This document shows positions 1 to 60,621 of a stretch of DNA of 60,621 bases, one piece after another. The stretch's first letter is position 1; every line of letters starts with the position of its first letter. The notes below the pieces were generated by a model. It did not search any database. It was not told the origin of the DNA and worked only from the letters and a program-made list of their open reading frames with translations. This DNA comes from an uncultured Lachnospiraceae bacterium (lineage in GTDB: Bacteria > Bacillota > Clostridia > Lachnospirales > Lachnospiraceae), in contig CAKRPS010000013.1 of NCBI GenBank assembly GCA_934385475.1, positions 1 through 60,621 of the forward strand, written 5' to 3'. The translations under genes were made by a program, and so were the position numbers.

Positions 1-276
1 GAACAGAAGACAGACACCGGGTTGAAGATCAACCTGCTGCAGGAATATCACTTTATTGCACTTGATATATTCCGAAAAACCATCTACAATAAGGGCATAC
101 AGGTCTATGAGATGTGCCGCAGCGTGGAAAGGGTAATGGGGATGTTTTCGAGGGAACTGAAAGAACTGGATGGCAATACCGTGGAGTTTATGATCGATGA
201 GCTGAAAGAGATGGTCGACAAAGAGAAAGCCGAAGCCCTTGCAAAAGAATTACAAAAAAATATGAGGAACTCCTAA
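1..276 (+). CDS. C-terminal end of an unrecognised protein (partial)
   Basis: The reading frame is open from the first base of the window to a TAA at 274-276, so this is the last 91 codons of a gene that begins upstream. The TTG at 22 has no ribosome site and is unlikely to be the true start. The tail is rich in Lys and Glu and looks helical (KEMVDKEKAEALAKEL). I do not recognise a family. A tail of this type occurs in some PD-(D/E)XK transposase/Rpn-like proteins, but that is only a guess. Confidence 0.5.
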   Translation, partial: EQKTDTGLKINLLQEYHFIALDIFRKTIYNKGIQVYEMCRSVERVMGMFSRELKELDGNTVEFMIDELKEMVDKEKAEALAKELQKNMRNS

Positions 277-339
277 AGCAACAAAAGTAGTAGCGCATAC
301 TTGACACAAACTCGATATGTGCAAAAAACGTGCGCAGAA

Positions 340-834
340 ATGAAGATCATAATGGAACAGTATCAATATTTTATGGCAGCAGGTGTGATCCTGCTGCTTC
401 TTATCATAACAATAGGCGTGACTGCCCTGATACGGGAAATCCGGAGACGCAGGGCAGCGGGCGATATGGATCATATGGAAGGGCACGACTTTGAGGTTTT
501 TTGTGCGGAGCTGCTAGAGGAACACGGATTCCTGGAAGTAGAGGTTACGAGAGCAAGCGGAGACTTCGGTGTGGATGTGCTGGCGCAGAAGGATGGCATT
601 ACCTATGCCATTCAGTGTAAGCGCTATCAGTCACCGGTCGGTGTGGAAGCCGTGCTGCGAACTTACGGAGGAAGAGATTATTATGACTGCATGGTAGGTG
701 CTGTAATGACAAATCAGTATTTTACAGCACCGGCAGTCAAGGCGGCAGAGAAGCTGCATATATTGCTCTGGGACAGAGGTTATCTCGACTCTATGATAGA
801 GGAGAGCAGATCAAAGTCCGCAGGTCCATTATGA
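340..834 (+). CDS. Membrane-anchored Mrr-type restriction endonuclease-like protein
   Basis: About 164 residues. A hydrophobic segment at about residues 9-28 would anchor the protein, leaving a cytoplasmic Mrr-type (Mrr_cat, PD-(D/E)XK) domain. The core is visible: the helix HDFEVFCAELLEEHGF, the acidic residue in GDFGVDVLA, and the Q-x-K motif in YAIQCKRY. Mrr-family enzymes cut DNA, often modified DNA, but many small membrane-anchored versions have no assigned function. The start may be ATG 340 or ATG 352, and neither has a strong ribosome site. The 3' end overlaps the convergent DUF885 gene by 55 bases. No methylase or other restriction subunit is nearby, so a stand-alone type IV-like or DNA-maintenance role is inference. 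Confidence 0.75.
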   Translation: MKIIMEQYQYFMAAGVILLLLIITIGVTALIREIRRRRAAGDMDHMEGHDFEVFCAELLEEHGFLEVEVTRASGDFGVDVLAQKDGITYAIQCKRYQSPVGVEAVLRTYGGRDYYDCMVGAVMTNQYFTAPAVKAAEKLHILLWDRGYLDSMIEESRSKSAGPL

Positions 835-2618
835 AGCAGAAAGCTGTGAAAACGATATAGAAATTCCGGGTCAGAACAGGAGGTTGTAGATGGCGTGGTA
901 GTGCACCATGCGATAGCCGCCTGTTTTTTTAATTCTGCAATTTCCAGATATCCCAGATAATATTTCAGATAATTGGCAGGTTCTTCTGCAATATAAGTAT
1001 AGATGTCGGAAATCCCCTGCGCATTTGTGACACCAAGGGAATCAAAAATTTTCTGTACATCCTGCAAAGAGGCATTATCATAATGAATGGCAATGTCCAG
1101 AAGAGAATACAGACCAAGCTGCAGCTGGCGATCCAGACGACAAACCTTATAGTAGAGCGCAGATTCTGGCTGAGAGGCTTCACAGACAGCGGCAGCATAA
1201 TCATAAGATTGGAGTTCCACATAGATTGCCCATCCTTCTGTAAATCCGCCATAATAGAGAATGCCACGCAGCGGCGAGATCTTGTTGCGATTCCAGTATT
1301 GATAACAATATACGGTCTGATATAGATGACCGGGGTAGCCTTCATGAGCCAGTGTTGTAAAAAGGGAAAGCCGGTCTGAGGTGTCTTTTGGATTGATGTA
1401 GATGGTGTTATCTGCGACATTGTCGATACAGGGAAGCATGTAAAATGCCGGTGCGGTATAGGGTTCGAGAGAGGGATCTACATATTTTACGGTGCAGGAT
1501 ACCGGCGAGTCTGTCGGAAAGGGAGGAAAATATGCTTTCATCTGCTCCTGTAAGGACAAAAGCATTTCCTGTGGTGTCATGTCGGGAAGAAAATCCTCAT
1601 TTGCCTGTAGGGTAGTTTTCAGGGAAGGGTTTTCGCGGAGTAACAGAAGCAATGCATTATAATTCGAGGTGAGGTCATCGTATAGAAGAGATTTAATATC
1701 TTCAAGAGAACGTGATGATCCGGTTACCTGACGTACCAGGGCCGTGTAATAATCCCTCCCTCCCGGAAAAGAAGAAAGCCCCGACGGTTTTTTACCGTTC
1801 TCTTTGAGCAGGGTAAGCCCATCTGCAAGGTGATCATAAGCCGGGCCGACAACGGTTGTAAGCAGTCGGTCATTTTGGGAGAGATAGAGGTCTTTTTCGG
1901 CTTCGGTGAGCGTATGTTCCTCCACCAGCGCATTCAGACGTTGTTCAAAGGTAATGTTCAAAAAATGTGTGTCTGAGGCAAGTACCTCCGCACCCATGAG
2001 ATCGGAGCATTGTTGGATAACTTTGTCCGCGGATTCCTCAGCCATAAAAAGTCCGGCAGCTGCCTTTTCCTGCTCATAGATAAGGAGACCGTCAAAGTAC
2101 GAGGGAATCTGTTCCAGGATAGAAAAGTAGTTCTCAATATCCGTTGTATCTGTAATACGATATTCTGCAAGAAGGACTGGCAGCTCTGAGGGAACTCCGG
2201 AGGAGGGAGACAGAGGCTCATCATAATAAGGATATGCGTCAACGGATTCTGCGGCAGCCAGATAATTTCCTATAAGGGTATACAGAAACCGGTTGTTTTC
2301 CGTGAGATTATCCGGATGAAAGGTGTCAAGCTGCGAGCGGACCTTGCTGATGCTGTCAGCAGCAGTCAAAGCCTGCCTCTCCTGATAGACAGGAAGCATC
2401 AGGGCAGTTTCATCAATATGAAAGGCTGTGGCATCCTGCACAGAAAAATGAAAACTGACAGGATTCGCAGACAGTTCCTCCGTCAGAAAGGAGTTGATGA
2501 AACGTTCAAATCTTGCATCTTCATGATTTCGGGAGTAGAGCAGAAAAACACAGGAAGTAAAAACTGTCAGAGCCAAAATGGCACCAAGCCATTGGCGGAA
2601 AGAAAACTTATGGCGCAA
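780..2618 (-). CDS. DUF885 family membrane-anchored peptidase-like protein
   Basis: About 612 residues with an N-terminal signal anchor (hydrophobic residues about 10-27) and a large extracytoplasmic part. The motif HEGYPGHLYQ is the hallmark of the DUF885 family, thought to be zinc-dependent peptidases through this HExxH-like histidine pair. I chose TTG at 2616-2618 as start because GAGGG lies seven bases upstream. An in-frame TTG at 2646-2648 would add ten residues but has no ribosome site. The substrate is unknown. The gene is convergent with the Mrr-like gene and lies downstream of, and co-directional with, a diguanylate cyclase whose terminator separates the two. Confidence 0.8.
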   Translation of the reverse strand: MRHKFSFRQWLGAILALTVFTSCVFLLYSRNHEDARFERFINSFLTEELSANPVSFHFSVQDATAFHIDETALMLPVYQERQALTAADSISKVRSQLDTFHPDNLTENNRFLYTLIGNYLAAAESVDAYPYYDEPLSPSSGVPSELPVLLAEYRITDTTDIENYFSILEQIPSYFDGLLIYEQEKAAAGLFMAEESADKVIQQCSDLMGAEVLASDTHFLNITFEQRLNALVEEHTLTEAEKDLYLSQNDRLLTTVVGPAYDHLADGLTLLKENGKKPSGLSSFPGGRDYYTALVRQVTGSSRSLEDIKSLLYDDLTSNYNALLLLLRENPSLKTTLQANEDFLPDMTPQEMLLSLQEQMKAYFPPFPTDSPVSCTVKYVDPSLEPYTAPAFYMLPCIDNVADNTIYINPKDTSDRLSLFTTLAHEGYPGHLYQTVYCYQYWNRNKISPLRGILYYGGFTEGWAIYVELQSYDYAAAVCEASQPESALYYKVCRLDRQLQLGLYSLLDIAIHYDNASLQDVQKIFDSLGVTNAQGISDIYTYIAEEPANYLKYYLGYLEIAELKKQAAIAWCTTTPSTTSCSDPEFLYRFHSFLLHNGPADFDLLSSIIESR

Positions 2619-2683
2619 GGAGATACCCTCGGATGAGATTTGTATCAATATATGAAATCAGCGCAACTGTTCAGAACCCGATT

Positions 2684-2722
2684 CGCAAAAAGAAAAGACC
2701 AGATTAGAAAACAATCTGGTCT
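2684..2722 (-). terminator. Rho-independent terminator of the diguanylate cyclase gene
   Basis: On the minus strand, AGACCAGATT and AATCTGGTCT form a perfect 10-bp stem with a 7-nt loop, followed by TTTTCTTTTT. The stop codon of the cyclase gene lies inside the stem. Confidence 0.9.
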
Positions 2723-3777
2723 CTGCCGTGTTCTTTGCCGTAATATAATTTATCGTCCGCTTCTTTGATAATGGTATCCAGATCACTGACGTAATCGTAT
2801 TCTACCAGACCAAAGGTCATGGAGATATGGAAAGTTTTGTCTTCACAGCGGAAGGTGTATGCCTTCATCTTTTTGCTGAGTGTGGAAAGATGGACTTTGG
2901 CTTCGTCTCCATTCTGTGTCGGGAAGATCAGTAGAAACTCTTCACCGCCCCAACGGGAGATAAAGCAGTTTGAAGGAAGACTTGTACGGAAGAACTCTGC
3001 TACTTTTTTCAGAACAACATCCCCCATTTCATGTCCGTAAGTGTCATTTACCCGTTTAAACAGATCAATATCACAAAGGCAGATACTGATCGGGGTTTCC
3101 GGATTTCGCAGCAGCTTCTCCAGGTAGGCCGTTGTTGATCTTCTGTTAGAAAGCTCTGTCAGCGTATCGGTGTTGGCCTGTTTCATCAGCTGCTCATTAT
3201 ATTCGATCAGCTTGCCCTCCAACATCTGGGAGTCCCGGCTGAAAATGTACATGATCACGGATATCGTAATAAAAATAGCTGCTGTATTCAGAATCTGCAT
3301 GGCATCGTTGGTTCCGGAATCTACTTCCAACAGAGGAGCATGGTGCTGACTGTAGAAGTACAGGGAAATCCGGACGGCAAATAAGAAACATGCGTACAGG
3401 ATTTTGATGACTTCATGTCCGTATTTGGCATAAAAGCAGAATACCAGAAGGGTAAGCAGGAAATGCTGTACACCGATATTCCATCCAAAATTGATCACTG
3501 TGATAATGATCCATGCTAAAATCAACACATTCAAACAACAGAATGTAGTAAATGTTGTCCATCGATAGGAAGTGCCAAGCACAACGGCAAAAAGAATTAA
3601 AGACAGGAGAGAGAACAGCAGACCGTCGCTGTCTTTAGCCATAAAACTAAAAGCACCGTGTATGATGGAATAAAACATCATTATGAGGGCCAAAAGCCTT
3701 ATAACGATAATGAGCTTGGCAGATTCATTCCGGCTGCCGGTGTCCTTGCAGATTGTCTGACGGATTTTGTTAATCAT
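2704..3777 (-). CDS. Membrane-bound GGDEF diguanylate cyclase
   Basis: 357 residues. The N-terminal half carries about six hydrophobic helices, giving an integral-membrane sensor of unknown ligand. The C-terminal GGDEF domain shows DIDLFKRVNDTYGHEMGD and the active-site signature RWGGEEF, so synthesis of cyclic di-GMP from two GTP is expected. No RxxD product-inhibition site precedes the signature at the usual spacing. The ATG at 3775-3777 was chosen because AAGAGG lies seven bases upstream; a longer open frame reaches 3951 but reads through the intergenic region. It is divergent from the histidine kinase gene at 3994. Confidence 0.88.
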   Translation of the reverse strand: MINKIRQTICKDTGSRNESAKLIIVIRLLALIMMFYSIIHGAFSFMAKDSDGLLFSLLSLILFAVVLGTSYRWTTFTTFCCLNVLILAWIIITVINFGWNIGVQHFLLTLLVFCFYAKYGHEVIKILYACFLFAVRISLYFYSQHHAPLLEVDSGTNDAMQILNTAAIFITISVIMYIFSRDSQMLEGKLIEYNEQLMKQANTDTLTELSNRRSTTAYLEKLLRNPETPISICLCDIDLFKRVNDTYGHEMGDVVLKKVAEFFRTSLPSNCFISRWGGEEFLLIFPTQNGDEAKVHLSTLSKKMKAYTFRCEDKTFHISMTFGLVEYDYVSDLDTIIKEADDKLYYGKEHGRDQIVF

Positions 3778-3877
3778 TGAAAAGCCTCTTTTCCGCGCCA
3801 GTGGTATCCCATGGTGTTCTAAAAATAGTCTGTATACAAAAGTTGCTACCTGTAGCTGTGCGACAAAAATGTACAAC

Positions 3878-3906
3878 TTGCAGTGACAATAAGAAAATAT
3901 TATAAT
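3878..3906 (+). promoter_or_regulatory. Sigma-A-type promoter of the kinase-lipoprotein-regulator operon
   Basis: TTGCAG at 3878-3883 and TATAAT at 3901-3906 are separated by exactly 17 bases, about 88 bases before the kinase start. It is the best promoter match between the divergent cyclase and kinase genes. Confidence 0.65.
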
Positions 3907-3993
3907 TGTATTTAGTACTTTTATACTACACGATTTGTCTGTGGTATGCAACGGAAATCATTAGGAAAATTTTGCGAAAAGTAGGGAACAAAG

Positions 3994-5457
3994 ATGAATT
4001 TCTCCATGAAAAACAGCTTGAATTCGTCCATTAAATATAAGCTTATTATTTTGTCGGCAGCGATTGCGATCCCCTTTCTGCTGGTGGTCGGATATCTGAT
4101 TTTTGCCATGCACAATTATACGAAAGCCTACAACACGATTGTGGATAACATGACCGTTGCAAACAGCTACAACCTGAATTTTAAGGAGGAAATGGATGAG
4201 AGCCTGTATAAGATCGTGGTAGGGGCGGCTTCTTTTGATACGGTTGGAAAAGACAGCTCTCTGAAGGACCCCTATGTGCTGATCGGGGAACTGAAAAGCG
4301 AATTTGGGGGATTGATGCGGATCACGACAGATGAAGAGAGCCGGACATGGCTGACAATCGTGCTTAGGAATCTGGACACTCTGGAAGACTGCGTGGATGA
4401 CATTAAGACGAGTCTGGAGGAAAAGAGCAGCTATGATGACAATGTCGAGATGCTTGACAAAAATATTTACATCATGACCGAGCTTGTACAGGACAACATT
4501 CAGAACTATCTGTATCATCAGGCGCAAAGCATTGAACATTTGACACAGCAGTTGAATGCGAGGGTACAGACTTTTACGATCTTCTGTGTAATCATGGTAA
4601 TTATTTTGTTTGTGCTGGTGGTATTGATGACGCTGGTGATCGTATCCGGCATCACAAAACCGATCGCAGAGCTTTCCAAGGTGACAAGACAGGTGTCAGA
4701 GGGGGACTTTTCTGTGCGCGCAAAGGTTGAGACGCATGATGAACTGGAGCAGCTGTCGGACAGTGTCAACCGGATGACGGAGAGTCTGGAACGTCTTGTG
4801 GGGAAGATCAAGGATGATGAGAGAAAGATGCGCAAGGCGGACCTGCGACTTTTGCAGGAACAGATCAACCCGCATTTTCTATATAATACATTGGATACGA
4901 TTGTCTGGCTGATTGAGGGGAATGCGCCGGAGAAGGCGGTCAATATGGTGGTATCTCTGTCGGAGTTTTTCCGGCTGGTTCTCAGTAAGGGAAAAGAGTA
5001 TATCACGATCCAGGAGGAAGAACTGCATATCAGGAGTTATTTGGAAATCCAACAGGTGCGGTACCGCGATATACTGGAGTATGAGATCGCTATTGATCCG
5101 GAATTATACCGGTACAAAATATTGAAGCTTACGCTGCAGCCGCTTGTGGAGAATTCTCTGTACCATGGGATCAAATACAAAAGAGCCAAAGGAAAGATCA
5201 CGGTATCCGGCAAACTGGAGGGTGATACGATCCATCTGCAGGTGCGGGATGACGGCGTAGGAATGGATCAGGAGGAGCTTACAAAGCTTCGCAGTGAGAT
5301 TGAGAAACCTTGTAAGGAGACGGAGAAGGGCTTTGGACTGGCGAATGTCAATGAGCGTATCCGTATGTACTTTGGGAACGGGTATGGAATGAAGATCCAT
5401 TCTGAAAAAGGAGAGGGAACCTGCGTGGAGGTGATACTTCCGGCACAGGAACAATAA
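3994..5457 (+). CDS. YesM/LytS-type sensor histidine kinase
   Basis: 487 residues: membrane segment about 15-35, an extracytoplasmic domain of roughly 150 residues, a second membrane segment about 190-213, a HAMP domain, a His_kinase domain with phospho-acceptor His near residue 294 in EQINPHFLYNTLD, and a HATPase domain (QPLVENSLYHGI, DDGVGM, GFGLANVNERI). This architecture is typical of Firmicutes carbohydrate-sensing kinases paired with YesN regulators. The next gene is a sugar-binding lipoprotein and the third is the YesN-type regulator, so the three probably form one sensing unit. GGGA shortly upstream supports the ATG. Confidence 0.92.
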   Translation: MNFSMKNSLNSSIKYKLIILSAAIAIPFLLVVGYLIFAMHNYTKAYNTIVDNMTVANSYNLNFKEEMDESLYKIVVGAASFDTVGKDSSLKDPYVLIGELKSEFGGLMRITTDEESRTWLTIVLRNLDTLEDCVDDIKTSLEEKSSYDDNVEMLDKNIYIMTELVQDNIQNYLYHQAQSIEHLTQQLNARVQTFTIFCVIMVIILFVLVVLMTLVIVSGITKPIAELSKVTRQVSEGDFSVRAKVETHDELEQLSDSVNRMTESLERLVGKIKDDERKMRKADLRLLQEQINPHFLYNTLDTIVWLIEGNAPEKAVNMVVSLSEFFRLVLSKGKEYITIQEEELHIRSYLEIQQVRYRDILEYEIAIDPELYRYKILKLTLQPLVENSLYHGIKYKRAKGKITVSGKLEGDTIHLQVRDDGVGMDQEELTKLRSEIEKPCKETEKGFGLANVNERIRMYFGNGYGMKIHSEKGEGTCVEVILPAQEQ

Positions 5458-5476
5458 AAAGGAAAAGGGTGTCGTG

Positions 5477-6514
5477 ATGGTTGGGATACTGAAAAAGAAT
5501 ATGAACCTGATACTGGGCGTCTTGATGTTGATTGTTGTACTGATGGTCATTCTGGGAGGGTGTCAGCTCCTGATGAGCGAGGAGGACGACAGTTGTTATA
5601 CCGACGAACAGGAGGACCTGATCGTGGTTGGCGTATCGCAGCTTGGAAGCGAGTCCGGCTGGCGGACGGCAAATACGGAATCTGTTCAGCGGGTATTTAC
5701 AAAAGAAAACGGATATTTTATGATTTTTAACAATGCAAGGCAGAAGCAGGAAAACCAGATCAAAGCGGTGCGCAGCTTTATTTCCCAGAGAGTGGATTAT
5801 ATTGTGATCTCGCCGGTGGTGGAGACCGGATGGCAGGTTGTGCTGGAGGAGGCCAGGGAAGCCGGCATTCCTGTTATCCTGATGGACAGAGGGGTAAGCG
5901 TGCCGGATAAAAGTCTGTATACAACACAGGTCGGCAGCGATTTTGTCGGAGAAGGAAAGAAGGCAGGCTGTTGGCTGGAGAATGATCTGATAAAGAAGGG
6001 ACAGTCTGAGGAGACGATCAATATAGTGATGCTCAAAGGAACCCGGGGATCGACAGCACAGATCGGGAGAACTACGGGATTTAATACGATTGCGGGGGAG
6101 CATCCGAACTGGCGGATTCTGGGACAGGAGTATGGGGAATTTACTTCTGCAAAGGGTAAGGAAGTTATGGAAATGTTTCTGGAGAAATATCCGGAAATTG
6201 ATGTGGTGGTATCACAAAACGATGATATGACGATGGGTGCTTTGGAGGCAATCCACGAAGCCGGGAAGACAACGGGAATTGACGGAGATATCATTGTAAT
6301 TTCCTTTGATGCGGTGAAAGAAGGACTGGAGCTTGTCAAGGAAGGCATCATCAATGTAGATATAGAATGCAATCCGAACCAGGGAGAATATATTTCGGAT
6401 ATTCTGAAAAGACTGGAAGCCGGACAGGAAGTGGAAAAGAAGTATTATGTGGAAGAAAATATCTTTACGATCGACAATGTGACGGATGAGCTGTTGCAGG
6501 AAAGAAGTTATTAG
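5477..6514 (+). CDS. Sugar-binding lipoprotein (YtfQ-like), probable co-sensor of the kinase
   Basis: 345 residues. The signal peptide ends in a lipobox (ILGGC), followed by a type I periplasmic-binding domain (Peripla_BP_4) with the start VVGVSQLGSESGWR and a closely similar middle (ISPVVETGWQVVLEEAREAG) to the transporter-linked protein at 9699. It lies between the kinase and the response regulator with no permease adjacent. In other Clostridia such lipoproteins, for example the XylFII partner of LytS, bind sugar and touch the kinase ectodomain, so a sensing role is more likely than transport. That role is inferred from position. A GTG three bases upstream is an alternative start. Gaps are 19 bases to the kinase and 28 to the regulator. 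Confidence 0.88.
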   Translation: MVGILKKNMNLILGVLMLIVVLMVILGGCQLLMSEEDDSCYTDEQEDLIVVGVSQLGSESGWRTANTESVQRVFTKENGYFMIFNNARQKQENQIKAVRSFISQRVDYIVISPVVETGWQVVLEEAREAGIPVILMDRGVSVPDKSLYTTQVGSDFVGEGKKAGCWLENDLIKKGQSEETINIVMLKGTRGSTAQIGRTTGFNTIAGEHPNWRILGQEYGEFTSAKGKEVMEMFLEKYPEIDVVVSQNDDMTMGALEAIHEAGKTTGIDGDIIVISFDAVKEGLELVKEGIINVDIECNPNQGEYISDILKRLEAGQEVEKKYYVEENIFTIDNVTDELLQERSY

Positions 6515-6542
6515 AGTGTTAAGAATATAGGAGAGTAGAACA

Positions 6543-8168
6543 ATGTTGACGGTTTTTTTGGTGGAAGATGAAAGTATCGTAAGAGAGGGGCTCAGGGATA
6601 ACATTCCGTGGGAACAGTATGGATATCGCTTTGCCGGAGAGGCAAGTGATGGAGAGATGGCACTTTCCATGATCCAGAAGCTTAAGCCCGATGTGCTTCT
6701 GACGGATATCAAAATGCCGTTTATGGACGGGCTCTCCCTGAGCCGCATTGTGCATCAGGAGCTGCCGGATACCAAGATCATCATTATCAGCGGTTATGAT
6801 GATTTCGAGTATGCGAGACAGGCGATCGCGGTTGGTGTGGAGCAGTATCTGCTCAAACCGATTACGAGGGCAAATCTCCAGAAAGTACTGTCAGAGCTCA
6901 AAACCAAGATTGAAGCTGAGAGAGAGCAGAAAAACTATCAGGAAAAATATCAGGCGGAGTCCAGAGAGCACGAGCAGTTTGTCAGAACCAATTTCTTTAT
7001 TAAGGTGTTTGAGGGAAGAATGCCGGTACAGGATATTTATGAAGAGGCCGGAAAGCTCTCTCTGAAGCTGAATGCATCATGTTATAATCTGGTGATGTTT
7101 AAATTACAGGAAAAGAGAGACAATGGAAATAACGGGTATGAGTCCGAGGATTTTGCAAGAAAGAGAGAGGAGCTGCTGCACTATTTCATGCGTTATCCGG
7201 AATATCTTGCGATACGCTGGAACATCAATACATACTGTATTCTTGTGAAAAGTGCCAGGGAGCAGATCGAGGAACTGACTGAACGGTGTCTGGAAAATAT
7301 TGAAAGAGTGTGCAGGCCCACCGAGGAGGTCTTTGAATGGTATGCGGCTGTGGGAGAACCGGTGGAAAGACTCAGTCTTCTGCCACAGTGTTACGAGGGC
7401 GTAAACCATTTGTTTTCCTATCGTTTCCTGATGCCGGGAACACATATTTATACCAGAGCGGTGACAGAGAAATATATGCCACGGGAGGAAAGCGGAAAGA
7501 TCGGCGATATTGACTCTGCAAAGGTAGATCCGGAGCTGATCAGGGATTTCCTTGCCAAAGGCAACCGCGAGGAGATAGGGGATTTTGTCAACAGCTATCT
7601 GCAGAGCATTCAGGAGGCAGTGAAATCAAGGCTGTTCCAGAACTATCTGGTGTTCCATATCCATTTTGCGGTAATGGGATTTGTAGAATCCCTTGGATAT
7701 GATAAGAAGGAGCTGCTTGAGCTTCTCGGAGAAGAGCAGATACAGGAGGTTAATCTGGAATTTGATGAGCTTTCTTCTTACATTCAGAATATCCTTGCGA
7801 AAGCTATGGAACTCAGAGACAGAGAATCTGATAATCAGAGCAGAAAGGTACTGAAGAAAGCGCTGGAATATATTGAAGAGAATTATCAACAGGAAAGTTT
7901 GTCGCTCAATTTGGTTGCAGGAGAGGTCAATGTGAGCGCCAATTATTTCAGCGCTATTTTCAGTCAGGCGATGCAGCTTACCTTTGTAGAGTATGTGACA
8001 CAGAAACGTATGGAGAAGGCCAAAAAGCTTCTGAGACAGACGGAAAAACATTCCGGCGAGATCGCTCTGGAGGTTGGCTATAAAGATCCACATTATTTCA
8101 GTTTTGTGTTCAAAAAAACCCAGGGCTGCACGCCCCGGGAATATCGCATGGGAAGTAAGACGGTCTGA
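6543..8168 (+). CDS. YesN-type response regulator with AraC output domain
   Basis: 541 residues. The N-terminal receiver domain has VEDE, phospho-acceptor Asp near residue 55 in LLTDIKMPFMDG, and the conserved Lys in YLLKPI. A middle helical linker follows, then a C-terminal AraC/XylS double helix-turn-helix (about 440-535) ending in VGYKDPHYFSFVFKKTQGCTPREYR. It is the cognate regulator of the upstream kinase in the same operon. Likely targets include the transporter genes from 9699, where repeated candidate sites are seen. Its stop codon directly abuts the stop of the convergent repressor gene (TGATCA), with no room for a terminator. Confidence 0.93.
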   Translation: MLTVFLVEDESIVREGLRDNIPWEQYGYRFAGEASDGEMALSMIQKLKPDVLLTDIKMPFMDGLSLSRIVHQELPDTKIIIISGYDDFEYARQAIAVGVEQYLLKPITRANLQKVLSELKTKIEAEREQKNYQEKYQAESREHEQFVRTNFFIKVFEGRMPVQDIYEEAGKLSLKLNASCYNLVMFKLQEKRDNGNNGYESEDFARKREELLHYFMRYPEYLAIRWNINTYCILVKSAREQIEELTERCLENIERVCRPTEEVFEWYAAVGEPVERLSLLPQCYEGVNHLFSYRFLMPGTHIYTRAVTEKYMPREESGKIGDIDSAKVDPELIRDFLAKGNREEIGDFVNSYLQSIQEAVKSRLFQNYLVFHIHFAVMGFVESLGYDKKELLELLGEEQIQEVNLEFDELSSYIQNILAKAMELRDRESDNQSRKVLKKALEYIEENYQQESLSLNLVAGEVNVSANYFSAIFSQAMQLTFVEYVTQKRMEKAKKLLRQTEKHSGEIALEVGYKDPHYFSFVFKKTQGCTPREYRMGSKTV

Positions 8169-9260
8169 TCATTGCAGCGAAGAGATACAGGGGCCGTCGC
8201 TGTCCTTTTTTACAAAGTGCCAGGGGATTTCCTGAGATGCCACAGAGTTCCCTCTCAGCATGTGGATCATGCACTCCGCGGCATAAGTACCCATCTCATG
8301 GGGCTTGTGCGAGAGTGTCGAAATTCTGATCTGGCTGAGGTCACTGAGGTAGCTGTTGTCAAAGCAGACAACGGACACATCCTCGGGAACACGAATACCG
8401 GCATATTGTATTTCTTTGATAAGCCAGTAAGCGATTTCGTCATTGTAGCAGATCACGGCGGTACAGTCTGCTAGGTAATTGTGTATAAAATCTGTCAGAA
8501 ACCTGGTATCCTGACGAGTTTCCAGGGCGTCAAGATCTCTGGAAGAAAACCAGCAGACATGACTGTCCATAAGCATATGACCGCGATCACGAAGATAGGC
8601 AGAAACACCCTGAAACCGTTCGGGGCCCTGCTGATCATCGTATTTGAACAATCCGGCGAAGTGCGTATGACCAAGTGAGTAGAGATATTCTGCAAGAAGC
8701 CGTCCTCCGTAGATATTATCATCTTTCACATAGACAATGTTGGAGAGCGAGGGATAACAGTTGTGCAGAAAAAGCAGAAAGGTACCCTGCTCCTGCAGCT
8801 TTTTATACAGATCCAGATTCGGATTGGGAAGAGCGCTTTTGCAGCCTTCGACGATCAACCCACGAGGAGGTTCCTCGAGAAGCAGCTGAAGATGTTCCCG
8901 TTCCTGATCGGTGCTGTTGCTGGTGGCAAGCACTGAGGAATAGTAGCCATGGGAGGACAGAGTGTTGTTGATGTCGGATAACAGTCCCGGATAGATGTAT
9001 TCCTGCTTGCTGGAAATGAGGATCGGAATGGTATTTCGGGATGTGTCGCAGGAAAGTCCTGTGGCGAAGGAACCGCTTCCCTGTATACTGGAGATGATTC
9101 CACGGTCATGCAGGACAGCAAGTGCCGCCCGCACAGTCTGTCTGCTGACTTGATACTGTGCACACAGAGAAGCTTCCGTAGGGAGTTTGACAATGCCCTT
9201 TTGCAGGTTGTCGGCAATTTTCCCGCTAAGCTGTGTGGCGAGTTTTTCATATTTTGTCAT
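8169..9260 (-). CDS. GntR/LacI-type transcriptional repressor, AraR-like (copy 1)
   Basis: 363 residues. The N-terminal winged helix of the GntR family (PTEASLCAQYQVSRQTVRAALAVLHDRGIISSIQGSGSF) is fused to a LacI-type periplasmic-binding sensor domain, the architecture of Bacillus AraR. The likely effector is L-arabinose. It is divergent from the sugar-binding protein gene at 9699 and probably controls it and itself. The ATG at 9258-9260 follows AAAGGA at 11 bases; another in-frame ATG at 9270-9272 is jammed against that ribosome site. A paralogue of the same architecture lies at 16461. Confidence 0.9.
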   Translation of the reverse strand: MTKYEKLATQLSGKIADNLQKGIVKLPTEASLCAQYQVSRQTVRAALAVLHDRGIISSIQGSGSFATGLSCDTSRNTIPILISSKQEYIYPGLLSDINNTLSSHGYYSSVLATSNSTDQEREHLQLLLEEPPRGLIVEGCKSALPNPNLDLYKKLQEQGTFLLFLHNCYPSLSNIVYVKDDNIYGGRLLAEYLYSLGHTHFAGLFKYDDQQGPERFQGVSAYLRDRGHMLMDSHVCWFSSRDLDALETRQDTRFLTDFIHNYLADCTAVICYNDEIAYWLIKEIQYAGIRVPEDVSVVCFDNSYLSDLSQIRISTLSHKPHEMGTYAAECMIHMLRGNSVASQEIPWHFVKKDSDGPCISSLQ

Positions 9261-9305
9261 AAGTAGTTCCATCCTTTTCAGATTATTTTTTCAGAGAGTT
9301 CCATT

Positions 9306-9320
9306 ATTTTTCGTACAAAT
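9306..9320. promoter_or_regulatory. Candidate AraR-type operator
   Basis: ATTTTTCGTACAAAT is a near-palindrome whose right half GTACAAAT equals the half-site of Bacillus AraR boxes as I remember them. It lies about 45 bases upstream of the AraR-like gene start, so autoregulation is plausible. The match is partial and untested. Confidence 0.4.
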
Positions 9321-9373
9321 TTCCCCTAAACGTTCATAATTTGTTCATATCTGGTTAAAAAAATATTCACGAA

Positions 9374-9387
9374 AATCAACCGATTCG
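9374..9387. repeat. AATCAACYGATTYG repeat, copy 1
   Basis: AATCAACCGATTCG contains the inverted repeat AATC-N4-GATT. A second copy with two transitions lies 135 bases downstream. It may be a binding site for the YesN-type regulator or another factor. Confidence 0.45.
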
Positions 9388-9508
9388 GAAAAAAACACCC
9401 ATCATAACAACCAGAAGTAAACATATACAAGGTCATAAAGGGTTGTTTTTGACCTGTTTTTTGTAGCAAATCATAAATAAACACAACAAATCTTAAAAAA
9501 ATGAACCT

Positions 9509-9522
9509 AATCAACTGATTTG
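9509..9522. repeat. AATCAACYGATTYG repeat, copy 2
   Basis: AATCAACTGATTTG, the second copy of the element at 9374, sits 24 bases upstream of TATAAT (9546-9551). That is the position expected for an activator site overlapping or replacing a -35 box. Confidence 0.45.
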
Positions 9523-9698
9523 TAATAACAGATTATATTATATATTATAATTTGTATTGTTTGAATCTCCAAATTCAATTTTTTGCACTCTTTTTCTGTT
9601 GTTGAAGGGGTAGATGAATGATAAATTGATATCAGAAACAGACAAGAGCTGTTTCGTAAACAACAAACCATAGATGTTGAAAGGGAGGAAAATAGGTA

Positions 9699-10811
9699 AT
9701 GAAGAAAAAAATTGCAGTATTATTAGCAGGCACCATGGTAATGGCAAGTCTGGTTGGATGTGGCAGCAGTGCTGATACAACAGAGACAGCAGCAACAGAC
9801 ACCGCAGCAACCGAGGAAGCAGCTCCGGCTCAGGAGGAAGCACCTGCAGAGGAGACAACAACAGATGACGCTGCAGCAGAGGATACAGCAGACGCAGCAA
9901 GCGGAGATGTTATCAAAGTTGGTTTCGCACAGGTTGGACATGAATCTGACTGGCGTGCAGCTTGTACACAGAACTATCAGGATATCTTCAGTGCAGAGAA
10001 CGGATACGAGTTATCCTTCGTAGATGCAGATAACGATAACGCAGCACAGATCGAGGCTGTTCGTGGATTTATCCAGCAGGAGCTTGACTACATCATCATC
10101 GCTCCGATCGAGACAGCAGGTTGGGATACTGTTCTTCAGGAAGCACAGGATGCAGGTATTCCGGTTCTGATCGTTGACCGTTCTGTAGATGCAGATCCTT
10201 CTTTATACGAAGCACATATCGGATGCGACATGGTTGCTGAAGGTGAGATGGCAGCTAACTGGCTTGCAGAGTACCTGAATGGAGAAGATGCTAACATCCT
10301 TGTTATCGAAGGTAGCGTAGGAGCTTCCGCAACACTTGGACGTACAGAGGGCTTCAACAATGTTGCAAAAGATCACAGCGAGTGGACAATTCTGGATTCT
10401 CAGTCCGGTGACTTTACACAGTCTGGTGGACAGGAAGTTATGGAGTCCTACATCAAGTCCTACAAAGATTTCAATGTAGTTGTATGCCAGAACGATAACG
10501 AAGCATACGGCGCAATGGATGCAATGGATGCAGCAGGTATCACATATGGTGTTGATGGCGATGTAACAATCATCTCCTTCGATGCTACACACGACGGACT
10601 TCAGTACACACTGGATGGAAAGATTACCTGCAATGTAGAGTGTAACCCGTTACAGGCAGTATTTGCTGATCAGGTTATCAAGACAATCCAGAGCGGTGGC
10701 ACACCGGATGCAGAGACTGTTGTTACAGATGAAGCTTTCGTAGCACCTGGTGTTACAAGCTCTCTTGCAACAACCATGACACAGGAAGTTCTGGATGGCC
10801 GTGCTTACTAA
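9699..10811 (+). CDS. Sugar ABC importer substrate-binding lipoprotein (YtfQ-like)
   Basis: 370 residues. Signal peptide with lipobox (SLVGC) and an Ala/Thr/Glu-rich tether (about 24-70) precede a type I periplasmic-binding domain starting KVGFAQVGHESDWR. Family features resemble E. coli YtfQ, which binds furanose forms of galactose and arabinose. The codon choice is restricted (GCA, GAA/GAG, GTT), suggesting high expression. It leads an operon encoding one double ATPase and two permeases, and the following catabolic genes point to L-arabinose. A hairpin after the gene (10847) may make this protein more abundant than the membrane parts. Confidence 0.92.
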   Translation: MKKKIAVLLAGTMVMASLVGCGSSADTTETAATDTAATEEAAPAQEEAPAEETTTDDAAAEDTADAASGDVIKVGFAQVGHESDWRAACTQNYQDIFSAENGYELSFVDADNDNAAQIEAVRGFIQQELDYIIIAPIETAGWDTVLQEAQDAGIPVLIVDRSVDADPSLYEAHIGCDMVAEGEMAANWLAEYLNGEDANILVIEGSVGASATLGRTEGFNNVAKDHSEWTILDSQSGDFTQSGGQEVMESYIKSYKDFNVVVCQNDNEAYGAMDAMDAAGITYGVDGDVTIISFDATHDGLQYTLDGKITCNVECNPLQAVFADQVIKTIQSGGTPDAETVVTDEAFVAPGVTSSLATTMTQEVLDGRAY

Positions 10812-10846
10812 GATCAGCGCGACCGCAGATAAAAGAAACACATAGG

Positions 10847-10873
10847 GGGGAGGGAGGATTCCCTCCCCTCTGT
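10847..10873 (+). terminator. Attenuating terminator after the binding-protein gene
   Basis: GGGGAGGG and CCCTCCCC form an 8-bp G-C-rich stem with a 6-nt loop, followed by TCTGTTTAT. The weak T-run suggests partial termination, common after abundant binding-protein genes within ABC operons. It could also act as a 3' stabiliser. Confidence 0.65.
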
Positions 10874-10880
10874 TTATCTA

Positions 10881-10940
10881 ATGGGGAAATGCCAGTATGC
10901 GGTGACTTAATTAGGAAAATGCTCATATGTGGTGAGTAAG
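10881..10940. repeat. Two tandem copies of a 30-nt intergenic element
   Basis: Positions 10881-10910 and 10911-10940 align without gaps at about 20 of 30 bases, sharing the core GGRAAATGC then TATGYGGTGA. Related copies are at 44895-44924 and 46223-46252, also beside sugar-transporter genes. The two copies lie between the hairpin at 10847 and the ribosome site of the ATPase gene. In codon register they read like short peptides starting GKC, but no long frame is open. Confidence 0.5.
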
Positions 10941-10971
10941 AGATGGAGTGTGTGACAGTAGGAGGTATAAT

Positions 10972-12498
10972 ATGGACAGCAATATTGCTTTAACAATGCG
11001 GGGGATCTGTATGACATTTCCGGGCGTCAAGGCACTGGACAATGTAGATTTTACCTTGAAAAAAGGTGAGATTCGCGCCCTGATGGGAGAGAACGGAGCA
11101 GGAAAATCTACGCTGATCAAATGTCTGACGGGTGTTAACAAGTTTGAGGCCGGTGAAATCCATGTTGATGGTATTGAGGGACCGATCGTGAACAAGGACA
11201 CCATGGATGCGCAGAAAAAGGGAATTTCGACAGTTTATCAGGAAGTAAATCTTTGCCCGAACCTTTCCGTGGCAGAGAATTTATATATCGGACGTGAGCC
11301 GCTGACAAAGATCGGAACCGTCAATCGCCGGAAAATGAACCAGATGGCAGCAAAGCTGATGAAGGATCTGGATCTGGAGATTGAGGTGACAAAGAATCTG
11401 GAGGAATACTCACTGGCATTGCAGCAGATGATTGCGATTGCCCGTGCGGTTGATATGGACAGTAAGGTGCTGATCCTGGATGAGCCGACCTCCTCACTGG
11501 ATGACAACGAAGTGGAGAAGCTTTTCTCTATGATGAGAAGACTGAGAGATCAGGGCGTTGGTATCATCTTTGTTACGCACTTTCTGGAACAGGTGTATGC
11601 AGTCTGTGACGGTATCACCGTTCTCAGAAACGGAACGCTGGTAGGAGAGTACAGCGTGGAAGAACTTCCGAGAGTCAAGCTGGTTGCGGCTATGATGGGT
11701 AAAGACTTTGATGATCTTGCAAGTATCAAGCCGGAGGGTGTGACAGATCTGTCCCACGCACCGCTTGAGATCGAGGCGCGCGGATTGAGCCATGCAGGAA
11801 CCATCAAACCGTTTGACCTGGACATTCACAAAGGTGAGGTCGTAGGATTGACGGGATTACTCGGAAGCGGAAGAAGTGAGCTTGCCCGTGCGATCTATGG
11901 TGCAGACCGGGCACAGACAGGAACCTTAAAGGTGGATGGCAAGGAAGTGAAGATCAAGAACCCGATCGATGCGATGAACCTTGGCATGGGTCTTTTGCCA
12001 GATGACAGAAAGGCAGAGGGTATCATCGGAGACTTGTCTGTACGTGAGAACATCATACTGGCAATGCAGGCAAAGCTTGGTATGTTCAAAAAGATCCCGA
12101 TGTCCAAACAGATTGAGATTGCGGACAAATACATAGAGATGCTGCAGATTAAGACGGCAAGCCGGGAGACGTTGATCAAGAGGCTTTCCGGAGGAAATCA
12201 GCAGAAGGTAATTCTGGCGAGATGGCTTGCGACAGATCCGGATTTCCTGATCCTGGATGAGCCCACCAGAGGTATCGATATCGGAACAAAGACAGAAATC
12301 CAGAAGTTGGTGATCAAGCTGGCGCAGGAAGGCAAGAGTATTATCTTTATTTCTTCGGAAATCGAAGAAATGCTTCGTACCTGTAACCGTATGGCAGTTC
12401 TTCGCGACGGTGCAAAGGTAGGAGAGATCGATGGAGAAGAAATGACGCAGGAGGGCGTTATGCACGCCATTGCGGGAGGAGGAGCAGCTCATGAGTAA
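10972..12498 (+). CDS. Sugar ABC importer ATP-binding protein, two ATPase domains (YtfR-like)
   Basis: 508 residues with two fused nucleotide-binding domains. The first has Walker A GENGAGKST and Walker B LILDEPTSSLD with a divergent signature (EEYSLALQQ); the second has a degenerate Walker A GLLGSGRSE with signature LSGGNQQK and Walker B LILDEPTRGID. This is the MglA/RbsA/YtfR pattern of type II sugar importers. The ATG was chosen because AGGAGG lies seven bases upstream. The end overlaps the permease start by eight bases (ATGAGTAA), indicating translational coupling. It energises import of the sugar bound by the 9699 product. Confidence 0.94.
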   Translation: MDSNIALTMRGICMTFPGVKALDNVDFTLKKGEIRALMGENGAGKSTLIKCLTGVNKFEAGEIHVDGIEGPIVNKDTMDAQKKGISTVYQEVNLCPNLSVAENLYIGREPLTKIGTVNRRKMNQMAAKLMKDLDLEIEVTKNLEEYSLALQQMIAIARAVDMDSKVLILDEPTSSLDDNEVEKLFSMMRRLRDQGVGIIFVTHFLEQVYAVCDGITVLRNGTLVGEYSVEELPRVKLVAAMMGKDFDDLASIKPEGVTDLSHAPLEIEARGLSHAGTIKPFDLDIHKGEVVGLTGLLGSGRSELARAIYGADRAQTGTLKVDGKEVKIKNPIDAMNLGMGLLPDDRKAEGIIGDLSVRENIILAMQAKLGMFKKIPMSKQIEIADKYIEMLQIKTASRETLIKRLSGGNQQKVILARWLATDPDFLILDEPTRGIDIGTKTEIQKLVIKLAQEGKSIIFISSEIEEMLRTCNRMAVLRDGAKVGEIDGEEMTQEGVMHAIAGGGAAHE

Positions 12499-13564
12499 AA
12501 TAAAGAAAATAACAAAAATGCAGTTATTTCTGCCAATCTTCAGTATGATCCTTGTCATGCTGGTAAATGTAATCTATGACATTGCGAGCGGGAATCCTCC
12601 CTTTTCCTTTTTCCAGATCAGTACACAATTAACCTCATCCGGAAACAGCGTTCTTTATGGACGTCTGATCGATATCCTGAACAGAGGAAGTGAAGTTGCG
12701 ATCCTTGCTATCGGAATGACGCTGGTGGTATCGGCTTCAGCCGGAACGGATATTTCTGTAGGATCTGTTATGAGTCTGACAGGCGGTATGTGCTGTATGC
12801 TTCTGGCAGGCTATGGAGTAACCAACGTATCTCAGTATGCGTGTCCTCTCTGGGTAGGAATCGGCGCAGGTATCCTGACAGCAATTGTCTGCGGTATCTT
12901 CAACGGCTTTCTGGTTGCGTATCTGAACATTCAGCCGATGGTAGCGACATTGATCCTGTGGTCGGCCGGACGTGCAATCGGACTTCTGCTGTGCAACAGC
13001 GCGATCGTGTATGTCAGAGTTCCGTCCTTCCAGTTCTTTGGTTCTTATATCGGATTTTTGCCGACACCGATCCTCATCGCAGCGATCTGTATTCTGATCA
13101 TGGCACTGATCCTGAAATTCACGGCACTCGGAACCTTTGTACAGAGTGTTGGTATCAACAAAAAGGCAGCGAGAATTTCCGGATTCAACTCTGCGAAGAT
13201 CATCCTGATGTGCTATGCGATCTGTGGTCTCTGCGCAGGTATTGCCGGTATTACAGCTACATCCCGTATCTACTCGGCAGATACGAACAACATCGGACTG
13301 AACATGGAAATGGATGCCATTCTTGCAGTTGCACTTGGCGGAAACAGCCTTGGAGGCGGTAAGTTCAATCTGGCAGGCTCCATCATTGGTGCCTATACCA
13401 TTCAGGCGATCACCACAACGCTGTATGCACTTGGTGTATCCTCCGCACAGGCTCCGGTATTTAAGGCGATCGTTGTCATCCTGATCGTTGTCATCCAGGC
13501 AACACCTGTTAAGGATTACTTCAAAAAACTTTCTGCCCGCAAGGCAGCAGCAAAGGAGGCGTAA
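12491..13564 (+). CDS. Sugar ABC importer permease (YtfT-like)
   Basis: 357 residues with about nine or ten hydrophobic helices of the BPD_transp_2 family (RbsC/MglC/YtfT). Visible family motifs are GMTLVVSASAGTDISVGSVMSLTG near the middle and the C-terminal region around ALGGNSLGGGKFNLAGSIIG. The start codon lies in the stop region of the ATPase gene (ATGAGTAA) with GGAGGAGCAGCTC as ribosome site. It forms a heterodimeric channel with the next gene product; two different permeases is a trait of the Ytf system. Confidence 0.92.
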   Translation: MSKIKKITKMQLFLPIFSMILVMLVNVIYDIASGNPPFSFFQISTQLTSSGNSVLYGRLIDILNRGSEVAILAIGMTLVVSASAGTDISVGSVMSLTGGMCCMLLAGYGVTNVSQYACPLWVGIGAGILTAIVCGIFNGFLVAYLNIQPMVATLILWSAGRAIGLLLCNSAIVYVRVPSFQFFGSYIGFLPTPILIAAICILIMALILKFTALGTFVQSVGINKKAARISGFNSAKIILMCYAICGLCAGIAGITATSRIYSADTNNIGLNMEMDAILAVALGGNSLGGGKFNLAGSIIGAYTIQAITTTLYALGVSSAQAPVFKAIVVILIVVIQATPVKDYFKKLSARKAAAKEA

Positions 13565-13567
13565 GGG

Positions 13568-14596
13568 ATGAAAAAGCTGAAGATTAATAGCAATAATATC
13601 TTATTACTCATTACCGTCATCCTGTTTGTTGTGATGTATGGTGCAGGCTGTATTGTCTATGCGGAAAAAGGATTTACACATTTACAGACATTTTTAAATC
13701 TGCTGATCAACAATGCCGGTCTTTTGTGTGTGGCATGTGGAACGACCTGTGTCATGCTGACAGGCGGTATTGATATCTCAGTAGGTTCTCTGGTAGCTAT
13801 GGACTGTATGTTCCTTGCAGTCGGTATGGAGAAATGGGGCATGAAGAGTCCGGTGCTGATGCTTCTCGTACTGGTGATCGGAGTTGTATTTGGTGCGGTT
13901 CAGGGCTTCTGCATTGCTTACCTTGACATTCAGCCCTTCATCGTTACGATGGCAGGTCTGTTCTTTGCAAGAGGTATGACCGCAGTGATCTGTACCGATC
14001 AGGTCAGCATTGTAAGTGATAAGTTCTTCACTACACTGTCCAGCCTGAAGGTGAACATTCCGTTTGGAATCGGTGCCTACACCAACAAAAAAGGAATCCT
14101 GCAGGTTCCTTACGTCAGAGTCAGCGTTATTGTTGCACTGCTGATCGTGCTTCTCATTTATCTGATGTTGAAATATACCCGTTTTGGCAGAAGCATCTAT
14201 GCGGTAGGCGGCAACAGTCAGTCAGCAACACTGATGGGACTGGATGTACGCAAGACCAAGATGAAAACTTATGTGCTCGCAAGCTTTTTGACATCAATCG
14301 GTGGAATCTGTTATGCACTGAATACAATGAGTGGTACAACATCACAGGCAACCGGATTTGAGATGGATGCCATTTCTTCCGCAGTCATCGGAGGTACCCT
14401 GTTGACAGGTGGTGTCGGAAATGTTGTCGGAACTCTGGTTGGTGTACTGATCAACGGAACGATTTCCACACTGGTTAAATCAAACGGTAAGCTGGTAAGC
14501 TCCTGGGCGAACATCGTTACGGCGATCCTGTTGTGCTTCTTTATCGTATTGCAGGCAATTCTGGCAAGGGTAAAAGAGAGCAAGAAGGCAGCTTAA
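13568..14596 (+). CDS. Sugar ABC importer permease (YjfF-like)
   Basis: 342 residues with multiple membrane helices of the BPD_transp_2 family. The motif GTTCVMLTGGIDISVGSLVA and the C-terminal AVIGGTLLTGGVGNVVGTLVG are conserved in ribose/galactofuranose permeases. It begins three bases after the preceding permease gene and ends at a strong terminator (14618), so it closes the transporter operon. Together with YtfT-like it gives the two-permease arrangement of YtfT-YjfF importers. Confidence 0.92.
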   Translation: MKKLKINSNNILLLITVILFVVMYGAGCIVYAEKGFTHLQTFLNLLINNAGLLCVACGTTCVMLTGGIDISVGSLVAMDCMFLAVGMEKWGMKSPVLMLLVLVIGVVFGAVQGFCIAYLDIQPFIVTMAGLFFARGMTAVICTDQVSIVSDKFFTTLSSLKVNIPFGIGAYTNKKGILQVPYVRVSVIVALLIVLLIYLMLKYTRFGRSIYAVGGNSQSATLMGLDVRKTKMKTYVLASFLTSIGGICYALNTMSGTTSQATGFEMDAISSAVIGGTLLTGGVGNVVGTLVGVLINGTISTLVKSNGKLVSSWANIVTAILLCFFIVLQAILARVKESKKAA

Positions 14597-14617
14597 ATAC
14601 AAACAGGAAGTAACAAG

Positions 14618-14650
14618 AGAGGCACACATGAACAGCGTGTGTCTCTTTTT
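14618..14650 (+). terminator. Terminator of the sugar importer operon
   Basis: AGAGGCACAC and GTGTGTCTCT pair over ten bases (one G-T) around a 9-nt loop and run directly into a five-T tract. Confidence 0.9.
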
Positions 14651-14728
14651 CCTCTTTTCTCATTTCAAATAAAAAAGAAACAGATAGTTGCGAAGGAAGC
14701 GAAGACATTTTCTGAAGGGAGATAGGAT

Positions 14729-16456
14729 ATGAAGAAAATTGCATTAAAGTTTGCTTCTGTCATTGTCATTCTGGTTGCCATTGCGCTGGGGGCGCTGGTC
14801 ATACTGGGAAGCAGCATCAAGCAGATCTCTGCCAAGAGTCAGAGCTTCATGAACAATGAAGTAAAGGAGATTGATGCCGTACATGGAATCTATGAAGATT
14901 ATCTTGAAATCTATGCGGACATGTACGCTCATATCAATACAAGACTGACATCGGTTATGGACAAGAATGCGGAACAGATCACGACGACCAGAGCGGATAT
15001 GTGGGAACGGATGGATCAGTATGAAGCGCAGATCACGTCTCAGGAAGCTTTGGATGTCTATAACAATGTCAAGGAAAAACTGACAAGCTATGACGAGACG
15101 GTGGACATGATCCTGGAGGCAAGCAGAAGCGGTGACAAGGAGACGGCCAATGTTCTGGTAACCAGCAACCTGTTTACGATCAACGACTCTATTACGCTGA
15201 ACATGGACAAGCTGCTCAGTTTTTCCGAGCAGAATCTGGATGCCGGAAAAACAACGCTGAAAAAGACGGCGCAGGAGGCGGAGAATGGCATTCTGCTGGT
15301 ATCATTGCTGCTGGTTGCGGCGGCGTTGGTCATTCTGTTTATATCAGACCGGGTGATCGTTGTGCCGATCAAGCGCATAGCAAAGTCTATTCAGAAGCTG
15401 ACGAGAGACATCCACGAAGGACATGGAGATTTAAGCAGCAGAATACCGGTGGATACCAGGGATGAAATTTCTACACTTGCAAAAGGAGTCAATGAGTTTC
15501 TGGACATTTTGCAGGATATGATCGGTGGCGTTATGGAATGTGGCCGAGAGATCGATCACCAGCAAAGGAGTGTCAATACGGTTGTAGAGCAGACAAACCA
15601 GAATGCCGACAAGACGCTGCACACCATGGAGGAGCTTGCATCCAGTATGGAAGAAGTGTCAGCTACGGCAACCTGTGTCAGTGAGAGTACGGTACATGCG
15701 GAGGAATCGGTTGGCAATGTGACGAAGAAAGCAATGGATGGAACGGCTTTTGCGGAAGAGATCAAAAACCGTGCCAGGGAACTGCAGCGCATGGCAAAGG
15801 ACAGCAGGGAGTCGGCAGGCAATATGATCAAGGAGTTTGACAGATCGTTGCAGAGCTCCATTGATGACAGCCGCAAAATTGAAAATATCAACACGCTGAC
15901 AGCAGATATTCTGAGCATTGCGTCCAAGACGAACCTTCTTGCACTTAATGCTTCCATCGAGGCCGCAAGGGCAGGAGAGGCCGGAAGAGGCTTTGCAGTG
16001 GTGGCAGAAGAGATCCGGGTTCTGGCAGACAACTCGAAAGAGACCGCAGGTAATATTCAGGAAATATCCGTTGAAGTAGTCGAGGCGGTCAAGCGGCTTG
16101 CAGGAGATGCGAACAGTCTGATAGAATTTATGAAAGAACGGATCCTGCCGGATTATGAATTGTTGGAAAAAAGTGGAGAACAATATCTGAACGATTCTGT
16201 GACCGTGGATGATATGATGAAGGACATCCGCGAGGGAATGGAAGAGATCAGTGAGACAATGCAGTCTGTCACAGAGTCAAACAATGGCATTGCAAATAAT
16301 GTGCAGGAGAGTGCGCAGAGCGTCGTGGAGGTTGTAAGCGATACGACAACGCTCGCAGAAAATATGAAAGAAATCATAAGTGCTCTTGAGCAGGTATCGG
16401 GTGTCATTGGCCATTTGTCACAACAGACCGCCTGCTTTGTGCTGACGGAGGAATAG
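14729..16456 (+). CDS. Methyl-accepting chemotaxis protein
   Basis: 575 residues: membrane helix about 4-28, an extracellular helical ligand domain of about 160 residues, a second membrane helix about 190-215, HAMP, and a cytoplasmic signalling domain. The conserved hairpin tip is plain ([20 protein letters not shown] then [16 protein letters not shown]). It binds CheA/CheW and steers flagella, so the organism is probably motile. The gene starts after the importer terminator and is followed four bases later by an AraR-like repressor gene, suggesting it senses the sugar or the sugar-loaded binding protein. No C-terminal CheR-docking pentapeptide is evident. Confidence 0.93.
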
Positions 16457-16460
16457 ACAA

Positions 16461-17546
16461 ATGGGAAACAACATACCTAAGTATCTGGAACTGGTAAACT
16501 GGATTCAGGAACAGATCCGTGACAAAAAACTGGTTCCCGGACAGAAGATGTACTCGGAAAATATGCTCAGCGACATGTTTGGAGTGAGCAGGCAGACCGT
16601 GCGCCATGCGATCAGTGTGCTGGAGCATGACGGCATTATCCGCAGGATACAGGGGAGCGGAACCTATCTCAACGACGACAGGCTGGCGGATCTTGCCAGA
16701 CGCAAGAGAGTGTCGGTGATCACCACGTATGTGGACAGCTACATCTTTCCAAAGACGATACAGGGTATGGAAGATACCTTTCAACGGGAAGGGTATTCCG
16801 TGCAGCTTGCTTTTACAAATAACCAGAATATTAAAGAGCGGGCAATTCTGGAAGAACTCATTGCCAGAGACGAGGTGGCAGGGATTATCGTGGAGCCTAC
16901 CAAGAGCGGGCTGCCGAACCCGAATATGGCATTGTATCAGGAGATCCGCAAAAGACGGATTCCGACACTATTTATCAACAGCTATTATCCGCAACTCAAA
17001 ATTCCGCATGTGTCGATGAATGACCGCATGGCGGGACGCAAGCTTACCAAGCATCTGATTTCGATGGGACATCGCAGGATTGGCGGCATTTTCAAACATG
17101 ATGATGGGCAGGGAAGGCTGCGTTACGCGGGATATCTGGATGCGCTGATGGATGCGGGAATCTGCGTGGATGATGCACAGATTGTGTGGATCGACACGGA
17201 GGACGTAAAACATCTGGACAGACTCAGCGTGAAGATACAGGAGTGCTTTAGCGACTGTACGGCAGTTTTGTGCTACAACGATGAAGTGGCGGTGGGACTG
17301 CTGGATGTGCTTCGCGGAGTAGGAATTCAGGTACCCGGAGACATTTCCGTGGTGGGAGTGGATGACTCTGATCTGTCTGTTATGGGGAATGTGAAGATCA
17401 CTTCTGCGAGACACCCGATGGAACGCCTCGGAATGAGGGCCGCAGAAAATCTGCTTCACATGATGAAAGAGCCATCCTTTGATGGAAACTATGAATTTGA
17501 CGCAGAGATTATGTATCGGGACTCTGTGAAAAAGATTCTGAAATAG
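16461..17546 (+). CDS. GntR/LacI-type transcriptional repressor, AraR-like (copy 2)
   Basis: 361 residues with an N-terminal GntR winged helix (SENMLSDMFGVSRQTVRHAI, then RRIQGSGTY) and a LacI-type sugar-sensor domain. It is paralogous to the 8169 product, sharing for example SGLPNPNMALY-like and CTAVLCYNDEVA segments. It lies four bases after the chemoreceptor gene and directly upstream of araA. The palindrome at 17571-17594 is a natural operator for it. Two AraR-type repressors in one island may separate control of uptake from control of catabolism. Confidence 0.92.
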   Translation: MGNNIPKYLELVNWIQEQIRDKKLVPGQKMYSENMLSDMFGVSRQTVRHAISVLEHDGIIRRIQGSGTYLNDDRLADLARRKRVSVITTYVDSYIFPKTIQGMEDTFQREGYSVQLAFTNNQNIKERAILEELIARDEVAGIIVEPTKSGLPNPNMALYQEIRKRRIPTLFINSYYPQLKIPHVSMNDRMAGRKLTKHLISMGHRRIGGIFKHDDGQGRLRYAGYLDALMDAGICVDDAQIVWIDTEDVKHLDRLSVKIQECFSDCTAVLCYNDEVAVGLLDVLRGVGIQVPGDISVVGVDDSDLSVMGNVKITSARHPMERLGMRAAENLLHMMKEPSFDGNYEFDAEIMYRDSVKKILK

Positions 17547-17570
17547 TAACTAAAAATACTGAATAGTACA

Positions 17571-17594
17571 ACTTGTTAACATGTACATACAAGT
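17571..17594. promoter_or_regulatory. AraR-type operator upstream of araA
   Basis: ACTTGT at 17571 and ACAAGT at 17589 are inverted arms around GTTAACATGTAC. The inner block ACATGTACATACAAGT matches the remembered Bacillus AraR box at 12 of 16 positions. It lies between the repressor stop (17546) and araA (17680). Confidence 0.55.
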
Positions 17595-17624
17595 GATAAA
17601 ATTTTAAACGTAAATGAGGTAAAA

Positions 17625-17654
17625 TTGTACACTTTATCGGAGAAGTTGTATAGC
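17625..17654 (+). promoter_or_regulatory. Possible araA promoter
   Basis: TTGTAC (17625-17630) and TATAGC (17649-17654) are 18 bases apart and end 26 bases before the araA start. Neither box is perfect. It is the best match in the 133-base gap. Confidence 0.35.
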
Positions 17655-17679
17655 AAAAAACAGGTATGGAGGGAAAACA

Positions 17680-19167
17680 ATGAAAAACTACAAATTTTGG
17701 TTTTGCACAGGATCTCAGGACTTATATGGTGACGAGTGTCTGAGAAAGGTAGCGGAGCATTCCGCAAAGATCGTTGAGGGATTGAACAAATCGGGAAATC
17801 TTCCCTTTGAGGTGGTGCTGAAGCCTACTTTGATCAGCCAGGCATCGATCCGTAAGACCTTTAATGATGCAAACAATGATCCGGAGTGTGCCGGTGTTAT
17901 CACCTGGATGCACACCTTCTCACCGGCGAAGATGTGGATTCTGGGCCTGAAGGAGTACAAAAAGCCTTTGTGCCATCTGCACACACAGTTTAATGAAGAG
18001 ATTCCTTATGATACAATAGATATGGACTTCATGAATGAGAACCAGTCAGCACACGGCGACAGAGAGTATGGCCACATTGTCAGCCGTATGGGAATCGAGA
18101 GAAAGATCATCGTAGGACACTGGGCAAATGAAAATGTACAGAAGCAGATCGGAAGCTGGATGAGAACTGCACTCGGTGTGATCGAGTCTTCTCACATCCG
18201 CGTATGCCGTTTTGGTGATAACATGAACAATGTTGCGGTTACTGAGGGTGATAAGGTAGAAGCACAGATCAAGTTTGGATGGGAGATCGACCATTACTGT
18301 GTCAATGATCTGGTAGAGTATGTGGATGCAGTTCCGCAGGGCGAGGTTAATGCGCTGGTAGACGAGTACTACAGCAAGTATAAGATCATTGATGAAGGAC
18401 GTGATCTGGATGAGTTCAGAAGACATGTAGCGGTACAGGCACAGCAGGAGATCGGTATTGAGAAGTTCCTTGTTGAGAATGATTATCATGCAGTGGTAAC
18501 ACACTTTGGTATGCTCGGTGGTCTGAAGCAGCTTCCGGGACTTGCCATTCAGAGACTGATGGAGAAGGGTTACGGCTTCGGAGCAGAGGGTGACTGGAAG
18601 GTTGCAGCCATGGTCCGTATGATGAAGCTGATGACAGCAGATATCAAGGATGCCAAGGGAACCTCCATGATGGAAGATTATACCTACAATCTGGTACCGG
18701 GCAAAGAGGGTATCTTACAGGCACACATGCTTGAGGTATGTCCTTCCGTAGCGGACGGTGAGATTGGTATTAAGGTTTGTCCTCTTTCCATGGGGAACAG
18801 AGAAGATCCTGCCCGTCTGGTATTTACCTCCAAGACAGGACCGGCTATCGCATGCTCCTTAGTGGATCTGGGAACCAGATTCCGTCTGCTGATCAATGCA
18901 GTAGATTGTAAGAAGGTTGAGAAGCCTATGCCGAAGCTGCCGGTAGGAACTGCATTCTGGACACCGCAGCCGAATCTGGAGATCGGTGCAACGGCCTGGA
19001 TCCTGGCAGGTGGTGCACATCACACAGCATTCTCCTATGATCTGACCGTAGACCAGATGGTTGACTGGGCAGCAGCAATGGGAATTGAGAGCGTTGTAAT
19101 TGACAAGAACACAAACATCCGCGATTTCAAGAATGAACTCAGATGGAATGAGGCAGCATATCGCTAA
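17680..19167 (+). CDS. araA: L-arabinose isomerase
   Basis: 495 residues, the usual length. AraA converts L-arabinose to L-ribulose with Mn2+ as cofactor. Family landmarks are the N-terminal FWFCTGSQDLYG, the middle WMHTFSPAKMWILGL, and LHTQFNEEIPYDTIDMDFMN; the C-terminal HHTAFSYDL holds metal-site histidines. GGAGGG upstream supports the ATG. It heads the catabolic genes araA, kinase, araD, transketolase and rpe, preceded by an AraR-like gene and operator. Codon use suggests strong expression. Confidence 0.97.
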   Translation: MKNYKFWFCTGSQDLYGDECLRKVAEHSAKIVEGLNKSGNLPFEVVLKPTLISQASIRKTFNDANNDPECAGVITWMHTFSPAKMWILGLKEYKKPLCHLHTQFNEEIPYDTIDMDFMNENQSAHGDREYGHIVSRMGIERKIIVGHWANENVQKQIGSWMRTALGVIESSHIRVCRFGDNMNNVAVTEGDKVEAQIKFGWEIDHYCVNDLVEYVDAVPQGEVNALVDEYYSKYKIIDEGRDLDEFRRHVAVQAQQEIGIEKFLVENDYHAVVTHFGMLGGLKQLPGLAIQRLMEKGYGFGAEGDWKVAAMVRMMKLMTADIKDAKGTSMMEDYTYNLVPGKEGILQAHMLEVCPSVADGEIGIKVCPLSMGNREDPARLVFTSKTGPAIACSLVDLGTRFRLLINAVDCKKVEKPMPKLPVGTAFWTPQPNLEIGATAWILAGGAHHTAFSYDLTVDQMVDWAAAMGIESVVIDKNTNIRDFKNELRWNEAAYR

Positions 19168-19204
19168 CAGACGATTCAGAGTCTGAGAAGAGAAGGAGGA
19201 GCTT

Positions 19205-20797
19205 ATGGGAGCAAAAGAATGTATTGCAAATGGGAAATCCGTATTGGGAATAGAGTTCGGCTCGACCAGAATCAAAGCGGTTCTGGTCGATGAGGACAAC
19301 AAGCCGATCGCTTCGGGGGCGCATGATTGGGAGAACAGACTGGAGAACGGAGTATGGACCTACAGCCTTGAGGATATCTGGAACGGCTTGCAGGACTGCT
19401 ACCGGAAGCTGACCGAAAATGTTGAGGTACAGTATGGAGAGAAGCTGACAAAGCTTCGCGCAATCGGCTTCAGTGCCATGATGCACGGCTATATGGCATT
19501 TAACAAAGACAATGAACTGATGGTACCCTTCCGCACCTGGAGAAATACGATTACAGAAGAAGCTTCTGTAAAGCTGACAGACTTTTTCCAGTATCATATT
19601 CCACAGAGATGGACGATTGCGCATCTGTATCAGGCGATCCTGAATGGTGAAGAGCATGTACCGGAGCTTGATTTTGTGATCACACTTGCAGGATATATCC
19701 ACTGGAAGCTGACCGGAAGAAAGGTAGTAGGTGTCGGGGAAGCTTCGGGTATGTTCCCCATTGATATCGCCACAGGACAGTTCAATGAAAAGATGATCCG
19801 CGATTTCGATGGTCTGGTTGCAGATAAGAAGCTGCCGTGGAAGCTTAAAGATATTCTTCCGGAGGTATGCACCGCCGGAGAAGAAGCCGGAACCCTGACA
19901 GAAGAGGGGGCGAAGCTCCTTGATCCGACCGGAACGCTGGAGGCCGGAGCGCTTCTCTGCCCTCCGGAGGGTGATGCAGGAACCGGTATGGTGGCAACCA
20001 ACAGTGTGGCACAGCGTACCGGAAATGTGTCTGCGGGAACGAGCGTATTTGGTATGATCGTTCTGGAGAAAGAACTGAAGAAGGTGCACGATGAGATCGA
20101 CCTGGTAACCACACCGGATGGAAGCCTGGTAGCAATGGTGCACTGCAATAACTGTACTTCTGACCTGAATGCATGGGTAAACCTCTTTAAGGAATACTCT
20201 GAACTGATGGGTATGAAGGTAGACATGAATGAACTGTATGGCAATCTGTACCGTAAGGCACTGGAAGGTGATGACGACTGCGGCGGACTGCTGGCATACA
20301 ACTACTTCTCGGGCGAGCATGTAACAGGCTTTAACGAAGGCCGCCCGCTGTTTGCACGTACTCCGGATGCAAAATTCAATCTGGCAAACTTTATGAGAGT
20401 ACACCTTTTCACCGCTCTGGGAGCCTTGAAGACAGGACTGGATATCCTCCTGAAAGAAGAGGATATCCAGGTGGATGAGATCCTGGGCCATGGCGGTCTG
20501 TTCAAGACCAAGGGTGTCGGACAGAGCATACTGGCAGCGGCGATCGATGCACCCGTGAGTGTTATGGCGACAGCAGGTGAAGGCGGAGCCTGGGGAATCG
20601 CTGTTCTGGCATCTTATATGGTACAGAAGGAAGAGAACGAGAGCCTTGCACACTTCCTGGACAGCAAGGTATTTGCAGGACAGAAGGGTGAGAAGCTCGC
20701 ACCGGTACAGAAGGATGTGGAAGGCTTCAACAGGTTTATGAAGCGTTACAGTGCCGGACTTGCGATCGAGAGAGCAGCCGTTGAGAATTTACAGTAA
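19205..20797 (+). CDS. FGGY-family carbohydrate kinase, probable L-ribulokinase
   Basis: 530 residues with the FGGY N-domain ([19 protein letters not shown]) and C-domain ([13 protein letters not shown]). Its place between araA and araD makes phosphorylation of L-ribulose to L-ribulose 5-phosphate the likely reaction. The protein resembles the xylulokinase-like branch of clostridial kinases rather than classic E. coli AraB, so I leave the symbol blank. The ribosome site is AAGGAGGAG. The gaps of 37 and 29 bases to its neighbours indicate an operon. Confidence 0.9.
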
Positions 20798-20826
20798 GCA
20801 GCGAGCAGGAAAAGAGGGACCAGATT

Positions 20827-21525
20827 ATGTTAGAAGAATTAAAGAAACGTGTCTATGAAGCAAATATGCTTCTTCCAAAATATGAACTTGTCACATTCAC
20901 CTGGGGGAATGTCAGCGAGATCGACCGCGAAAGCGGAATCTTTGCGATCAAGCCCAGCGGAGTTGACTATGATAAGCTGACACCGGATGATATGGTACTG
21001 GTGGATCTTGATGGAAATAAGGTAGAGGGCAGATACAATCCTTCTTCGGACACAGCGACCCATGTGGAGCTGTATAAGGCTTATCAGGAAATCGGAGGAG
21101 TGGTACATACCCACTCTTCCTATGCGACAAGCTGGGCACAGGCAGGACGGAGTATCCCCTGCTACGGAACAACTCATGCCGATTATTTCTATGGAGAGAT
21201 TCCGTGTCTGCGTTGTCTCAATGCGGAGGAGATTGCGGATGCCTATGAGAAAAATACCGGACTTCTGATCGTGAGCGAATTTCAGAGGATGAAGAAAGAT
21301 CCGGTAGCCGTACCGGCAGTACTGTGTAAGAATCATGGACCGTTTGCCTGGGGAAAGGATGCACATGAGGCTGTTCACAATGCAGTTGTCCTTGAGGAGG
21401 TTGCCAAGATGGCATACCGTGCGGAGACGATCAATGCAAGGATCCAGCCTGCACCGCAGGAGTTACAGGATAAGCATTATTATAGAAAGCATGGAGCAAA
21501 TGCTTACTATGGACAGGCTAAATAA
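20827..21525 (+). CDS. araD: L-ribulose-5-phosphate 4-epimerase
   Basis: 232 residues, full length for AraD, a zinc class II aldolase-fold enzyme that converts L-ribulose 5-phosphate to D-xylulose 5-phosphate. Visible motifs are [17 protein letters not shown], the zinc histidines in [30 protein letters not shown], and a further zinc His in KNHGPFAWG. It completes the araA-kinase-araD route and feeds the transketolase genes that follow. Confidence 0.96.
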
Positions 21526-21546
21526 AATATCCGCAATTTTTAAGTA

Positions 21547-21600
21547 GTGTTATCGGGCACGTTATGGTAATATAATAACGAAATGCTCTGAATGGAGAGC
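21547..21600 (+). promoter_or_regulatory. Possible promoter and leader hairpin before the transketolase genes
   Basis: A consensus TATAAT at 21571-21576 lies 59 bases before the transketolase start, flanked by GTTAT/ATAAC arms. A small hairpin GCTCT-N6-AGAGC follows at 21585-21600. No good -35 is seen. It suggests an extra promoter allowing transketolase expression apart from arabinose induction. Confidence 0.4.
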
Positions 21601-21634
21601 AAAGTATAATCAAAAACAAACATGGAGGCTAGCG

Positions 21635-22474
21635 ATGAACAAGTTAGAGTTACAGAAAACAGCTAATGAAGTTCGTAAGGGTATCGTAACCGCGGTACAT
21701 AGTGCCAAAGCGGGACATCCGGGCGGATCTTTATCAGCCGCTGATATTTTTACCTATCTTTATTTTGAAGAGATGAATATTGATCCGAAGAATCCGAAAA
21801 TGGCAGACAGAGATCGTTTCGTACTGTCTAAGGGTCATACGGCACCGGGATTGTATTCCGCGCTTGCCAACAGAGGCTATTTCCCGGTAGAGGATCTCAA
21901 GACACTTCGCCATCTGGGATCTTATCTTCAGGGTCATCCCTGCATGCAGGAGACACCGGGTGTGGACATGTCCTCAGGTTCTCTTGGTCAGGGAATTTCC
22001 GCAGCGGTAGGCATGGCACTTGCTGCAAAGATGGACAACAAGGATTACAGAACCTATACCTTGCTCGGTGATGGAGAGATTCAGGAGGGTCAGGTCTGGG
22101 AAGCTGCAATGTTTGCAGGACACCGCAAGCTGGACAATCTGGTAGTGATCGTTGATAACAACGGACTCCAGATCGATGGCAAGATTGAAGATGTATGTTC
22201 CCCTTATCCGATCGATAAGAAGTTTGAAGCCTTTAATTTCCATGTGATCAATATCGACGGCAATGATTTCGATCAGATTGATGCCGCATTCAAAGAGGCA
22301 AAGGCAACCAAGGGTATGCCGACTGCCATTATCTGCAAGACCGTGAAAGGAAAGGGAGTTTCCTTCATGGAGAACAATGCCGGATGGCATGGCAAAGCGC
22401 CGAATGATGAAGAGTATGCGATTGCAATGGCAGATCTTGCGAAGATCGATGCAGAATTAGGAGGTGCAAACTAA
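21635..22474 (+). CDS. Transketolase, N-terminal (thiamine diphosphate) subunit
   Basis: 279 residues, matching the N-terminal third of a normal transketolase. The HSAKAGHPGGSLSAADIFTYLYF segment and GDGEIQEGQVWEA-to-NN stretch form the thiamine diphosphate/Mg binding site. The next gene encodes the pyrimidine-binding and C-terminal domains, so the enzyme is a two-subunit transketolase, known in Clostridia and archaea. It interconverts xylulose 5-phosphate, ribose 5-phosphate and related sugars. Start and stop of the pair overlap by one base (TAATG). Confidence 0.95.
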   Translation: MNKLELQKTANEVRKGIVTAVHSAKAGHPGGSLSAADIFTYLYFEEMNIDPKNPKMADRDRFVLSKGHTAPGLYSALANRGYFPVEDLKTLRHLGSYLQGHPCMQETPGVDMSSGSLGQGISAAVGMALAAKMDNKDYRTYTLLGDGEIQEGQVWEAAMFAGHRKLDNLVVIVDNNGLQIDGKIEDVCSPYPIDKKFEAFNFHVINIDGNDFDQIDAAFKEAKATKGMPTAIICKTVKGKGVSFMENNAGWHGKAPNDEEYAIAMADLAKIDAELGGAN

Positions 22475-23415
22475 TGGCAGATGTAAAGAAAATTGCAACA
22501 AGAGAAAGCTATGGTAATGCACTTGCTGAATGTGGTGCAGATTATCCGAATCTGGTAGTCCTTGATGCAGACCTTGCGGGAGCTACCAAGACCGGTGTAT
22601 TTAAGAAAGCGTATCCGGATCGTCACATTGACTGTGGTATTGCAGAGTGCAATATGACAGGTGTGGCTGCCGGACTTGCAACCTGCGGAAAGATTCCGTT
22701 TATCAGTTCCTTCGCCATGTTTGCGGCAGGACGTAACTTTGAACAGGTTCGTAACTCCATCGGATATCCGCATCTGAATGTCAAGATTGGTGCAACACAT
22801 GCCGGTATTACTGTAGGAGAAGACGGTGCGACACACCAGTGTAATGAGGATGTTGCCCTGATGAGAACGATTCCGGGTATGACAGTGATCGTTCCTGCGG
22901 ATGACGTAGAGGCAAGAGCAGCTGTCAGAGCTGCGATCGAGTTTGAAGGCCCGGTATATCTCCGGTTTGGCCGTGCAGCTGTTCCGGTGATCAATGACAG
23001 ACCGGATTATAAGTTTGAGATTGGCAAGGGTGTGCTCCTCAAGGAAGGAACCGATGTGACCATTATTGCCAGTGGTATCACAGTAGCTTCCGCACTGGAG
23101 GCAGCAGAAATGCTTGCAGCAGACGGTATCAGTGCTGAAGTGATCAATATCCATACAATCAAGCCTCTGGATGAGGAACTTGTACTTGCTTCTGCCAAGA
23201 AGACTGGCAAGGTGGTAACAGCAGAAGAGCATTCTGTGATCGGTGGATTGGGAAGCGCAGTCTGTGACTGCCTGTCTGAGAAGCTCCCGACACCGGTATG
23301 CAAAATTGGTATGCAGGACTGCTTCGGTGAGTCCGGCCCGGCTGCGGCACTGGTAGAGAAGTATGGTCTGGATGGCAAGGGCATCTACGCTAAGGTGAAG
23401 GACTTTGTGAAATAG
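22474..23415 (+). CDS. Transketolase, C-terminal subunit
   Basis: 313 residues carrying the pyrimidine-binding domain (RHIDCGIAECNMTGVAAGLATCGKIPF, with the catalytic Glu) and the C-terminal transketolase domain (VVTAEEHSVIGGLGSAV). It overlaps the preceding subunit gene by one base, so equal amounts are expected. The pair resembles 1-deoxyxylulose-5-phosphate synthase halves, but the split and the pentose context favour transketolase. Confidence 0.95.
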   Translation: MADVKKIATRESYGNALAECGADYPNLVVLDADLAGATKTGVFKKAYPDRHIDCGIAECNMTGVAAGLATCGKIPFISSFAMFAAGRNFEQVRNSIGYPHLNVKIGATHAGITVGEDGATHQCNEDVALMRTIPGMTVIVPADDVEARAAVRAAIEFEGPVYLRFGRAAVPVINDRPDYKFEIGKGVLLKEGTDVTIIASGITVASALEAAEMLAADGISAEVINIHTIKPLDEELVLASAKKTGKVVTAEEHSVIGGLGSAVCDCLSEKLPTPVCKIGMQDCFGESGPAAALVEKYGLDGKGIYAKVKDFVK

Positions 23416-23499
23416 AGACAAGATAATTCTTCTTGTTTTTTGAACGAGGCTATGGTAGTCTAACTAGCGGAGTGAAAAAGAAGCGAAAGGCATAAGAGA

Positions 23500-24168
23500 A
23501 TGTCTGATAGTACGGAATACAAGAATATATTGTCGCCATCGATTCTCGCAGCGGATTTCTCTATTCTGGGAGAACAGATCAGGAAAGCCGATGAGGCGGG
23601 GGCAGAGTATATACACATTGATGTCATGGATGGTGTGTTTGTACCCTCTATTTCCTTTGGAATGCCCGTGATCGAGACGATACGAAAGGTGACAGACAAA
23701 ACTTTTGATGTGCATCTGATGATCGTGGAGCCGGAACGTTTTGTGAAGGAATTTGCCGCATGTGGTGCGGACAGCATTACGTTTCATCTGGAAGCGACGG
23801 AGGATGCCGAGGAACTGATAGAACAGATCCATGCGCTTGGATGCAGGGCAGGCATGGCTGTGAAACCCAAGACACCGATAGAAGCAGCAAGAAAATACCT
23901 GGATAAGCTGGACATGCTGTTAGTCATGACGGTGGAGCCCGGCTTTGGCGGACAGAAGTATATTCCGGAGTCAACGGAACGGATTCGTCAGGTCCGGACA
24001 ATGGCCAGGGAACTGGGAACGAAGCTGGATATTGAAGTGGATGGGGGGATTACCCCAGAGAATGTGCAGGTGGTTCTGGACGCCGGAGCGAACGTAATTG
24101 TCGCCGGTTCAGCAGTATTCCATGGAGACATCAAAGAAAACGTCGAAAAGTTCATCAGACAATTTTAA
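23500..24168 (+). CDS. rpe: Ribulose-phosphate 3-epimerase
   Basis: 222 residues, normal length, TIM-barrel. The motifs SPSILAADF, HIDVMDGVFVPS, DVHLMI, MTVEPGFGGQ and EVDGGI are diagnostic; the metal-binding His and Asp residues are all present. The enzyme interconverts ribulose 5-phosphate and xylulose 5-phosphate, linking the arabinose product to the pentose phosphate pathway. It starts 84 bases after the transketolase genes and ends at a bidirectional terminator shared with the MATE gene. Confidence 0.96.
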   Translation: MSDSTEYKNILSPSILAADFSILGEQIRKADEAGAEYIHIDVMDGVFVPSISFGMPVIETIRKVTDKTFDVHLMIVEPERFVKEFAACGADSITFHLEATEDAEELIEQIHALGCRAGMAVKPKTPIEAARKYLDKLDMLLVMTVEPGFGGQKYIPESTERIRQVRTMARELGTKLDIEVDGGITPENVQVVLDAGANVIVAGSAVFHGDIKENVEKFIRQF

Positions 24169-24183
24169 ATAAGCAACGATAGG

Positions 24184-24217
24184 ATACGGAGGGCTGAAAT
24201 CTCAGCCCTCCGTATTT
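24184..24217. terminator. Bidirectional terminator between rpe and the MATE gene
   Basis: ATACGGAGGGCTGA and TCAGCCCTCCGTAT form a perfect 14-bp stem with a 4-nt loop, followed by T residues. The stop codon of the minus-strand MATE gene is part of the stem (24202-24204). Confidence 0.9.
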
Positions 24218-25617
24218 ACGATATTCTGAAGCCAGACGCCTTTCTTTACGAGGATGAATCCAATCACACATTTGAGCAGGTCTGCCAGCTGGACACAGGT
24301 AAATACCACAACTACAGAGAGGGCGGTAAAGTGACTCAGACTGTAGGCAATCGGAACACTCACCAGACAGATAAAGGCACTGTCGAACAGAAAGGTGATG
24401 ATTGTTTTACCGCCGGAGCGTAGCGTAAAGTAGGCAGCATGCAGGAATGCATTCTGCGGCATAAAACAGGCGGCGATCATGATGAAATACCGTGCAAGGA
24501 GCCGGGCGTCGTCTGTGGTATTGTAGAGCAATGGAAACAGGGGCGCTGCCAGAAACATGACGGCGGCTACTCCGGTACAACAGAGTACGGAGAAAGTGAT
24601 CATTTTACGGTCAGTATCCCTGGCTTCGTCCATTTTGCCGGCGCCGAGAAGCTGTCCGACCACGATTGCTACGGAGTCACCAAGGGCGATAAAGACAATA
24701 TTGAACACGTTGTTGATTGTGTTGGAAATATTCTGGGCTGCCACTACATTAAGTCCACGGACAGAATAACACTGTGCCAGAATCGCCATGCCACCTGCCC
24801 ACAGAGTTTCATTGACCAGAAGAGGGGTTCCTTTGATCAGAATTTTCTTCAGCAGGATACCGGGAACCTTCAGGGTACGGTAAAGTCCTGTCGCAAAAGG
24901 GTGCTCCGCAGCATGCCTGTGTGTGTAGACTACGATAATTGCCATCTCCACGTAGCGGGAGAGGATAGTTGCAATGGCAGCACCCTCAACACCAAGGACG
25001 GGGAAACCGAATTTGCCATAGATCAGGAGGTAGTTGAATACCAGATTGACACATACAGCCACGATACCCGCTTTCATCGGCACGATGGTGTGACCGCATT
25101 CCCGCAGGGTGCTGGAATAAACCTGCACCATCATGAAAGGCGGCAGGCCGATCAGCATGATCCACAGATATTGTTTGCCATAGGTAAGCGTTGCAGCAAT
25201 GCTCTCAACGCTGCCCTCGCCCTTGAGGTACAGAGCGATCAGAGATTCGCCCCTGCTCAGGAACAGAAGGATCGTAAAGATGGTGACGATGGTTACCATC
25301 CATATCTTGTAGCGCACGGTCTGACGGACACCCTCGTGATTCTTCTGACCGAAATACTGTGCGGTGAAGATACCGGCTCCGGACACCCCGCCAAACAGGC
25401 AGAGATTGTATACAAAAAGAAGCTGATTGACGATGGCAACGCCGGACATCTGCTCTGTTCCGATCCGTCCGATCATGATATTGTCAAGCAGGCTGACAAA
25501 GTTGGTGATACCGTTCTGGATCATGATCGGAATGGCAATAGTAAGGATCATTTTATAAAATGCCTTATCGCCGAAATACTTTTGTCTGATACTGTGGTTC
25601 TGTACTGCTTTTTGCAT
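24202..25617 (-). CDS. MATE family multidrug/toxin exporter
   Basis: 471 residues with about 12 membrane helices. The N-terminal IPIMIQNGITNFVSLLDNIMIGRIGTEQMSGVAI pattern is typical of the MATE/NorM family, with an internal repeat of the same fold (LLVNETLWAGGMAILAQCYSVRG). Such transporters export cationic compounds using Na+ or H+ gradients; the substrate is unknown. The ATG follows CGGAG at suitable spacing. It is convergent with rpe and divergent from the BlaI-like gene. Confidence 0.92.
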   Translation of the reverse strand: MQKAVQNHSIRQKYFGDKAFYKMILTIAIPIMIQNGITNFVSLLDNIMIGRIGTEQMSGVAIVNQLLFVYNLCLFGGVSGAGIFTAQYFGQKNHEGVRQTVRYKIWMVTIVTIFTILLFLSRGESLIALYLKGEGSVESIAATLTYGKQYLWIMLIGLPPFMMVQVYSSTLRECGHTIVPMKAGIVAVCVNLVFNYLLIYGKFGFPVLGVEGAAIATILSRYVEMAIIVVYTHRHAAEHPFATGLYRTLKVPGILLKKILIKGTPLLVNETLWAGGMAILAQCYSVRGLNVVAAQNISNTINNVFNIVFIALGDSVAIVVGQLLGAGKMDEARDTDRKMITFSVLCCTGVAAVMFLAAPLFPLLYNTTDDARLLARYFIMIAACFMPQNAFLHAAYFTLRSGGKTIITFLFDSAFICLVSVPIAYSLSHFTALSVVVVFTCVQLADLLKCVIGFILVKKGVWLQNIVNTEG

Positions 25618-25835
25618 AAAAAACTCCGTTTCTACTACACTTTTTCCGTATTCTTACTGTATGACGACCACCTGTGTTCGGGGCGACGTATGTCTATCAT
25701 ATCACATTCAGATGATTATGGAAGGGGTATTTTTCAGAGCGACAGACTAAGTTTATTTTACCTTAATTTAGCAGGTTTTTTTACTTGATATTCCACGAAT
25801 AATCAAATACTATTGATGTTAGATACTATATTATA

Positions 25836-25855
25836 TACCATTATTAAGAATGGTA
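25836..25855. promoter_or_regulatory. Palindromic operator candidate before the BlaI-like gene
   Basis: TACCATT and AATGGTA are 7-bp inverted arms with a 6-nt spacer, 27 bases before the BlaI-like start. A possible promoter TTGATG (25813-25818) with TACCAT (25836-25841) overlaps it, so binding would block initiation. Autorepression by the BlaI-like protein is inferred. Confidence 0.55.
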
Positions 25856-25882
25856 ATTTGGAAAATTACTGGAGGACTATCT

Positions 25883-26263
25883 ATGAAGCTGGAAAGATTA
25901 ACGGATTGTGAAGAACTGGTCATGAAGACCGTATGGGATGCACAAGAGGAGCTGAGTCTGATGGAGGTCATGTCAAGAGTGAACGACAAATACAAGAAGG
26001 ATTGGAAACCGCAGACGGTATCTACCTTTCTTGCACGTCTTGTCAAAAAAGGCTATCTGAAACATTACCGTCAGGGAAGAGTTTTCTTCTATCAGATCCT
26101 GGTACCCCTTGAGGTATATAAGGGACAGCTTACGAGCGATTATGTAGATTTCTGGAATCATAGTAACGCGGATGAGTTTTTATGCGCGCTGACGGAGGAG
26201 AGACCACTGCGCGGGGACGAGATCGAAAGGATACAAAAGCTTATTAATGGAATGCATCATTAA
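25883..26263 (+). CDS. BlaI/MecI-family transcriptional repressor
   Basis: 126 residues with the winged helix of the Penicillinase_R family: LTDCEELVMKTVWD, TVSTFLARLVKKGYL, YRQGRVFFY. BlaI proteins repress divergent or own operons until cleaved after signalling by a membrane M56 protease. The next gene, overlapping by 17 bases, is such a protease. GGAGG seven bases before the ATG fixes the start. No beta-lactamase or altered penicillin-binding protein is near, so the regulon is unknown. Confidence 0.9.
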   Translation: MKLERLTDCEELVMKTVWDAQEELSLMEVMSRVNDKYKKDWKPQTVSTFLARLVKKGYLKHYRQGRVFFYQILVPLEVYKGQLTSDYVDFWNHSNADEFLCALTEERPLRGDEIERIQKLINGMHH

Positions 26264-27647
26264 TCTGTTCATAGCTCTGATCATGACTGATATAACAGGT
26301 ACGATATTCTACCTGATGGGGCTGTTGTTCTGGAAGATCTGGTTTCAGAGAGATGTTGTGTGGAAAAGATTCTGTCTGCGGATTGTGCTGGCAGCTTACA
26401 GTGTGCCGGTGGTATTCGGTATCATCTATGTAAAGCGTCTGGTACAGTGGCGCGGAGCAGGGGAACTGGAAGGGTTTACCATCTTCTATAGTACGCCGAG
26501 AGTGCGTATGATCCTGTATCTGATGGGATGCCTGTGGTTTACGATTATAATCATCGTACTTCTGATAAAACTGTACCGGTATCTGGGTTGGCGTAAGATC
26601 TGTCTGGGAAATATACCGGAAGAAGATGAAGAGACACAGGAATTGTTTGACAGAATCTGCGGGGAACTTGGTCTGACCGGAAAGGTGAGTCTTTGCCGGA
26701 ACGACATGATAAGCGTGCCCTGCATTACACGGTGTCGGGGAGCGGCCATTGTACTGCCCTTTGTGAAATATACAAGGGACCAGGCAGAGGTGGTTTTCTA
26801 CCATGAATTGTGTCACTATGCAGAAAGGGATATGTGGATCAAAAATCTGACTGTCCTGATCGGAATCCTGCATGGCTTCAATCCGCTGGTTCATATATCG
26901 ACAAAGCAGGTTCAACTGGTGTGCGAGGAATCGTGTGACCGGCTGGCATGTAAAAGGGGAGAGACTGCATTTTCGAGCTGGCGGTATTTCCAGATTATAT
27001 TCAATATGATGCAGGAGGGGCAGCGCATGGAGCATTATGAGTTGTTTCTCTTGTTTGACAGTGAACTGGATTATGAGAGGAGAGTGAAGTGTATGTGTAA
27101 CAGTCATGGAAGAAAACACTTGAAAAAGGGGCTTGCAGTTGCTTTGTCTGCCTGCTTTCTGCTTGGCAGCAGCCTGACAGCCTATGCGGCAGGAGATGCG
27201 TTGGCGGGTGAATGTCGCCATATGTCAGGAGAGACTAGCGAATACTCGGCTGCGGAAGTTCGACAATTGGAGATGGAAACATTTATGCTTGAAAATAATC
27301 TAGATCCATCGAAGGTTACTATTATTCCAATAGAAGAAGATATACTGGATGGGGTAGCTCGTGGTATGACGACTTTTGACTGGCAAATTCCAGCAGGAGA
27401 AACCTTTATGAGTTCTGGCTTCCGGGCACATGAGGGAGATGAAGTAGGAATTTCAGCAACGGGATATCCAACAGATATAGAGTATTGGACGGGGCTCAAA
27501 GATCCGGATGATATTATGAATTATGTTCCAGGAACAGGATTGTTGGTAACCAAAATAATTATTCAGCAGGATGGCAAGCATTTTTTCTTCATTACGAATA
27601 AGAGTGAGACACAGACTTTGGACATTCAGGCAAGTCTTGCGAAATAA
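26247..27647 (+). CDS. BlaR1-like M56 membrane metalloprotease with unusual sensor domain
   Basis: 466 residues. Three N-terminal membrane helices, then an M56 peptidase domain with zinc motif HELCHY near residue 188 and the downstream EESCDRLA helix. A fourth membrane helix (LAVALSACFLLGSSLTAYAA, about 295-315) follows. The extracellular end is only about 150 residues and lacks the SxxK/KTG signature of penicillin-binding sensors, so this is not a beta-lactam receptor of classic BlaR1 type. The ligand is unknown. The gene overlaps the BlaI-like gene by 17 bases. ATG 26247 is used; ATG 26283 is a weaker alternative. Confidence 0.85.
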   Translation: MECIINLFIALIMTDITGTIFYLMGLLFWKIWFQRDVVWKRFCLRIVLAAYSVPVVFGIIYVKRLVQWRGAGELEGFTIFYSTPRVRMILYLMGCLWFTIIIIVLLIKLYRYLGWRKICLGNIPEEDEETQELFDRICGELGLTGKVSLCRNDMISVPCITRCRGAAIVLPFVKYTRDQAEVVFYHELCHYAERDMWIKNLTVLIGILHGFNPLVHISTKQVQLVCEESCDRLACKRGETAFSSWRYFQIIFNMMQEGQRMEHYELFLLFDSELDYERRVKCMCNSHGRKHLKKGLAVALSACFLLGSSLTAYAAGDALAGECRHMSGETSEYSAAEVRQLEMETFMLENNLDPSKVTIIPIEEDILDGVARGMTTFDWQIPAGETFMSSGFRAHEGDEVGISATGYPTDIEYWTGLKDPDDIMNYVPGTGLLVTKIIIQQDGKHFFFITNKSETQTLDIQASLAK

Positions 27648-27667
27648 TCAACCGACTTAGAATACAT

Positions 27668-27709
27668 AAAAGGGCATCGCCTCCCCAAATTCCGGGAGCG
27701 ATGCCTTTT
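27668..27709. terminator. Bidirectional terminator between the M56 and YoeB genes
   Basis: AAAAGGGCATCG and CGATGCCTTTT pair, extended by CTCCC/GGGAG with a small bulge, and A/T-runs flank both sides so that it can stop transcription from either strand. Confidence 0.88.
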
Positions 27710-27716
27710 GTAATGC

Positions 27717-27980
27717 TCAGCGGTCACTGTAATGATATCTGCACGCTAATATATAGATATTCGTCTCATCAATCTTATAGATAAGCCGGTCTTTATCATT
27801 GATTCTCCGACTCCGGAAGCCTGCCAGATATCCGGTCAATGGTTCCGGTTTTCCCATACCGTCATTTCCATTGTGGTCGATATCTTCCAGGAGACTGTTT
27901 ATTTTCTTCAAAATTTTCCGGTCTTCCGTTTGCCAATAGACATAGTCCCTCCAACCGTTCATGGTAGAAACCTTATTCAT
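27717..27980 (-). CDS. yoeB: YoeB/Txe-family mRNA interferase toxin
   Basis: 87 residues, normal size. The protein follows YoeB closely: WRDYVYWQTEDRKILKKIN, GKPEPL (catalytic Glu), FRSRRINDKDRLIY (catalytic Arg) and the C-terminal RYHY with catalytic His and Tyr. YoeB cleaves mRNA in the ribosomal A site. Its partner should be an upstream YefM antitoxin; here only a fragment in a frame ending at 27973 is seen, and its stop overlaps the toxin start by eight bases. Whether the toxin is still restrained is an open question. Confidence 0.9.
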   Translation of the reverse strand: MNKVSTMNGWRDYVYWQTEDRKILKKINSLLEDIDHNGNDGMGKPEPLTGYLAGFRSRRINDKDRLIYKIDETNIYILACRYHYSDR

Positions 27981-28152
27981 CAGCAGGCACCTTTGTCAGA
28001 CTCTGTACTGAAAAATTTCCTGTTTCCAGTTGTTCTTTGGATTCCATCAGCCAGTCATAGTATTTTATGTGGTCTGTCAATAAATATACGCATTTGGTGT
28101 CAGTTATCTCTGACTGGATTCCTGTTGCCCGTTTTCCCGCAAAAGCAGCAGC
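27973..28152 (-). pseudogene. Antitoxin remnant or tail, out of frame with the XRE gene
   Basis: 59 open codons end in PADE-stop eight bases into the toxin gene, the classic coupled antitoxin-toxin join. The frame encodes a hydrophilic tail (DHIKYYDWLMESKEQLETG) with no ATG or GTG and no ribosome site; the only start candidate is TTG at 28078-28080. It overlaps the 3' end of the XRE gene in the -1 frame. I read it as the C-terminal end of a lost antitoxin gene. A sequencing error or frameshift joining it to the XRE protein is the alternative. Confidence 0.5.
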
Positions 28153-28472
28153 TCACAGTAATCGACAAGCTGATCACGGCTCTTATTGTCCATGGCGGCG
28201 GCAAAGCGCAGTAAGTCCCCAATCGTATACTTTGTGCCAAACGGATGGTTCAAAGGACTTAACTGCATGGAGCAGTCTGTCCGTTGCAGCAGGTAGTCGG
28301 TCGAAACATCAAAAAAGTCCGCAATCAGAACCAGCGTTTGCAGATCCGGATAGTGGACTCCCTTTTCATAATTTGATATGGTAGAAACCGTTACGTTGAG
28401 GTGTCTGGCCAGATCCTTTTGTAGTATTCCTCGTTCTTTCCGAAGTTTAGCCAAAAATTTTCCAAATTCCAT
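28104..28472 (-). CDS. XRE-family helix-turn-helix regulator
   Basis: 122 residues. The N-terminal HTH (LRKERGILQKDLARHLNVTVSTISNYEKG, then DLQTLVLIADFFDVSTDYLL) is textbook Cro/C1 type. The C-terminal part is short and charged. It lies upstream of the YoeB gene on the same strand and may act as its regulator, or as antitoxin if joined to the out-of-frame tail at 27973-28152. The upstream 180 bases contain an inverted repeat TGCAACTATTCAGTTGCA (28553-28570), a possible operator. Confidence 0.85.
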   Translation of the reverse strand: MEFGKFLAKLRKERGILQKDLARHLNVTVSTISNYEKGVHYPDLQTLVLIADFFDVSTDYLLQRTDCSMQLSPLNHPFGTKYTIGDLLRFAAAMDNKSRDQLVDYCELLLLRENGQQESSQR

Positions 28473-28656
28473 AGCTATTTACCCTAAGTAAGTAATAGTA
28501 TAACGATAGCATGCCATAAAGATAATACCATAGAATAGTATTACAAATTACGTGCAACTATTCAGTTGCACTTTAGCGCAATTCATTTTGGGAGAAGACT
28601 GTCACAACGAATTGTATTGAACTAAAAATGTAAACAACACGACCTGAAAGGAGCTG

Positions 28657-28770
28657 ATGATTGACGAAAGAGCCGGAACACGATATGATAAACGCAATCA
28701 GGCTGCCATAGAACGGCAGAATGAAAAGGATGTACAGACGAGAGTGTCTGCGGAATGGAGCGTTAAATGA
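28657..28770 (+). CDS. 37-residue ORF translationally coupled to the ABC-F gene
   Basis: ATG at 28657 follows AAAGGAG and opens 37 codons of hydrophilic, charged sequence (ends SAEWSVK). Its TGA overlaps the ATG of the ABC-F gene in ATGA. No homologue is recognised. The tight coupling suggests it is translated, either as a small protein or as a leader whose translation sets access to the ABC-F start. The ribosome site is close to the ATG, so confidence is moderate. Confidence 0.45.
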   Translation: MIDERAGTRYDKRNQAAIERQNEKDVQTRVSAEWSVK

Positions 28771-30323
28771 GTATTCTGAATGTTGAGAATTTATCACATG
28801 GCTTTGGAGACAGAGCCATTTTTCATGAGGTTTCCTTTCGGCTTCTCAAGGGGGAGCATATTGGACTGATCGGTGCCAACGGAGAGGGCAAGTCTACCTT
28901 TATGAATATTATCACAGGAAGGCTGATGCCGGACGAAGGGAAGGTGGAATGGGCCAAGAATGTGCGTGTAGGCTATCTGGACCAGCATACCGTGCTGGAG
29001 AAGGGAATGACCATCCGGCAGGTACTCTCAGGGGCTTTTGATTTCCTGTTCGAGATGGAAGCGCGTATGAATGAAATCTGCGACAAGATGGCGGAGGCTT
29101 CCGAGCAGGAACTTGAAGAATATATGGAGGAGCTTGGCACGATCCAGGACATGCTTACCCTCCATGATTTCTATATGATCGATGCCAAGGTGGAAGAGGT
29201 TGCGAGAGCTCTTGGCCTCCTTGATCTGGGCCTGGACCGGGATGTTACCGACTTGAGCGGTGGACAGAGGACGAAGGTTCTTCTGGGCAAGCTTCTTTTG
29301 GAGAAGCCGGATATCCTGCTTTTGGATGAGCCGACGAACTATCTGGATGCAGAACATATCGAGTGGCTCAAGAGATATCTGAATGAGTATGAGAATGCCT
29401 TTATCCTGATCTCACATGACATTCCGTTCCTGAACAGTGTGATCAACATTATCTATCACATGGATAATCAGGAACTGAACCGCTACGTCGGGGACTATGA
29501 CAAGTTTCTGGAAGTGTACGAGATGAAGAAATCCCAGCAGGAGGCGGCCTACAACAAACAGCAGAAAGAGATTGCGGAGCTTAAGGACTTCGTTGCGCGC
29601 AATAAGGCGAGGGTGGCAACCAGAAATATGGCGATGTCCAGACAGAAGAAGCTTGATAAGATGGATATGATCGAGCTTGCTGCGGAGAAACCGAAGCCGG
29701 AATTCTGCTTTAAGGAGTCCCGCACTCCCGGAAGATATCTTTTTCAGACAAAGGATCTGGTGATCGGGTATGATGAGCCCCTGTCCTGCAAGCTGAATCT
29801 GGAGATGGAGAGAGGGTCCAAGATCGTGCTGACCGGTGCAAACGGAATCGGTAAAACGACCCTGTTGAAAAGTATTCTCGGGCTGATCCCTCCGCTTTCT
29901 GGAGAGGTTGAGCAGGGGGATTATCTGGAGATCGGATATTTTGAGCAGGAGATGAGTCAGGATGTGAATACGACCTGTATTGAGGAGATCTGGCAGGAAT
30001 TCCCCGGATTCACACAGTATGAGGTACGGTCTGCCCTTGCAAAGTGTGGACTGACAACGAAGCATATTGAGAGTAAAGTCAAGGTTCTGAGCGGTGGAGA
30101 ACAGGCCAAGGTGCGTCTGTGCAAGCTGATCAACAGACCGAGCAATCTGCTCGTGCTCGACGAGCCGACAAACCATCTGGATGTGGATGCCAAGGCAGAA
30201 CTGAAAAGGGCTTTACAGGAATACAAAGGAAGTATTCTGATGGTGTGCCATGAACCGGAGTTTTATGAGGGACTTTCCACCGAGGTCTGGGACTGCACGA
30301 AGTGGACGACCAGAATGGTGTAA
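28767..30323 (+). CDS. ABC-F family ATPase (ribosome-associated)
   Basis: 518 residues with two ATPase domains and no membrane part: Walker A GANGEGKST and GANGIGKTT, signatures LSGGQRTK and LSGGEQAK, Walker B LLLDEPTNYLD and LVLDEPTNHLD, with the long charged linker between (about 235-310). ABC-F proteins act on the ribosome E site as translation factors or antibiotic-protection proteins. The length and the full second site fit a housekeeping YkpA/YbiT-type member. The second switch His is retained but in VCHEPEF rather than SHD. It is coupled to a 37-codon ORF. Confidence 0.93.
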   Translation: MSILNVENLSHGFGDRAIFHEVSFRLLKGEHIGLIGANGEGKSTFMNIITGRLMPDEGKVEWAKNVRVGYLDQHTVLEKGMTIRQVLSGAFDFLFEMEARMNEICDKMAEASEQELEEYMEELGTIQDMLTLHDFYMIDAKVEEVARALGLLDLGLDRDVTDLSGGQRTKVLLGKLLLEKPDILLLDEPTNYLDAEHIEWLKRYLNEYENAFILISHDIPFLNSVINIIYHMDNQELNRYVGDYDKFLEVYEMKKSQQEAAYNKQQKEIAELKDFVARNKARVATRNMAMSRQKKLDKMDMIELAAEKPKPEFCFKESRTPGRYLFQTKDLVIGYDEPLSCKLNLEMERGSKIVLTGANGIGKTTLLKSILGLIPPLSGEVEQGDYLEIGYFEQEMSQDVNTTCIEEIWQEFPGFTQYEVRSALAKCGLTTKHIESKVKVLSGGEQAKVRLCKLINRPSNLLVLDEPTNHLDVDAKAELKRALQEYKGSILMVCHEPEFYEGLSTEVWDCTKWTTRMV

Positions 30324-30459
30324 AGTCAGGAAAACATTGCCTTTTTGCGCGGCAGGGTATACCATAAAACTGACGGGCTGATGCAGATACGGTAATTCTG
30401 CGCAGACAGCCGTGACTGGTGCGTGGGAAAATCTGCGCAGAAATGAGGATAGAACAGAA

Positions 30460-31332
30460 ATGAAGAAATTGGGAAGAAATGATCATTGCTGGTGTGGCAG
30501 CGGGCGCAAATATAAGGCCTGCCACATGGATTTTGATGAGAAGATCGAGCATTATGCGTTACAGGGACATATTGTTCCGACACATGATATGATCAAGACT
30601 CCGGAGCAGATCGAAGGAATCCGGGAGAGCAGCAAGATCAACATTGCCGTGCTCGATGAGATTGCAAAGCAGATCCATGTGGGCATGAGCACTGAAGAAA
30701 TTGATAAGATCGTCTATGAAATGACAACGGATATGGGAGGAATCCCTGCACCGCTGAACTATGAGGGATTTCCCAAGAGCGTGTGCACCTCGATCAATGA
30801 GGTGGTCTGTCATGGAATCCCTACCCCCAAAAGACTATTGAAGGATGGCGACATTGTGAATGTCGATGTGTCCACGATCTACAAGGGATATTTTTCAGAT
30901 TCCTCCAGAATGTTTCTGATGGGAGATGTTGCACCGGAGACCCGCAAGCTGGTAGAGGTGGCAAGAGAGTGTATCGACGTGGGACTTGAGCAGGTGAAGC
31001 CGTGGAATTTCCTGGGAGATATGGCACAGGCGATCAACGATCACGCGAAGGCAAACGGCTATTCCATTGTACGGGAGATCGGCGGACATGGAGTAGGGTT
31101 GGAGTTTCATGAAGAACCATTCGTAAGCTATGTTACCAGAAAGGGCACCGAGATGCTGATGGCACCCGGAATGGTGTTTACGATCGAGCCAATGGTCAAT
31201 ATGGGAAAAGCAGATATTTATATCGATGACGAAGATGGCTGGACCGTATATACAGAGGACGGAAAGCCCTCTGCACAGTGGGAAGTAACTCTGGCAGTGA
31301 CCGAGGACGGTTACGAAATTCTCACTTATTAG
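30460..31332 (+). CDS. map: Methionine aminopeptidase with N-terminal SEC-C zinc motif
   Basis: 290 residues. The first 25 carry the SEC-C motif (GRNDHCWCGSGRKYKACH), a zinc knuckle also found at the end of SecA, probably placing the enzyme at the ribosome. The rest is type I MAP, which removes N-terminal Met. Metal ligands are visible in VNVDVS, GYFSDSS, GGHGVG, FTIEPMVN and QWEVTLAVTEDG. ATG 30460 follows GAGG at a rather long distance. A 16-base stretch before it recurs before the 31662 gene. Confidence 0.93.
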   Translation: MKKLGRNDHCWCGSGRKYKACHMDFDEKIEHYALQGHIVPTHDMIKTPEQIEGIRESSKINIAVLDEIAKQIHVGMSTEEIDKIVYEMTTDMGGIPAPLNYEGFPKSVCTSINEVVCHGIPTPKRLLKDGDIVNVDVSTIYKGYFSDSSRMFLMGDVAPETRKLVEVARECIDVGLEQVKPWNFLGDMAQAINDHAKANGYSIVREIGGHGVGLEFHEEPFVSYVTRKGTEMLMAPGMVFTIEPMVNMGKADIYIDDEDGWTVYTEDGKPSAQWEVTLAVTEDGYEILTY

Positions 31333-31366
31333 GAACATAAACGAAATAAAGTTTTTGACATGTACA

Positions 31367-31412
31367 AAGCCGGAAGTCTTCTGGGATGCAGAAGATGATC
31401 CGGCTTTTTGTT
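31367..31412 (+). terminator. Terminator of the aminopeptidase gene
   Basis: AAGCCGGA and TCCGGCTT enclose an inner hairpin (GTCTTCT/AGAAGAT-like) and are followed by a five-T tract. Confidence 0.85.
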
Positions 31413-31439
31413 TTGTCTATTTTGTGAAAAATTCCGATA

Positions 31440-31530
31440 TTGTCATGCACGTAAGAATTTGCTATTGTAAGCATACAATCTTTGGGAACAGACAAAAGTA
31501 TACTTTATTTCGTACATTCATCAAATGTAC
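31440..31530 (+). promoter_or_regulatory. Promoter and palindrome before the coiled-coil protein gene
   Basis: TTGTCA (31440-31445) and TATTGT (31463-31468) are 17 bases apart. About 45 bases further on lies GTACATT-N5-AATGTAC (31512-31530), a 7-bp inverted repeat that could be an operator. The same half-site GTACATT recurs around the promoter at 39521. The remaining bases to 31661 show only the recurring 16-mer at 31642. Confidence 0.45.
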
Positions 31531-31661
31531 GAGTCCGGGGCAGATCGCCCGATCTTCCAGAAATTGAAACAGAAAGACAGTTATGCAAAACAGAGAACAA
31601 AGCCGAAGCGCACCCGGGAAATTATGTTTTGTGGATCTGAGTGCGCAGAAATGAGGAATAT

Positions 31662-32522
31662 ATGAGAGATTTTTTGACACATTTGTCGGAGAAGTGGAAT
31701 GAGATACAGAGCGATCCGGAGAAAAAGGAGGATCGTCTTGCGGTTATCCTGATCGGAGCTGTGGCCGTGGTGGTGATCGTCCTGCTTCTTTTGCTGTTGT
31801 GGTATGCACTTGCACAGAGAGGAAAAGAGGATGACAGCGCCATGGAGAAGACGGAGCATGAGGAGCTGTCGGAGGTTTACATGTCTGACCTGCAGTCTGT
31901 GGAGAACGCGGAACTGCGGGAGCAGTATCTGGAGGATATTGCAGCACTGAGCGAAAGAGTGGAGGAACTGCTGCAGACGGTGACAGAGATTCAGAGCACT
32001 ATGAGTGAGACTTCTGAGTTGTATCAGGAGGGCGACAGCACCTTGCAGATGCAGATTACGGAGATCACACGCGATCTCGGGGGATTGATCAGGGAACTGA
32101 AGGAGACACAGGTACAGATTACAGACCTGTCAGATACTGTGCAGGGAGTCTGTAAGGAGACCATTCCGATGATCCTGGAGCAGATCACGGAGATTCAGAA
32201 GGAGATCGCAAAGGCACACAGTGATCTTGCAACGATCTATGAAAAGATCCGGAAGCTGGAGACCGAAGATGAACATCTGCGGGAGGAGATACGCAATCTG
32301 GAGAAGAAGATGAAACAGGCGGTCGATGGAGAGGTCACGCAGATCGAAAACCATATGCAGGAGATCATCAACCGGATGCAGAAAACAGAAGAAAACATCA
32401 CCAATCTTTATCAGATCTCAGACACTATGGGAGATGAGATCCACAGCATCAACGAGAACACGCTGCGCTACCGCTATGATGAGGAGGGGCATATACTGTA
32501 TCTGGCTCCATATAAGGAGTAG
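31662..32522 (+). CDS. Membrane-anchored coiled-coil protein of unknown function
   Basis: 286 residues. A short cytoplasmic N-terminus, one strong membrane helix (about 30-51) and then some 200 residues of heptad-rich coiled coil (for example AALSERVEELLQTVTEIQS and IRKLETEDEHLREEIRNLE). The sequence ends in a short nonrepetitive tail (RYRYDEEGHILYLAPYK) that may be a conserved motif. Methyl-accepting-like helices are suggested, but no signalling tip is present. The ATG follows GAGGA at five bases. It stands alone between a terminator and the metG T-box. Confidence 0.7.
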   Translation: MRDFLTHLSEKWNEIQSDPEKKEDRLAVILIGAVAVVVIVLLLLLLWYALAQRGKEDDSAMEKTEHEELSEVYMSDLQSVENAELREQYLEDIAALSERVEELLQTVTEIQSTMSETSELYQEGDSTLQMQITEITRDLGGLIRELKETQVQITDLSDTVQGVCKETIPMILEQITEIQKEIAKAHSDLATIYEKIRKLETEDEHLREEIRNLEKKMKQAVDGEVTQIENHMQEIINRMQKTEENITNLYQISDTMGDEIHSINENTLRYRYDEEGHILYLAPYKE

Positions 32523-32578
32523 CCTGCCGGGTTTGACAAAGGAATTCCTTTGTGATAAGTTAATTTTATATAGACAAA

Positions 32579-32872
32579 AGCGGTGACGAAGAGAGTAAAC
32601 AGGCCGAAGTTTTTCAGAGAACGCTTCATGATGCTGTGAGAAGCGAAACGGAAACCTGGTGAAGATGGCTTCTGAGCAGTGTATGTGAACCAGGGAAGCG
32701 TAAGCACGGTAAGCAGACAACAGGTTCCGCCTGTTACAGCGGGGGGAGTATCGTTTTGGTACTTGCAAAGGCCGGTCTTGTGAGAGATCGGTGAAAAGAA
32801 GTGGTAACACGGTTTTTGTCCGTCTTCTTTGTCTGTTATGTGGGCATAATAGACAGAGAGGACGTTTTTTTT
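32579..32872 (+). ncRNA. T-box leader (methionine-tRNA riboswitch) of metG
   Basis: The AGTA box is at GAAGAGAGTAAAC (about 32588), with an ATG specifier at 32665-32667 on the facing strand of stem I (GAAG-ATG-GCTTC). The antiterminator is nearly ideal: GAAG and ACGG pair with CCGT and CTTC around the bulge TGGTAAC at 32801-32807, whose TGGT fits the ACCA end of tRNA-Met. The competing terminator uses CGTC at 32821 and GACG at 32861, followed by eight T residues (32865-32872). Uncharged tRNA-Met should raise synthetase expression. Confidence 0.9.
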
Positions 32873-32895
32873 GGAAAGAAAAGGAGATGGATGAA

Positions 32896-34911
32896 ATGAA
32901 AGACAAAGGAAAATACTATATTACGACGGCGATCGCGTATACATCCGGAGTGCCGCACATTGGCAACAGCTATGAGATCGTACTGGCAGACAGCATTGCC
33001 CGTTTTAAGAGAAAGGACGGCTATGACGTGTTTTTCCAGACAGGAACGGATGAACACGGACAGAAGATCGAACTGAAATCCGAGGAGGCAGGCATTTCTC
33101 CGAAGGAGTATGTGGACAATGTGGCAAAGGAGATCAGAAGAATCTGTGATGCGCTGAACACATCCTACGATCATTTTATTCGGACAACAGACGATTATCA
33201 TGAGAAACAGGTTCAGAAGATTTTCAAGAAGCTGTATCAGCAGGGAGATATCTATAAGGGAGCTTATGAAGGCCTGTACTGTACACCCTGTGAGTCCTTC
33301 TGGACAGAATCCCAGCTTGTGGACGGTAAGTGTCCTGACTGCGGCAGAGAAGTAAAGCCTGCAAAGGAAGAGGCATATTTCTTCAAGATGAGCAAATATG
33401 CCGATAAGCTGATCGAACATATCAATACACATCCGGAATTTATACAGCCGGTATCCCGTAAGAATGAGATGATGAATAATTTCTTACTGCCGGGCTTACA
33501 GGATCTGTGTGTATCGAGAACCTCTTTCAAGTGGGGAATCCCGGTAGACTTTGATGACAAACATGTTGTATATGTATGGCTGGATGCGCTGACCAACTAT
33601 ATCACCGGTATTGGATACGATGCGGACGGCAACAGCAGTGAGCAGTACAAGAAACTCTGGCCCGCCGATCTGCACCTGATCGGAAAGGATATCATCCGTT
33701 TCCATACGATATACTGGCCTATTTTCCTGATGGCACTTGGCGAGCCTCTGCCGAAGCAGGTATTTGGCCACCCATGGCTGCTGCAGGGAGACGGCAAGAT
33801 GAGTAAGTCCAAGGGAAATGTGATCTATGCAGATGATCTGATCGATTTCTTTGGTGTTGATGCGGTGCGTTACTTTGTATTACATGAGATGCCTTTTGAA
33901 AACGATGGTGTGATCACCTGGGATCTGATGGTGGAGCGTCTTAACTCAGACCTTGCAAACACACTGGGCAATCTGGTTAACCGGACCATTTCCATGAGCA
34001 ACAAATATTTTGGTGGTATTGTGGAGAATAAGAAAGTCATTGCGGGCGATGAGGAGATCGACGCAGATCTTGCAAAAGTACTGACCGATACCTATACCAG
34101 AGTGGCCGGAAAGATGGATGATCTGCGTGTGGCAGATGCCATCACGGAAATTTTCGTCCTCTTTAAACGTTGTAACAAATATATTGATGAGACAATGCCG
34201 TGGGCGCTTGCAAAGGACGAAGCAAAGAAGGATCGTCTGGCGACCGTGCTGTATAATCTGCTGAACGGTATTCTCGTGGGAGCATCCCTTCTTGAACCAT
34301 ATATGCCTGAGACGGCGGAGAAGATCGCGGAACAGATCAATGCTTCTCTGGTTGACTTTGAAGTTTTGGAGGACTGTGCAAAGAATCAGGATACGCAGAG
34401 AGCATCCTCCCTGTATCCGAGCGGAACACAGGTAACCCAGACACCCGAAATTCTGTTTGCAAGACAGGATCTTGCGGAGGTGATGGAGAGAGTGGAAGCA
34501 CTCCGTGCACAGCGCAGGGCAGAAGCGGGAGAAGAGGAACAGAAGGAAGAAGTGCCAGAAGATGTGATCGACATCGAACCGAAAGAGACGATCAGCTATG
34601 ATATATTTGATAAATGTCAGTTCCAGGTGGGAGAGATCCTGGAGTGTAAGGAAGTGCCGAAGTCGAAAAAGCTTCTCTGCTCCAAGGTACGGGTCGGATC
34701 GGAGGTAAAGCAGATCCTTTCCGGAATTAAACAGCATTACAGTGCGGAAGAGATGGTAGGCAAGAAGGTTATGGTGCTTGTCAACCTGCAGCCCAGAGAG
34801 ATCGCAGGCATGACATCCGAGGGAATGCTGCTTTGTGCCGAAGATGCGGAAGGAAATCTGGCACTGATGACACCGGAACGCCCGATGCCGGCAGGAGCCG
34901 AGATCTGCTGA
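32896..34911 (+). CDS. metG: Methionyl-tRNA synthetase
   Basis: 671 residues. Class I signature HIGN near the N-terminus and KMSKS near residue 301 (GDGKMSKSKGNVIY). A zinc knuckle of two CxxC pairs (CTPC, CPDC) is present near 130-155. The C-terminal 110 residues form a Trbp111-type tRNA-binding domain (FQVGEILECKEVPKSKKLLC). AAGGAG nine bases upstream supports ATG 32896 rather than ATG 32887. Longer open frames run back into the T-box leader and are not coding. Confidence 0.97.
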   Translation: MKDKGKYYITTAIAYTSGVPHIGNSYEIVLADSIARFKRKDGYDVFFQTGTDEHGQKIELKSEEAGISPKEYVDNVAKEIRRICDALNTSYDHFIRTTDDYHEKQVQKIFKKLYQQGDIYKGAYEGLYCTPCESFWTESQLVDGKCPDCGREVKPAKEEAYFFKMSKYADKLIEHINTHPEFIQPVSRKNEMMNNFLLPGLQDLCVSRTSFKWGIPVDFDDKHVVYVWLDALTNYITGIGYDADGNSSEQYKKLWPADLHLIGKDIIRFHTIYWPIFLMALGEPLPKQVFGHPWLLQGDGKMSKSKGNVIYADDLIDFFGVDAVRYFVLHEMPFENDGVITWDLMVERLNSDLANTLGNLVNRTISMSNKYFGGIVENKKVIAGDEEIDADLAKVLTDTYTRVAGKMDDLRVADAITEIFVLFKRCNKYIDETMPWALAKDEAKKDRLATVLYNLLNGILVGASLLEPYMPETAEKIAEQINASLVDFEVLEDCAKNQDTQRASSLYPSGTQVTQTPEILFARQDLAEVMERVEALRAQRRAEAGEEEQKEEVPEDVIDIEPKETISYDIFDKCQFQVGEILECKEVPKSKKLLCSKVRVGSEVKQILSGIKQHYSAEEMVGKKVMVLVNLQPREIAGMTSEGMLLCAEDAEGNLALMTPERPMPAGAEIC

Positions 34912-34963
34912 TAGAAACCCGACACCCTGAAACCGTACACCATATAAGATATAGGAGCCCACG

Positions 34964-35899
34964 ATGGTAAAAAAAGAAGAATTCTATTACGATTCCAGAG
35001 ACGGAGAACACAAGCTGCATGCAATCCGGTGGATTCCGGAGACGGAGAAACCGGTCTGTATTGTGCAGATCATTCATGGAATGGCAGAATATATTGACCG
35101 CTACGACGAGTTCGCGAGATTTCTTGCTGAAAAGGGGATTCTGGTGACCGGGGATGATCATCTCGGACACGGAAAGTCCGTAAAGGCGGGAGAGCCCTAC
35201 GGATACTTTTGTAAAAATGATGCGGCAACGGTTCTGGTGCGGGATGAACATCGTCTCAAGAAGATGACGCAGGAAAGCTATCCAGGCGTGCCTTATGTGA
35301 TTCTCGGGCACAGTATGGGGTCCTTTATCGCAAGAAACTATCTGCTGCGGTATGGAACCGGTATTCAGGGTGCTGTTATCTGTGGTACGGGAATGCTTTC
35401 TAAGGTCACATTGACTGCGGGGAAAGTGGTTGCCGGGATTCAGAGAGTCTTCTGTGGAGATCAGCATGTCAGCAGACTTTTGGATAAACTGGCATTTGGC
35501 TCCTATAATAAAAGGGTGGAATCACCGGAGACAAATTTTGACTGGCTTTCGAGAAATAAGGAAAATGTCAACAGATATATAGACGATCCCCTGTGTGGGT
35601 TCACATTTACCGTGAATGGATTCCGGACACTGTTTCAGTTGATCGGGAATCTTCATGACAAAGAAGCACTTGCCAGAATGCCGAAAGCTCTGCCAATCCT
35701 GTTTATTGCGGGGGAAGCTGATCCGGTGGGAAATTATGGCGAAAATGTAAAGCTGGTGCACGATTCCTTCAAGGAACTTGGAATGGAACGGCTGCAGCTC
35801 AGACTTTATCCCGAGGAGCGCCATGAGATTTTTAATGAGGCGGCGAGAGGGGATATTTATATGGATGTATACCGGTGGCTTTTGCAGAGGTTTTCCTGA
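34964..35899 (+). CDS. Alpha/beta hydrolase (monoacylglycerol lipase-like)
   Basis: 311 residues with the alpha/beta hydrolase fold of the Hydrolase_4/PldB group: HGMAEYIDRYDEFARFLAEKG, oxyanion region, the nucleophile elbow GHSMGSF (Ser near residue 116), the acid in GEADPVG, and the base in ERHEIFNE. These enzymes cleave lysophospholipids or monoacylglycerols. No signal peptide, so cytoplasmic. It starts 52 bases after metG and is followed by a lipoprotein-like gene after 57 bases. Confidence 0.88.
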   Translation: MVKKEEFYYDSRDGEHKLHAIRWIPETEKPVCIVQIIHGMAEYIDRYDEFARFLAEKGILVTGDDHLGHGKSVKAGEPYGYFCKNDAATVLVRDEHRLKKMTQESYPGVPYVILGHSMGSFIARNYLLRYGTGIQGAVICGTGMLSKVTLTAGKVVAGIQRVFCGDQHVSRLLDKLAFGSYNKRVESPETNFDWLSRNKENVNRYIDDPLCGFTFTVNGFRTLFQLIGNLHDKEALARMPKALPILFIAGEADPVGNYGENVKLVHDSFKELGMERLQLRLYPEERHEIFNEAARGDIYMDVYRWLLQRFS

Positions 35900-35956
35900 T
35901 TATTACAGGGAAGCTGTCAGGGACGGCCACGGGTATCAAAAAGGAATGGAACAAGA

Positions 35957-36502
35957 ATGATATTTGGCAGATTTAAAAGAAAACTGGTCTTTGCCGGGGT
36001 GATCGGTGTCCTGGCAGTTTCCTGCGGGTTTTCGTCTGTTTCCGGAGACACGCAGAAGGACGGGAATATTTCGGCGCAGGAACAACCTGAGGCGGAGAGT
36101 GAGCCGGATGCCGGGCAGGAGGATTCGGAGACAGAATCCGTTCTGAAGTGGCTGACGGACAAGGCATCCAGTGGAGAGGTTGATCTGAAGGACGAAGACA
36201 GTATCCGCCGTGCGATCGATGAGGCGGAAGAAGAATTTGGAACCTCCTACGATGAAAAAGAAAGGGAGAGGATTGTTGCAGCGCTACAGAAGCTGGACAC
36301 CATAGGAACAGGCGCGGATGAGATGCTGGAGCAGGCGAAGAAGCTGTACCAGAAGTACGGAGAAGAGGTTGTACAGGAAGCAAACAATGCGATCAACGAT
36401 GCGGTGGAAACCGCTGTTAAGAGTGCTACAGACAATTTTTTTGAAAGTATGAAAAAGGCGGTTTCTGATTTTTTTAAGGATTTGTTTTCCAAGGGATCAT
36501 GA
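35957..36502 (+). CDS. Small secreted or lipoprotein-like protein of unknown function
   Basis: 181 residues. A basic start and hydrophobic stretch end in LAVSCG, which could be a lipobox, followed by a very acidic tether (Glu/Asp/Gln, about 30-60). The rest is predicted helical and amphipathic (for example IRRAIDEAEEEFGTSYDE and FFESMKKAVSDFFKDLF). I recognise no family with certainty; it recalls DUF1002-like extracellular helical proteins. It ends at a terminator that also covers the ribosome site of the next gene. Confidence 0.65.
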   Translation: MIFGRFKRKLVFAGVIGVLAVSCGFSSVSGDTQKDGNISAQEQPEAESEPDAGQEDSETESVLKWLTDKASSGEVDLKDEDSIRRAIDEAEEEFGTSYDEKERERIVAALQKLDTIGTGADEMLEQAKKLYQKYGEEVVQEANNAINDAVETAVKSATDNFFESMKKAVSDFFKDLFSKGS

Positions 36503-36523
36503 CCTGATTTGATGAATGATTTT

Positions 36524-36568
36524 ACCTTCACTGATTATACTAACATCAGTGGAGGTGTTTTTATATTT
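36524..36568 (+). terminator. Terminator hairpin burying the ribosome site of the D-lactate dehydrogenase gene
   Basis: ACCTTCACTGAT and ATCAGTGGAGGT pair over 12 bases (one G-T) around a 9-nt loop, followed by GTTTTTATATTT and then the ATG at 36569. The only good ribosome site, GGAGG at 36551-36555, is within the 3' arm. The hairpin may therefore both end upstream transcripts and block translation from read-through RNA. Confidence 0.75.
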
Positions 36569-37561
36569 ATGAAAATCGCATTTTTCAGTACGAAACCCTA
36601 TGATAAGATCTGGTTTGAACCAATGGCCGGAGAATACGGATTTGATATTCATTTTTATGAGGTGCCCTTCGCAGAAGAGACGGTTTTTCTGGCAAAGGGA
36701 TATGATGCTGTCTGCATTTTTGTAAATGACTATGTGAATGCGCAGATGGTGGAGCAGTTATATGAGATGAAGGTGAAAGCGATTCTGCTTCGGAGTGCGG
36801 GATTTAATCACGTGGATGTGAAGGCGGCGGAAGATAAGCTGCATGTTCTCCGGGTACCGAGTTATTCACCGGAGGCGGTGGCGGAATTTTCCATGGCACT
36901 GCTTTTGACTGTTAACCGTTATACGCATAAGGCTTACACGAGAACAAGAGATTTCAATATGAGTCTGAATGGCCTTATGGGAACGGATTTTTATCACAAG
37001 ACGGCCGGTATTGTCGGAACAGGCAAGATCGGACAGGCGATGATCCGCATCTGCAAGGGTTTTGGGATGCAGGTACTGGCATATGATCCATATCCGAACC
37101 GGGAACTGGATGTAGAGTATGCCCCGCTTGAGGAACTGTTTGCCTCTGCGGATATTCTGTCGCTGCATTGTCCGCTCACCTCAGAGACCAGACACATGAT
37201 TGACCAGAAAGCTATCGAGAGGATGAAAAAGGGTGTCTATCTGGTGAATACTTCCAGGGGCGGTCTGATCAATACGGATGCACTGATCGAGGGGCTGGTA
37301 GAGGGAAAGTTCGGAGGAGTCGGGCTGGATGTATACGAGGAGGAAGAAGGCATTTTCTATGAGGACCGTTCCAACGAAATTATCAGGGACGAAAACCTGG
37401 CAAGATTGATGACATTTCCAAATGTTGTAATTACATCGCATATGGGATTTTTTACAAGGGAGGCCATGCAGGCAATTGCGAAGGTAACTTTGGAAAATGC
37501 TTATGCGGTTGAAAATGGACTGCCGCTGGTGAACCGGGTAGGGGCTGAGGCTACCACGTAA
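36569..37561 (+). CDS. D-lactate dehydrogenase (D-2-hydroxyacid dehydrogenase family)
   Basis: 330 residues starting MKIAFFSTKPYDK, a typical D-LdhA opening. NAD site GTGKIGQAM (about 155), catalytic Arg in NTSRGG, Glu in the DVYEEEEG region, and His in SHMGFFTREA. It reduces pyruvate to D-lactate with NADH, a fermentation end step. An in-frame start at 36509 without ribosome site exists but is inside or before the terminator hairpin, so ATG 36569 is preferred although its GGAGG is 13 bases away. Confidence 0.92.
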   Translation: MKIAFFSTKPYDKIWFEPMAGEYGFDIHFYEVPFAEETVFLAKGYDAVCIFVNDYVNAQMVEQLYEMKVKAILLRSAGFNHVDVKAAEDKLHVLRVPSYSPEAVAEFSMALLLTVNRYTHKAYTRTRDFNMSLNGLMGTDFYHKTAGIVGTGKIGQAMIRICKGFGMQVLAYDPYPNRELDVEYAPLEELFASADILSLHCPLTSETRHMIDQKAIERMKKGVYLVNTSRGGLINTDALIEGLVEGKFGGVGLDVYEEEEGIFYEDRSNEIIRDENLARLMTFPNVVITSHMGFFTREAMQAIAKVTLENAYAVENGLPLVNRVGAEATT

Positions 37562-37672
37562 CGGTTCTGCGGAGATTGAGGGCTGCCGGCTATGGCCCGG
37601 AGCACAGGATTTTTGATTGTAAAAAGAGCAAGGATACGTTAAAATGAAAATATCTAAGGAGCAGCGGATGAC

Positions 37673-38143
37673 ATGGGAACGTTTTATGAGGTTCGAAGTG
37701 CATATCGGGATGAATGGGATGATGCAATGGCACTCGCCTGGAAAACGTTCCTGCGTTTTGAGGCAGATGTCTACTCACCGGAGGGTGTGAGAAATTTTGA
37801 AGATTTTATCACAGATACAACGCTTCACAGGATGTTTGTGATGGGAGCCTATCAGATGTTTGTGGCACTGGATGCAGGAAAGATTATCGGGATGATCACC
37901 CTGCGTAACAGGACACACATTTCCCTGCTTTTTGTGGATGAGCAATACCACAGAAAGGGTGTTGGAAGAGCTCTGATGCAGTATCTGGAGAACTATCTGC
38001 TGACAGAGATCGGAGCTGACCGGGTTACAGTCAACTCATCACCTTACGGAGAGGGGTTTTATCACAGACTCGGGTTTCGGGATCTGCGTCCAAGGGAGGA
38101 AAAGAACGGAATTATCTACACGCCAATGGAGTTTGTTTTGTAA
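37673..38143 (+). CDS. GNAT family N-acetyltransferase
   Basis: 156 residues of the Acetyltransf_1 fold. The acetyl-CoA binding motif is VDEQYHRKGVGRALMQ (R/Q-x-x-G-x-G/A) near residue 100, and FYHRLGF is the typical C-terminal strand-helix. The substrate is unknown. AAGGAGCAG lies just before ATG 37673. It stands 17 bases before the HD-domain gene and may form an operon with it. Confidence 0.88.
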   Translation: MGTFYEVRSAYRDEWDDAMALAWKTFLRFEADVYSPEGVRNFEDFITDTTLHRMFVMGAYQMFVALDAGKIIGMITLRNRTHISLLFVDEQYHRKGVGRALMQYLENYLLTEIGADRVTVNSSPYGEGFYHRLGFRDLRPREEKNGIIYTPMEFVL

Positions 38144-38159
38144 GTAAGGGGAGTTTGGT

Positions 38160-39416
38160 ATGGAGTATATTAAGAGCAAGGATATATACCTTTTGACAAG
38201 GGATATATTAAAACTGATCTATAAGTGGCCGATGGATCACGGTTCCAGGGTGGCATATATGGTTTATAAGATGCTGCAGGAGAAGGGCGGCTACGAAGAA
38301 TTTGAACTGGCAGATTTTGTCATGGTGGCTACGATGCACGACATTGGGGCCTACAAGACAGAGCGTGGCAGAATGAATGATGTTCTACGGTTTGAAAACC
38401 GGGATACCCGCGCACATACGATTTATGGTTATCTCTTTTTTAAATACCTTTCTCCGGTACCGGATCTGGCAAAGATCATCATGTACCATCACATGGATTA
38501 TGAACAGCTTCAAAAGATAGACTATCCCTATAAAGAGGTTGCAGCCTACATAAATATAGCAGAGAAAATGGATATCTACTCAAGAGCGAAGGGTAGTCAG
38601 TTTGACATGAAAATGTTTCAGAAACTGTCTGGTACAAAGCTGTCGCCAAGGGGACTGGAGTGCTTCTACCAGTGCCAGGCAAAGTATGACCTTTTCGGCA
38701 AGATCAAAAGCGGCGAATATAAAGAGGAATTATCACAGATCGTAGATTATATGATCTATAACAATGACGATAAGAGAAAGTTTCTGGAGATGCTCATGTA
38801 CTGCATGGGTTTTACCAGTGAGGCCATGGTGGTGGATACCATCACGACGGTCTGTATCTGCGAGGAGCTGGCAAATAAAATGATGCTTTCTCCGTTAGAC
38901 AAAGAGATTCTGTATTATGGTGCGCTGATCCACGATATCGGTATGCTGGCAATTCCCAGAAAGATCATAGAGGCACCCAGAAAGCTGGAGCCCGACGAGA
39001 TAAATCTTATGAGGACACATGTGGAGATCGCGGGCAAGGAGCTCAGTGAAAGAATGAACAATGAAGTAGTGTCGATTGCCCTTTCACACCATGAAAGAGG
39101 AGATGGAAGCGGGTATCCGCTCAAGCTCAAGGATTTTCAGATGAACACCCAGCAGAAGATTCTGCAGGTGGCGGATATGGTGAGTGCCATGGTCAATAAG
39201 AGAAGCTACAGACCGCCACTCTCCAAGGAACAGATTATTGATATTCTGAATGAGGATGTGGACAAGAACCGCCTGAACAAACAGGTGGTCACTTCCCTGC
39301 TTGCTTTTTATGATTCCATTATGGACAGGGTTAAGAAAGAATCTGTTGAAATTCTCAAGATGTACCAGACCCTGAACCAACAGTATGAACAGGTAAGCCG
39401 GAAATACAAGATTTAA
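38160..39416 (+). CDS. Tandem HD / HD-GYP domain phosphodiesterase-like protein
   Basis: 418 residues with two HD domains. The first (about 20-150) has HGSR, MHDIGAYK and YHHMDYEQ; the second (about 230-390) is HD-GYP with HDIGM, RTHVEIAGKEL, HHERGDGSGYP and ILQVADMVSAM. HD-GYP enzymes degrade cyclic di-GMP, but the usual HDIGK Lys is Met and DVYDA is DMVSA, so activity is uncertain. A Cache-GGDEF cyclase is encoded nearby (40255), so the pair may tune one signal. No membrane segment is present. Confidence 0.87.
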   Translation: MEYIKSKDIYLLTRDILKLIYKWPMDHGSRVAYMVYKMLQEKGGYEEFELADFVMVATMHDIGAYKTERGRMNDVLRFENRDTRAHTIYGYLFFKYLSPVPDLAKIIMYHHMDYEQLQKIDYPYKEVAAYINIAEKMDIYSRAKGSQFDMKMFQKLSGTKLSPRGLECFYQCQAKYDLFGKIKSGEYKEELSQIVDYMIYNNDDKRKFLEMLMYCMGFTSEAMVVDTITTVCICEELANKMMLSPLDKEILYYGALIHDIGMLAIPRKIIEAPRKLEPDEINLMRTHVEIAGKELSERMNNEVVSIALSHHERGDGSGYPLKLKDFQMNTQQKILQVADMVSAMVNKRSYRPPLSKEQIIDILNEDVDKNRLNKQVVTSLLAFYDSIMDRVKKESVEILKMYQTLNQQYEQVSRKYKI

Positions 39417-39480
39417 GTAACAGTGCGGCGCCGGATGCGGAGCAGCCGCGTTTATGAATTGTGAGGGGCTGAACTGTTAC
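39417..39480 (+). other. Structured RNA/DNA stretch after the HD-GYP gene
   Basis: GTAACAGT (39417) and ACTGTTAC (39473) are perfect 8-bp inverted arms; inside, GCGGC (39425) pairs with GCCGC (39444). The T-run comes about 15 bases later, so it is at best an imperfect terminator. Confidence 0.4.
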
Positions 39481-39520
39481 AATATTTAAGAATTTTTTTG
39501 TCGAATTCGGTAGCCTTTGG

Positions 39521-39560
39521 GTACATTTATGTACTATAATGATGATTAGTACAAATGTAC
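39521..39560 (+). promoter_or_regulatory. Promoter framed by an inverted repeat before the DUF624 gene
   Basis: GTACATTT (39521-39528) and AAATGTAC (39553-39560) are perfect inverted arms around a consensus TATAAT at 39535-39540. The arms would lie near -20 and +10, ideal for a repressor. No good -35 is visible. Confidence 0.55.
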
Positions 39561-39581
39561 CAGAATTGGAGAGATTGAGAA

Positions 39582-40271
39582 ATGGGTAAGATTTTTGATA
39601 TGGATAGTCCCGTAATGCGGGTTTTGAACCGTGTGGGGGATCTTTTGATATTGAACCTGCTTATGATCGTGTGTTGTCTTCCGGTGATCACAGTCGGGGC
39701 ATCTTTTACAGCAATGCACTATGTACTTTTGAAGATGGTGCGTGGGGAAGAAGGATACCTTGTCAGGGGATTTTTTAAGTCTTTTAAAAGAAATTTTAAG
39801 CAGGCTACGATTATATGGCTGATCATGCTTGTTGTGATTGCCATATATGTGGGAGACGTGCTGATTTTTAATTATTCGCAGATTGTATTTCCGAAGGCGC
39901 TGATTGCGATTGTAGTGGCAGTTGCTGTATTGGCGCTTTTAATCGCAATGTATATCTTCCCGCTTTTGAGCCGGTTTGACAATACCGTTTGGAATACGAT
40001 TAAGAATGCGGCGTTGATGTCTTTCCTGAACCTGCCTAAGACATTATTGATGCTTGTTATCTATATACTGCCGTTTGTGATCGCGTATTTTTCAACTTAT
40101 TCTATAATTTTTGTTATTATGTTCGGATATTCTGTGCCGGCGTATGGCGCTGCATGGCTTTACAGCGGTATTTTTAAGAAATTTGAACCGGAACCGGAGA
40201 GTATATCGGACATGGACTTTACTGTAAATATGGGCGAGGAGAATGAAGAGAACGATGGAGAGTCAGAATAA
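39582..40271 (+). CDS. DUF624 (YesL-like) membrane protein
   Basis: 229 residues with about five membrane helices. The N-terminal pattern MGKIFDMDSPVMRVLNRVGDLLILNLLMIVCCLPV is characteristic of YesL/DUF624 proteins, commonly encoded with YesMN systems and sugar transporters in Firmicutes. Their function is unknown. The acidic tail (ENEENDGESE) overlaps the start of the Cache-GGDEF gene by 17 bases, so the two are translated together. Confidence 0.9.
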   Translation: MGKIFDMDSPVMRVLNRVGDLLILNLLMIVCCLPVITVGASFTAMHYVLLKMVRGEEGYLVRGFFKSFKRNFKQATIIWLIMLVVIAIYVGDVLIFNYSQIVFPKALIAIVVAVAVLALLIAMYIFPLLSRFDNTVWNTIKNAALMSFLNLPKTLLMLVIYILPFVIAYFSTYSIIFVIMFGYSVPAYGAAWLYSGIFKKFEPEPESISDMDFTVNMGEENEENDGESE

Positions 40272-41751
40272 GTCGGTAGCATTCCAGTGGATTGTGCCAT
40301 CCGTAGTCCTGATGGTTGTTGTACTGATCATGCTGTTCAATTTCTCAAGTAAAAGCAGTGAGGAAGCTTCTAAGCATGTCTATAAGGATCTGATCAGCAA
40401 GACGGAGAACTATGCAGACAATCTCTATACAGAACTCAGGCAGATGCACAGTGTTGCAGCGCCGATGGCAGAGCTTTTAAAGAGAAATGGAGTGGCAGAC
40501 ACAAAATATGTGCAGCAGATATTGGAGATTACCGCACAGTGCTCCAAGGTGGATCAGGTTTTGTACTGTGATCTGGAAGGAAATGGATACAACGAGAACG
40601 GAGAGAAGATCGCAATAGGTGACAAGACGTTTTTTGAAACGGTACTCACACAGACGGATTGTCCCTATGTCTTTGCCGGGGCTCAGGACGATATTCCACA
40701 ACAGGATTGTATTGTAGCAGCCACAAAGGTTGAAGGAGAGAAGGAACAGGGATATCTGTTACTGTTTTATTCTACTCATGAGTTTGCCAATGTTTTGTCA
40801 GCTTCGGATGCAGATGCTTCCGGGCAGTTGATGCTTCTGGACACAGAAGGAAAAGTTCTTGCTCTGTCCGGATTTGGTAAGACAACAAAAGTGGGAATGA
40901 ATATTATCGATCAGGTAGCGGAGAGGGGGCCGGAATCCTCCCGGATCATCAGGAACCGTCTTAAGAATGGAACCCGTGGAACGACGGAAGTGCTGATTGG
41001 TGATAATACCAGAATTTTGTCCTATGCACCCTTTGGGATAAACGGCTGGGAAATGATGATGAGTGTCAGCAAGAGTTATGTGGACAGACAGGTAGGGCAG
41101 CAATGGAAAAATACAAAACAGATGCTGGTACAGCTTTTGGCCGTTATCTTTGTTTTTGTATGTATTATTATGATTGTCAATATCATTGCGAAGATCAGCA
41201 GTAATGAAAAGAAGAAGCAGCTGGAGGACAAGGCAGATACCGATCTGCTGACCGGACTGAATAATAAGCTGGCGACAGAACGGAAGATCAAACAATACAT
41301 GGCGCAGCATCCGGATTCCCAGTCGATGATGTTCCTGCTTGATATTGATAATTTCAAAAAGATCAACGATACCATGGGGCATGCGTTTGGTGATGAAGTA
41401 CTGAGATCTTTGGGGCAGCAGATCGGTTCAAACTTCCGGACAACGGATATTATTGGCCGTATCGGCGGCGATGAGTTCATGATCTTCCTGAAGGGGATCG
41501 AAGAGCCTGAGGTTATCCGCAAGGAAGTCAAAAAGATTGAGAATTTCTTCAAAGGCTTTCAGGCGGGCGAATATGTAAAGTATGCTGCAACGGCAAGTAT
41601 CGGAGTAGCTATTTTCCCGCAGGAGGGAGCAGATTTCGATACTTTGTATAAGGCGGCCGATCAGGGTCTGTACAAGGCGAAAAAGCGTGGTAAAAACCAG
41701 CTGGCTTTTTACCGGGATGATTGGGTAGAAGAAATATCCGGCACAAAATAA
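40255..41751 (+). CDS. Cache-domain diguanylate cyclase
   Basis: 498 residues: membrane helix about 10-30, an extracellular double-Cache sensor (about 35-285), a second membrane helix about 290-315 and a GGDEF domain. The active site is RIGGDEFMIF with DIDNFKKINDTMGHAFGD upstream; RTTD five residues before the signature is an intact product-inhibition site, unlike the cyclase at 2704. It makes cyclic di-GMP in response to an external small molecule. ATG 40255 lies inside the DUF624 gene after GAAGAG. Confidence 0.92.
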   Translation: MESQNKSVAFQWIVPSVVLMVVVLIMLFNFSSKSSEEASKHVYKDLISKTENYADNLYTELRQMHSVAAPMAELLKRNGVADTKYVQQILEITAQCSKVDQVLYCDLEGNGYNENGEKIAIGDKTFFETVLTQTDCPYVFAGAQDDIPQQDCIVAATKVEGEKEQGYLLLFYSTHEFANVLSASDADASGQLMLLDTEGKVLALSGFGKTTKVGMNIIDQVAERGPESSRIIRNRLKNGTRGTTEVLIGDNTRILSYAPFGINGWEMMMSVSKSYVDRQVGQQWKNTKQMLVQLLAVIFVFVCIIMIVNIIAKISSNEKKKQLEDKADTDLLTGLNNKLATERKIKQYMAQHPDSQSMMFLLDIDNFKKINDTMGHAFGDEVLRSLGQQIGSNFRTTDIIGRIGGDEFMIFLKGIEEPEVIRKEVKKIENFFKGFQAGEYVKYAATASIGVAIFPQEGADFDTLYKAADQGLYKAKKRGKNQLAFYRDDWVEEISGTK

Positions 41752-41767
41752 AATACAGGCATTGCAG

Positions 41768-41795
41768 GCGGCGGAGAGTACTCCACCGCTTTTTT
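41768..41795 (+). terminator. Terminator of the DUF624-GGDEF operon
   Basis: GCGGCGGAG and CTCCACCGC form a 9-bp stem with one mismatch and a 4-nt loop, followed by six T residues. Confidence 0.9.
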
Positions 41796-41813
41796 CATGC
41801 ACAAAAATGTTGC

Positions 41814-41842
41814 TTGACAAAATACCCATAGGGGGTATATAT
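41814..41842 (+). promoter_or_regulatory. Copper-operon promoter with CsoR-type operator
   Basis: TTGACA at 41814-41819 is followed after 17 bases by an ATATAT/TATATA -10 region. The spacer holds ATACCCATAGGGGGTAT (41822-41838), a G-rich palindrome of the kind bound by copper-responsive CsoR repressors. Repressor binding would cover the promoter completely. Confidence 0.8.
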
Positions 41843-41899
41843 CTATGGAGAGGGAATGAGGTATATGCAGCAAGCTGCTCAGTAGAAAAGGGGATCAAA

Positions 41900-42247
41900 A
41901 TGGATAAACAATGGCAGGATGATGAAGAATATAAGAAAGAAGAGGCGGCGGATGTCTGTGCCTGTTGCCGGCATAAACAGACACCGCGTCCGGAGGAGGA
42001 ACGGAAGAAGCTCCAGAACAGGGTAAACAGGATTATCGGACAGATGAACGGTATCCGTTCCATGTTGGATGACAACAGATACTGTGGAGATATCCTGATC
42101 CAGATCGGTGCGGTTGAAAGTGCATTGCAGAGTCTCGGATATCTGATTCTTCAGGATCATCTGGAAACCTGTGTAACACAGGAAGTGCAAAAGGGAAATC
42201 AGGATATTATGCGGGAGGCTGTTGAACTGATCAAAAAGATAAAATAG
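41900..42247 (+). CDS. csoR: CsoR-family copper-sensing repressor
   Basis: 115 residues of the DUF156 (Trns_repr_metal) fold. The Cu(I) ligand triad Cys-His-Cys is in place (RYCGDIL, then DHLETCV), along with [15 protein letters not shown]. An extra N-terminal CACCRH cluster could bind metal as well. Apo-CsoR represses; copper releases it. It precedes the copper ATPase gene by 17 bases and follows a fitting operator. ATG 41900 has GGGGA upstream. Confidence 0.92.
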
Positions 42248-42264
42248 AAATGGAGATTGGTAAA

Positions 42265-44817
42265 ATGCAAAGCCAGAAATTTGAAGTGACGGGAATGACA
42301 TGTGCGGCATGCAGTGCTCATGTGGAAAAAGCTGTTCAGGCAGTTTCCGGGGTAAAGACAGTCAGCGTGAATCTTCTGATGAACAATATGCTGGTGGAGT
42401 ACGAAGCGCCGGCCACGCCACAGATGATCTGCGATGCGGTAGCGGCAGCAGGATATGGGGCAAAGAGTGCGGACGGGAAGAACAGTGTTAACGACGAAAA
42501 GCTTTTGGAGGATCATGAGACACCAAGACTGCGCCGCAGGCTGATCGCATCGGTGTGTCTTTTGATTCCGTTGATGTATGTGTCGATGGGAGCGCTGATG
42601 TGGGGATGGTATCTTCCGGCAGCCTTTGCGGAAAACCCATGGGCGATTGCGCTGTATGAACTTTTGCTGACCGGATTGGTGATGGTGATCAACCAGAAAT
42701 TTTTCATAAGCGGTTTTCGGGGCCTGATCCGTAGAGCTCCTAACATGGATACGCTGGTGGCGCTGGGAAGCACCGCGGCATTTGTATACAGCACAGCAGT
42801 GATGTTTCAGATGGGAGAGCATCTTTCCAAGGGACATGGAGACATGGCCATGCACAGCCTGCATGACATGTATTTTGAATCGGCAGCTATGATCCTGACA
42901 CTGATCACGGTTGGAAAAATGTTGGAGGCTTACAGCAAAGGCAAGACAACCAATGCGATCAAAGGGCTGATGAACCTCGCACCCAAAACAGCCCATGTGA
43001 TACGGAACGGGGAGGAGGTAACCATCCCGGCAGAAGAGATGACGGTCGGTGATATTTTTGTGGTACGTCCGGGAGAAAGCATTCCGGTAGACGGTGAAGT
43101 GACGGAAGGCGCGAGCGCGGTAGATGAGTCGGCACTTACCGGAGAAAGCCTGCCGGTCGACAAGCAGACCGGAAGCCGTGTGAGTGCGGCTACCCTGAAC
43201 CAGAATGGAATACTGACCTGTAAAGCGTCCAGAGTCGGGAAGGACACTACTCTGCAGCAGATCATTGACATGGTGGAAAACGCGGTGGCAACGAAGGCAC
43301 CGGTAGCACAGATTGCGGACAAGGTTTCCGGAGTCTTTGTGCCTGTGGTGATCGGCATAGCGTTAGTGACAGGAGCGGTATGGCTGATCGCCGGAGCAGG
43401 AGTTGGGAAAGCGCTGTCGCATGCGATCAGCGTACTGGTGATCAGCTGTCCCTGCTCCCTTGGGCTGGCAACACCGGTTGCGATCATGGTGGGCAACGGC
43501 ATGGGAGCCAGAAACGGAATCCTTTTTAAGAACGCGACCGCGTTAGAGCAGACCGGCAAAACGCAGTACGCGGTGCTGGATAAGACGGGAACCGTTACAG
43601 AAGGAAAGCCACGCGTGACAGACATTGCCGTGTTGGGAGCGGAAACCCAGGAGGAGCTTTTGCAGACGGCATATTCGTTGGAGAAAAACAGCGAGCATCC
43701 TCTGGCAAGGGCAATCTGTCTGGAGGCGGAAGAACGGCAGACAACTGCGAAAAAGATAGAGGGATTTACAGCGAAGCCCGGATGGGGAGTCGAAGGAATA
43801 CTGGATGGATACAGGATATCAGGTGGCAACAAAGCTCTTATGGAGGAGAAAGGCTTCCTCACATCGGAGGCAGCCAGGTTGGGCGACCACATGGCACAGG
43901 AAGGCAAGACGCCCTTGTATTTTGCAGATGAAAAAGGGCTTCTCGGCATCATTGCAGTGGCTGATGTGGTAAAAGAGGACAGCAAAGAGGCGATAAGGCA
44001 GCTAAAGGCTATGGGAATCTGTACGGTTATGCTGACCGGAGATAACTATCGTACAGCACATGCGATCGGAGATCAGGTTGGCCTGTCTGCGATCGTGGCA
44101 GATGTCCTGCCGGGAGACAAGGAGTCTGTGGTGAGAGAGCTCATGGAACATGGCAGGGTCGCAATGGTGGGAGACGGAATCAACGATGCACCGGCCCTGA
44201 CAAGGGCGGATGTCGGAATTGCCATTGGGGCAGGTGCGGATGTGGCACTTGATGCTGCGGATGTGGTATTGATGAAATCTACCCTGATGGATGTGGCAGC
44301 AGCGATCCGGTTGTCCAGACAGACCCTGAAAAATATCCATGAGAATCTTTTCTGGGCATTTTTCTACAACTGTATTGGGATTCCGCTTGCGGCGGGTGTG
44401 CTTATTCCTGCATTCGGACTGAATCTCAATCCCATGTTCGCTGCGGCGGCAATGAGTCTGTCCAGCGTATGCGTCGTGACGAACGCACTTCGGCTGAACC
44501 TGTTTGACGTGGGCTCATCCCGAAAAGATAAAGAACGGAAATTGCCGGCAGCACCGGACTTTCTGATAAAAGCTTCATTGGAGAATAAGGAGGAAGATAA
44601 AATGGTAAAGGTTTTGAAGGTAGAAGGAATGATGTGTGCACATTGTCAGGCACATGTGCAGAAGGCACTGGAAGCGGTTGACGGTGCAAAGAAGGTTGTT
44701 GTAGATCTGGATGGCGGAACGGCAACGGTGACAATGGAACAGGAAATTCCCGATGAAAAGCTCAAGAATGCGGTGACAGAAGCCGGATATCAGGTTACCG
44801 GTTGTGCAAGACAGTAG
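42265..44817 (+). CDS. copA: Copper-exporting P1B-type ATPase with N- and C-terminal metal-binding domains
   Basis: 850 residues. Order: N-terminal HMA domain ([10 protein letters not shown]), membrane helices, actuator domain ([13 protein letters not shown]), the transmembrane metal site CPC (about 395-397), phosphorylation site DKTGT (Asp about 439), [16 protein letters not shown], the last two helices, then a linker and a second HMA domain ([10 protein letters not shown]) at the very end. C-terminal HMA domains are unusual in CopA. GGAG supports ATG 42265; ATG 42250 lacks a ribosome site. The last domain has its own ribosome site and start (44602). Confidence 0.93.
44602..44817 (+). CDS. 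Nested CopZ-like copper chaperone from internal start in copA
   Basis: Inside copA and in the same frame, AAGGAGG (44587-44593) is followed eight bases later by ATG 44602. Translation from here yields 71 residues beginning [19 protein letters not shown], precisely a CopZ-type chaperone. The layout looks like a copA-copZ pair whose intergenic stop has been lost, leaving the copZ initiation signals alive. Two products, CopA with an attached chaperone and free CopZ, are expected. This is inferred from sequence alone. Confidence 0.6.
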
Positions 44818-44852
44818 GGCGTTGGTAAGAAATGGACAAAGAATTATGCAAC

Positions 44853-44966
44853 ATGTATAGGAAAGGTAAGTTTTGTTGGTCATGTTGTCAGAAATCAGGA
44901 AAATGCTGGTTGCGAGTAAGCAATTTCTACAATGGAAAGAGAAATCTTTGTGAAATAGTGGTATAG
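44853..44966 (+). other. Cys-rich 37-codon open frame overlapping the msmK promoter (doubtful)
   Basis: ATG 44853 opens 37 codons with five Cys (FCWSCCQKSGKC and NLC). No ribosome site precedes it, and its end overlaps the likely promoter of the ATPase gene. It contains, in frame, the fourth copy of the 30-nt element (44895-44924). It could be a small zinc-binding peptide or chance. Confidence 0.25.
44895..44924. repeat. 30-nt intergenic element, copy near msmK
   Basis: Shares GGAAAATGC and GAGTAAG-like ends with the copy at 10911-10940 (about 19 of 30 bases by gap-free alignment). It lies upstream of the MsmK-type gene. Confidence 0.4.
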
Positions 44967-44992
44967 CAAAGCAGAGGGAAGTCCGCTATACT
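44961..44992 (+). promoter_or_regulatory. Promoter and inverted repeat of the MsmK-type gene
   Basis: GTATAGC (44961) and GCTATAC (44985) are perfect inverted arms. TATACT at 44987-44992 can serve as -10, with the weak -35 TAGCAA in the left arm 17 bases away. A regulator bound to the arms would cover both boxes. Confidence 0.5.
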
Positions 44993-45063
44993 AAACACAG
45001 ATTCAGTTAATACCCGAAGCGGTATTACAACCATTGAGAAAATAAAAATTATAGGAGGCAATT

Positions 45064-46173
45064 ATGGCAAGTTTATCATTAAAGAATGTATGCAAGGTAT
45101 ATCCTAACGGATTCGAAGCTGTTAAGGATTTCAACCTTGAGATCGCAGATCAGGAATTTATCATTTTCGTAGGACCTTCAGGTTGTGGTAAATCTACAAC
45201 ACTTCGTATGATCGCTGGTCTGGAAGACATTTCTTCCGGTGAATTGAAGATTGGTGACAGAGTAGTAAACGATGTAGAGCCGAAGGACAGAGATATCGCA
45301 ATGGTATTCCAGAACTACGCTCTGTATCCGCATATGTCCGTATATGACAATATGGCATTCGGTCTGAAGCTGAGAAAAGTTCCGAAGGATGAGATCGACA
45401 AGATGGTTAAAGAAGCAGCTAAGGTCCTTGATCTGACAGCTCTTCTGGATCGTAAGCCGAAGGCTCTTTCCGGTGGACAGAGACAGCGTGTTGCTATGGG
45501 ACGTGCTATCGTTCGTAATCCTAAGGTATTCCTTATGGATGAGCCTCTTTCCAACCTGGATGCAAAGCTTCGTGTACAGATGCGTATTGAGATCGCTAAG
45601 CTGCATCAGAGATTAGGTACCACCATCATCTACGTTACACATGACCAGACAGAGGCTATGACCCTTGGTACAAGAATCGTAGTTATGAAGGATGGTGTTA
45701 TCCAGCAGGTAGATACACCTCAGAACTTATATGAGAAGCCGCAGAACCTGTTCGTAGCAGGATTCATGGGATCTCCTCAGATGAACTTCCTGGATGCAAC
45801 AGTAGAGGCAAATGGTGATTCCGCAAGCCTTAAGGTTGCAGGTCAGACAATCCCGCTTCCTCCGGCAAAGGCTAAGAAGCTGATTGAAGGTGGTTATGCA
45901 GGAAAGACCGTAACATTCGGCATTCGTCCTGAGGATGTGTATGATTCCGAAATGTTCATTGAGACAGCTAAGTGTACATTCGAGTCTACCATCAAGGTAT
46001 ACGAATTGCTTGGTGCTGAGGTTTACTTATACTTTGACCTTGCTGAGTTCCCGATTACAGCAAGAGTAGATTCCCGTACAACAGCAAGACCTGGTGATAC
46101 CGTTAAGTTTGCTTTTGATGTTGAGAAAATCCACATCTTCGACAAAGAGACAGAGCAGATCATCACAAACTAG
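45064..46173 (+). CDS. msmK: Sugar ABC transporter ATPase, MsmK/UgpC type
   Basis: 369 residues with Walker A GPSGCGKST, Q-loop, signature LSGGQRQR, Walker B FLMDEPLSNLD and a C-terminal TOBE/MalK-type regulatory domain (FGIRPEDVYDSE). No permease or binding protein adjoins it. In Firmicutes MsmK is a shared ATPase energising many CUT1 sugar importers encoded elsewhere. The strongly biased codons fit an abundant protein. AGGAGG is seven bases before the ATG. It is followed by a terminator and a PucR/CdaR-type gene. Confidence 0.92.
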   Translation: MASLSLKNVCKVYPNGFEAVKDFNLEIADQEFIIFVGPSGCGKSTTLRMIAGLEDISSGELKIGDRVVNDVEPKDRDIAMVFQNYALYPHMSVYDNMAFGLKLRKVPKDEIDKMVKEAAKVLDLTALLDRKPKALSGGQRQRVAMGRAIVRNPKVFLMDEPLSNLDAKLRVQMRIEIAKLHQRLGTTIIYVTHDQTEAMTLGTRIVVMKDGVIQQVDTPQNLYEKPQNLFVAGFMGSPQMNFLDATVEANGDSASLKVAGQTIPLPPAKAKKLIEGGYAGKTVTFGIRPEDVYDSEMFIETAKCTFESTIKVYELLGAEVYLYFDLAEFPITARVDSRTTARPGDTVKFAFDVEKIHIFDKETEQIITN

Positions 46174-46186
46174 TATGAGACAGATC

Positions 46187-46216
46187 AAGGGAGATGCCTG
46201 TGCATCTCCCTTATTT
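46187..46216 (+). terminator. Terminator of the MsmK-type gene
   Basis: AAGGGAGATGC and GCATCTCCCTT form a perfect 11-bp stem with a 4-nt loop, followed by ATTTTA. Confidence 0.85.
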
Positions 46217-46222
46217 TACTTT

Positions 46223-46252
46223 ATGGGAAATTGCTCGTAAGTGGTGGGAAAT
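46223..46252. repeat. 30-nt intergenic element, copy after msmK
   Basis: Gap-free alignment with 10911-10940 gives about 22 of 30 identical bases (GGAAATTGCTCG, GTGGTG). As at 10881, it follows a terminator hairpin by about ten bases and precedes the next gene. Confidence 0.45.
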
Positions 46253-46279
46253 CAATAATAAGAACAGGAGAATCACTGC

Positions 46280-47368
46280 ATGATTTCAAGTCAGGTTATA
46301 AAATCCAACATAGAAGAGCTAAAGGCGATCACTAAGATCGATCTGGGTGTGTGGGATCTTGATGGAAGACCTGTGGTTGCAACCTTTGACACAGAGGAAA
46401 TTGCCCCTGTGATGATAACGGGATTTGCAGATTCACAGGCTGACAGTCAGGTAATTGGTCCGCATCATCTGATGAAGATAATGGATGAAGAGGAGCTGCT
46501 CTTTATTTTGGACGCAAAAGGAATTGCCGAGGATACTTATATGATCGGAAAGATTGCTGTGAGTCAGTTGCAGCATCTGATTGCCGCCTATAAGGAACGA
46601 TATGACCGTAACAACTTTTTTCAGAATCTTCTGCTCGACAACATGCTCCTGGTAGATATTTATAACCGTGCCAAGAAGCTGCATATTGAGTGCAGCATGC
46701 CGAGAGCCGTATTCCTGATTGAGACTGGAGAAGAGAGAGATACGACGGCATCTGAACTTCTCAATGGAATGTTTACCTTCCAGAATGGAGATTATATTAC
46801 GGCTGTTGATGAGAGCAGCGTGATTCTGATCAAGGCACTGACACCGGACGATACATATGACAAGCTTGAGCAGATAGCGAATACTATTGTGGATATGATG
46901 AGTATGGAAGCAATGCTCAATGTAAGGGTGGCGTACGGAACAATTGTCGGAGAGCTGAAGGAAGTATCGAAATCCTACAAGGAAGCCAAAATGGCGTTGG
47001 ATGTTGGAAAGATCTTTTATGCCGAGAAAAAGGTGACAGCCTACAATACGCTCGGTATTGGAAGACTCATATACCAGTTGCCGGTAAATCTCTGTAAAAT
47101 TTTTATTGATGAGATTTTCGGGGAAAATGTGCCGGATGATCTGGACGAGGAGATTCTGACAACGATCAATAAATTCTTTGAGAACAACCTGAATGTATCG
47201 GAGACATCAAGACAGCTTTTCATCCACCGGAATACGCTGGTATATCGACTGGAGAAGCTGCAAAAGAGTACCGGGCTGGATGTGAGAACCTTTGACGATG
47301 CCCTGACATTTAAGATCGCTCTGATGGTCGTAAATTACATGAAATATTTAAATTCATTGGATTATTAA
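46280..47368 (+). CDS. PucR/CdaR-type transcriptional regulator
   Basis: 362 residues. The C-terminal helix-turn-helix of the PucR family is clear (NVSETSRQLFIHRNTLVYRLEKLQKSTGLD), preceded by a GGDEF-like degenerate middle domain typical of CdaR proteins (VAYGTIVGELKEVSKSYKEAKMALDVG). The N-terminal part resembles a sugar-diacid or PAS-like sensor. Its place right after the MsmK-type gene suggests it controls sugar transport energisation, perhaps through the inverted repeat at 44961. The effector is unknown. Confidence 0.85.
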   Translation: MISSQVIKSNIEELKAITKIDLGVWDLDGRPVVATFDTEEIAPVMITGFADSQADSQVIGPHHLMKIMDEEELLFILDAKGIAEDTYMIGKIAVSQLQHLIAAYKERYDRNNFFQNLLLDNMLLVDIYNRAKKLHIECSMPRAVFLIETGEERDTTASELLNGMFTFQNGDYITAVDESSVILIKALTPDDTYDKLEQIANTIVDMMSMEAMLNVRVAYGTIVGELKEVSKSYKEAKMALDVGKIFYAEKKVTAYNTLGIGRLIYQLPVNLCKIFIDEIFGENVPDDLDEEILTTINKFFENNLNVSETSRQLFIHRNTLVYRLEKLQKSTGLDVRTFDDALTFKIALMVVNYMKYLNSLDY

Positions 47369-47382
47369 GAGAGTAAGTCATA

Positions 47383-47452
47383 ATAACCCCTCCGTATTGC
47401 ATACACTGATAGCGGGACAAACAGCAGTGTGCAAGGAGGGGTTATGTTTTTT
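47383..47452 (+). terminator. Long terminator hairpin containing the ribosome site and start codon of the next gene
   Basis: ATAACCCCTCC pairs with GGAGGGGTTAT, continued by TTGCA/TGCAA and CACTG/CAGTG with small bulges; the loop is about 16 bases. The T-run (47447-47452) is codons 2 and 3 of the following gene, and GGAGG (47435-47439) is its ribosome site. The structure can end the regulator transcript and silence translation of read-through RNA. Confidence 0.75.
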
Positions 47453-48346
47453 AAGGAAATTATTTATTTGACATATTATCAGGCGGAAGAGAAAAAAGGA
47501 AATGCCGGTTATGCAAAGGTAGAAATCCGGGATGGAGAGGGCATCCTTTGCCTGACAGCAAAGGGAATTCCCGACATATGGAGTGGGGTCTATCCTGTTT
47601 CTGTGTATGATGGAGAAAAGAGAATACAGGAAGGAAAGATCACGATACGAAGTGGCTGTGCGGGGGAGAGCTTTAGGATTCCGGGTGTCCAGAGCATCGA
47701 CCGCGTTGAGATTATGCTGGGAAGTTCCTGCAGAGTTGAAGGTGCGTCCAAAAACTATATTTGTAGTGAAAAAAGGGAGAATCAAAGAAAAGAGCACGCG
47801 CAGGAAGCACCGGAGAAGAAGACCAAAGAAAAGCAGGTGCAGGTGGTTGAGAAAAAGGCAACTGAAATGCAGGTGCCGGAGAGACAGACACAGGTGGTGG
47901 AGAAGAAGACGTCGGCGGCACAGCAGCAGACAGAGGAAAGAAGAAGCTTGACAATGCAATTTCGCACGGATGAACGAAAAGCTTCTGAGACGCAGCAGGA
48001 GGTCAGAGAGGACAAGTGGGAGCAGATCCTAAATACCTACGAGGTTTTGCATCCTTACGGAGATGACCGGACGTACATAAAGTTAGAGCCGAAGGATTTC
48101 GTCATTATGCAGGCAAAATATCAAAACCTGGTGAATAACAGTTTCCTGTTACATGGATTTTATAACTATCGATATCTTATTTTGGGAAAAGAGAAGGAAA
48201 CAGAATATTATTTGGGAGTGCCGGGAGTATTCTATGAACGGGAAAAAATGGTCGCCCTGATGTTTGGATTTGAAGCCTTTGAATGTGAAGGCGGGATAGC
48301 AAGACCGGGTGGATTTGGTTATTACCTGCGCAAAGTGGAACTGTGA
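47444..48346 (+). CDS. DUF6128-like protein of unknown function
   Basis: 300 residues with three parts. An N-terminal beta-rich domain (about 1-95, MFFKEIIYLTYYQAEEKKG) looks like a small adhesion- or carbohydrate-type fold. A low-complexity Gln/Lys/Glu linker with repeats of VVEKK and TEMQVPERQTQ-like units spans about 105-185. A C-terminal domain (ILNTYEVLHPYGDDRTYIKLEPKDF to the end) recalls Lachnospiraceae DUF6128. No signal peptide or membrane helix. The start lies in the terminator hairpin, so expression may need a promoter inside the regulator gene. Confidence 0.65.
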   Translation: MFFKEIIYLTYYQAEEKKGNAGYAKVEIRDGEGILCLTAKGIPDIWSGVYPVSVYDGEKRIQEGKITIRSGCAGESFRIPGVQSIDRVEIMLGSSCRVEGASKNYICSEKRENQRKEHAQEAPEKKTKEKQVQVVEKKATEMQVPERQTQVVEKKTSAAQQQTEERRSLTMQFRTDERKASETQQEVREDKWEQILNTYEVLHPYGDDRTYIKLEPKDFVIMQAKYQNLVNNSFLLHGFYNYRYLILGKEKETEYYLGVPGVFYEREKMVALMFGFEAFECEGGIARPGGFGYYLRKVEL

Positions 48347-48349
48347 CGA

Positions 48350-49267
48350 TCAGAGACCTTCACCGTCAAAGGAAGGGATAAAGCTTTCGGAGGCTGTCTC
48401 ACCCTCCTGAATAAAGCCATTTTCAATACCGATGGAAATGGCGTAATCGATCATCCGGTCGTAAGCTTTGGACGAAATTGTCCGGTTGAGCTCCGGGAAC
48501 TGCGCAACGGTAGAAAGAGGCGTATACTGGTTCATGATGCTGATGTAAATCTGCTCTCCGTAGGTTTTGTGGAGATATTGCAGAACGGCGCGGGAATCTT
48601 CCTCGCAGCCGGGGAGCATCAGGTGGCGGACAATGACGCCCTTTTTTATCAGAGAGTCCTCGTCTGTCTCAAATACAGCAGCAGGAATCTGCCGGACCAT
48701 TTCCGCAATGGCGGCACTTGCCACCTCAAAATAATCGGGAGCGGCGGAATATTTGCTGCTCAGGGTAGAAGAAAAATATTTCAAGTCAGGTAAATAAACG
48801 TCGATCAGTCCCTCCAGCGATCTGAGCACATCCACCTTTTCGTAAGCGGAGGTATTGTAAACAACCGGAATGGTCAGGCCATACATTTTGGCCTGTGTCA
48901 GCGCAGTGATAATTTGTGGGATATAATGACTGGGAGTGACAAGATTGATGTTGTGAGCTCCCTTGTCCTGAAGCATGAGAAAAATATCGGAAAGATGCTC
49001 CGGCGTAAGTTTTCTGCCGTTTCTGGCATGGGCGATATCATAGTTCTGACAGAAGACACAGCCTATATTACAGCCGCAGAAAAAAACAGCTCCGGAACCG
49101 TTCGCTCCGGAAATACAGGGTTCTTCCCACATATGAAGAGCTGCTCTTGCAGCGAGAAGATCAGAAGTACACTGACAGTAGCCTGTCTCACCGATCAGAC
49201 GGTTCACATGACATTCTCTCGGACAGAGAGTGCAGTCAGACATATCAAAAAGGGGATTTTCAATCAT
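48350..49267 (-). CDS. Radical SAM protein, pyruvate formate-lyase activase-like
   Basis: 305 residues. The radical SAM iron-sulphur motif is CGCNIGCVFC near residue 65, preceded by a Cys-rich N-terminal knuckle (CTLCPRECHVNR, YCQC). It resembles the PflA-like family with DUF-type substrate unknown (YgiQ/AmmeMemo-like group). A glycyl-radical enzyme partner is not seen nearby. It is convergent with the 47444 gene, with three bases between the two stops. It lies downstream of the SRP RNA on the same strand. Confidence 0.85.
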   Translation of the reverse strand: MIENPLFDMSDCTLCPRECHVNRLIGETGYCQCTSDLLAARAALHMWEEPCISGANGSGAVFFCGCNIGCVFCQNYDIAHARNGRKLTPEHLSDIFLMLQDKGAHNINLVTPSHYIPQIITALTQAKMYGLTIPVVYNTSAYEKVDVLRSLEGLIDVYLPDLKYFSSTLSSKYSAAPDYFEVASAAIAEMVRQIPAAVFETDEDSLIKKGVIVRHLMLPGCEEDSRAVLQYLHKTYGEQIYISIMNQYTPLSTVAQFPELNRTISSKAYDRMIDYAISIGIENGFIQEGETASESFIPSFDGEGL

Positions 49268-49307
49268 TTCTTCAGACCTCTGAAAAAGCGCATCAGAATA
49301 AGCAAAT

Positions 49308-49570
49308 ACCGTGCGCTTTCTGTCGAACTTAACCCATATACGTTACCTTTACAGTTAACTCCGCCAGGCACCCTCACGGCACATGAAAGCTTCCACTTAG
49401 TGCTGCTGTGTTCCCACCCTGACACGGTTCACGGATTTCCATTGCGCAAGACCCAAACTTCAACGCCACTTATAAAGGGCAGCTATACAGGCATACGTCC
49501 TCGATCAAGCATGACCCCCACTGGAGCGGATTGTGGGTACAGGGCACCGCTAACGCCCCGGCTGCACGGT
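49308..49570 (-). ncRNA. ffs: Signal recognition particle RNA, large bacterial type
   Basis: On the minus strand, ends ACCGTGC and GCACGGT pair to close a 263-nt RNA. Hallmarks of the Bacillus-type SRP RNA are present: GCGGTGCCCTGTACCC near the 5' end, GTTTGGGTCTTGCGCAA, and the SRP-protein-binding helix 8 around GTCAGGGTGGGAACACAGCAGC with GGAA loop and AGCAGC motif, then GGTGCCTGGC. It includes the Alu-type domain absent from E. coli 4.5S RNA. It is transcribed after the tRNA-Ser gene. Confidence 0.93.
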
Positions 49571-49573
49571 AAA

Positions 49574-49662
49574 CGGAGGAGGAGGGATTTGAACCCTCGC
49601 GCCGGTGCAACCGACCTACTGGTGTTCGAAGCCAGACCCTTCAGCCTCTTGGGTACTCCTCC
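49574..49662 (-). tRNA. tRNA-Ser (CGA)
   Basis: 89 nt on the minus strand with a perfect 7-bp acceptor stem (GGAGGAG/CTCCTCC), long variable arm typical of serine tRNA, anticodon loop TTCGAAC giving CGA, and T-arm GAGGGTTCAAATCCCTC. The anticodon stem has one C-A pair at the loop side. CCA is not encoded. It lies four bases upstream of the SRP RNA. Confidence 0.9.
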
Positions 49663-49673
49663 ATATGAAATAG

Positions 49674-49702
49674 ATTATAAGTTGAATCGAATCGAATGTC
49701 CA
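49674..49702 (-). promoter_or_regulatory. Promoter of the tRNA-Ser/SRP RNA unit
   Basis: Reading the minus strand, TGGACA and TATAAT are 17 bases apart, and TATAAT ends 11 bases before the tRNA. Confidence 0.75.
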
Positions 49703-49779
49703 GCCCTTTTTTGGCGGGAATCATTCGGCTAGGCATTTTTTGTCAAAAATGTGGTAAGATATCAAGGTGAGATAAAATC

Positions 49780-50331
49780 ATGCAGAAAGAGGCACGAAGC
49801 GGTATGACAAATGATGAAAAATACATGAAGGAAGCGATCCGGCAGGCCAAAAAGGCGTACGCGCTGGGAGAAGTGCCGATTGGCTGCGTGATCGTCTATC
49901 AGGATAAAATTATCGGACGGGGTTATAACAGAAGAAACACCGACAAAAATACGCTTTCCCATGCGGAGATTACCGCGATCAATAAGGCCAGCAAAAAGAT
50001 TGGCGACTGGCGGCTGGAGGATTGTACCCTCTATGTGACATTGGAGCCCTGCCAGATGTGTTCCGGTGCAATCGTACAGGCAAGGATAACCCGTGTGGTC
50101 ATGGGAGCGATGAACCCCAAGGCCGGGTGCGGTGGCTCAATTCTGAACATTCTGGAAATGCCACAATTTAACCATCAGGTTCAGGTGGAAAGAGGTGTGC
50201 TGGGCGAAGAATGCACGGAGCTGCTGACAACTTTTTTCCGGGAGCTGCGCGAGCGTAACAGACTGGAAAAGCAGAAAATACGGGAACTGGAGATGAATCA
50301 GAGTGCGGAAGAGTCCTCAAATTGCAGTTGA
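49780..50331 (+). CDS. tadA: tRNA-specific adenosine deaminase
   Basis: 183 residues, slightly long for the family owing to a charged C-terminal tail. The deaminase zinc site is SHAEITAI (His and catalytic Glu) with EPCQMCSGA. TadA converts A34 of tRNA-Arg (ACG) to inosine; Ile and Arg decoding depend on it. AAGGTGAG nine bases upstream favours ATG 49780; ATG 49804 would give a shorter, more typical protein. It is divergent from the tRNA/SRP unit. Confidence 0.94.
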   Translation: MQKEARSGMTNDEKYMKEAIRQAKKAYALGEVPIGCVIVYQDKIIGRGYNRRNTDKNTLSHAEITAINKASKKIGDWRLEDCTLYVTLEPCQMCSGAIVQARITRVVMGAMNPKAGCGGSILNILEMPQFNHQVQVERGVLGEECTELLTTFFRELRERNRLEKQKIRELEMNQSAEESSNCS

Positions 50332-50356
50332 GAACACCTCGCAAATAGGCTATAAT
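50328..50356 (+). promoter_or_regulatory. Promoter of the phosphofructokinase gene
   Basis: TTGAGA (50328-50333) and TATAAT (50351-50356) have exact 17-base spacing, 44 bases before the gene. The -35 overlaps the end of tadA. Confidence 0.75.
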
Positions 50357-50400
50357 AAGTGCAAAAGATTTGAATTTAAAATGAAACAGGAGGAAGCGAA

Positions 50401-51474
50401 ATGAAGAGAATCGGAATGCTGACCAGCGGTGGTGACTGTCAGGCACTGAACGCTGCCATGCGTGGTGTTGTAAAGTGTCTGTTCTGTAGTGGAGAGGATG
50501 TAGAGATCTATGGTTTCCTGGATGGATACAAGGGACTGATCTACGGAGATTTCCGGATGCTGGTAGGACAGGATTTTTCAGGTATCCTGACAAAAGGTGG
50601 AACGATTCTCGGCAGCAGCAGAACTCCTTTTAAACTGATGCGTGAGCCGGATGAAAATGGACTCGATAAGGTGGAGGCTATGAAGCAGAACTATTACAAG
50701 CTGAAGCTGGATTGTCTGCTCATCCTTGGCGGAAACGGCACACATAAGACGGCAAATCTTTTGAGAGAAGAAGGGCTCAATGTTATCACATTACCCAAAA
50801 CGATCGACAATGATCTGTGGGGAACGGACATGACCTTCGGCTTCCAGAGTGCGGTCAACATAGCGACAGAGTGTATAGACTGTATCCATACGACAGCGTC
50901 CTCCCATGGACGGATTTTTATTGTCGAGGTTATGGGACATAAGGTGGGATGGTTGACTTTGAATGCCGGAATCGCAGGAGGAGCGGATATTATCCTGATT
51001 CCGGAGATTCCTTATGATATAGATAAGGTGATTGCTGCCATCGATGAACGTGCGGCGAGAGGGTCCAAATTTACGATCATGGCAGTGGCAGAGGGTGCCA
51101 TTTCCAAAGAGGACGCGAAACTCTCCAAGAAAGAGTATCGTGAGAAAATGAAGAATTATCCGTATCCGTCTGTCTCTTATGAGGTGGCAGATCAGATTCA
51201 GAAAAAGACCGGAAAAGAAGTGCGCGTTACCGTTCCGGGACATACACAGAGAGGTGGAAGCCCCTGTCCGTATGACCGCGTATTTGCTACCAGACTTGGC
51301 GCAGAGGCAGGTAAGCTTATCTTACAGGGAGAGTACGGCTTCATGGTAGGTTACAAAAACCGGGAGATCGTCCGTGTTCCGCTTGAGGAGGTTGCCGGCA
51401 AACTGAAGATGCTTGCACCGGATGCAACCATCGTTCAGGAGGCTAAGATGGTAGGCATCAGCTTCGGAGATTAA
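50401..51474 (+). CDS. 6-phosphofructokinase (group III-like, ATP or PPi)
   Basis: 357 residues of the phosphofructokinase fold: MLTSGGDCQALNAAMRG, GGNGTHKTA, PKTIDNDLWGTDMTFGF, GHTQRGGSP. The position equal to E. coli Gly104 is Gly (GGNG), as in ATP enzymes, while position 124 is Lys (PKTIDND), as in PPi enzymes. This mixed signature marks the group III clade, where the phosphoryl donor cannot be read from sequence. It phosphorylates fructose 6-phosphate in glycolysis and may help sedoheptulose phosphate use in pentose metabolism. Confidence 0.92.
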   Translation: MKRIGMLTSGGDCQALNAAMRGVVKCLFCSGEDVEIYGFLDGYKGLIYGDFRMLVGQDFSGILTKGGTILGSSRTPFKLMREPDENGLDKVEAMKQNYYKLKLDCLLILGGNGTHKTANLLREEGLNVITLPKTIDNDLWGTDMTFGFQSAVNIATECIDCIHTTASSHGRIFIVEVMGHKVGWLTLNAGIAGGADIILIPEIPYDIDKVIAAIDERAARGSKFTIMAVAEGAISKEDAKLSKKEYREKMKNYPYPSVSYEVADQIQKKTGKEVRVTVPGHTQRGGSPCPYDRVFATRLGAEAGKLILQGEYGFMVGYKNREIVRVPLEEVAGKLKMLAPDATIVQEAKMVGISFGD

Positions 51475-51501
51475 CAGGATAGGAAGGGCTTGGTTGCCTA
51501 T

Positions 51502-53070
51502 ATGTCATATACAGCATTATATCGTAAGTTCCGCCCGGATTGCTTTGAGGATGTAAAAGGGCAGGAACACATTGTAACAACATTAAAAAATCAGATCAAG
51601 GCGCAGAGAATCGGACATGCGTATCTGTTCTGTGGAACCAGAGGTACCGGAAAGACGACGATTGCCAAAATATTTGCAAAGGCGGTCAACTGTGAGAATC
51701 CGGTGGATGGAAGCCCCTGTGGGGAATGTGCGACCTGTAAAGCGATCGCATCCGGGGCATCCATGAATGTTATTGAGATCGATGCGGCTTCCAACAATGG
51801 TGTGGATAATATCCGGGAGATTGTGGAAGAGGTATCCTATTCCCCGACGGCAGGAAAGTATAAGGTTTATATTATTGATGAGGTTCATATGCTGTCTATA
51901 GGTGCGTTTAATGCGCTCTTAAAGACACTGGAGGAACCGCCGTCCTATGTGATTTTTATTCTGGCTACGACAGAGGTTCACAAGATTCCGATCACTATTT
52001 TGTCAAGGTGTCAGCGGTATGATTTTCGGAGAATTACCATTGATACCATTGCGGACAGACTGCGGGAACTGATGGACAAGGAACAGGTTGAGGTGGAGGA
52101 CAAAGCGCTTCGCTATGTGGCAAAGACTGCGGATGGTTCCATGCGTGACGCACTTAGCCTTTTGGATCAGTGTATTGCATTTCACTTTGGACAGGAGCTT
52201 ACCTACGATAAGGTCCTGGATGTATTGGGGGCAGTTGATACAGAGGTTTTCAGCAGGCTTTTGAGAGCGGTGCTGGACTGTGATGTGACTGCCTGTATCG
52301 GTCTGCTCGAAGAGATGGTTATGCAGGGGCGTGAACTGACACAGTTTGTAACGGACTTTACATGGTATCTGCGAAATCTGCTTCTGTTGAAAACTTCGGA
52401 TGATATTGAGGATGTGATTGATGTATCAACCGACAATCTCATCAGACTCAAAGAGGAAGCACAGATGGCAGATTCTGATGCGATTATGCGTTATATCCGT
52501 ATCTTTTCAGAACTGTCCGGACAGATCCGATATGCTTCGCAGAAGCGGATACAGATTGAAATTGCACTGATCAAGCTGTGCCGGCCTGAGATGGAAAAGG
52601 ACTACGGCTCTGTTCTGGATCGTGTGCGGGTTCTTGAGGAGAAGCTGGAAAAGGGAATTGTCATGGCACCGGCTGAGGGGTATGCGGGAGAAAACAAGCA
52701 GACCAATGCACCGGTTTTGAACAAGGAGCGACCGGCACTGCCAAAGGCTATCCCGGAGGATGTGCAGAAAGTGGTGGAGAGCTGGCCTAACATTGTGGCA
52801 CAGACAGCAATGCCAATGAAGCAGTATTTGAAGGCAGCAAAACTGAGTCTTGGCGGTGACAACAAGCTGATGGTGGTTGTGGAGGATGGCCTTGCGTCTG
52901 ATTATTTCCTGAAACAGGAGGGGCACAAGGAACTGCTGGTACAGGTATTGTCAGAAGCGGTAGGGAAAGAGATTGATGTGACGATACAGAGCGTGCAGAG
53001 CAGAGAAGTCTTTGAACAGAATTATGTAGATCTCACACAGATCAATTTCGAGATAGAGGAAGAAGAATAA
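51502..53070 (+). CDS. dnaX: DNA polymerase III subunit gamma/tau
   Basis: 522 residues. The clamp-loader ATPase domain has Walker A GTRGTGKT, a four-Cys zinc module (CENPVDGSPCGECATC), Walker B IIDEVHML and sensor 1 ATTEVHKIP. The C-terminal domain III and a short tau-like tail follow. Full start MSYTALYRKFRP is family-typical; TTG 51490 is an alternative. It is followed by ybaB and recR, the standard order. Confidence 0.96.
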   Translation: MSYTALYRKFRPDCFEDVKGQEHIVTTLKNQIKAQRIGHAYLFCGTRGTGKTTIAKIFAKAVNCENPVDGSPCGECATCKAIASGASMNVIEIDAASNNGVDNIREIVEEVSYSPTAGKYKVYIIDEVHMLSIGAFNALLKTLEEPPSYVIFILATTEVHKIPITILSRCQRYDFRRITIDTIADRLRELMDKEQVEVEDKALRYVAKTADGSMRDALSLLDQCIAFHFGQELTYDKVLDVLGAVDTEVFSRLLRAVLDCDVTACIGLLEEMVMQGRELTQFVTDFTWYLRNLLLLKTSDDIEDVIDVSTDNLIRLKEEAQMADSDAIMRYIRIFSELSGQIRYASQKRIQIEIALIKLCRPEMEKDYGSVLDRVRVLEEKLEKGIVMAPAEGYAGENKQTNAPVLNKERPALPKAIPEDVQKVVESWPNIVAQTAMPMKQYLKAAKLSLGGDNKLMVVVEDGLASDYFLKQEGHKELLVQVLSEAVGKEIDVTIQSVQSREVFEQNYVDLTQINFEIEEEE

Positions 53071-53088
53071 TAACAGGAGGAAAATAAA

Positions 53089-53442
53089 ATGGCAAAACGT
53101 GGAGGATTTCCGGGAGGCGGAATGCCCGGTAACATGAATAATCTGATGAAGCAGGCGCAGAGAATGCAGCGTCAGATGGAGGAGAATCAGAAAGAACTCG
53201 AAGAGAAAGAATTTACAGCAAAAGCAGGAGGCGGAGCTGTGGAGGTGACTGTCACCGGCAAAAAGGAGATCACTAAGATCAAGCTTTCGGAGGAAGTAGT
53301 AGATCCCGAGGATATTGAAATGCTGGAGGATCTTGTGATGGCAGCGACAAACGAGGCTCTTCGTATGGCTGAGGAGGCAAGTGCTGAAGCGATGAATAAG
53401 ATGACAGGCGGTCTGGGACTTGGCGGAGGCTTTCCGTTCTAA
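53089..53442 (+). CDS. YbaB/EbfC nucleoid-associated protein
   Basis: 117 residues. A Gly-rich, Met-rich N-terminus ([20 protein letters not shown]) precedes the core YbaB fold, with [35 protein letters not shown]. The protein binds DNA as a dimer. AGGAGG precedes the ATG. The stop overlaps recR by one base. Confidence 0.95.
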
Positions 53443-54038
53443 TGGATCTGTATAGTGGGTACATCAATAAGTTAATCGACGAACTGGCGGGACTTCCGGG
53501 CATAGGATCAAAGTCAGCGCAACGGCTGGCCTTTCACCTGATCAATATGCCTAAGCCGAGAGTTGAGAGGCTTGCCAAGGCGATTCTGGAGGCCAAGGAA
53601 AATGTGCGCTATTGCAGCGAGTGTTATACGCTTACGGACAGTGAGGTGTGTCCGATCTGCGCGAACATGAACCGCGACCATTCTACGATTATGGTAGTGG
53701 AAAATACCAGAGATCTGGCGGCTTACGAGAAGACCGGAAAGTATGATGGTGTTTATCATGTTCTGCATGGAGCGATTTCTCCGATGCTGGGAATTGGCCC
53801 TGGTGATATCCGACTGAAGGAGCTGATCAAACGCCTGGAGGGGGATGTAAAAGAGGTTATTATTGCGACAAATTCCAGCCTTGAGGGTGAGACTACGGCA
53901 ATGTATATCAGTAAGCTGATAAAACCGACCGGCGTGAAGGTTACGAGGATCGCAAGCGGGGTTCCTGTGGGGGGAGACCTCGAGTATATCGATGAGGTGA
54001 CCTTGCTGCGCGCTTTGGAAGGCAGAGTGGAACTGTAG
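53442..54038 (+). CDS. recR: Recombination protein RecR
   Basis: 198 residues, normal length. N-terminal HhH ([19 protein letters not shown]), zinc finger [16 protein letters not shown] and a Toprim domain ([21 protein letters not shown]). RecR works with RecFO to load RecA at gaps. It begins in the stop codon of ybaB (TAATG). Confidence 0.96.
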
Positions 54039-54080
54039 GCTTCAGAAAATACAGAGTATTATGTTAAAGAGAGGTATTAT

Positions 54081-56204
54081 ATGGGAATTACACAGATCAG
54101 CAAATACAAACTGGGGGATATGGAAGCATATTATTTTCTGGACGAAGAGCAGCAGGTTGCGGAATGGATGCTTCTTCCTGAGGGAATGAAAGAACCGGTC
54201 TGGGAGGACAAAAAGCAGAATATTGATCCAATGATTCAGCTGAAACTGGTCGGTGATGCTTATGCTTCGTCCTATGCGGGCGGCTCCACGATGAGGCAGA
54301 GTGAGAGCTGCTATAAGATGAAGTATGACAGGCAGGAAAAGACGGAAACCGATGAAAAGGTTGTGATCCGTACTTTTTGCAGGGATGAGAGAGGATATGA
54401 GGCTGTACATAATCTTGTCTGGATCAGGGGAGAGAAAACGGTCCGAAGCTTTGTAACCTTTTTAAATAAGAGTGAAGGAACCGTTACGCTCGAAAAGCTT
54501 GACAGCTTTGATCTGGGAGGCATCACTCCTTATGTGGAAGGAGATGCGCATGAACAGCTTTATATGTACCGCGTCAGAGGTGTATGGAGCGAAGAGGGAA
54601 GGCTGGAAGTCATACCGTTAGAGGACATTCAGCTGGAGCCGTCCTGGGTTCCGGGACATGCGATCCGCTGTGAGAGATTCGGCGGAATAGGATCTCTTCC
54701 GGTTAATAAGTTTTTCCCGTATCTTGTGATGGAAGATCGGAAGACAGGGGTGTTCTGGGGAGCCCAGATCGCACATAACGCTTCCTGGGAAATGGAAGTA
54801 TTCCGGAGAGATGAAGCGGTATCTATCGGAGGAGGACTTGCTGACAGAGACTTTGGACACTGGTATAAGAAGGCGGCAGCCGGAGAGTCTTTCACTACGC
54901 CGGAGGCGATTCTGACCGTTGCCAGAGACAATTCGATCGACGCCTTTTCACAGAGACTGACATCGGGACAGGTTCGCGCAGTGGAGAATGGACCGGCATG
55001 TGAGCAGGAGTTACCTGTTATTTTTAATGAGTACTGTACTACATGGGGAAATCCTTCCCATGAAAATATCTGTAATATTGTAGATGCGTTGAAAGGACAT
55101 GGTTTATCCTATTTTGTGATAGACTGCGGATGGTATAAAGAGGATGGCGTACCGTGGGGAGACTCCATGGGAGACTACAATCCCTCAGTTACTCTTTTTC
55201 CGGATGGACTGGATAAGACAGTGGCAAAGATCCGCGATGCGGGGATGAAGCCGGGAATCTGGTTTGAGATAGACAATGTAGGATGTAAGGCAAAGGCATA
55301 TCAAAAGACGGATCTGCTGCTCAAGAGAGACGGAGAAGTTCTTACAACACTGACCAGACGATTCTGGGATATGAGAAAACCGGAAGTGATCGATTATCTG
55401 TCGGAGAAGGTAATAGGATTGCTGAATCATTATGGCTTTGAATATATGAAGATGGACTATAATGACACGATCGGCATTGGCTGTGACGGGGCAGAATCGC
55501 TCGGAGAAGGACTTCGGCAGAATATGGAAGCCTCTGTACATTTTATTGAAAAGATCAAGGAAAATGTGCCGGGAATTATTTTGGAAAACTGTGCATCAGG
55601 CGGGCATAAGCTGCAGCCTGAAATGATGGGACGGACGGCGATGGCATCTTTCTCGGATGCGCACGAATGTGAAGAGATACCGGTTATTGCGGCAAATCTG
55701 CATCGGGTTATCCTGCCGAGACAGAGTCAGATCTGGGCAGTTATCCGGGAGAGCGACAGCACACAGAGGATTGTTTATTCTGTTGCAGCCGGACTTCTGG
55801 GCAGATTATGCCTGTCAGGAGATGTGACACACTTAACGAAGGAACAGTGGGACGCGATTGACCGGGGTATTACTTTCTATAAAAAGGCGGCTCCTATAAT
55901 CAGAGATGGTGTCTCCCATTTAGGCGGAACAGAGTTAAAGAGCTGGCGTCATCTGGAAGGCTGGCAGAGCGTATTCCGTGAGACGGAGAAAGAAGTTCTC
56001 ATTGTAATTCACACGTTTGCGGGAGAATTGCCGGAAAATCTCGAAATTGATCTGGGAGAAGACGGAAACTATACCATAGCTGACAGGTACTGCGATGAGG
56101 CAGACCTTTCTGTAGTGGAAACAGCAAAGGCAGAGAGTGGAAAACTTATTTGCCGGTCTTTTGGAAACTGGAAGGCGGCAGCCTTTTTGCTGAAAAGGAA
56201 CTAA
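54081..56204 (+). CDS. GH36-family alpha-galactosidase
   Basis: 707 residues with N-terminal beta-sandwich, catalytic TIM barrel and C-terminal beta domain. The probable nucleophile is the Asp in MKMDYND near residue 459, and the acid/base is probably the Asp in SFSDAHE near 526; FVIDCGWY is the strand 1 signature. The usual CSSGGGRxD pattern is CASGGHKLQPEM here, marking a divergent GH36 subgroup, so specificity for alpha-galactoside versus related sugars is not certain. No signal peptide: cytoplasmic. Aldose 1-epimerase follows. Confidence 0.87.
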   Translation: MGITQISKYKLGDMEAYYFLDEEQQVAEWMLLPEGMKEPVWEDKKQNIDPMIQLKLVGDAYASSYAGGSTMRQSESCYKMKYDRQEKTETDEKVVIRTFCRDERGYEAVHNLVWIRGEKTVRSFVTFLNKSEGTVTLEKLDSFDLGGITPYVEGDAHEQLYMYRVRGVWSEEGRLEVIPLEDIQLEPSWVPGHAIRCERFGGIGSLPVNKFFPYLVMEDRKTGVFWGAQIAHNASWEMEVFRRDEAVSIGGGLADRDFGHWYKKAAAGESFTTPEAILTVARDNSIDAFSQRLTSGQVRAVENGPACEQELPVIFNEYCTTWGNPSHENICNIVDALKGHGLSYFVIDCGWYKEDGVPWGDSMGDYNPSVTLFPDGLDKTVAKIRDAGMKPGIWFEIDNVGCKAKAYQKTDLLLKRDGEVLTTLTRRFWDMRKPEVIDYLSEKVIGLLNHYGFEYMKMDYNDTIGIGCDGAESLGEGLRQNMEASVHFIEKIKENVPGIILENCASGGHKLQPEMMGRTAMASFSDAHECEEIPVIAANLHRVILPRQSQIWAVIRESDSTQRIVYSVAAGLLGRLCLSGDVTHLTKEQWDAIDRGITFYKKAAPIIRDGVSHLGGTELKSWRHLEGWQSVFRETEKEVLIVIHTFAGELPENLEIDLGEDGNYTIADRYCDEADLSVVETAKAESGKLICRSFGNWKAAAFLLKRN

Positions 56205-56276
56205 CGATAGTGAAAAGAATGATTGCCAGGGTTACCCTGTCGATTATAGGATGAAAGAGATAAAGGAGGCTATACA

Positions 56277-57323
56277 ATGGGTGTGGTAAAAGAAAAGTTT
56301 GGAGTTACCAAATGCGGCAAGGATATTTATATCTATACCTTGAGCAATGCAAACGGTGTAAAGGCCAGAGTTATGAATTATGGAGCGAATCTGGTGAGTC
56401 TGGAAGTACCGGATAAGAACGGTAAGGTACAGGATGTCGTTCTGGGATTTGATAACCTGGAGGGCTATTATGGAAACGGAAGCTTTTTTGGTGCGGTGAT
56501 CGGACCAAGCGCAAACCGTATTGCAGGAGCCAGCTTTGAGATAGATGGCAAGACCTATCAGCTTGCGGTAAATGATGGGCCTAATAATCTGCACAGCGAT
56601 ATGAACGAAGGCTACCATAAGCGTGTATGGAATGCTGAAGAGGGAACGGACAGTGTTACTTTTACGTTGGAGGCAAAAGACGGCGAACTGGGATTTCCCG
56701 CCAACAAGAAGGTAACGATGACCTATAGTCTTTCTGCTGATAATGCGTTGAAGCTTCATTATCATGTGACAGCGGATGCCAAAACGATTGTAAATATGAC
56801 AAATCATTCATACTTTAACCTTGCCGGACAGGGGAATGGTAAAATTGAGAATCACTTGTTGCAGATTAAGGCTTCTCATTATACGCCGGTAGTTGCAGGA
56901 GCCATTCCAACAGGAGAGATAGCGCCTGTTAAGGGAACCCCGATGGATTTTACGCAGCTTAAGCCGGTTGGACAGGATATCCGTGCTGATTTTGAACAGC
57001 TGAAACTTGTGCAGGGATATGATCATAACTACGTTATTGATGATGCGAATGGTACGCTGAAGGAAATTGCGACCTTAAAGGATCCTGAAAGCGGAAGAGT
57101 TATGAAGGTGTTTACCGATCTTCCGGGAGTACAGTTCTATGCCGGAAACTGTATTGGTGTGGAAAAGGGAAAGGGTGGAATTACCTATGAGCCCAGAATG
57201 GCACTTTGCCTTGAGACACAGTATTATCCGGATAATATTCATCAGCCGGAATTCCCGCAGGCTGTTTTCGGTCCCGGAAAGGATTATGACAGTACAACGG
57301 TATATCAGTTCTTTACTGAGTAA
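56277..57323 (+). CDS. galM: Aldose 1-epimerase (mutarotase)
   Basis: 348 residues. Motifs: NYGANLVSLEVPDKNG, GPSANRIAGASF (substrate Arg), NLHSDMNEG, NMTNHSYFNLAG (catalytic His), GYDHNYVID, and the catalytic Glu in CLETQYYPD. GalM interconverts alpha and beta sugar anomers, helping galactose or arabinose released by hydrolases enter kinases and isomerases. It forms a small unit with the GH36 gene, 72 bases apart, ending at the terminator below. Confidence 0.95.
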   Translation: MGVVKEKFGVTKCGKDIYIYTLSNANGVKARVMNYGANLVSLEVPDKNGKVQDVVLGFDNLEGYYGNGSFFGAVIGPSANRIAGASFEIDGKTYQLAVNDGPNNLHSDMNEGYHKRVWNAEEGTDSVTFTLEAKDGELGFPANKKVTMTYSLSADNALKLHYHVTADAKTIVNMTNHSYFNLAGQGNGKIENHLLQIKASHYTPVVAGAIPTGEIAPVKGTPMDFTQLKPVGQDIRADFEQLKLVQGYDHNYVIDDANGTLKEIATLKDPESGRVMKVFTDLPGVQFYAGNCIGVEKGKGGITYEPRMALCLETQYYPDNIHQPEFPQAVFGPGKDYDSTTVYQFFTE

Positions 57324-57356
57324 TATGTTTTTAGAAAGACAAATAAGATTAGAAAG

Positions 57357-57392
57357 CTCCCTGAATTTATTTCATGATTTCAGGGAGTTTTT
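57357..57392 (+). terminator. Terminator of the GH36-galM unit
   Basis: CTCCCTGAA and TTCAGGGAG form a perfect 9-bp stem (13-nt loop) followed by five T residues. Confidence 0.9.
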
Positions 57393-57496
57393 ATATTGTG
57401 TAACAAACCTTTTTGCGTCGCGTATTTTGCCTATTTTTTTAAGAAGCTTGTGCTAGATTAAAAGGGACAATCAGAAGACAGGAAAGGGGTGGAAGT

Positions 57497-58546
57497 GTGG
57501 AAAAGCCGGAAACGATCATCCACAAAGGGGGCAAAGAGGAAAAATACAGTATTTACCTGGAAGGGTATGTACTTTCGTACTTGCAGGACATGGCGAAGGA
57601 CGAGAAGTCAGTGCTTTTTTATGGATATAAGGATGGCAGGAAATATGCGATATGGGGTGCCGGAAAATGCGAAGACAGTACTTTTTTTAAAGAATATGAA
57701 CTTCTGAACGAAATTTCCTGTGAATGGACAGAAGAGGGATTGATTTTGTCTGTTGATGAGGGAAACGGGAAATATACGCTGGATGGCTATGATATTTTTT
57801 ATGGGTCAAATGAAGGCATGCAGAATTGTATTCTGAAGATGCGCCAGGAGCAGAAAGCGCAACCTGATATCAACTGCCGAAAAAAGGTGGCGGTTGAAGA
57901 GATGCCGAAGGAGGCAGAAGAGATCATCAGGAGAACGGGGCGGTTACACGGATGGATTTCGATGCAGCTCTGTGGGTTGTTTATTCTTCTGTGTGCGATC
58001 GTTATCACATCGACAGACAGTTATGATAAGCTGCTGAAATTGGGAAAGACGACCAAAGAAGTTTTCTTTGCTATGGAAAATCAGACCGTCCGGGAAGAGG
58101 GAGAACCGGCGTCGTCTTTTGCGGAAAGAGAGCCGCAAGAAGAGCCGTGGCAGGTGCCGGTAAAAGATATGAAGGAGGAAAAAACAGAGAAACCGGAGAA
58201 TACAGAGCAGGAAGAGACAGAGGAAGAAAAAGAAGCAGACGAAGAGAAAATCGACGAGATACAGCCGGAGCAGGAAGCTGAAACGGACGAAGCACAATCG
58301 GCCGGGCAGCAAAATGAAGGGGATCAGGAAATTGCAAAAGTGGATGAGTCCGGGACGATACAGGAGGACACGGAAGCACTTTCGAGGAATTTGACCAGAT
58401 ATTATGAGGTGGAAAAAGGTGATACCCTGTATACAATCTGCAGAGAAATATATGGAGATCTTTCGCAGGTGGAGAAGATCTGCGAGATAAACGGAATAGA
58501 AGATCCTGATGAAATAGGTTATGGACAGAAAATTATTCTTCCCTAA
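57497..58546 (+). CDS. Membrane-anchored LysM-domain protein
   Basis: 349 residues. About 145 N-terminal cytoplasmic residues of unrecognised fold, one membrane helix (about 152-172), a very acidic low-complexity region (Glu/Gln, about 195-295) and a C-terminal LysM domain (EVEKGDTLYTICREIYGD to QKIILP) that binds peptidoglycan. It should bridge membrane and cell wall. The GTG at 57497 follows AAAGGGG. The N-terminal part may sense or scaffold cell-wall work; no partner is evident. Confidence 0.82.
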   Translation: MEKPETIIHKGGKEEKYSIYLEGYVLSYLQDMAKDEKSVLFYGYKDGRKYAIWGAGKCEDSTFFKEYELLNEISCEWTEEGLILSVDEGNGKYTLDGYDIFYGSNEGMQNCILKMRQEQKAQPDINCRKKVAVEEMPKEAEEIIRRTGRLHGWISMQLCGLFILLCAIVITSTDSYDKLLKLGKTTKEVFFAMENQTVREEGEPASSFAEREPQEEPWQVPVKDMKEEKTEKPENTEQEETEEEKEADEEKIDEIQPEQEAETDEAQSAGQQNEGDQEIAKVDESGTIQEDTEALSRNLTRYYEVEKGDTLYTICREIYGDLSQVEKICEINGIEDPDEIGYGQKIILP

Positions 58547-58614
58547 TAGACTGGCATATTGAAAAGTGCTATGCTATTCTAGTTGTATCAAACAAATTAG
58601 TGGAAGGTTATCAT

Positions 58615-59817
58615 ATGCCGAACGTCAGAGAATATTTAAAAAAGAGAAAAGAACGTACTGACGATAAGCCGCGTGTCAGCTACCGGGAGAAGATCAAAAG
58701 CCACAGATTTACGATTTTTTACCGCACGGTGCTTGTGATATTACTTGTGGTGGCAGCCGGGGCAGCATTTTATATCCAATGGCAGAACAAGATATATACA
58801 CAGAGTACGGTATTATCCTCGGTAGAGATCAGTATCCCACAGGATACGAAGCTGATTCCCTTTTCGGGATATCTGCTGACCTATAGTAAGGATGGAGCCA
58901 GCTGTGTGGATGGCAAAGGGAACACTGTATGGAATGAAACTTTTGAGATGCAGAATCCTATGATCGATACCTGCAAGAGCGCGGCGGCGATCGGGGATTA
59001 TAACGGAAGAACCATCTATGTAGTCAATACATCACAGCTGCTGGGAAGCATCACTACCAGCAAACCGATCAGAAGTCTGTGTGTCGCCTCTAACGGTGTG
59101 GTGGCAGCGGTTCTGGATGATACCGATGTCACGTGGATTTATCTGTTCGACGCGCAGGGAAATGAACTGGTACATTTCAGGACAACCATGAAGGAGAGCG
59201 GATACCCGGTCAGTGTTTCCATCTCGCCGAGTGGGGAACTGGTCTGTGTGTCTTACCTGTTTGTGGATGGTGGGCAGATGAAAAGCAGTGTGGCGTTTTA
59301 TAATTTTGGCGCGGTTGGCCAGAACAGCACAGACAACTATGTAAGCGGCTATGATTATCTGGATGCTGTGGTTCCTGTCACAAGATTTCTGGACAACAAG
59401 TCGGTCTTTGCGGTATCGGATGACCGGATCATGTTCTTCAGCGGTGCACAAAAGCCTGTCAGCACAGCAGAATGTCTTCTCGGCGATGATGTACAGGGCG
59501 TGTACTATGGAGATGAATACATAGGACTGGTGTTCAATAGCACGGAAAGTGATAAACGGTACCGGATGGAGGTGTACCATAAATCGGGAAGCCTGTCACA
59601 GGTGCTGGAGTTTGATATAGATTACACGGACATCGTATTTTTTGAGGATCAGGTCATTATTTATAACGAAACAGAATGTCGTATCTACAGCAGCAATGGA
59701 GTAGAGAAATATGCCGGTAATTTTGAGAAGTCAGCGCTCATGCTGATACCGGCGGGGTCGAAGTACCGGTATATTGTGGTGACACCGGATTCCATTGATA
59801 CCGTAGAATTGAAATAG
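58615..59817 (+). CDS. DUF5711-like membrane-anchored beta-propeller-type protein
   Basis: 400 residues with a basic cytoplasmic start, one membrane helix (about 40-60) and an extracellular part with recurring short beta units (for example GKGNTVWNE, GDYNGRTIYVVNT, DAQGNELVHF) as in PQQ-like propellers. It appears related to the Lachnospiraceae DUF5711 family of unknown function. GGAAGG precedes ATG 58615; GTG 58600 would place the start inside that site. It is 14 bases before the CvpA-like gene. Confidence 0.75.
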   Translation: MPNVREYLKKRKERTDDKPRVSYREKIKSHRFTIFYRTVLVILLVVAAGAAFYIQWQNKIYTQSTVLSSVEISIPQDTKLIPFSGYLLTYSKDGASCVDGKGNTVWNETFEMQNPMIDTCKSAAAIGDYNGRTIYVVNTSQLLGSITTSKPIRSLCVASNGVVAAVLDDTDVTWIYLFDAQGNELVHFRTTMKESGYPVSVSISPSGELVCVSYLFVDGGQMKSSVAFYNFGAVGQNSTDNYVSGYDYLDAVVPVTRFLDNKSVFAVSDDRIMFFSGAQKPVSTAECLLGDDVQGVYYGDEYIGLVFNSTESDKRYRMEVYHKSGSLSQVLEFDIDYTDIVFFEDQVIIYNETECRIYSSNGVEKYAGNFEKSALMLIPAGSKYRYIVVTPDSIDTVELK

Positions 59818-59831
59818 AAGGAAAAAGAAAA

Positions 59832-60275
59832 ATGCAGAACTTGCAAATGAGCCTTGAAGCAGAAAAACTGATAGAAGCTATCGTAGTGGGACTTCTTATA
59901 TTATGGAGGGTGAAACGAGGATTCAGGAATGGCATCTTAAAAGAGATTGTAAATATTCTCTCCGGTTGCATTTCCCTTGCATGTCTGGTTGTGGTATTCT
60001 TCCTTGTAAGCAGTATTCTGACAAAGGCAATGAGCACCCTGACGGTTTGTATTTTGGCGTTAGTGTTTCTGGGCGTTCTGTTTAAAATATGCAACCTTAT
60101 ATTTAAACCGATTCTGGCAGTTGGAGGTGTATCTGTGATCGGCGGGGTTAATAAATTTCTCGGTGCTGTTCTTGGAGTGGTGGAGGCTTTGGCGATAGCC
60201 TATGTGATGTACCGTTTTATCATCTATTTTGATATCTACCCGCTGACTGGTTTTAAGAGCCTGGTAACGCTTTAA
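59832..60275 (+). CDS. CvpA-family membrane protein
   Basis: 147 residues with about four membrane helices and the CvpA/colicin V-production signature region (GFRNGILKEIVNILSGCISL). Function unclear; linked to biofilm or cell envelope in some species. Ribosome site AAGGAAAAAG is close to the ATG. Probably co-transcribed with the DUF5711-like gene. Confidence 0.78.
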   Translation: MQNLQMSLEAEKLIEAIVVGLLILWRVKRGFRNGILKEIVNILSGCISLACLVVVFFLVSSILTKAMSTLTVCILALVFLGVLFKICNLIFKPILAVGGVSVIGGVNKFLGAVLGVVEALAIAYVMYRFIIYFDIYPLTGFKSLVTL

Positions 60276-60358
60276 TACCATATATTGGATATCCTTTACT
60301 ACATTTTGTGGGTGGAAATACCAAACAAAAAAAACCAAAAAAAATGTTCTTAAACATG

Positions 60359-60387
60359 TTGACAAGCCCGAAAGGGAATGATATACT
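60359..60387 (+). promoter_or_regulatory. Strong promoter P1, probably of an rRNA operon
   Basis: TTGACA (60359-60364), 17-base spacer, TATACT (60382-60387), preceded by A-rich UP-like tracts (60326-60343). No open frame of interest follows before the window ends. Confidence 0.75.
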
Positions 60388-60465
60388 CAGATTCGTTGCT
60401 GAGGAAAACACAGAACAAGAGCTTTGAAAACCACTTCGGTGGAACACAAAAAAATAAAAAAGTTC

Positions 60466-60621
60466 TTGACAAGAGATAAGCGATTGTGATAACATATTAT
60501 CGCTACTCACTTGAAAGTGATGCAGCAATGGATGTGAAAAACATCCAGGAACCTTGACAAATAAACAGTAATGCAACCCTGAAAATTCAAGAAACAGATT
60601 TTGCAGCGCGCAGCGCTGGCA
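60466..60621 (+). promoter_or_regulatory. Promoter P2 and leader of a probable rRNA operon
   Basis: A second TTGACA (60466-60471) with TAACAT (60490-60495, 18-base spacer) follows an A-rich UP-like run. The leader then contains a small hairpin GGATGTGAAAAACATCC (60530-60546) and a further TTGACA. Tandem promoters with UP elements fit rRNA control regions. 16S itself is beyond the window. Confidence 0.65.

Follow-up and report, generated by a model that had tools for sequence, protein, structure and literature searches.

A predicted internal start in a copA-copZ fusion gene of Lachnospiraceae and other Clostridia, which may provide a free copper chaperone beside the pump

Does a copper ATPase gene which ends in a chaperone-like domain encode one protein or two? 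The question is raised by the copA gene of an uncultured Lachnospiraceae bacterium, in which a putative ribosome binding site and a start codon precede the second HMA domain. The window, that is the whole stretch of DNA analysed, is 60,621 nucleotides long (contig CAKRPS010000013.1 of assembly GCA_934385475.1). The locus comprises the following features.

41822..41838, no strand assigned: CsoR-operator-like palindrome ATACCCATAGGGGGTAT, found by eye between TTGACA (41814-41819) and TATATA
41900..42247, + strand: gene of a CsoR/RicR-type metal-sensing repressor (PF02583, profile match; start codon chosen by eye)
42250..44817, + strand: copA-copZ fusion ORF, copper-translocating P-type ATPase of 855 aa with N- and C-terminal HMA domains
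42274..42462, + strand: N-terminal HMA domain with the motif MTCAAC (NCBIfam matches spanning residues 9 to 71-72)
44500..44601, + strand: putative linker past the NALRLN motif, from comparison with split relatives
44587..44593, + strand: internal Shine-Dalgarno (SD) sequence AAGGAGG, codons AAG GAG G, from sequence and pairing energy
44602..44817, + strand: nested copZ, 71 codons from the in-frame ATG 44602, with the stop codon of copA
44611..44793, + strand: C-terminal, CopZ-like HMA domain with the metal site MMCAHC (PF00403, residues 788-848)

The CopA of the window belongs to the copper-translocating P-type ATPase subfamily (TIGR01511, 591.4 bits for a cut-off of 397), and its score against the E. 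coli-type equivalog NF007952, 634 bits, is short of the required 1316. The gene more likely starts at ATG 42265 (850 aa) than at ATG 42250, because the SD is nearly absent at 42250 (energy of -1.5) and present at 42265 (-7.9). The repressor gene is located just upstream, and the palindrome before it is a putative CsoR-type operator; the unit is therefore probably under copper control. Sites of the type TACCC-N-GGGTA, like that of the window, occur upstream in 55 of the 78 loci scanned, a figure which has no chance control. Inspection by eye also reveals a promoter-like TTGACA and TATATA pair with the TACCC/GGGTA palindrome in its spacer (41814-41841), 5' of the csoR-like gene; this pair is not among the promoters listed by a rule-based scan. 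The promoter and terminator scan gave no result above shuffled sequences.

The initial annotation described AAGGAGG at the boundary of the second HMA domain, an in-frame ATG eight bases further on, and a CopZ frame of 71 residues. These elements are indeed present: the motif occupies 44587-44593, the 8-nt spacer 44594-44601 and the ATG 44602-44604, and the nested ORF 44602-44817 encodes 71 aa. The Pfam HMA profile PF00403 covers residues 788-848 of the 855-aa ORF, or 4-64 of the 71-aa product. The latter scores 62 bits (cut-off 24.8) and has the motif MMCAHC, as expected of CopZ, a stand-alone HMA protein with MxCxxC and some 65-75 aa in length; the best NCBIfam CopZ model, NF047957, gives 67.4 bits, below its cut-off of 85. 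The anti-SD pairing energy at 44602 is -11.1 kcal/mol, and no other of the 35 in-frame ATGs listed in this ORF has such strong pairing. Only 0.5% of the 738 in-frame codon positions of the window gene are as strong as the junction SD, and 8 of 2745 other internal in-frame ATGs of fused genes (0.3%) reach -11. The junction SD and ATG of the window are beyond chance expectation. RNA folding does not discriminate, as the stretch of 71 nt around 44602 is unstructured (z of 1.64) and the copA start region is alike (1.35).

Relatives were collected in two ways. A genome scan with six search peptides gave 80 loci; the junction peptide was one of the six, and its exact copy is found in the window only among 135 fused sequences. 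The second set, a class sample, consists of 148 genomes taken evenly across the class to which the Lachnospiraceae MAG G001 belongs; 131 of them have a match, and the best match with its flanks was taken for 128. Eight match rows of this sample were left out (G142, G096, G036, and second matches in G119, G066, G144, G018 and G112). Of the 80 loci from the scan, 78 were pooled with 54 from the class sample, three plasmid copies and the window, which gave 136 fused loci and, after removal of one duplicate, 135 unique junctions. L028 and L057, whose contigs stop short of the HMA, were left out, as were 12 loci devoid of the ATPase anchor motif; manual parsing showed five of these 12 to be fused, with a start. 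The start was sought as an ATG 11 codons ahead of the first metal cysteine. This fixed-column rule was made the main one because the "last ATG" rule can choose the wrong methionine, in motifs like MTKTMKIEG (under that rule, 90 of 119 junctions are at or below -7). The 2745 comparison ATGs are the other in-frame ATGs of the 119 fused genes in which the last-ATG rule finds one at the junction.

The fixed-column ATG is present in 101 of the 135 junctions. Its SD energy is at or below -7 in all 101 and at or below -8 in 98, with a median of -11.1, compared to 221 and 117 of the 2745 other ATGs, respectively. Sixteen further junctions, those of L059 (TTG) and L104 (GTG) among them, have a start and an SD outside the column, assigned from SD scores and thus by a looser rule, which brings the total to 117 start-bearing and 18 start-less junctions. 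In a control where a single rule was applied to both groups, an ATG with an SD was found at 115 of the 135 junction HMAs and at none of 40 second N-terminal HMAs of other CopAs. Since fused genes hold one N-terminal HMA, these 40 come from non-fused genes (29 split genes and 11 genes that have no tail HMA). The genuine copZ starts of split relatives have a similar SD strength (median of -10.9, n = 38; 35 of 38 at or below -7).

Among the 128 genomes of the class sample, start and SD are retained in 55 of the 58 with a fused copA, and three have the fusion only; 34 have a separate HMA frame past the copA stop, 29 have no HMA in the stretch examined and 7 are unparsed. The 55 include five that needed manual parsing, as well as the centre genome, which is also L001. 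The outcome that was to count against the initial annotation, a linker kept in relatives while the ribosome site and the ATG are gone, is the reverse of what is found: the distance from the NALRLN-type motif to the start column, measured at 129 of the 135 junctions, is anywhere between 10 and 85 residues, with a median of 33, while SD and start are kept in 117 of 135. This conservation supports the proposed internal start, which would give a free CopZ beside full-length CopA, and from the comparison of sequences we strongly infer what had been a proposal.

An SD-like stretch inside a gene may have another function. It could slow the elongating ribosomes as they pass from the membrane part to the HMA domain, which would help folding, and the ATG would then be a plain methionine. 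Pausing at SD-like sequences has been proposed in bacteria, and the stretch does sit at a domain boundary, past the last membrane segment. Against pausing speaks the coupling of the SD to a start codon, which is seen at all 101 fixed-column ATGs and also where the ATG is replaced, by GTG in L104 and by TTG in L059, both with a strong SD. In 9-nt windows, the anti-SD energy of start-bearing genes has a sharp minimum (-4.7 to -8.7) for windows whose first base is 12-18 nt ahead of the start, whereas the start-less genes show no minimum there (-0.3 to -1.9), although a 5-base SD core persists in the 22 nt before the column in 3 of 18 and their energy goes down to -3.5 at -24. A second dip, at +18 to +21 inside the HMA, is found in both groups (-5 in start-bearing and -4 in start-less genes). 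Pausing is thus very improbable as the explanation.

The SD could also be a by-product of the codons of a conserved linker peptide, of the type K-E-E-x-x-M. Many linkers do have KEE or KEN ahead of the methionine, and such peptides by themselves raise the SD scores: random synonymous recoding still gives a mean energy of -7.0. The observed mean is -10.6 (aggregate z of -11.8), a significance which rests on the aggregate, as only 6 of 101 genes have P ≤ 0.05 individually. Codon usage at the SD is indeed skewed to AAG GAG. Glutamate is encoded by GAG in 73 of 84 cases, compared to 1888 of 4129 in the rest of the start-bearing genes, and lysine by AAG in 58 of 61, compared to 1779 of 3831. Moreover, the same nucleotide motif is obtained from K-G-E, T-E-V, M-E-V and other peptides. 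Among the fixed-column junctions, 97 match the SD over five bases or more; its core is in codon phase 2 in 81 of them, in phase 0 in 14 (mostly K-G peptides) and in phase 1 in 2; the use of several phases indicates that one nucleotide motif is encoded by differing peptides. Selection of the peptide as the sole cause is therefore hardly credible.

How did the fusion arise? The initial annotation asked whether relatives have separate copA and copZ genes. They do, in the same order, in 34 of the 128 class-sample genomes, and also on Enterococcus and Collinsella plasmids. At the place of the window linker, split relatives have the stop codon of copA followed by intergenic DNA and the ribosome site of copZ, and their HMA starts 22-212 nt past the stop (38 rows). 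By score, 127 of the 135 C-terminal HMAs of the fused proteins are closer to free CopZ than to the HMAs at the N-terminus of CopA. In a FastTree tree of CopA cores, four changes are needed between fused and split states; 36 of the 38 split rows are in one part of the tree, along with one fused row, and the fused L134 and the split L157 are sisters with full support. The simplest account that we infer from these sequences is the loss of a stop codon, which would have made the intergenic stretch into a linker.

A fusion of this kind would initially carry a leftover SD, so the copZ ribosome site might be a fossil which outlived the fusion by chance and has no present role. The 3 of 58 fused class-sample genomes where SD and start are missing are in line with this idea. 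Against it, the site is retained in relatives whose tail regions are only 48-74% identical to that of the window, with linkers of very different lengths and the SD in several codon phases, and synonymous sites are biased toward the SD. It is very unlikely that the site is a fossil and nothing else. The fossil, pausing and peptide explanations were all rejected on the evidence of conservation, start-codon coupling and codon bias. The suggestion that a copA-copZ fusion stayed functional is in turn favored by the split relatives, the CopZ-like tail HMAs and the retained SD and start.

A further HMA frame is found downstream in 12 of the 16 start-less fusions for which enough sequence is available (L051 and L124 have too little), compared to 0 of 104 start-bearing fusions. 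Eleven of these frames are within 92 nt and have 75-111 codons; that of L054 has 320 codons, is 564 nt downstream and is not CopZ-sized. L064, L068, L119 and L138 have neither a start nor a downstream HMA neighbour, and L065, within a start-less clade, has kept the start and has no such neighbour. The Fisher value of 1.7e-13 ignores kinship and is too strong, because the start-less rows sit in about five places of the tree, mainly in two clades. Indeed, the start state requires five changes on the tree, and an independent-pairs test gives three pairs (five on all branches), none contrary, which is not significant. Loss of the start thus appears to be usually paired with a downstream HMA gene, on the basis of few independent lineages.

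L080 has two tandem C-terminal HMAs, the first with no start and the second with AGGAGGT 7 nt before an in-frame ATG, which suggests a nested start at the last copy; it has the neighbour gene too. If L080 is recounted as start-bearing, downstream neighbours are found in 11 of 15 start-less and 1 of 105 start-bearing fusions, and in 10 of 15 of the former if the L054 neighbour is also dropped. The downstream HMA genes of L046, L052, L053, L058, L067 and L080 (90-103 codons) are of the GMMC-G/N-M/H-CE type and have a longer C-terminal part, unlike ordinary CopZ. Those of L069, L071, L073, L075 and L079 are of the G-M-x-C-G-G-C type, and L071 has two in succession.

A separate HMA gene may also be located upstream of copA, in the start-bearing L060 and L072 and in the start-less L119. 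Such upstream neighbours do not separate the groups in the 105 loci considered (2 of 64 start-bearing, 1 of 16 start-less, 25 too short). In L060 and L072, the upstream frame has 130 codons and precedes a start-bearing fused copA. Small HMA ORFs apart from copA (at most 145 aa, at least 40 bits) were also counted over whole genomes. They are found in 14 of 18 start-less genomes and in 12 of 29 start-bearing ones, but in none of 3 further genomes, nor in the single genome G157/L059, which has the TTG start. These counts are blurred because most genomes are MAGs with gaps. The 12 of 29 suggest that the nested CopZ need not be the sole chaperone. Whether a free chaperone is needed can be tested directly by comparing the lineages that have the start with those that do not.

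A free CopZ could also be produced from the same frame mainly via a short transcript of its own, or through proteolytic cleavage of CopA. A possible precedent is E. coli, in which, as Drees 2017 reportedly describes, differential transcripts are combined with frameshifting. On the other side, a simple consensus scan lists no sigma-70-like promoter near the junction, and proteolysis would make the SD and the start codon superfluous. Either route is hardly to be expected as the main one.

Fused copA-copZ has what a gene with two products would show: an in-frame SD and start that are conserved and bear marks of selection. It is very probable, on these comparisons, that one frame gives two proteins, a pump with a tethered chaperone and a free CopZ. 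In the proposed scheme, the copA stop of an ancestral copA-copZ operon would have been lost, and the short intergenic stretch that bore the copZ ribosome site would have become the linker. Ribosomes coming from the copA start would make CopA with its tethered CopZ, while others would initiate at 44602 and make the free 71-residue CopZ, which would bring Cu(I) to the pump. The ribosome site would have been retained because free CopZ is still needed. A broader proposition is also likely, with less confidence: much of the Clostridia would obtain a free chaperone, often solely, from an unannotated gene nested in copA, by internal initiation convergent with the E. coli frameshift, and the lineages that lose the start would have an adjoining HMA gene. 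If so, the annotation of many gut Clostridia misses a copper chaperone. The three fused plasmid copies inspected have one CDS listed each, in a gene table which is incomplete by its own description.

Several known systems resemble this one in part. E. coli copA, with its product CopA(Z), is reportedly the subject of Meydan 2017 and Drees 2017. In E. coli and here (by prediction), a pump and a free HMA chaperone come from one copA gene, but in E. coli a frameshift frees the N-terminal HMA, whereas here an in-frame internal start would free the C-terminal domain. The production of pump and chaperone by frameshifting is described in PMC9548414 and cited in PMC7558416. According to PMC8553256, the C-terminal domain of SctQ/HrcQ is made as a protein of its own (HrcQC) by in-frame internal initiation from the same gene, as predicted here; that experimentally demonstrated case concerns an unrelated protein of the type III secretion sorting platform, whereas ours is deduced from sequence. 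Split copA-copZ operons (the ATPase-tcrZ pair of Enterococcus, Collinsella, and the 34 class-sample genomes) have the same gene order and a comparable copZ SD strength, but copA has its own stop and the copZ HMA lies beyond it. The CopA of Archaeoglobus fulgidus also has a C-terminal HMA, described as a tethered domain, which is reportedly the subject of Agarwal 2010; the matches of the 71-aa product include PDB 3fry, which we take to be this C-terminal metal-binding domain. In the open-licence PMC literature, no paper was found which connects CopA/CopZ or a copper ATPase to a C-terminal HMA, to fusion or to internal initiation, and a search on internal initiation in general likewise gave none. 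As far as that literature shows, a copZ nested in copA would be a new combination of known kinds. If it is real, two distant bacterial groups have independently come to encode a pump and a free chaperone in one gene, each with its own mode of translation, and this would suggest an advantage in making the two proteins together or in a fixed ratio.
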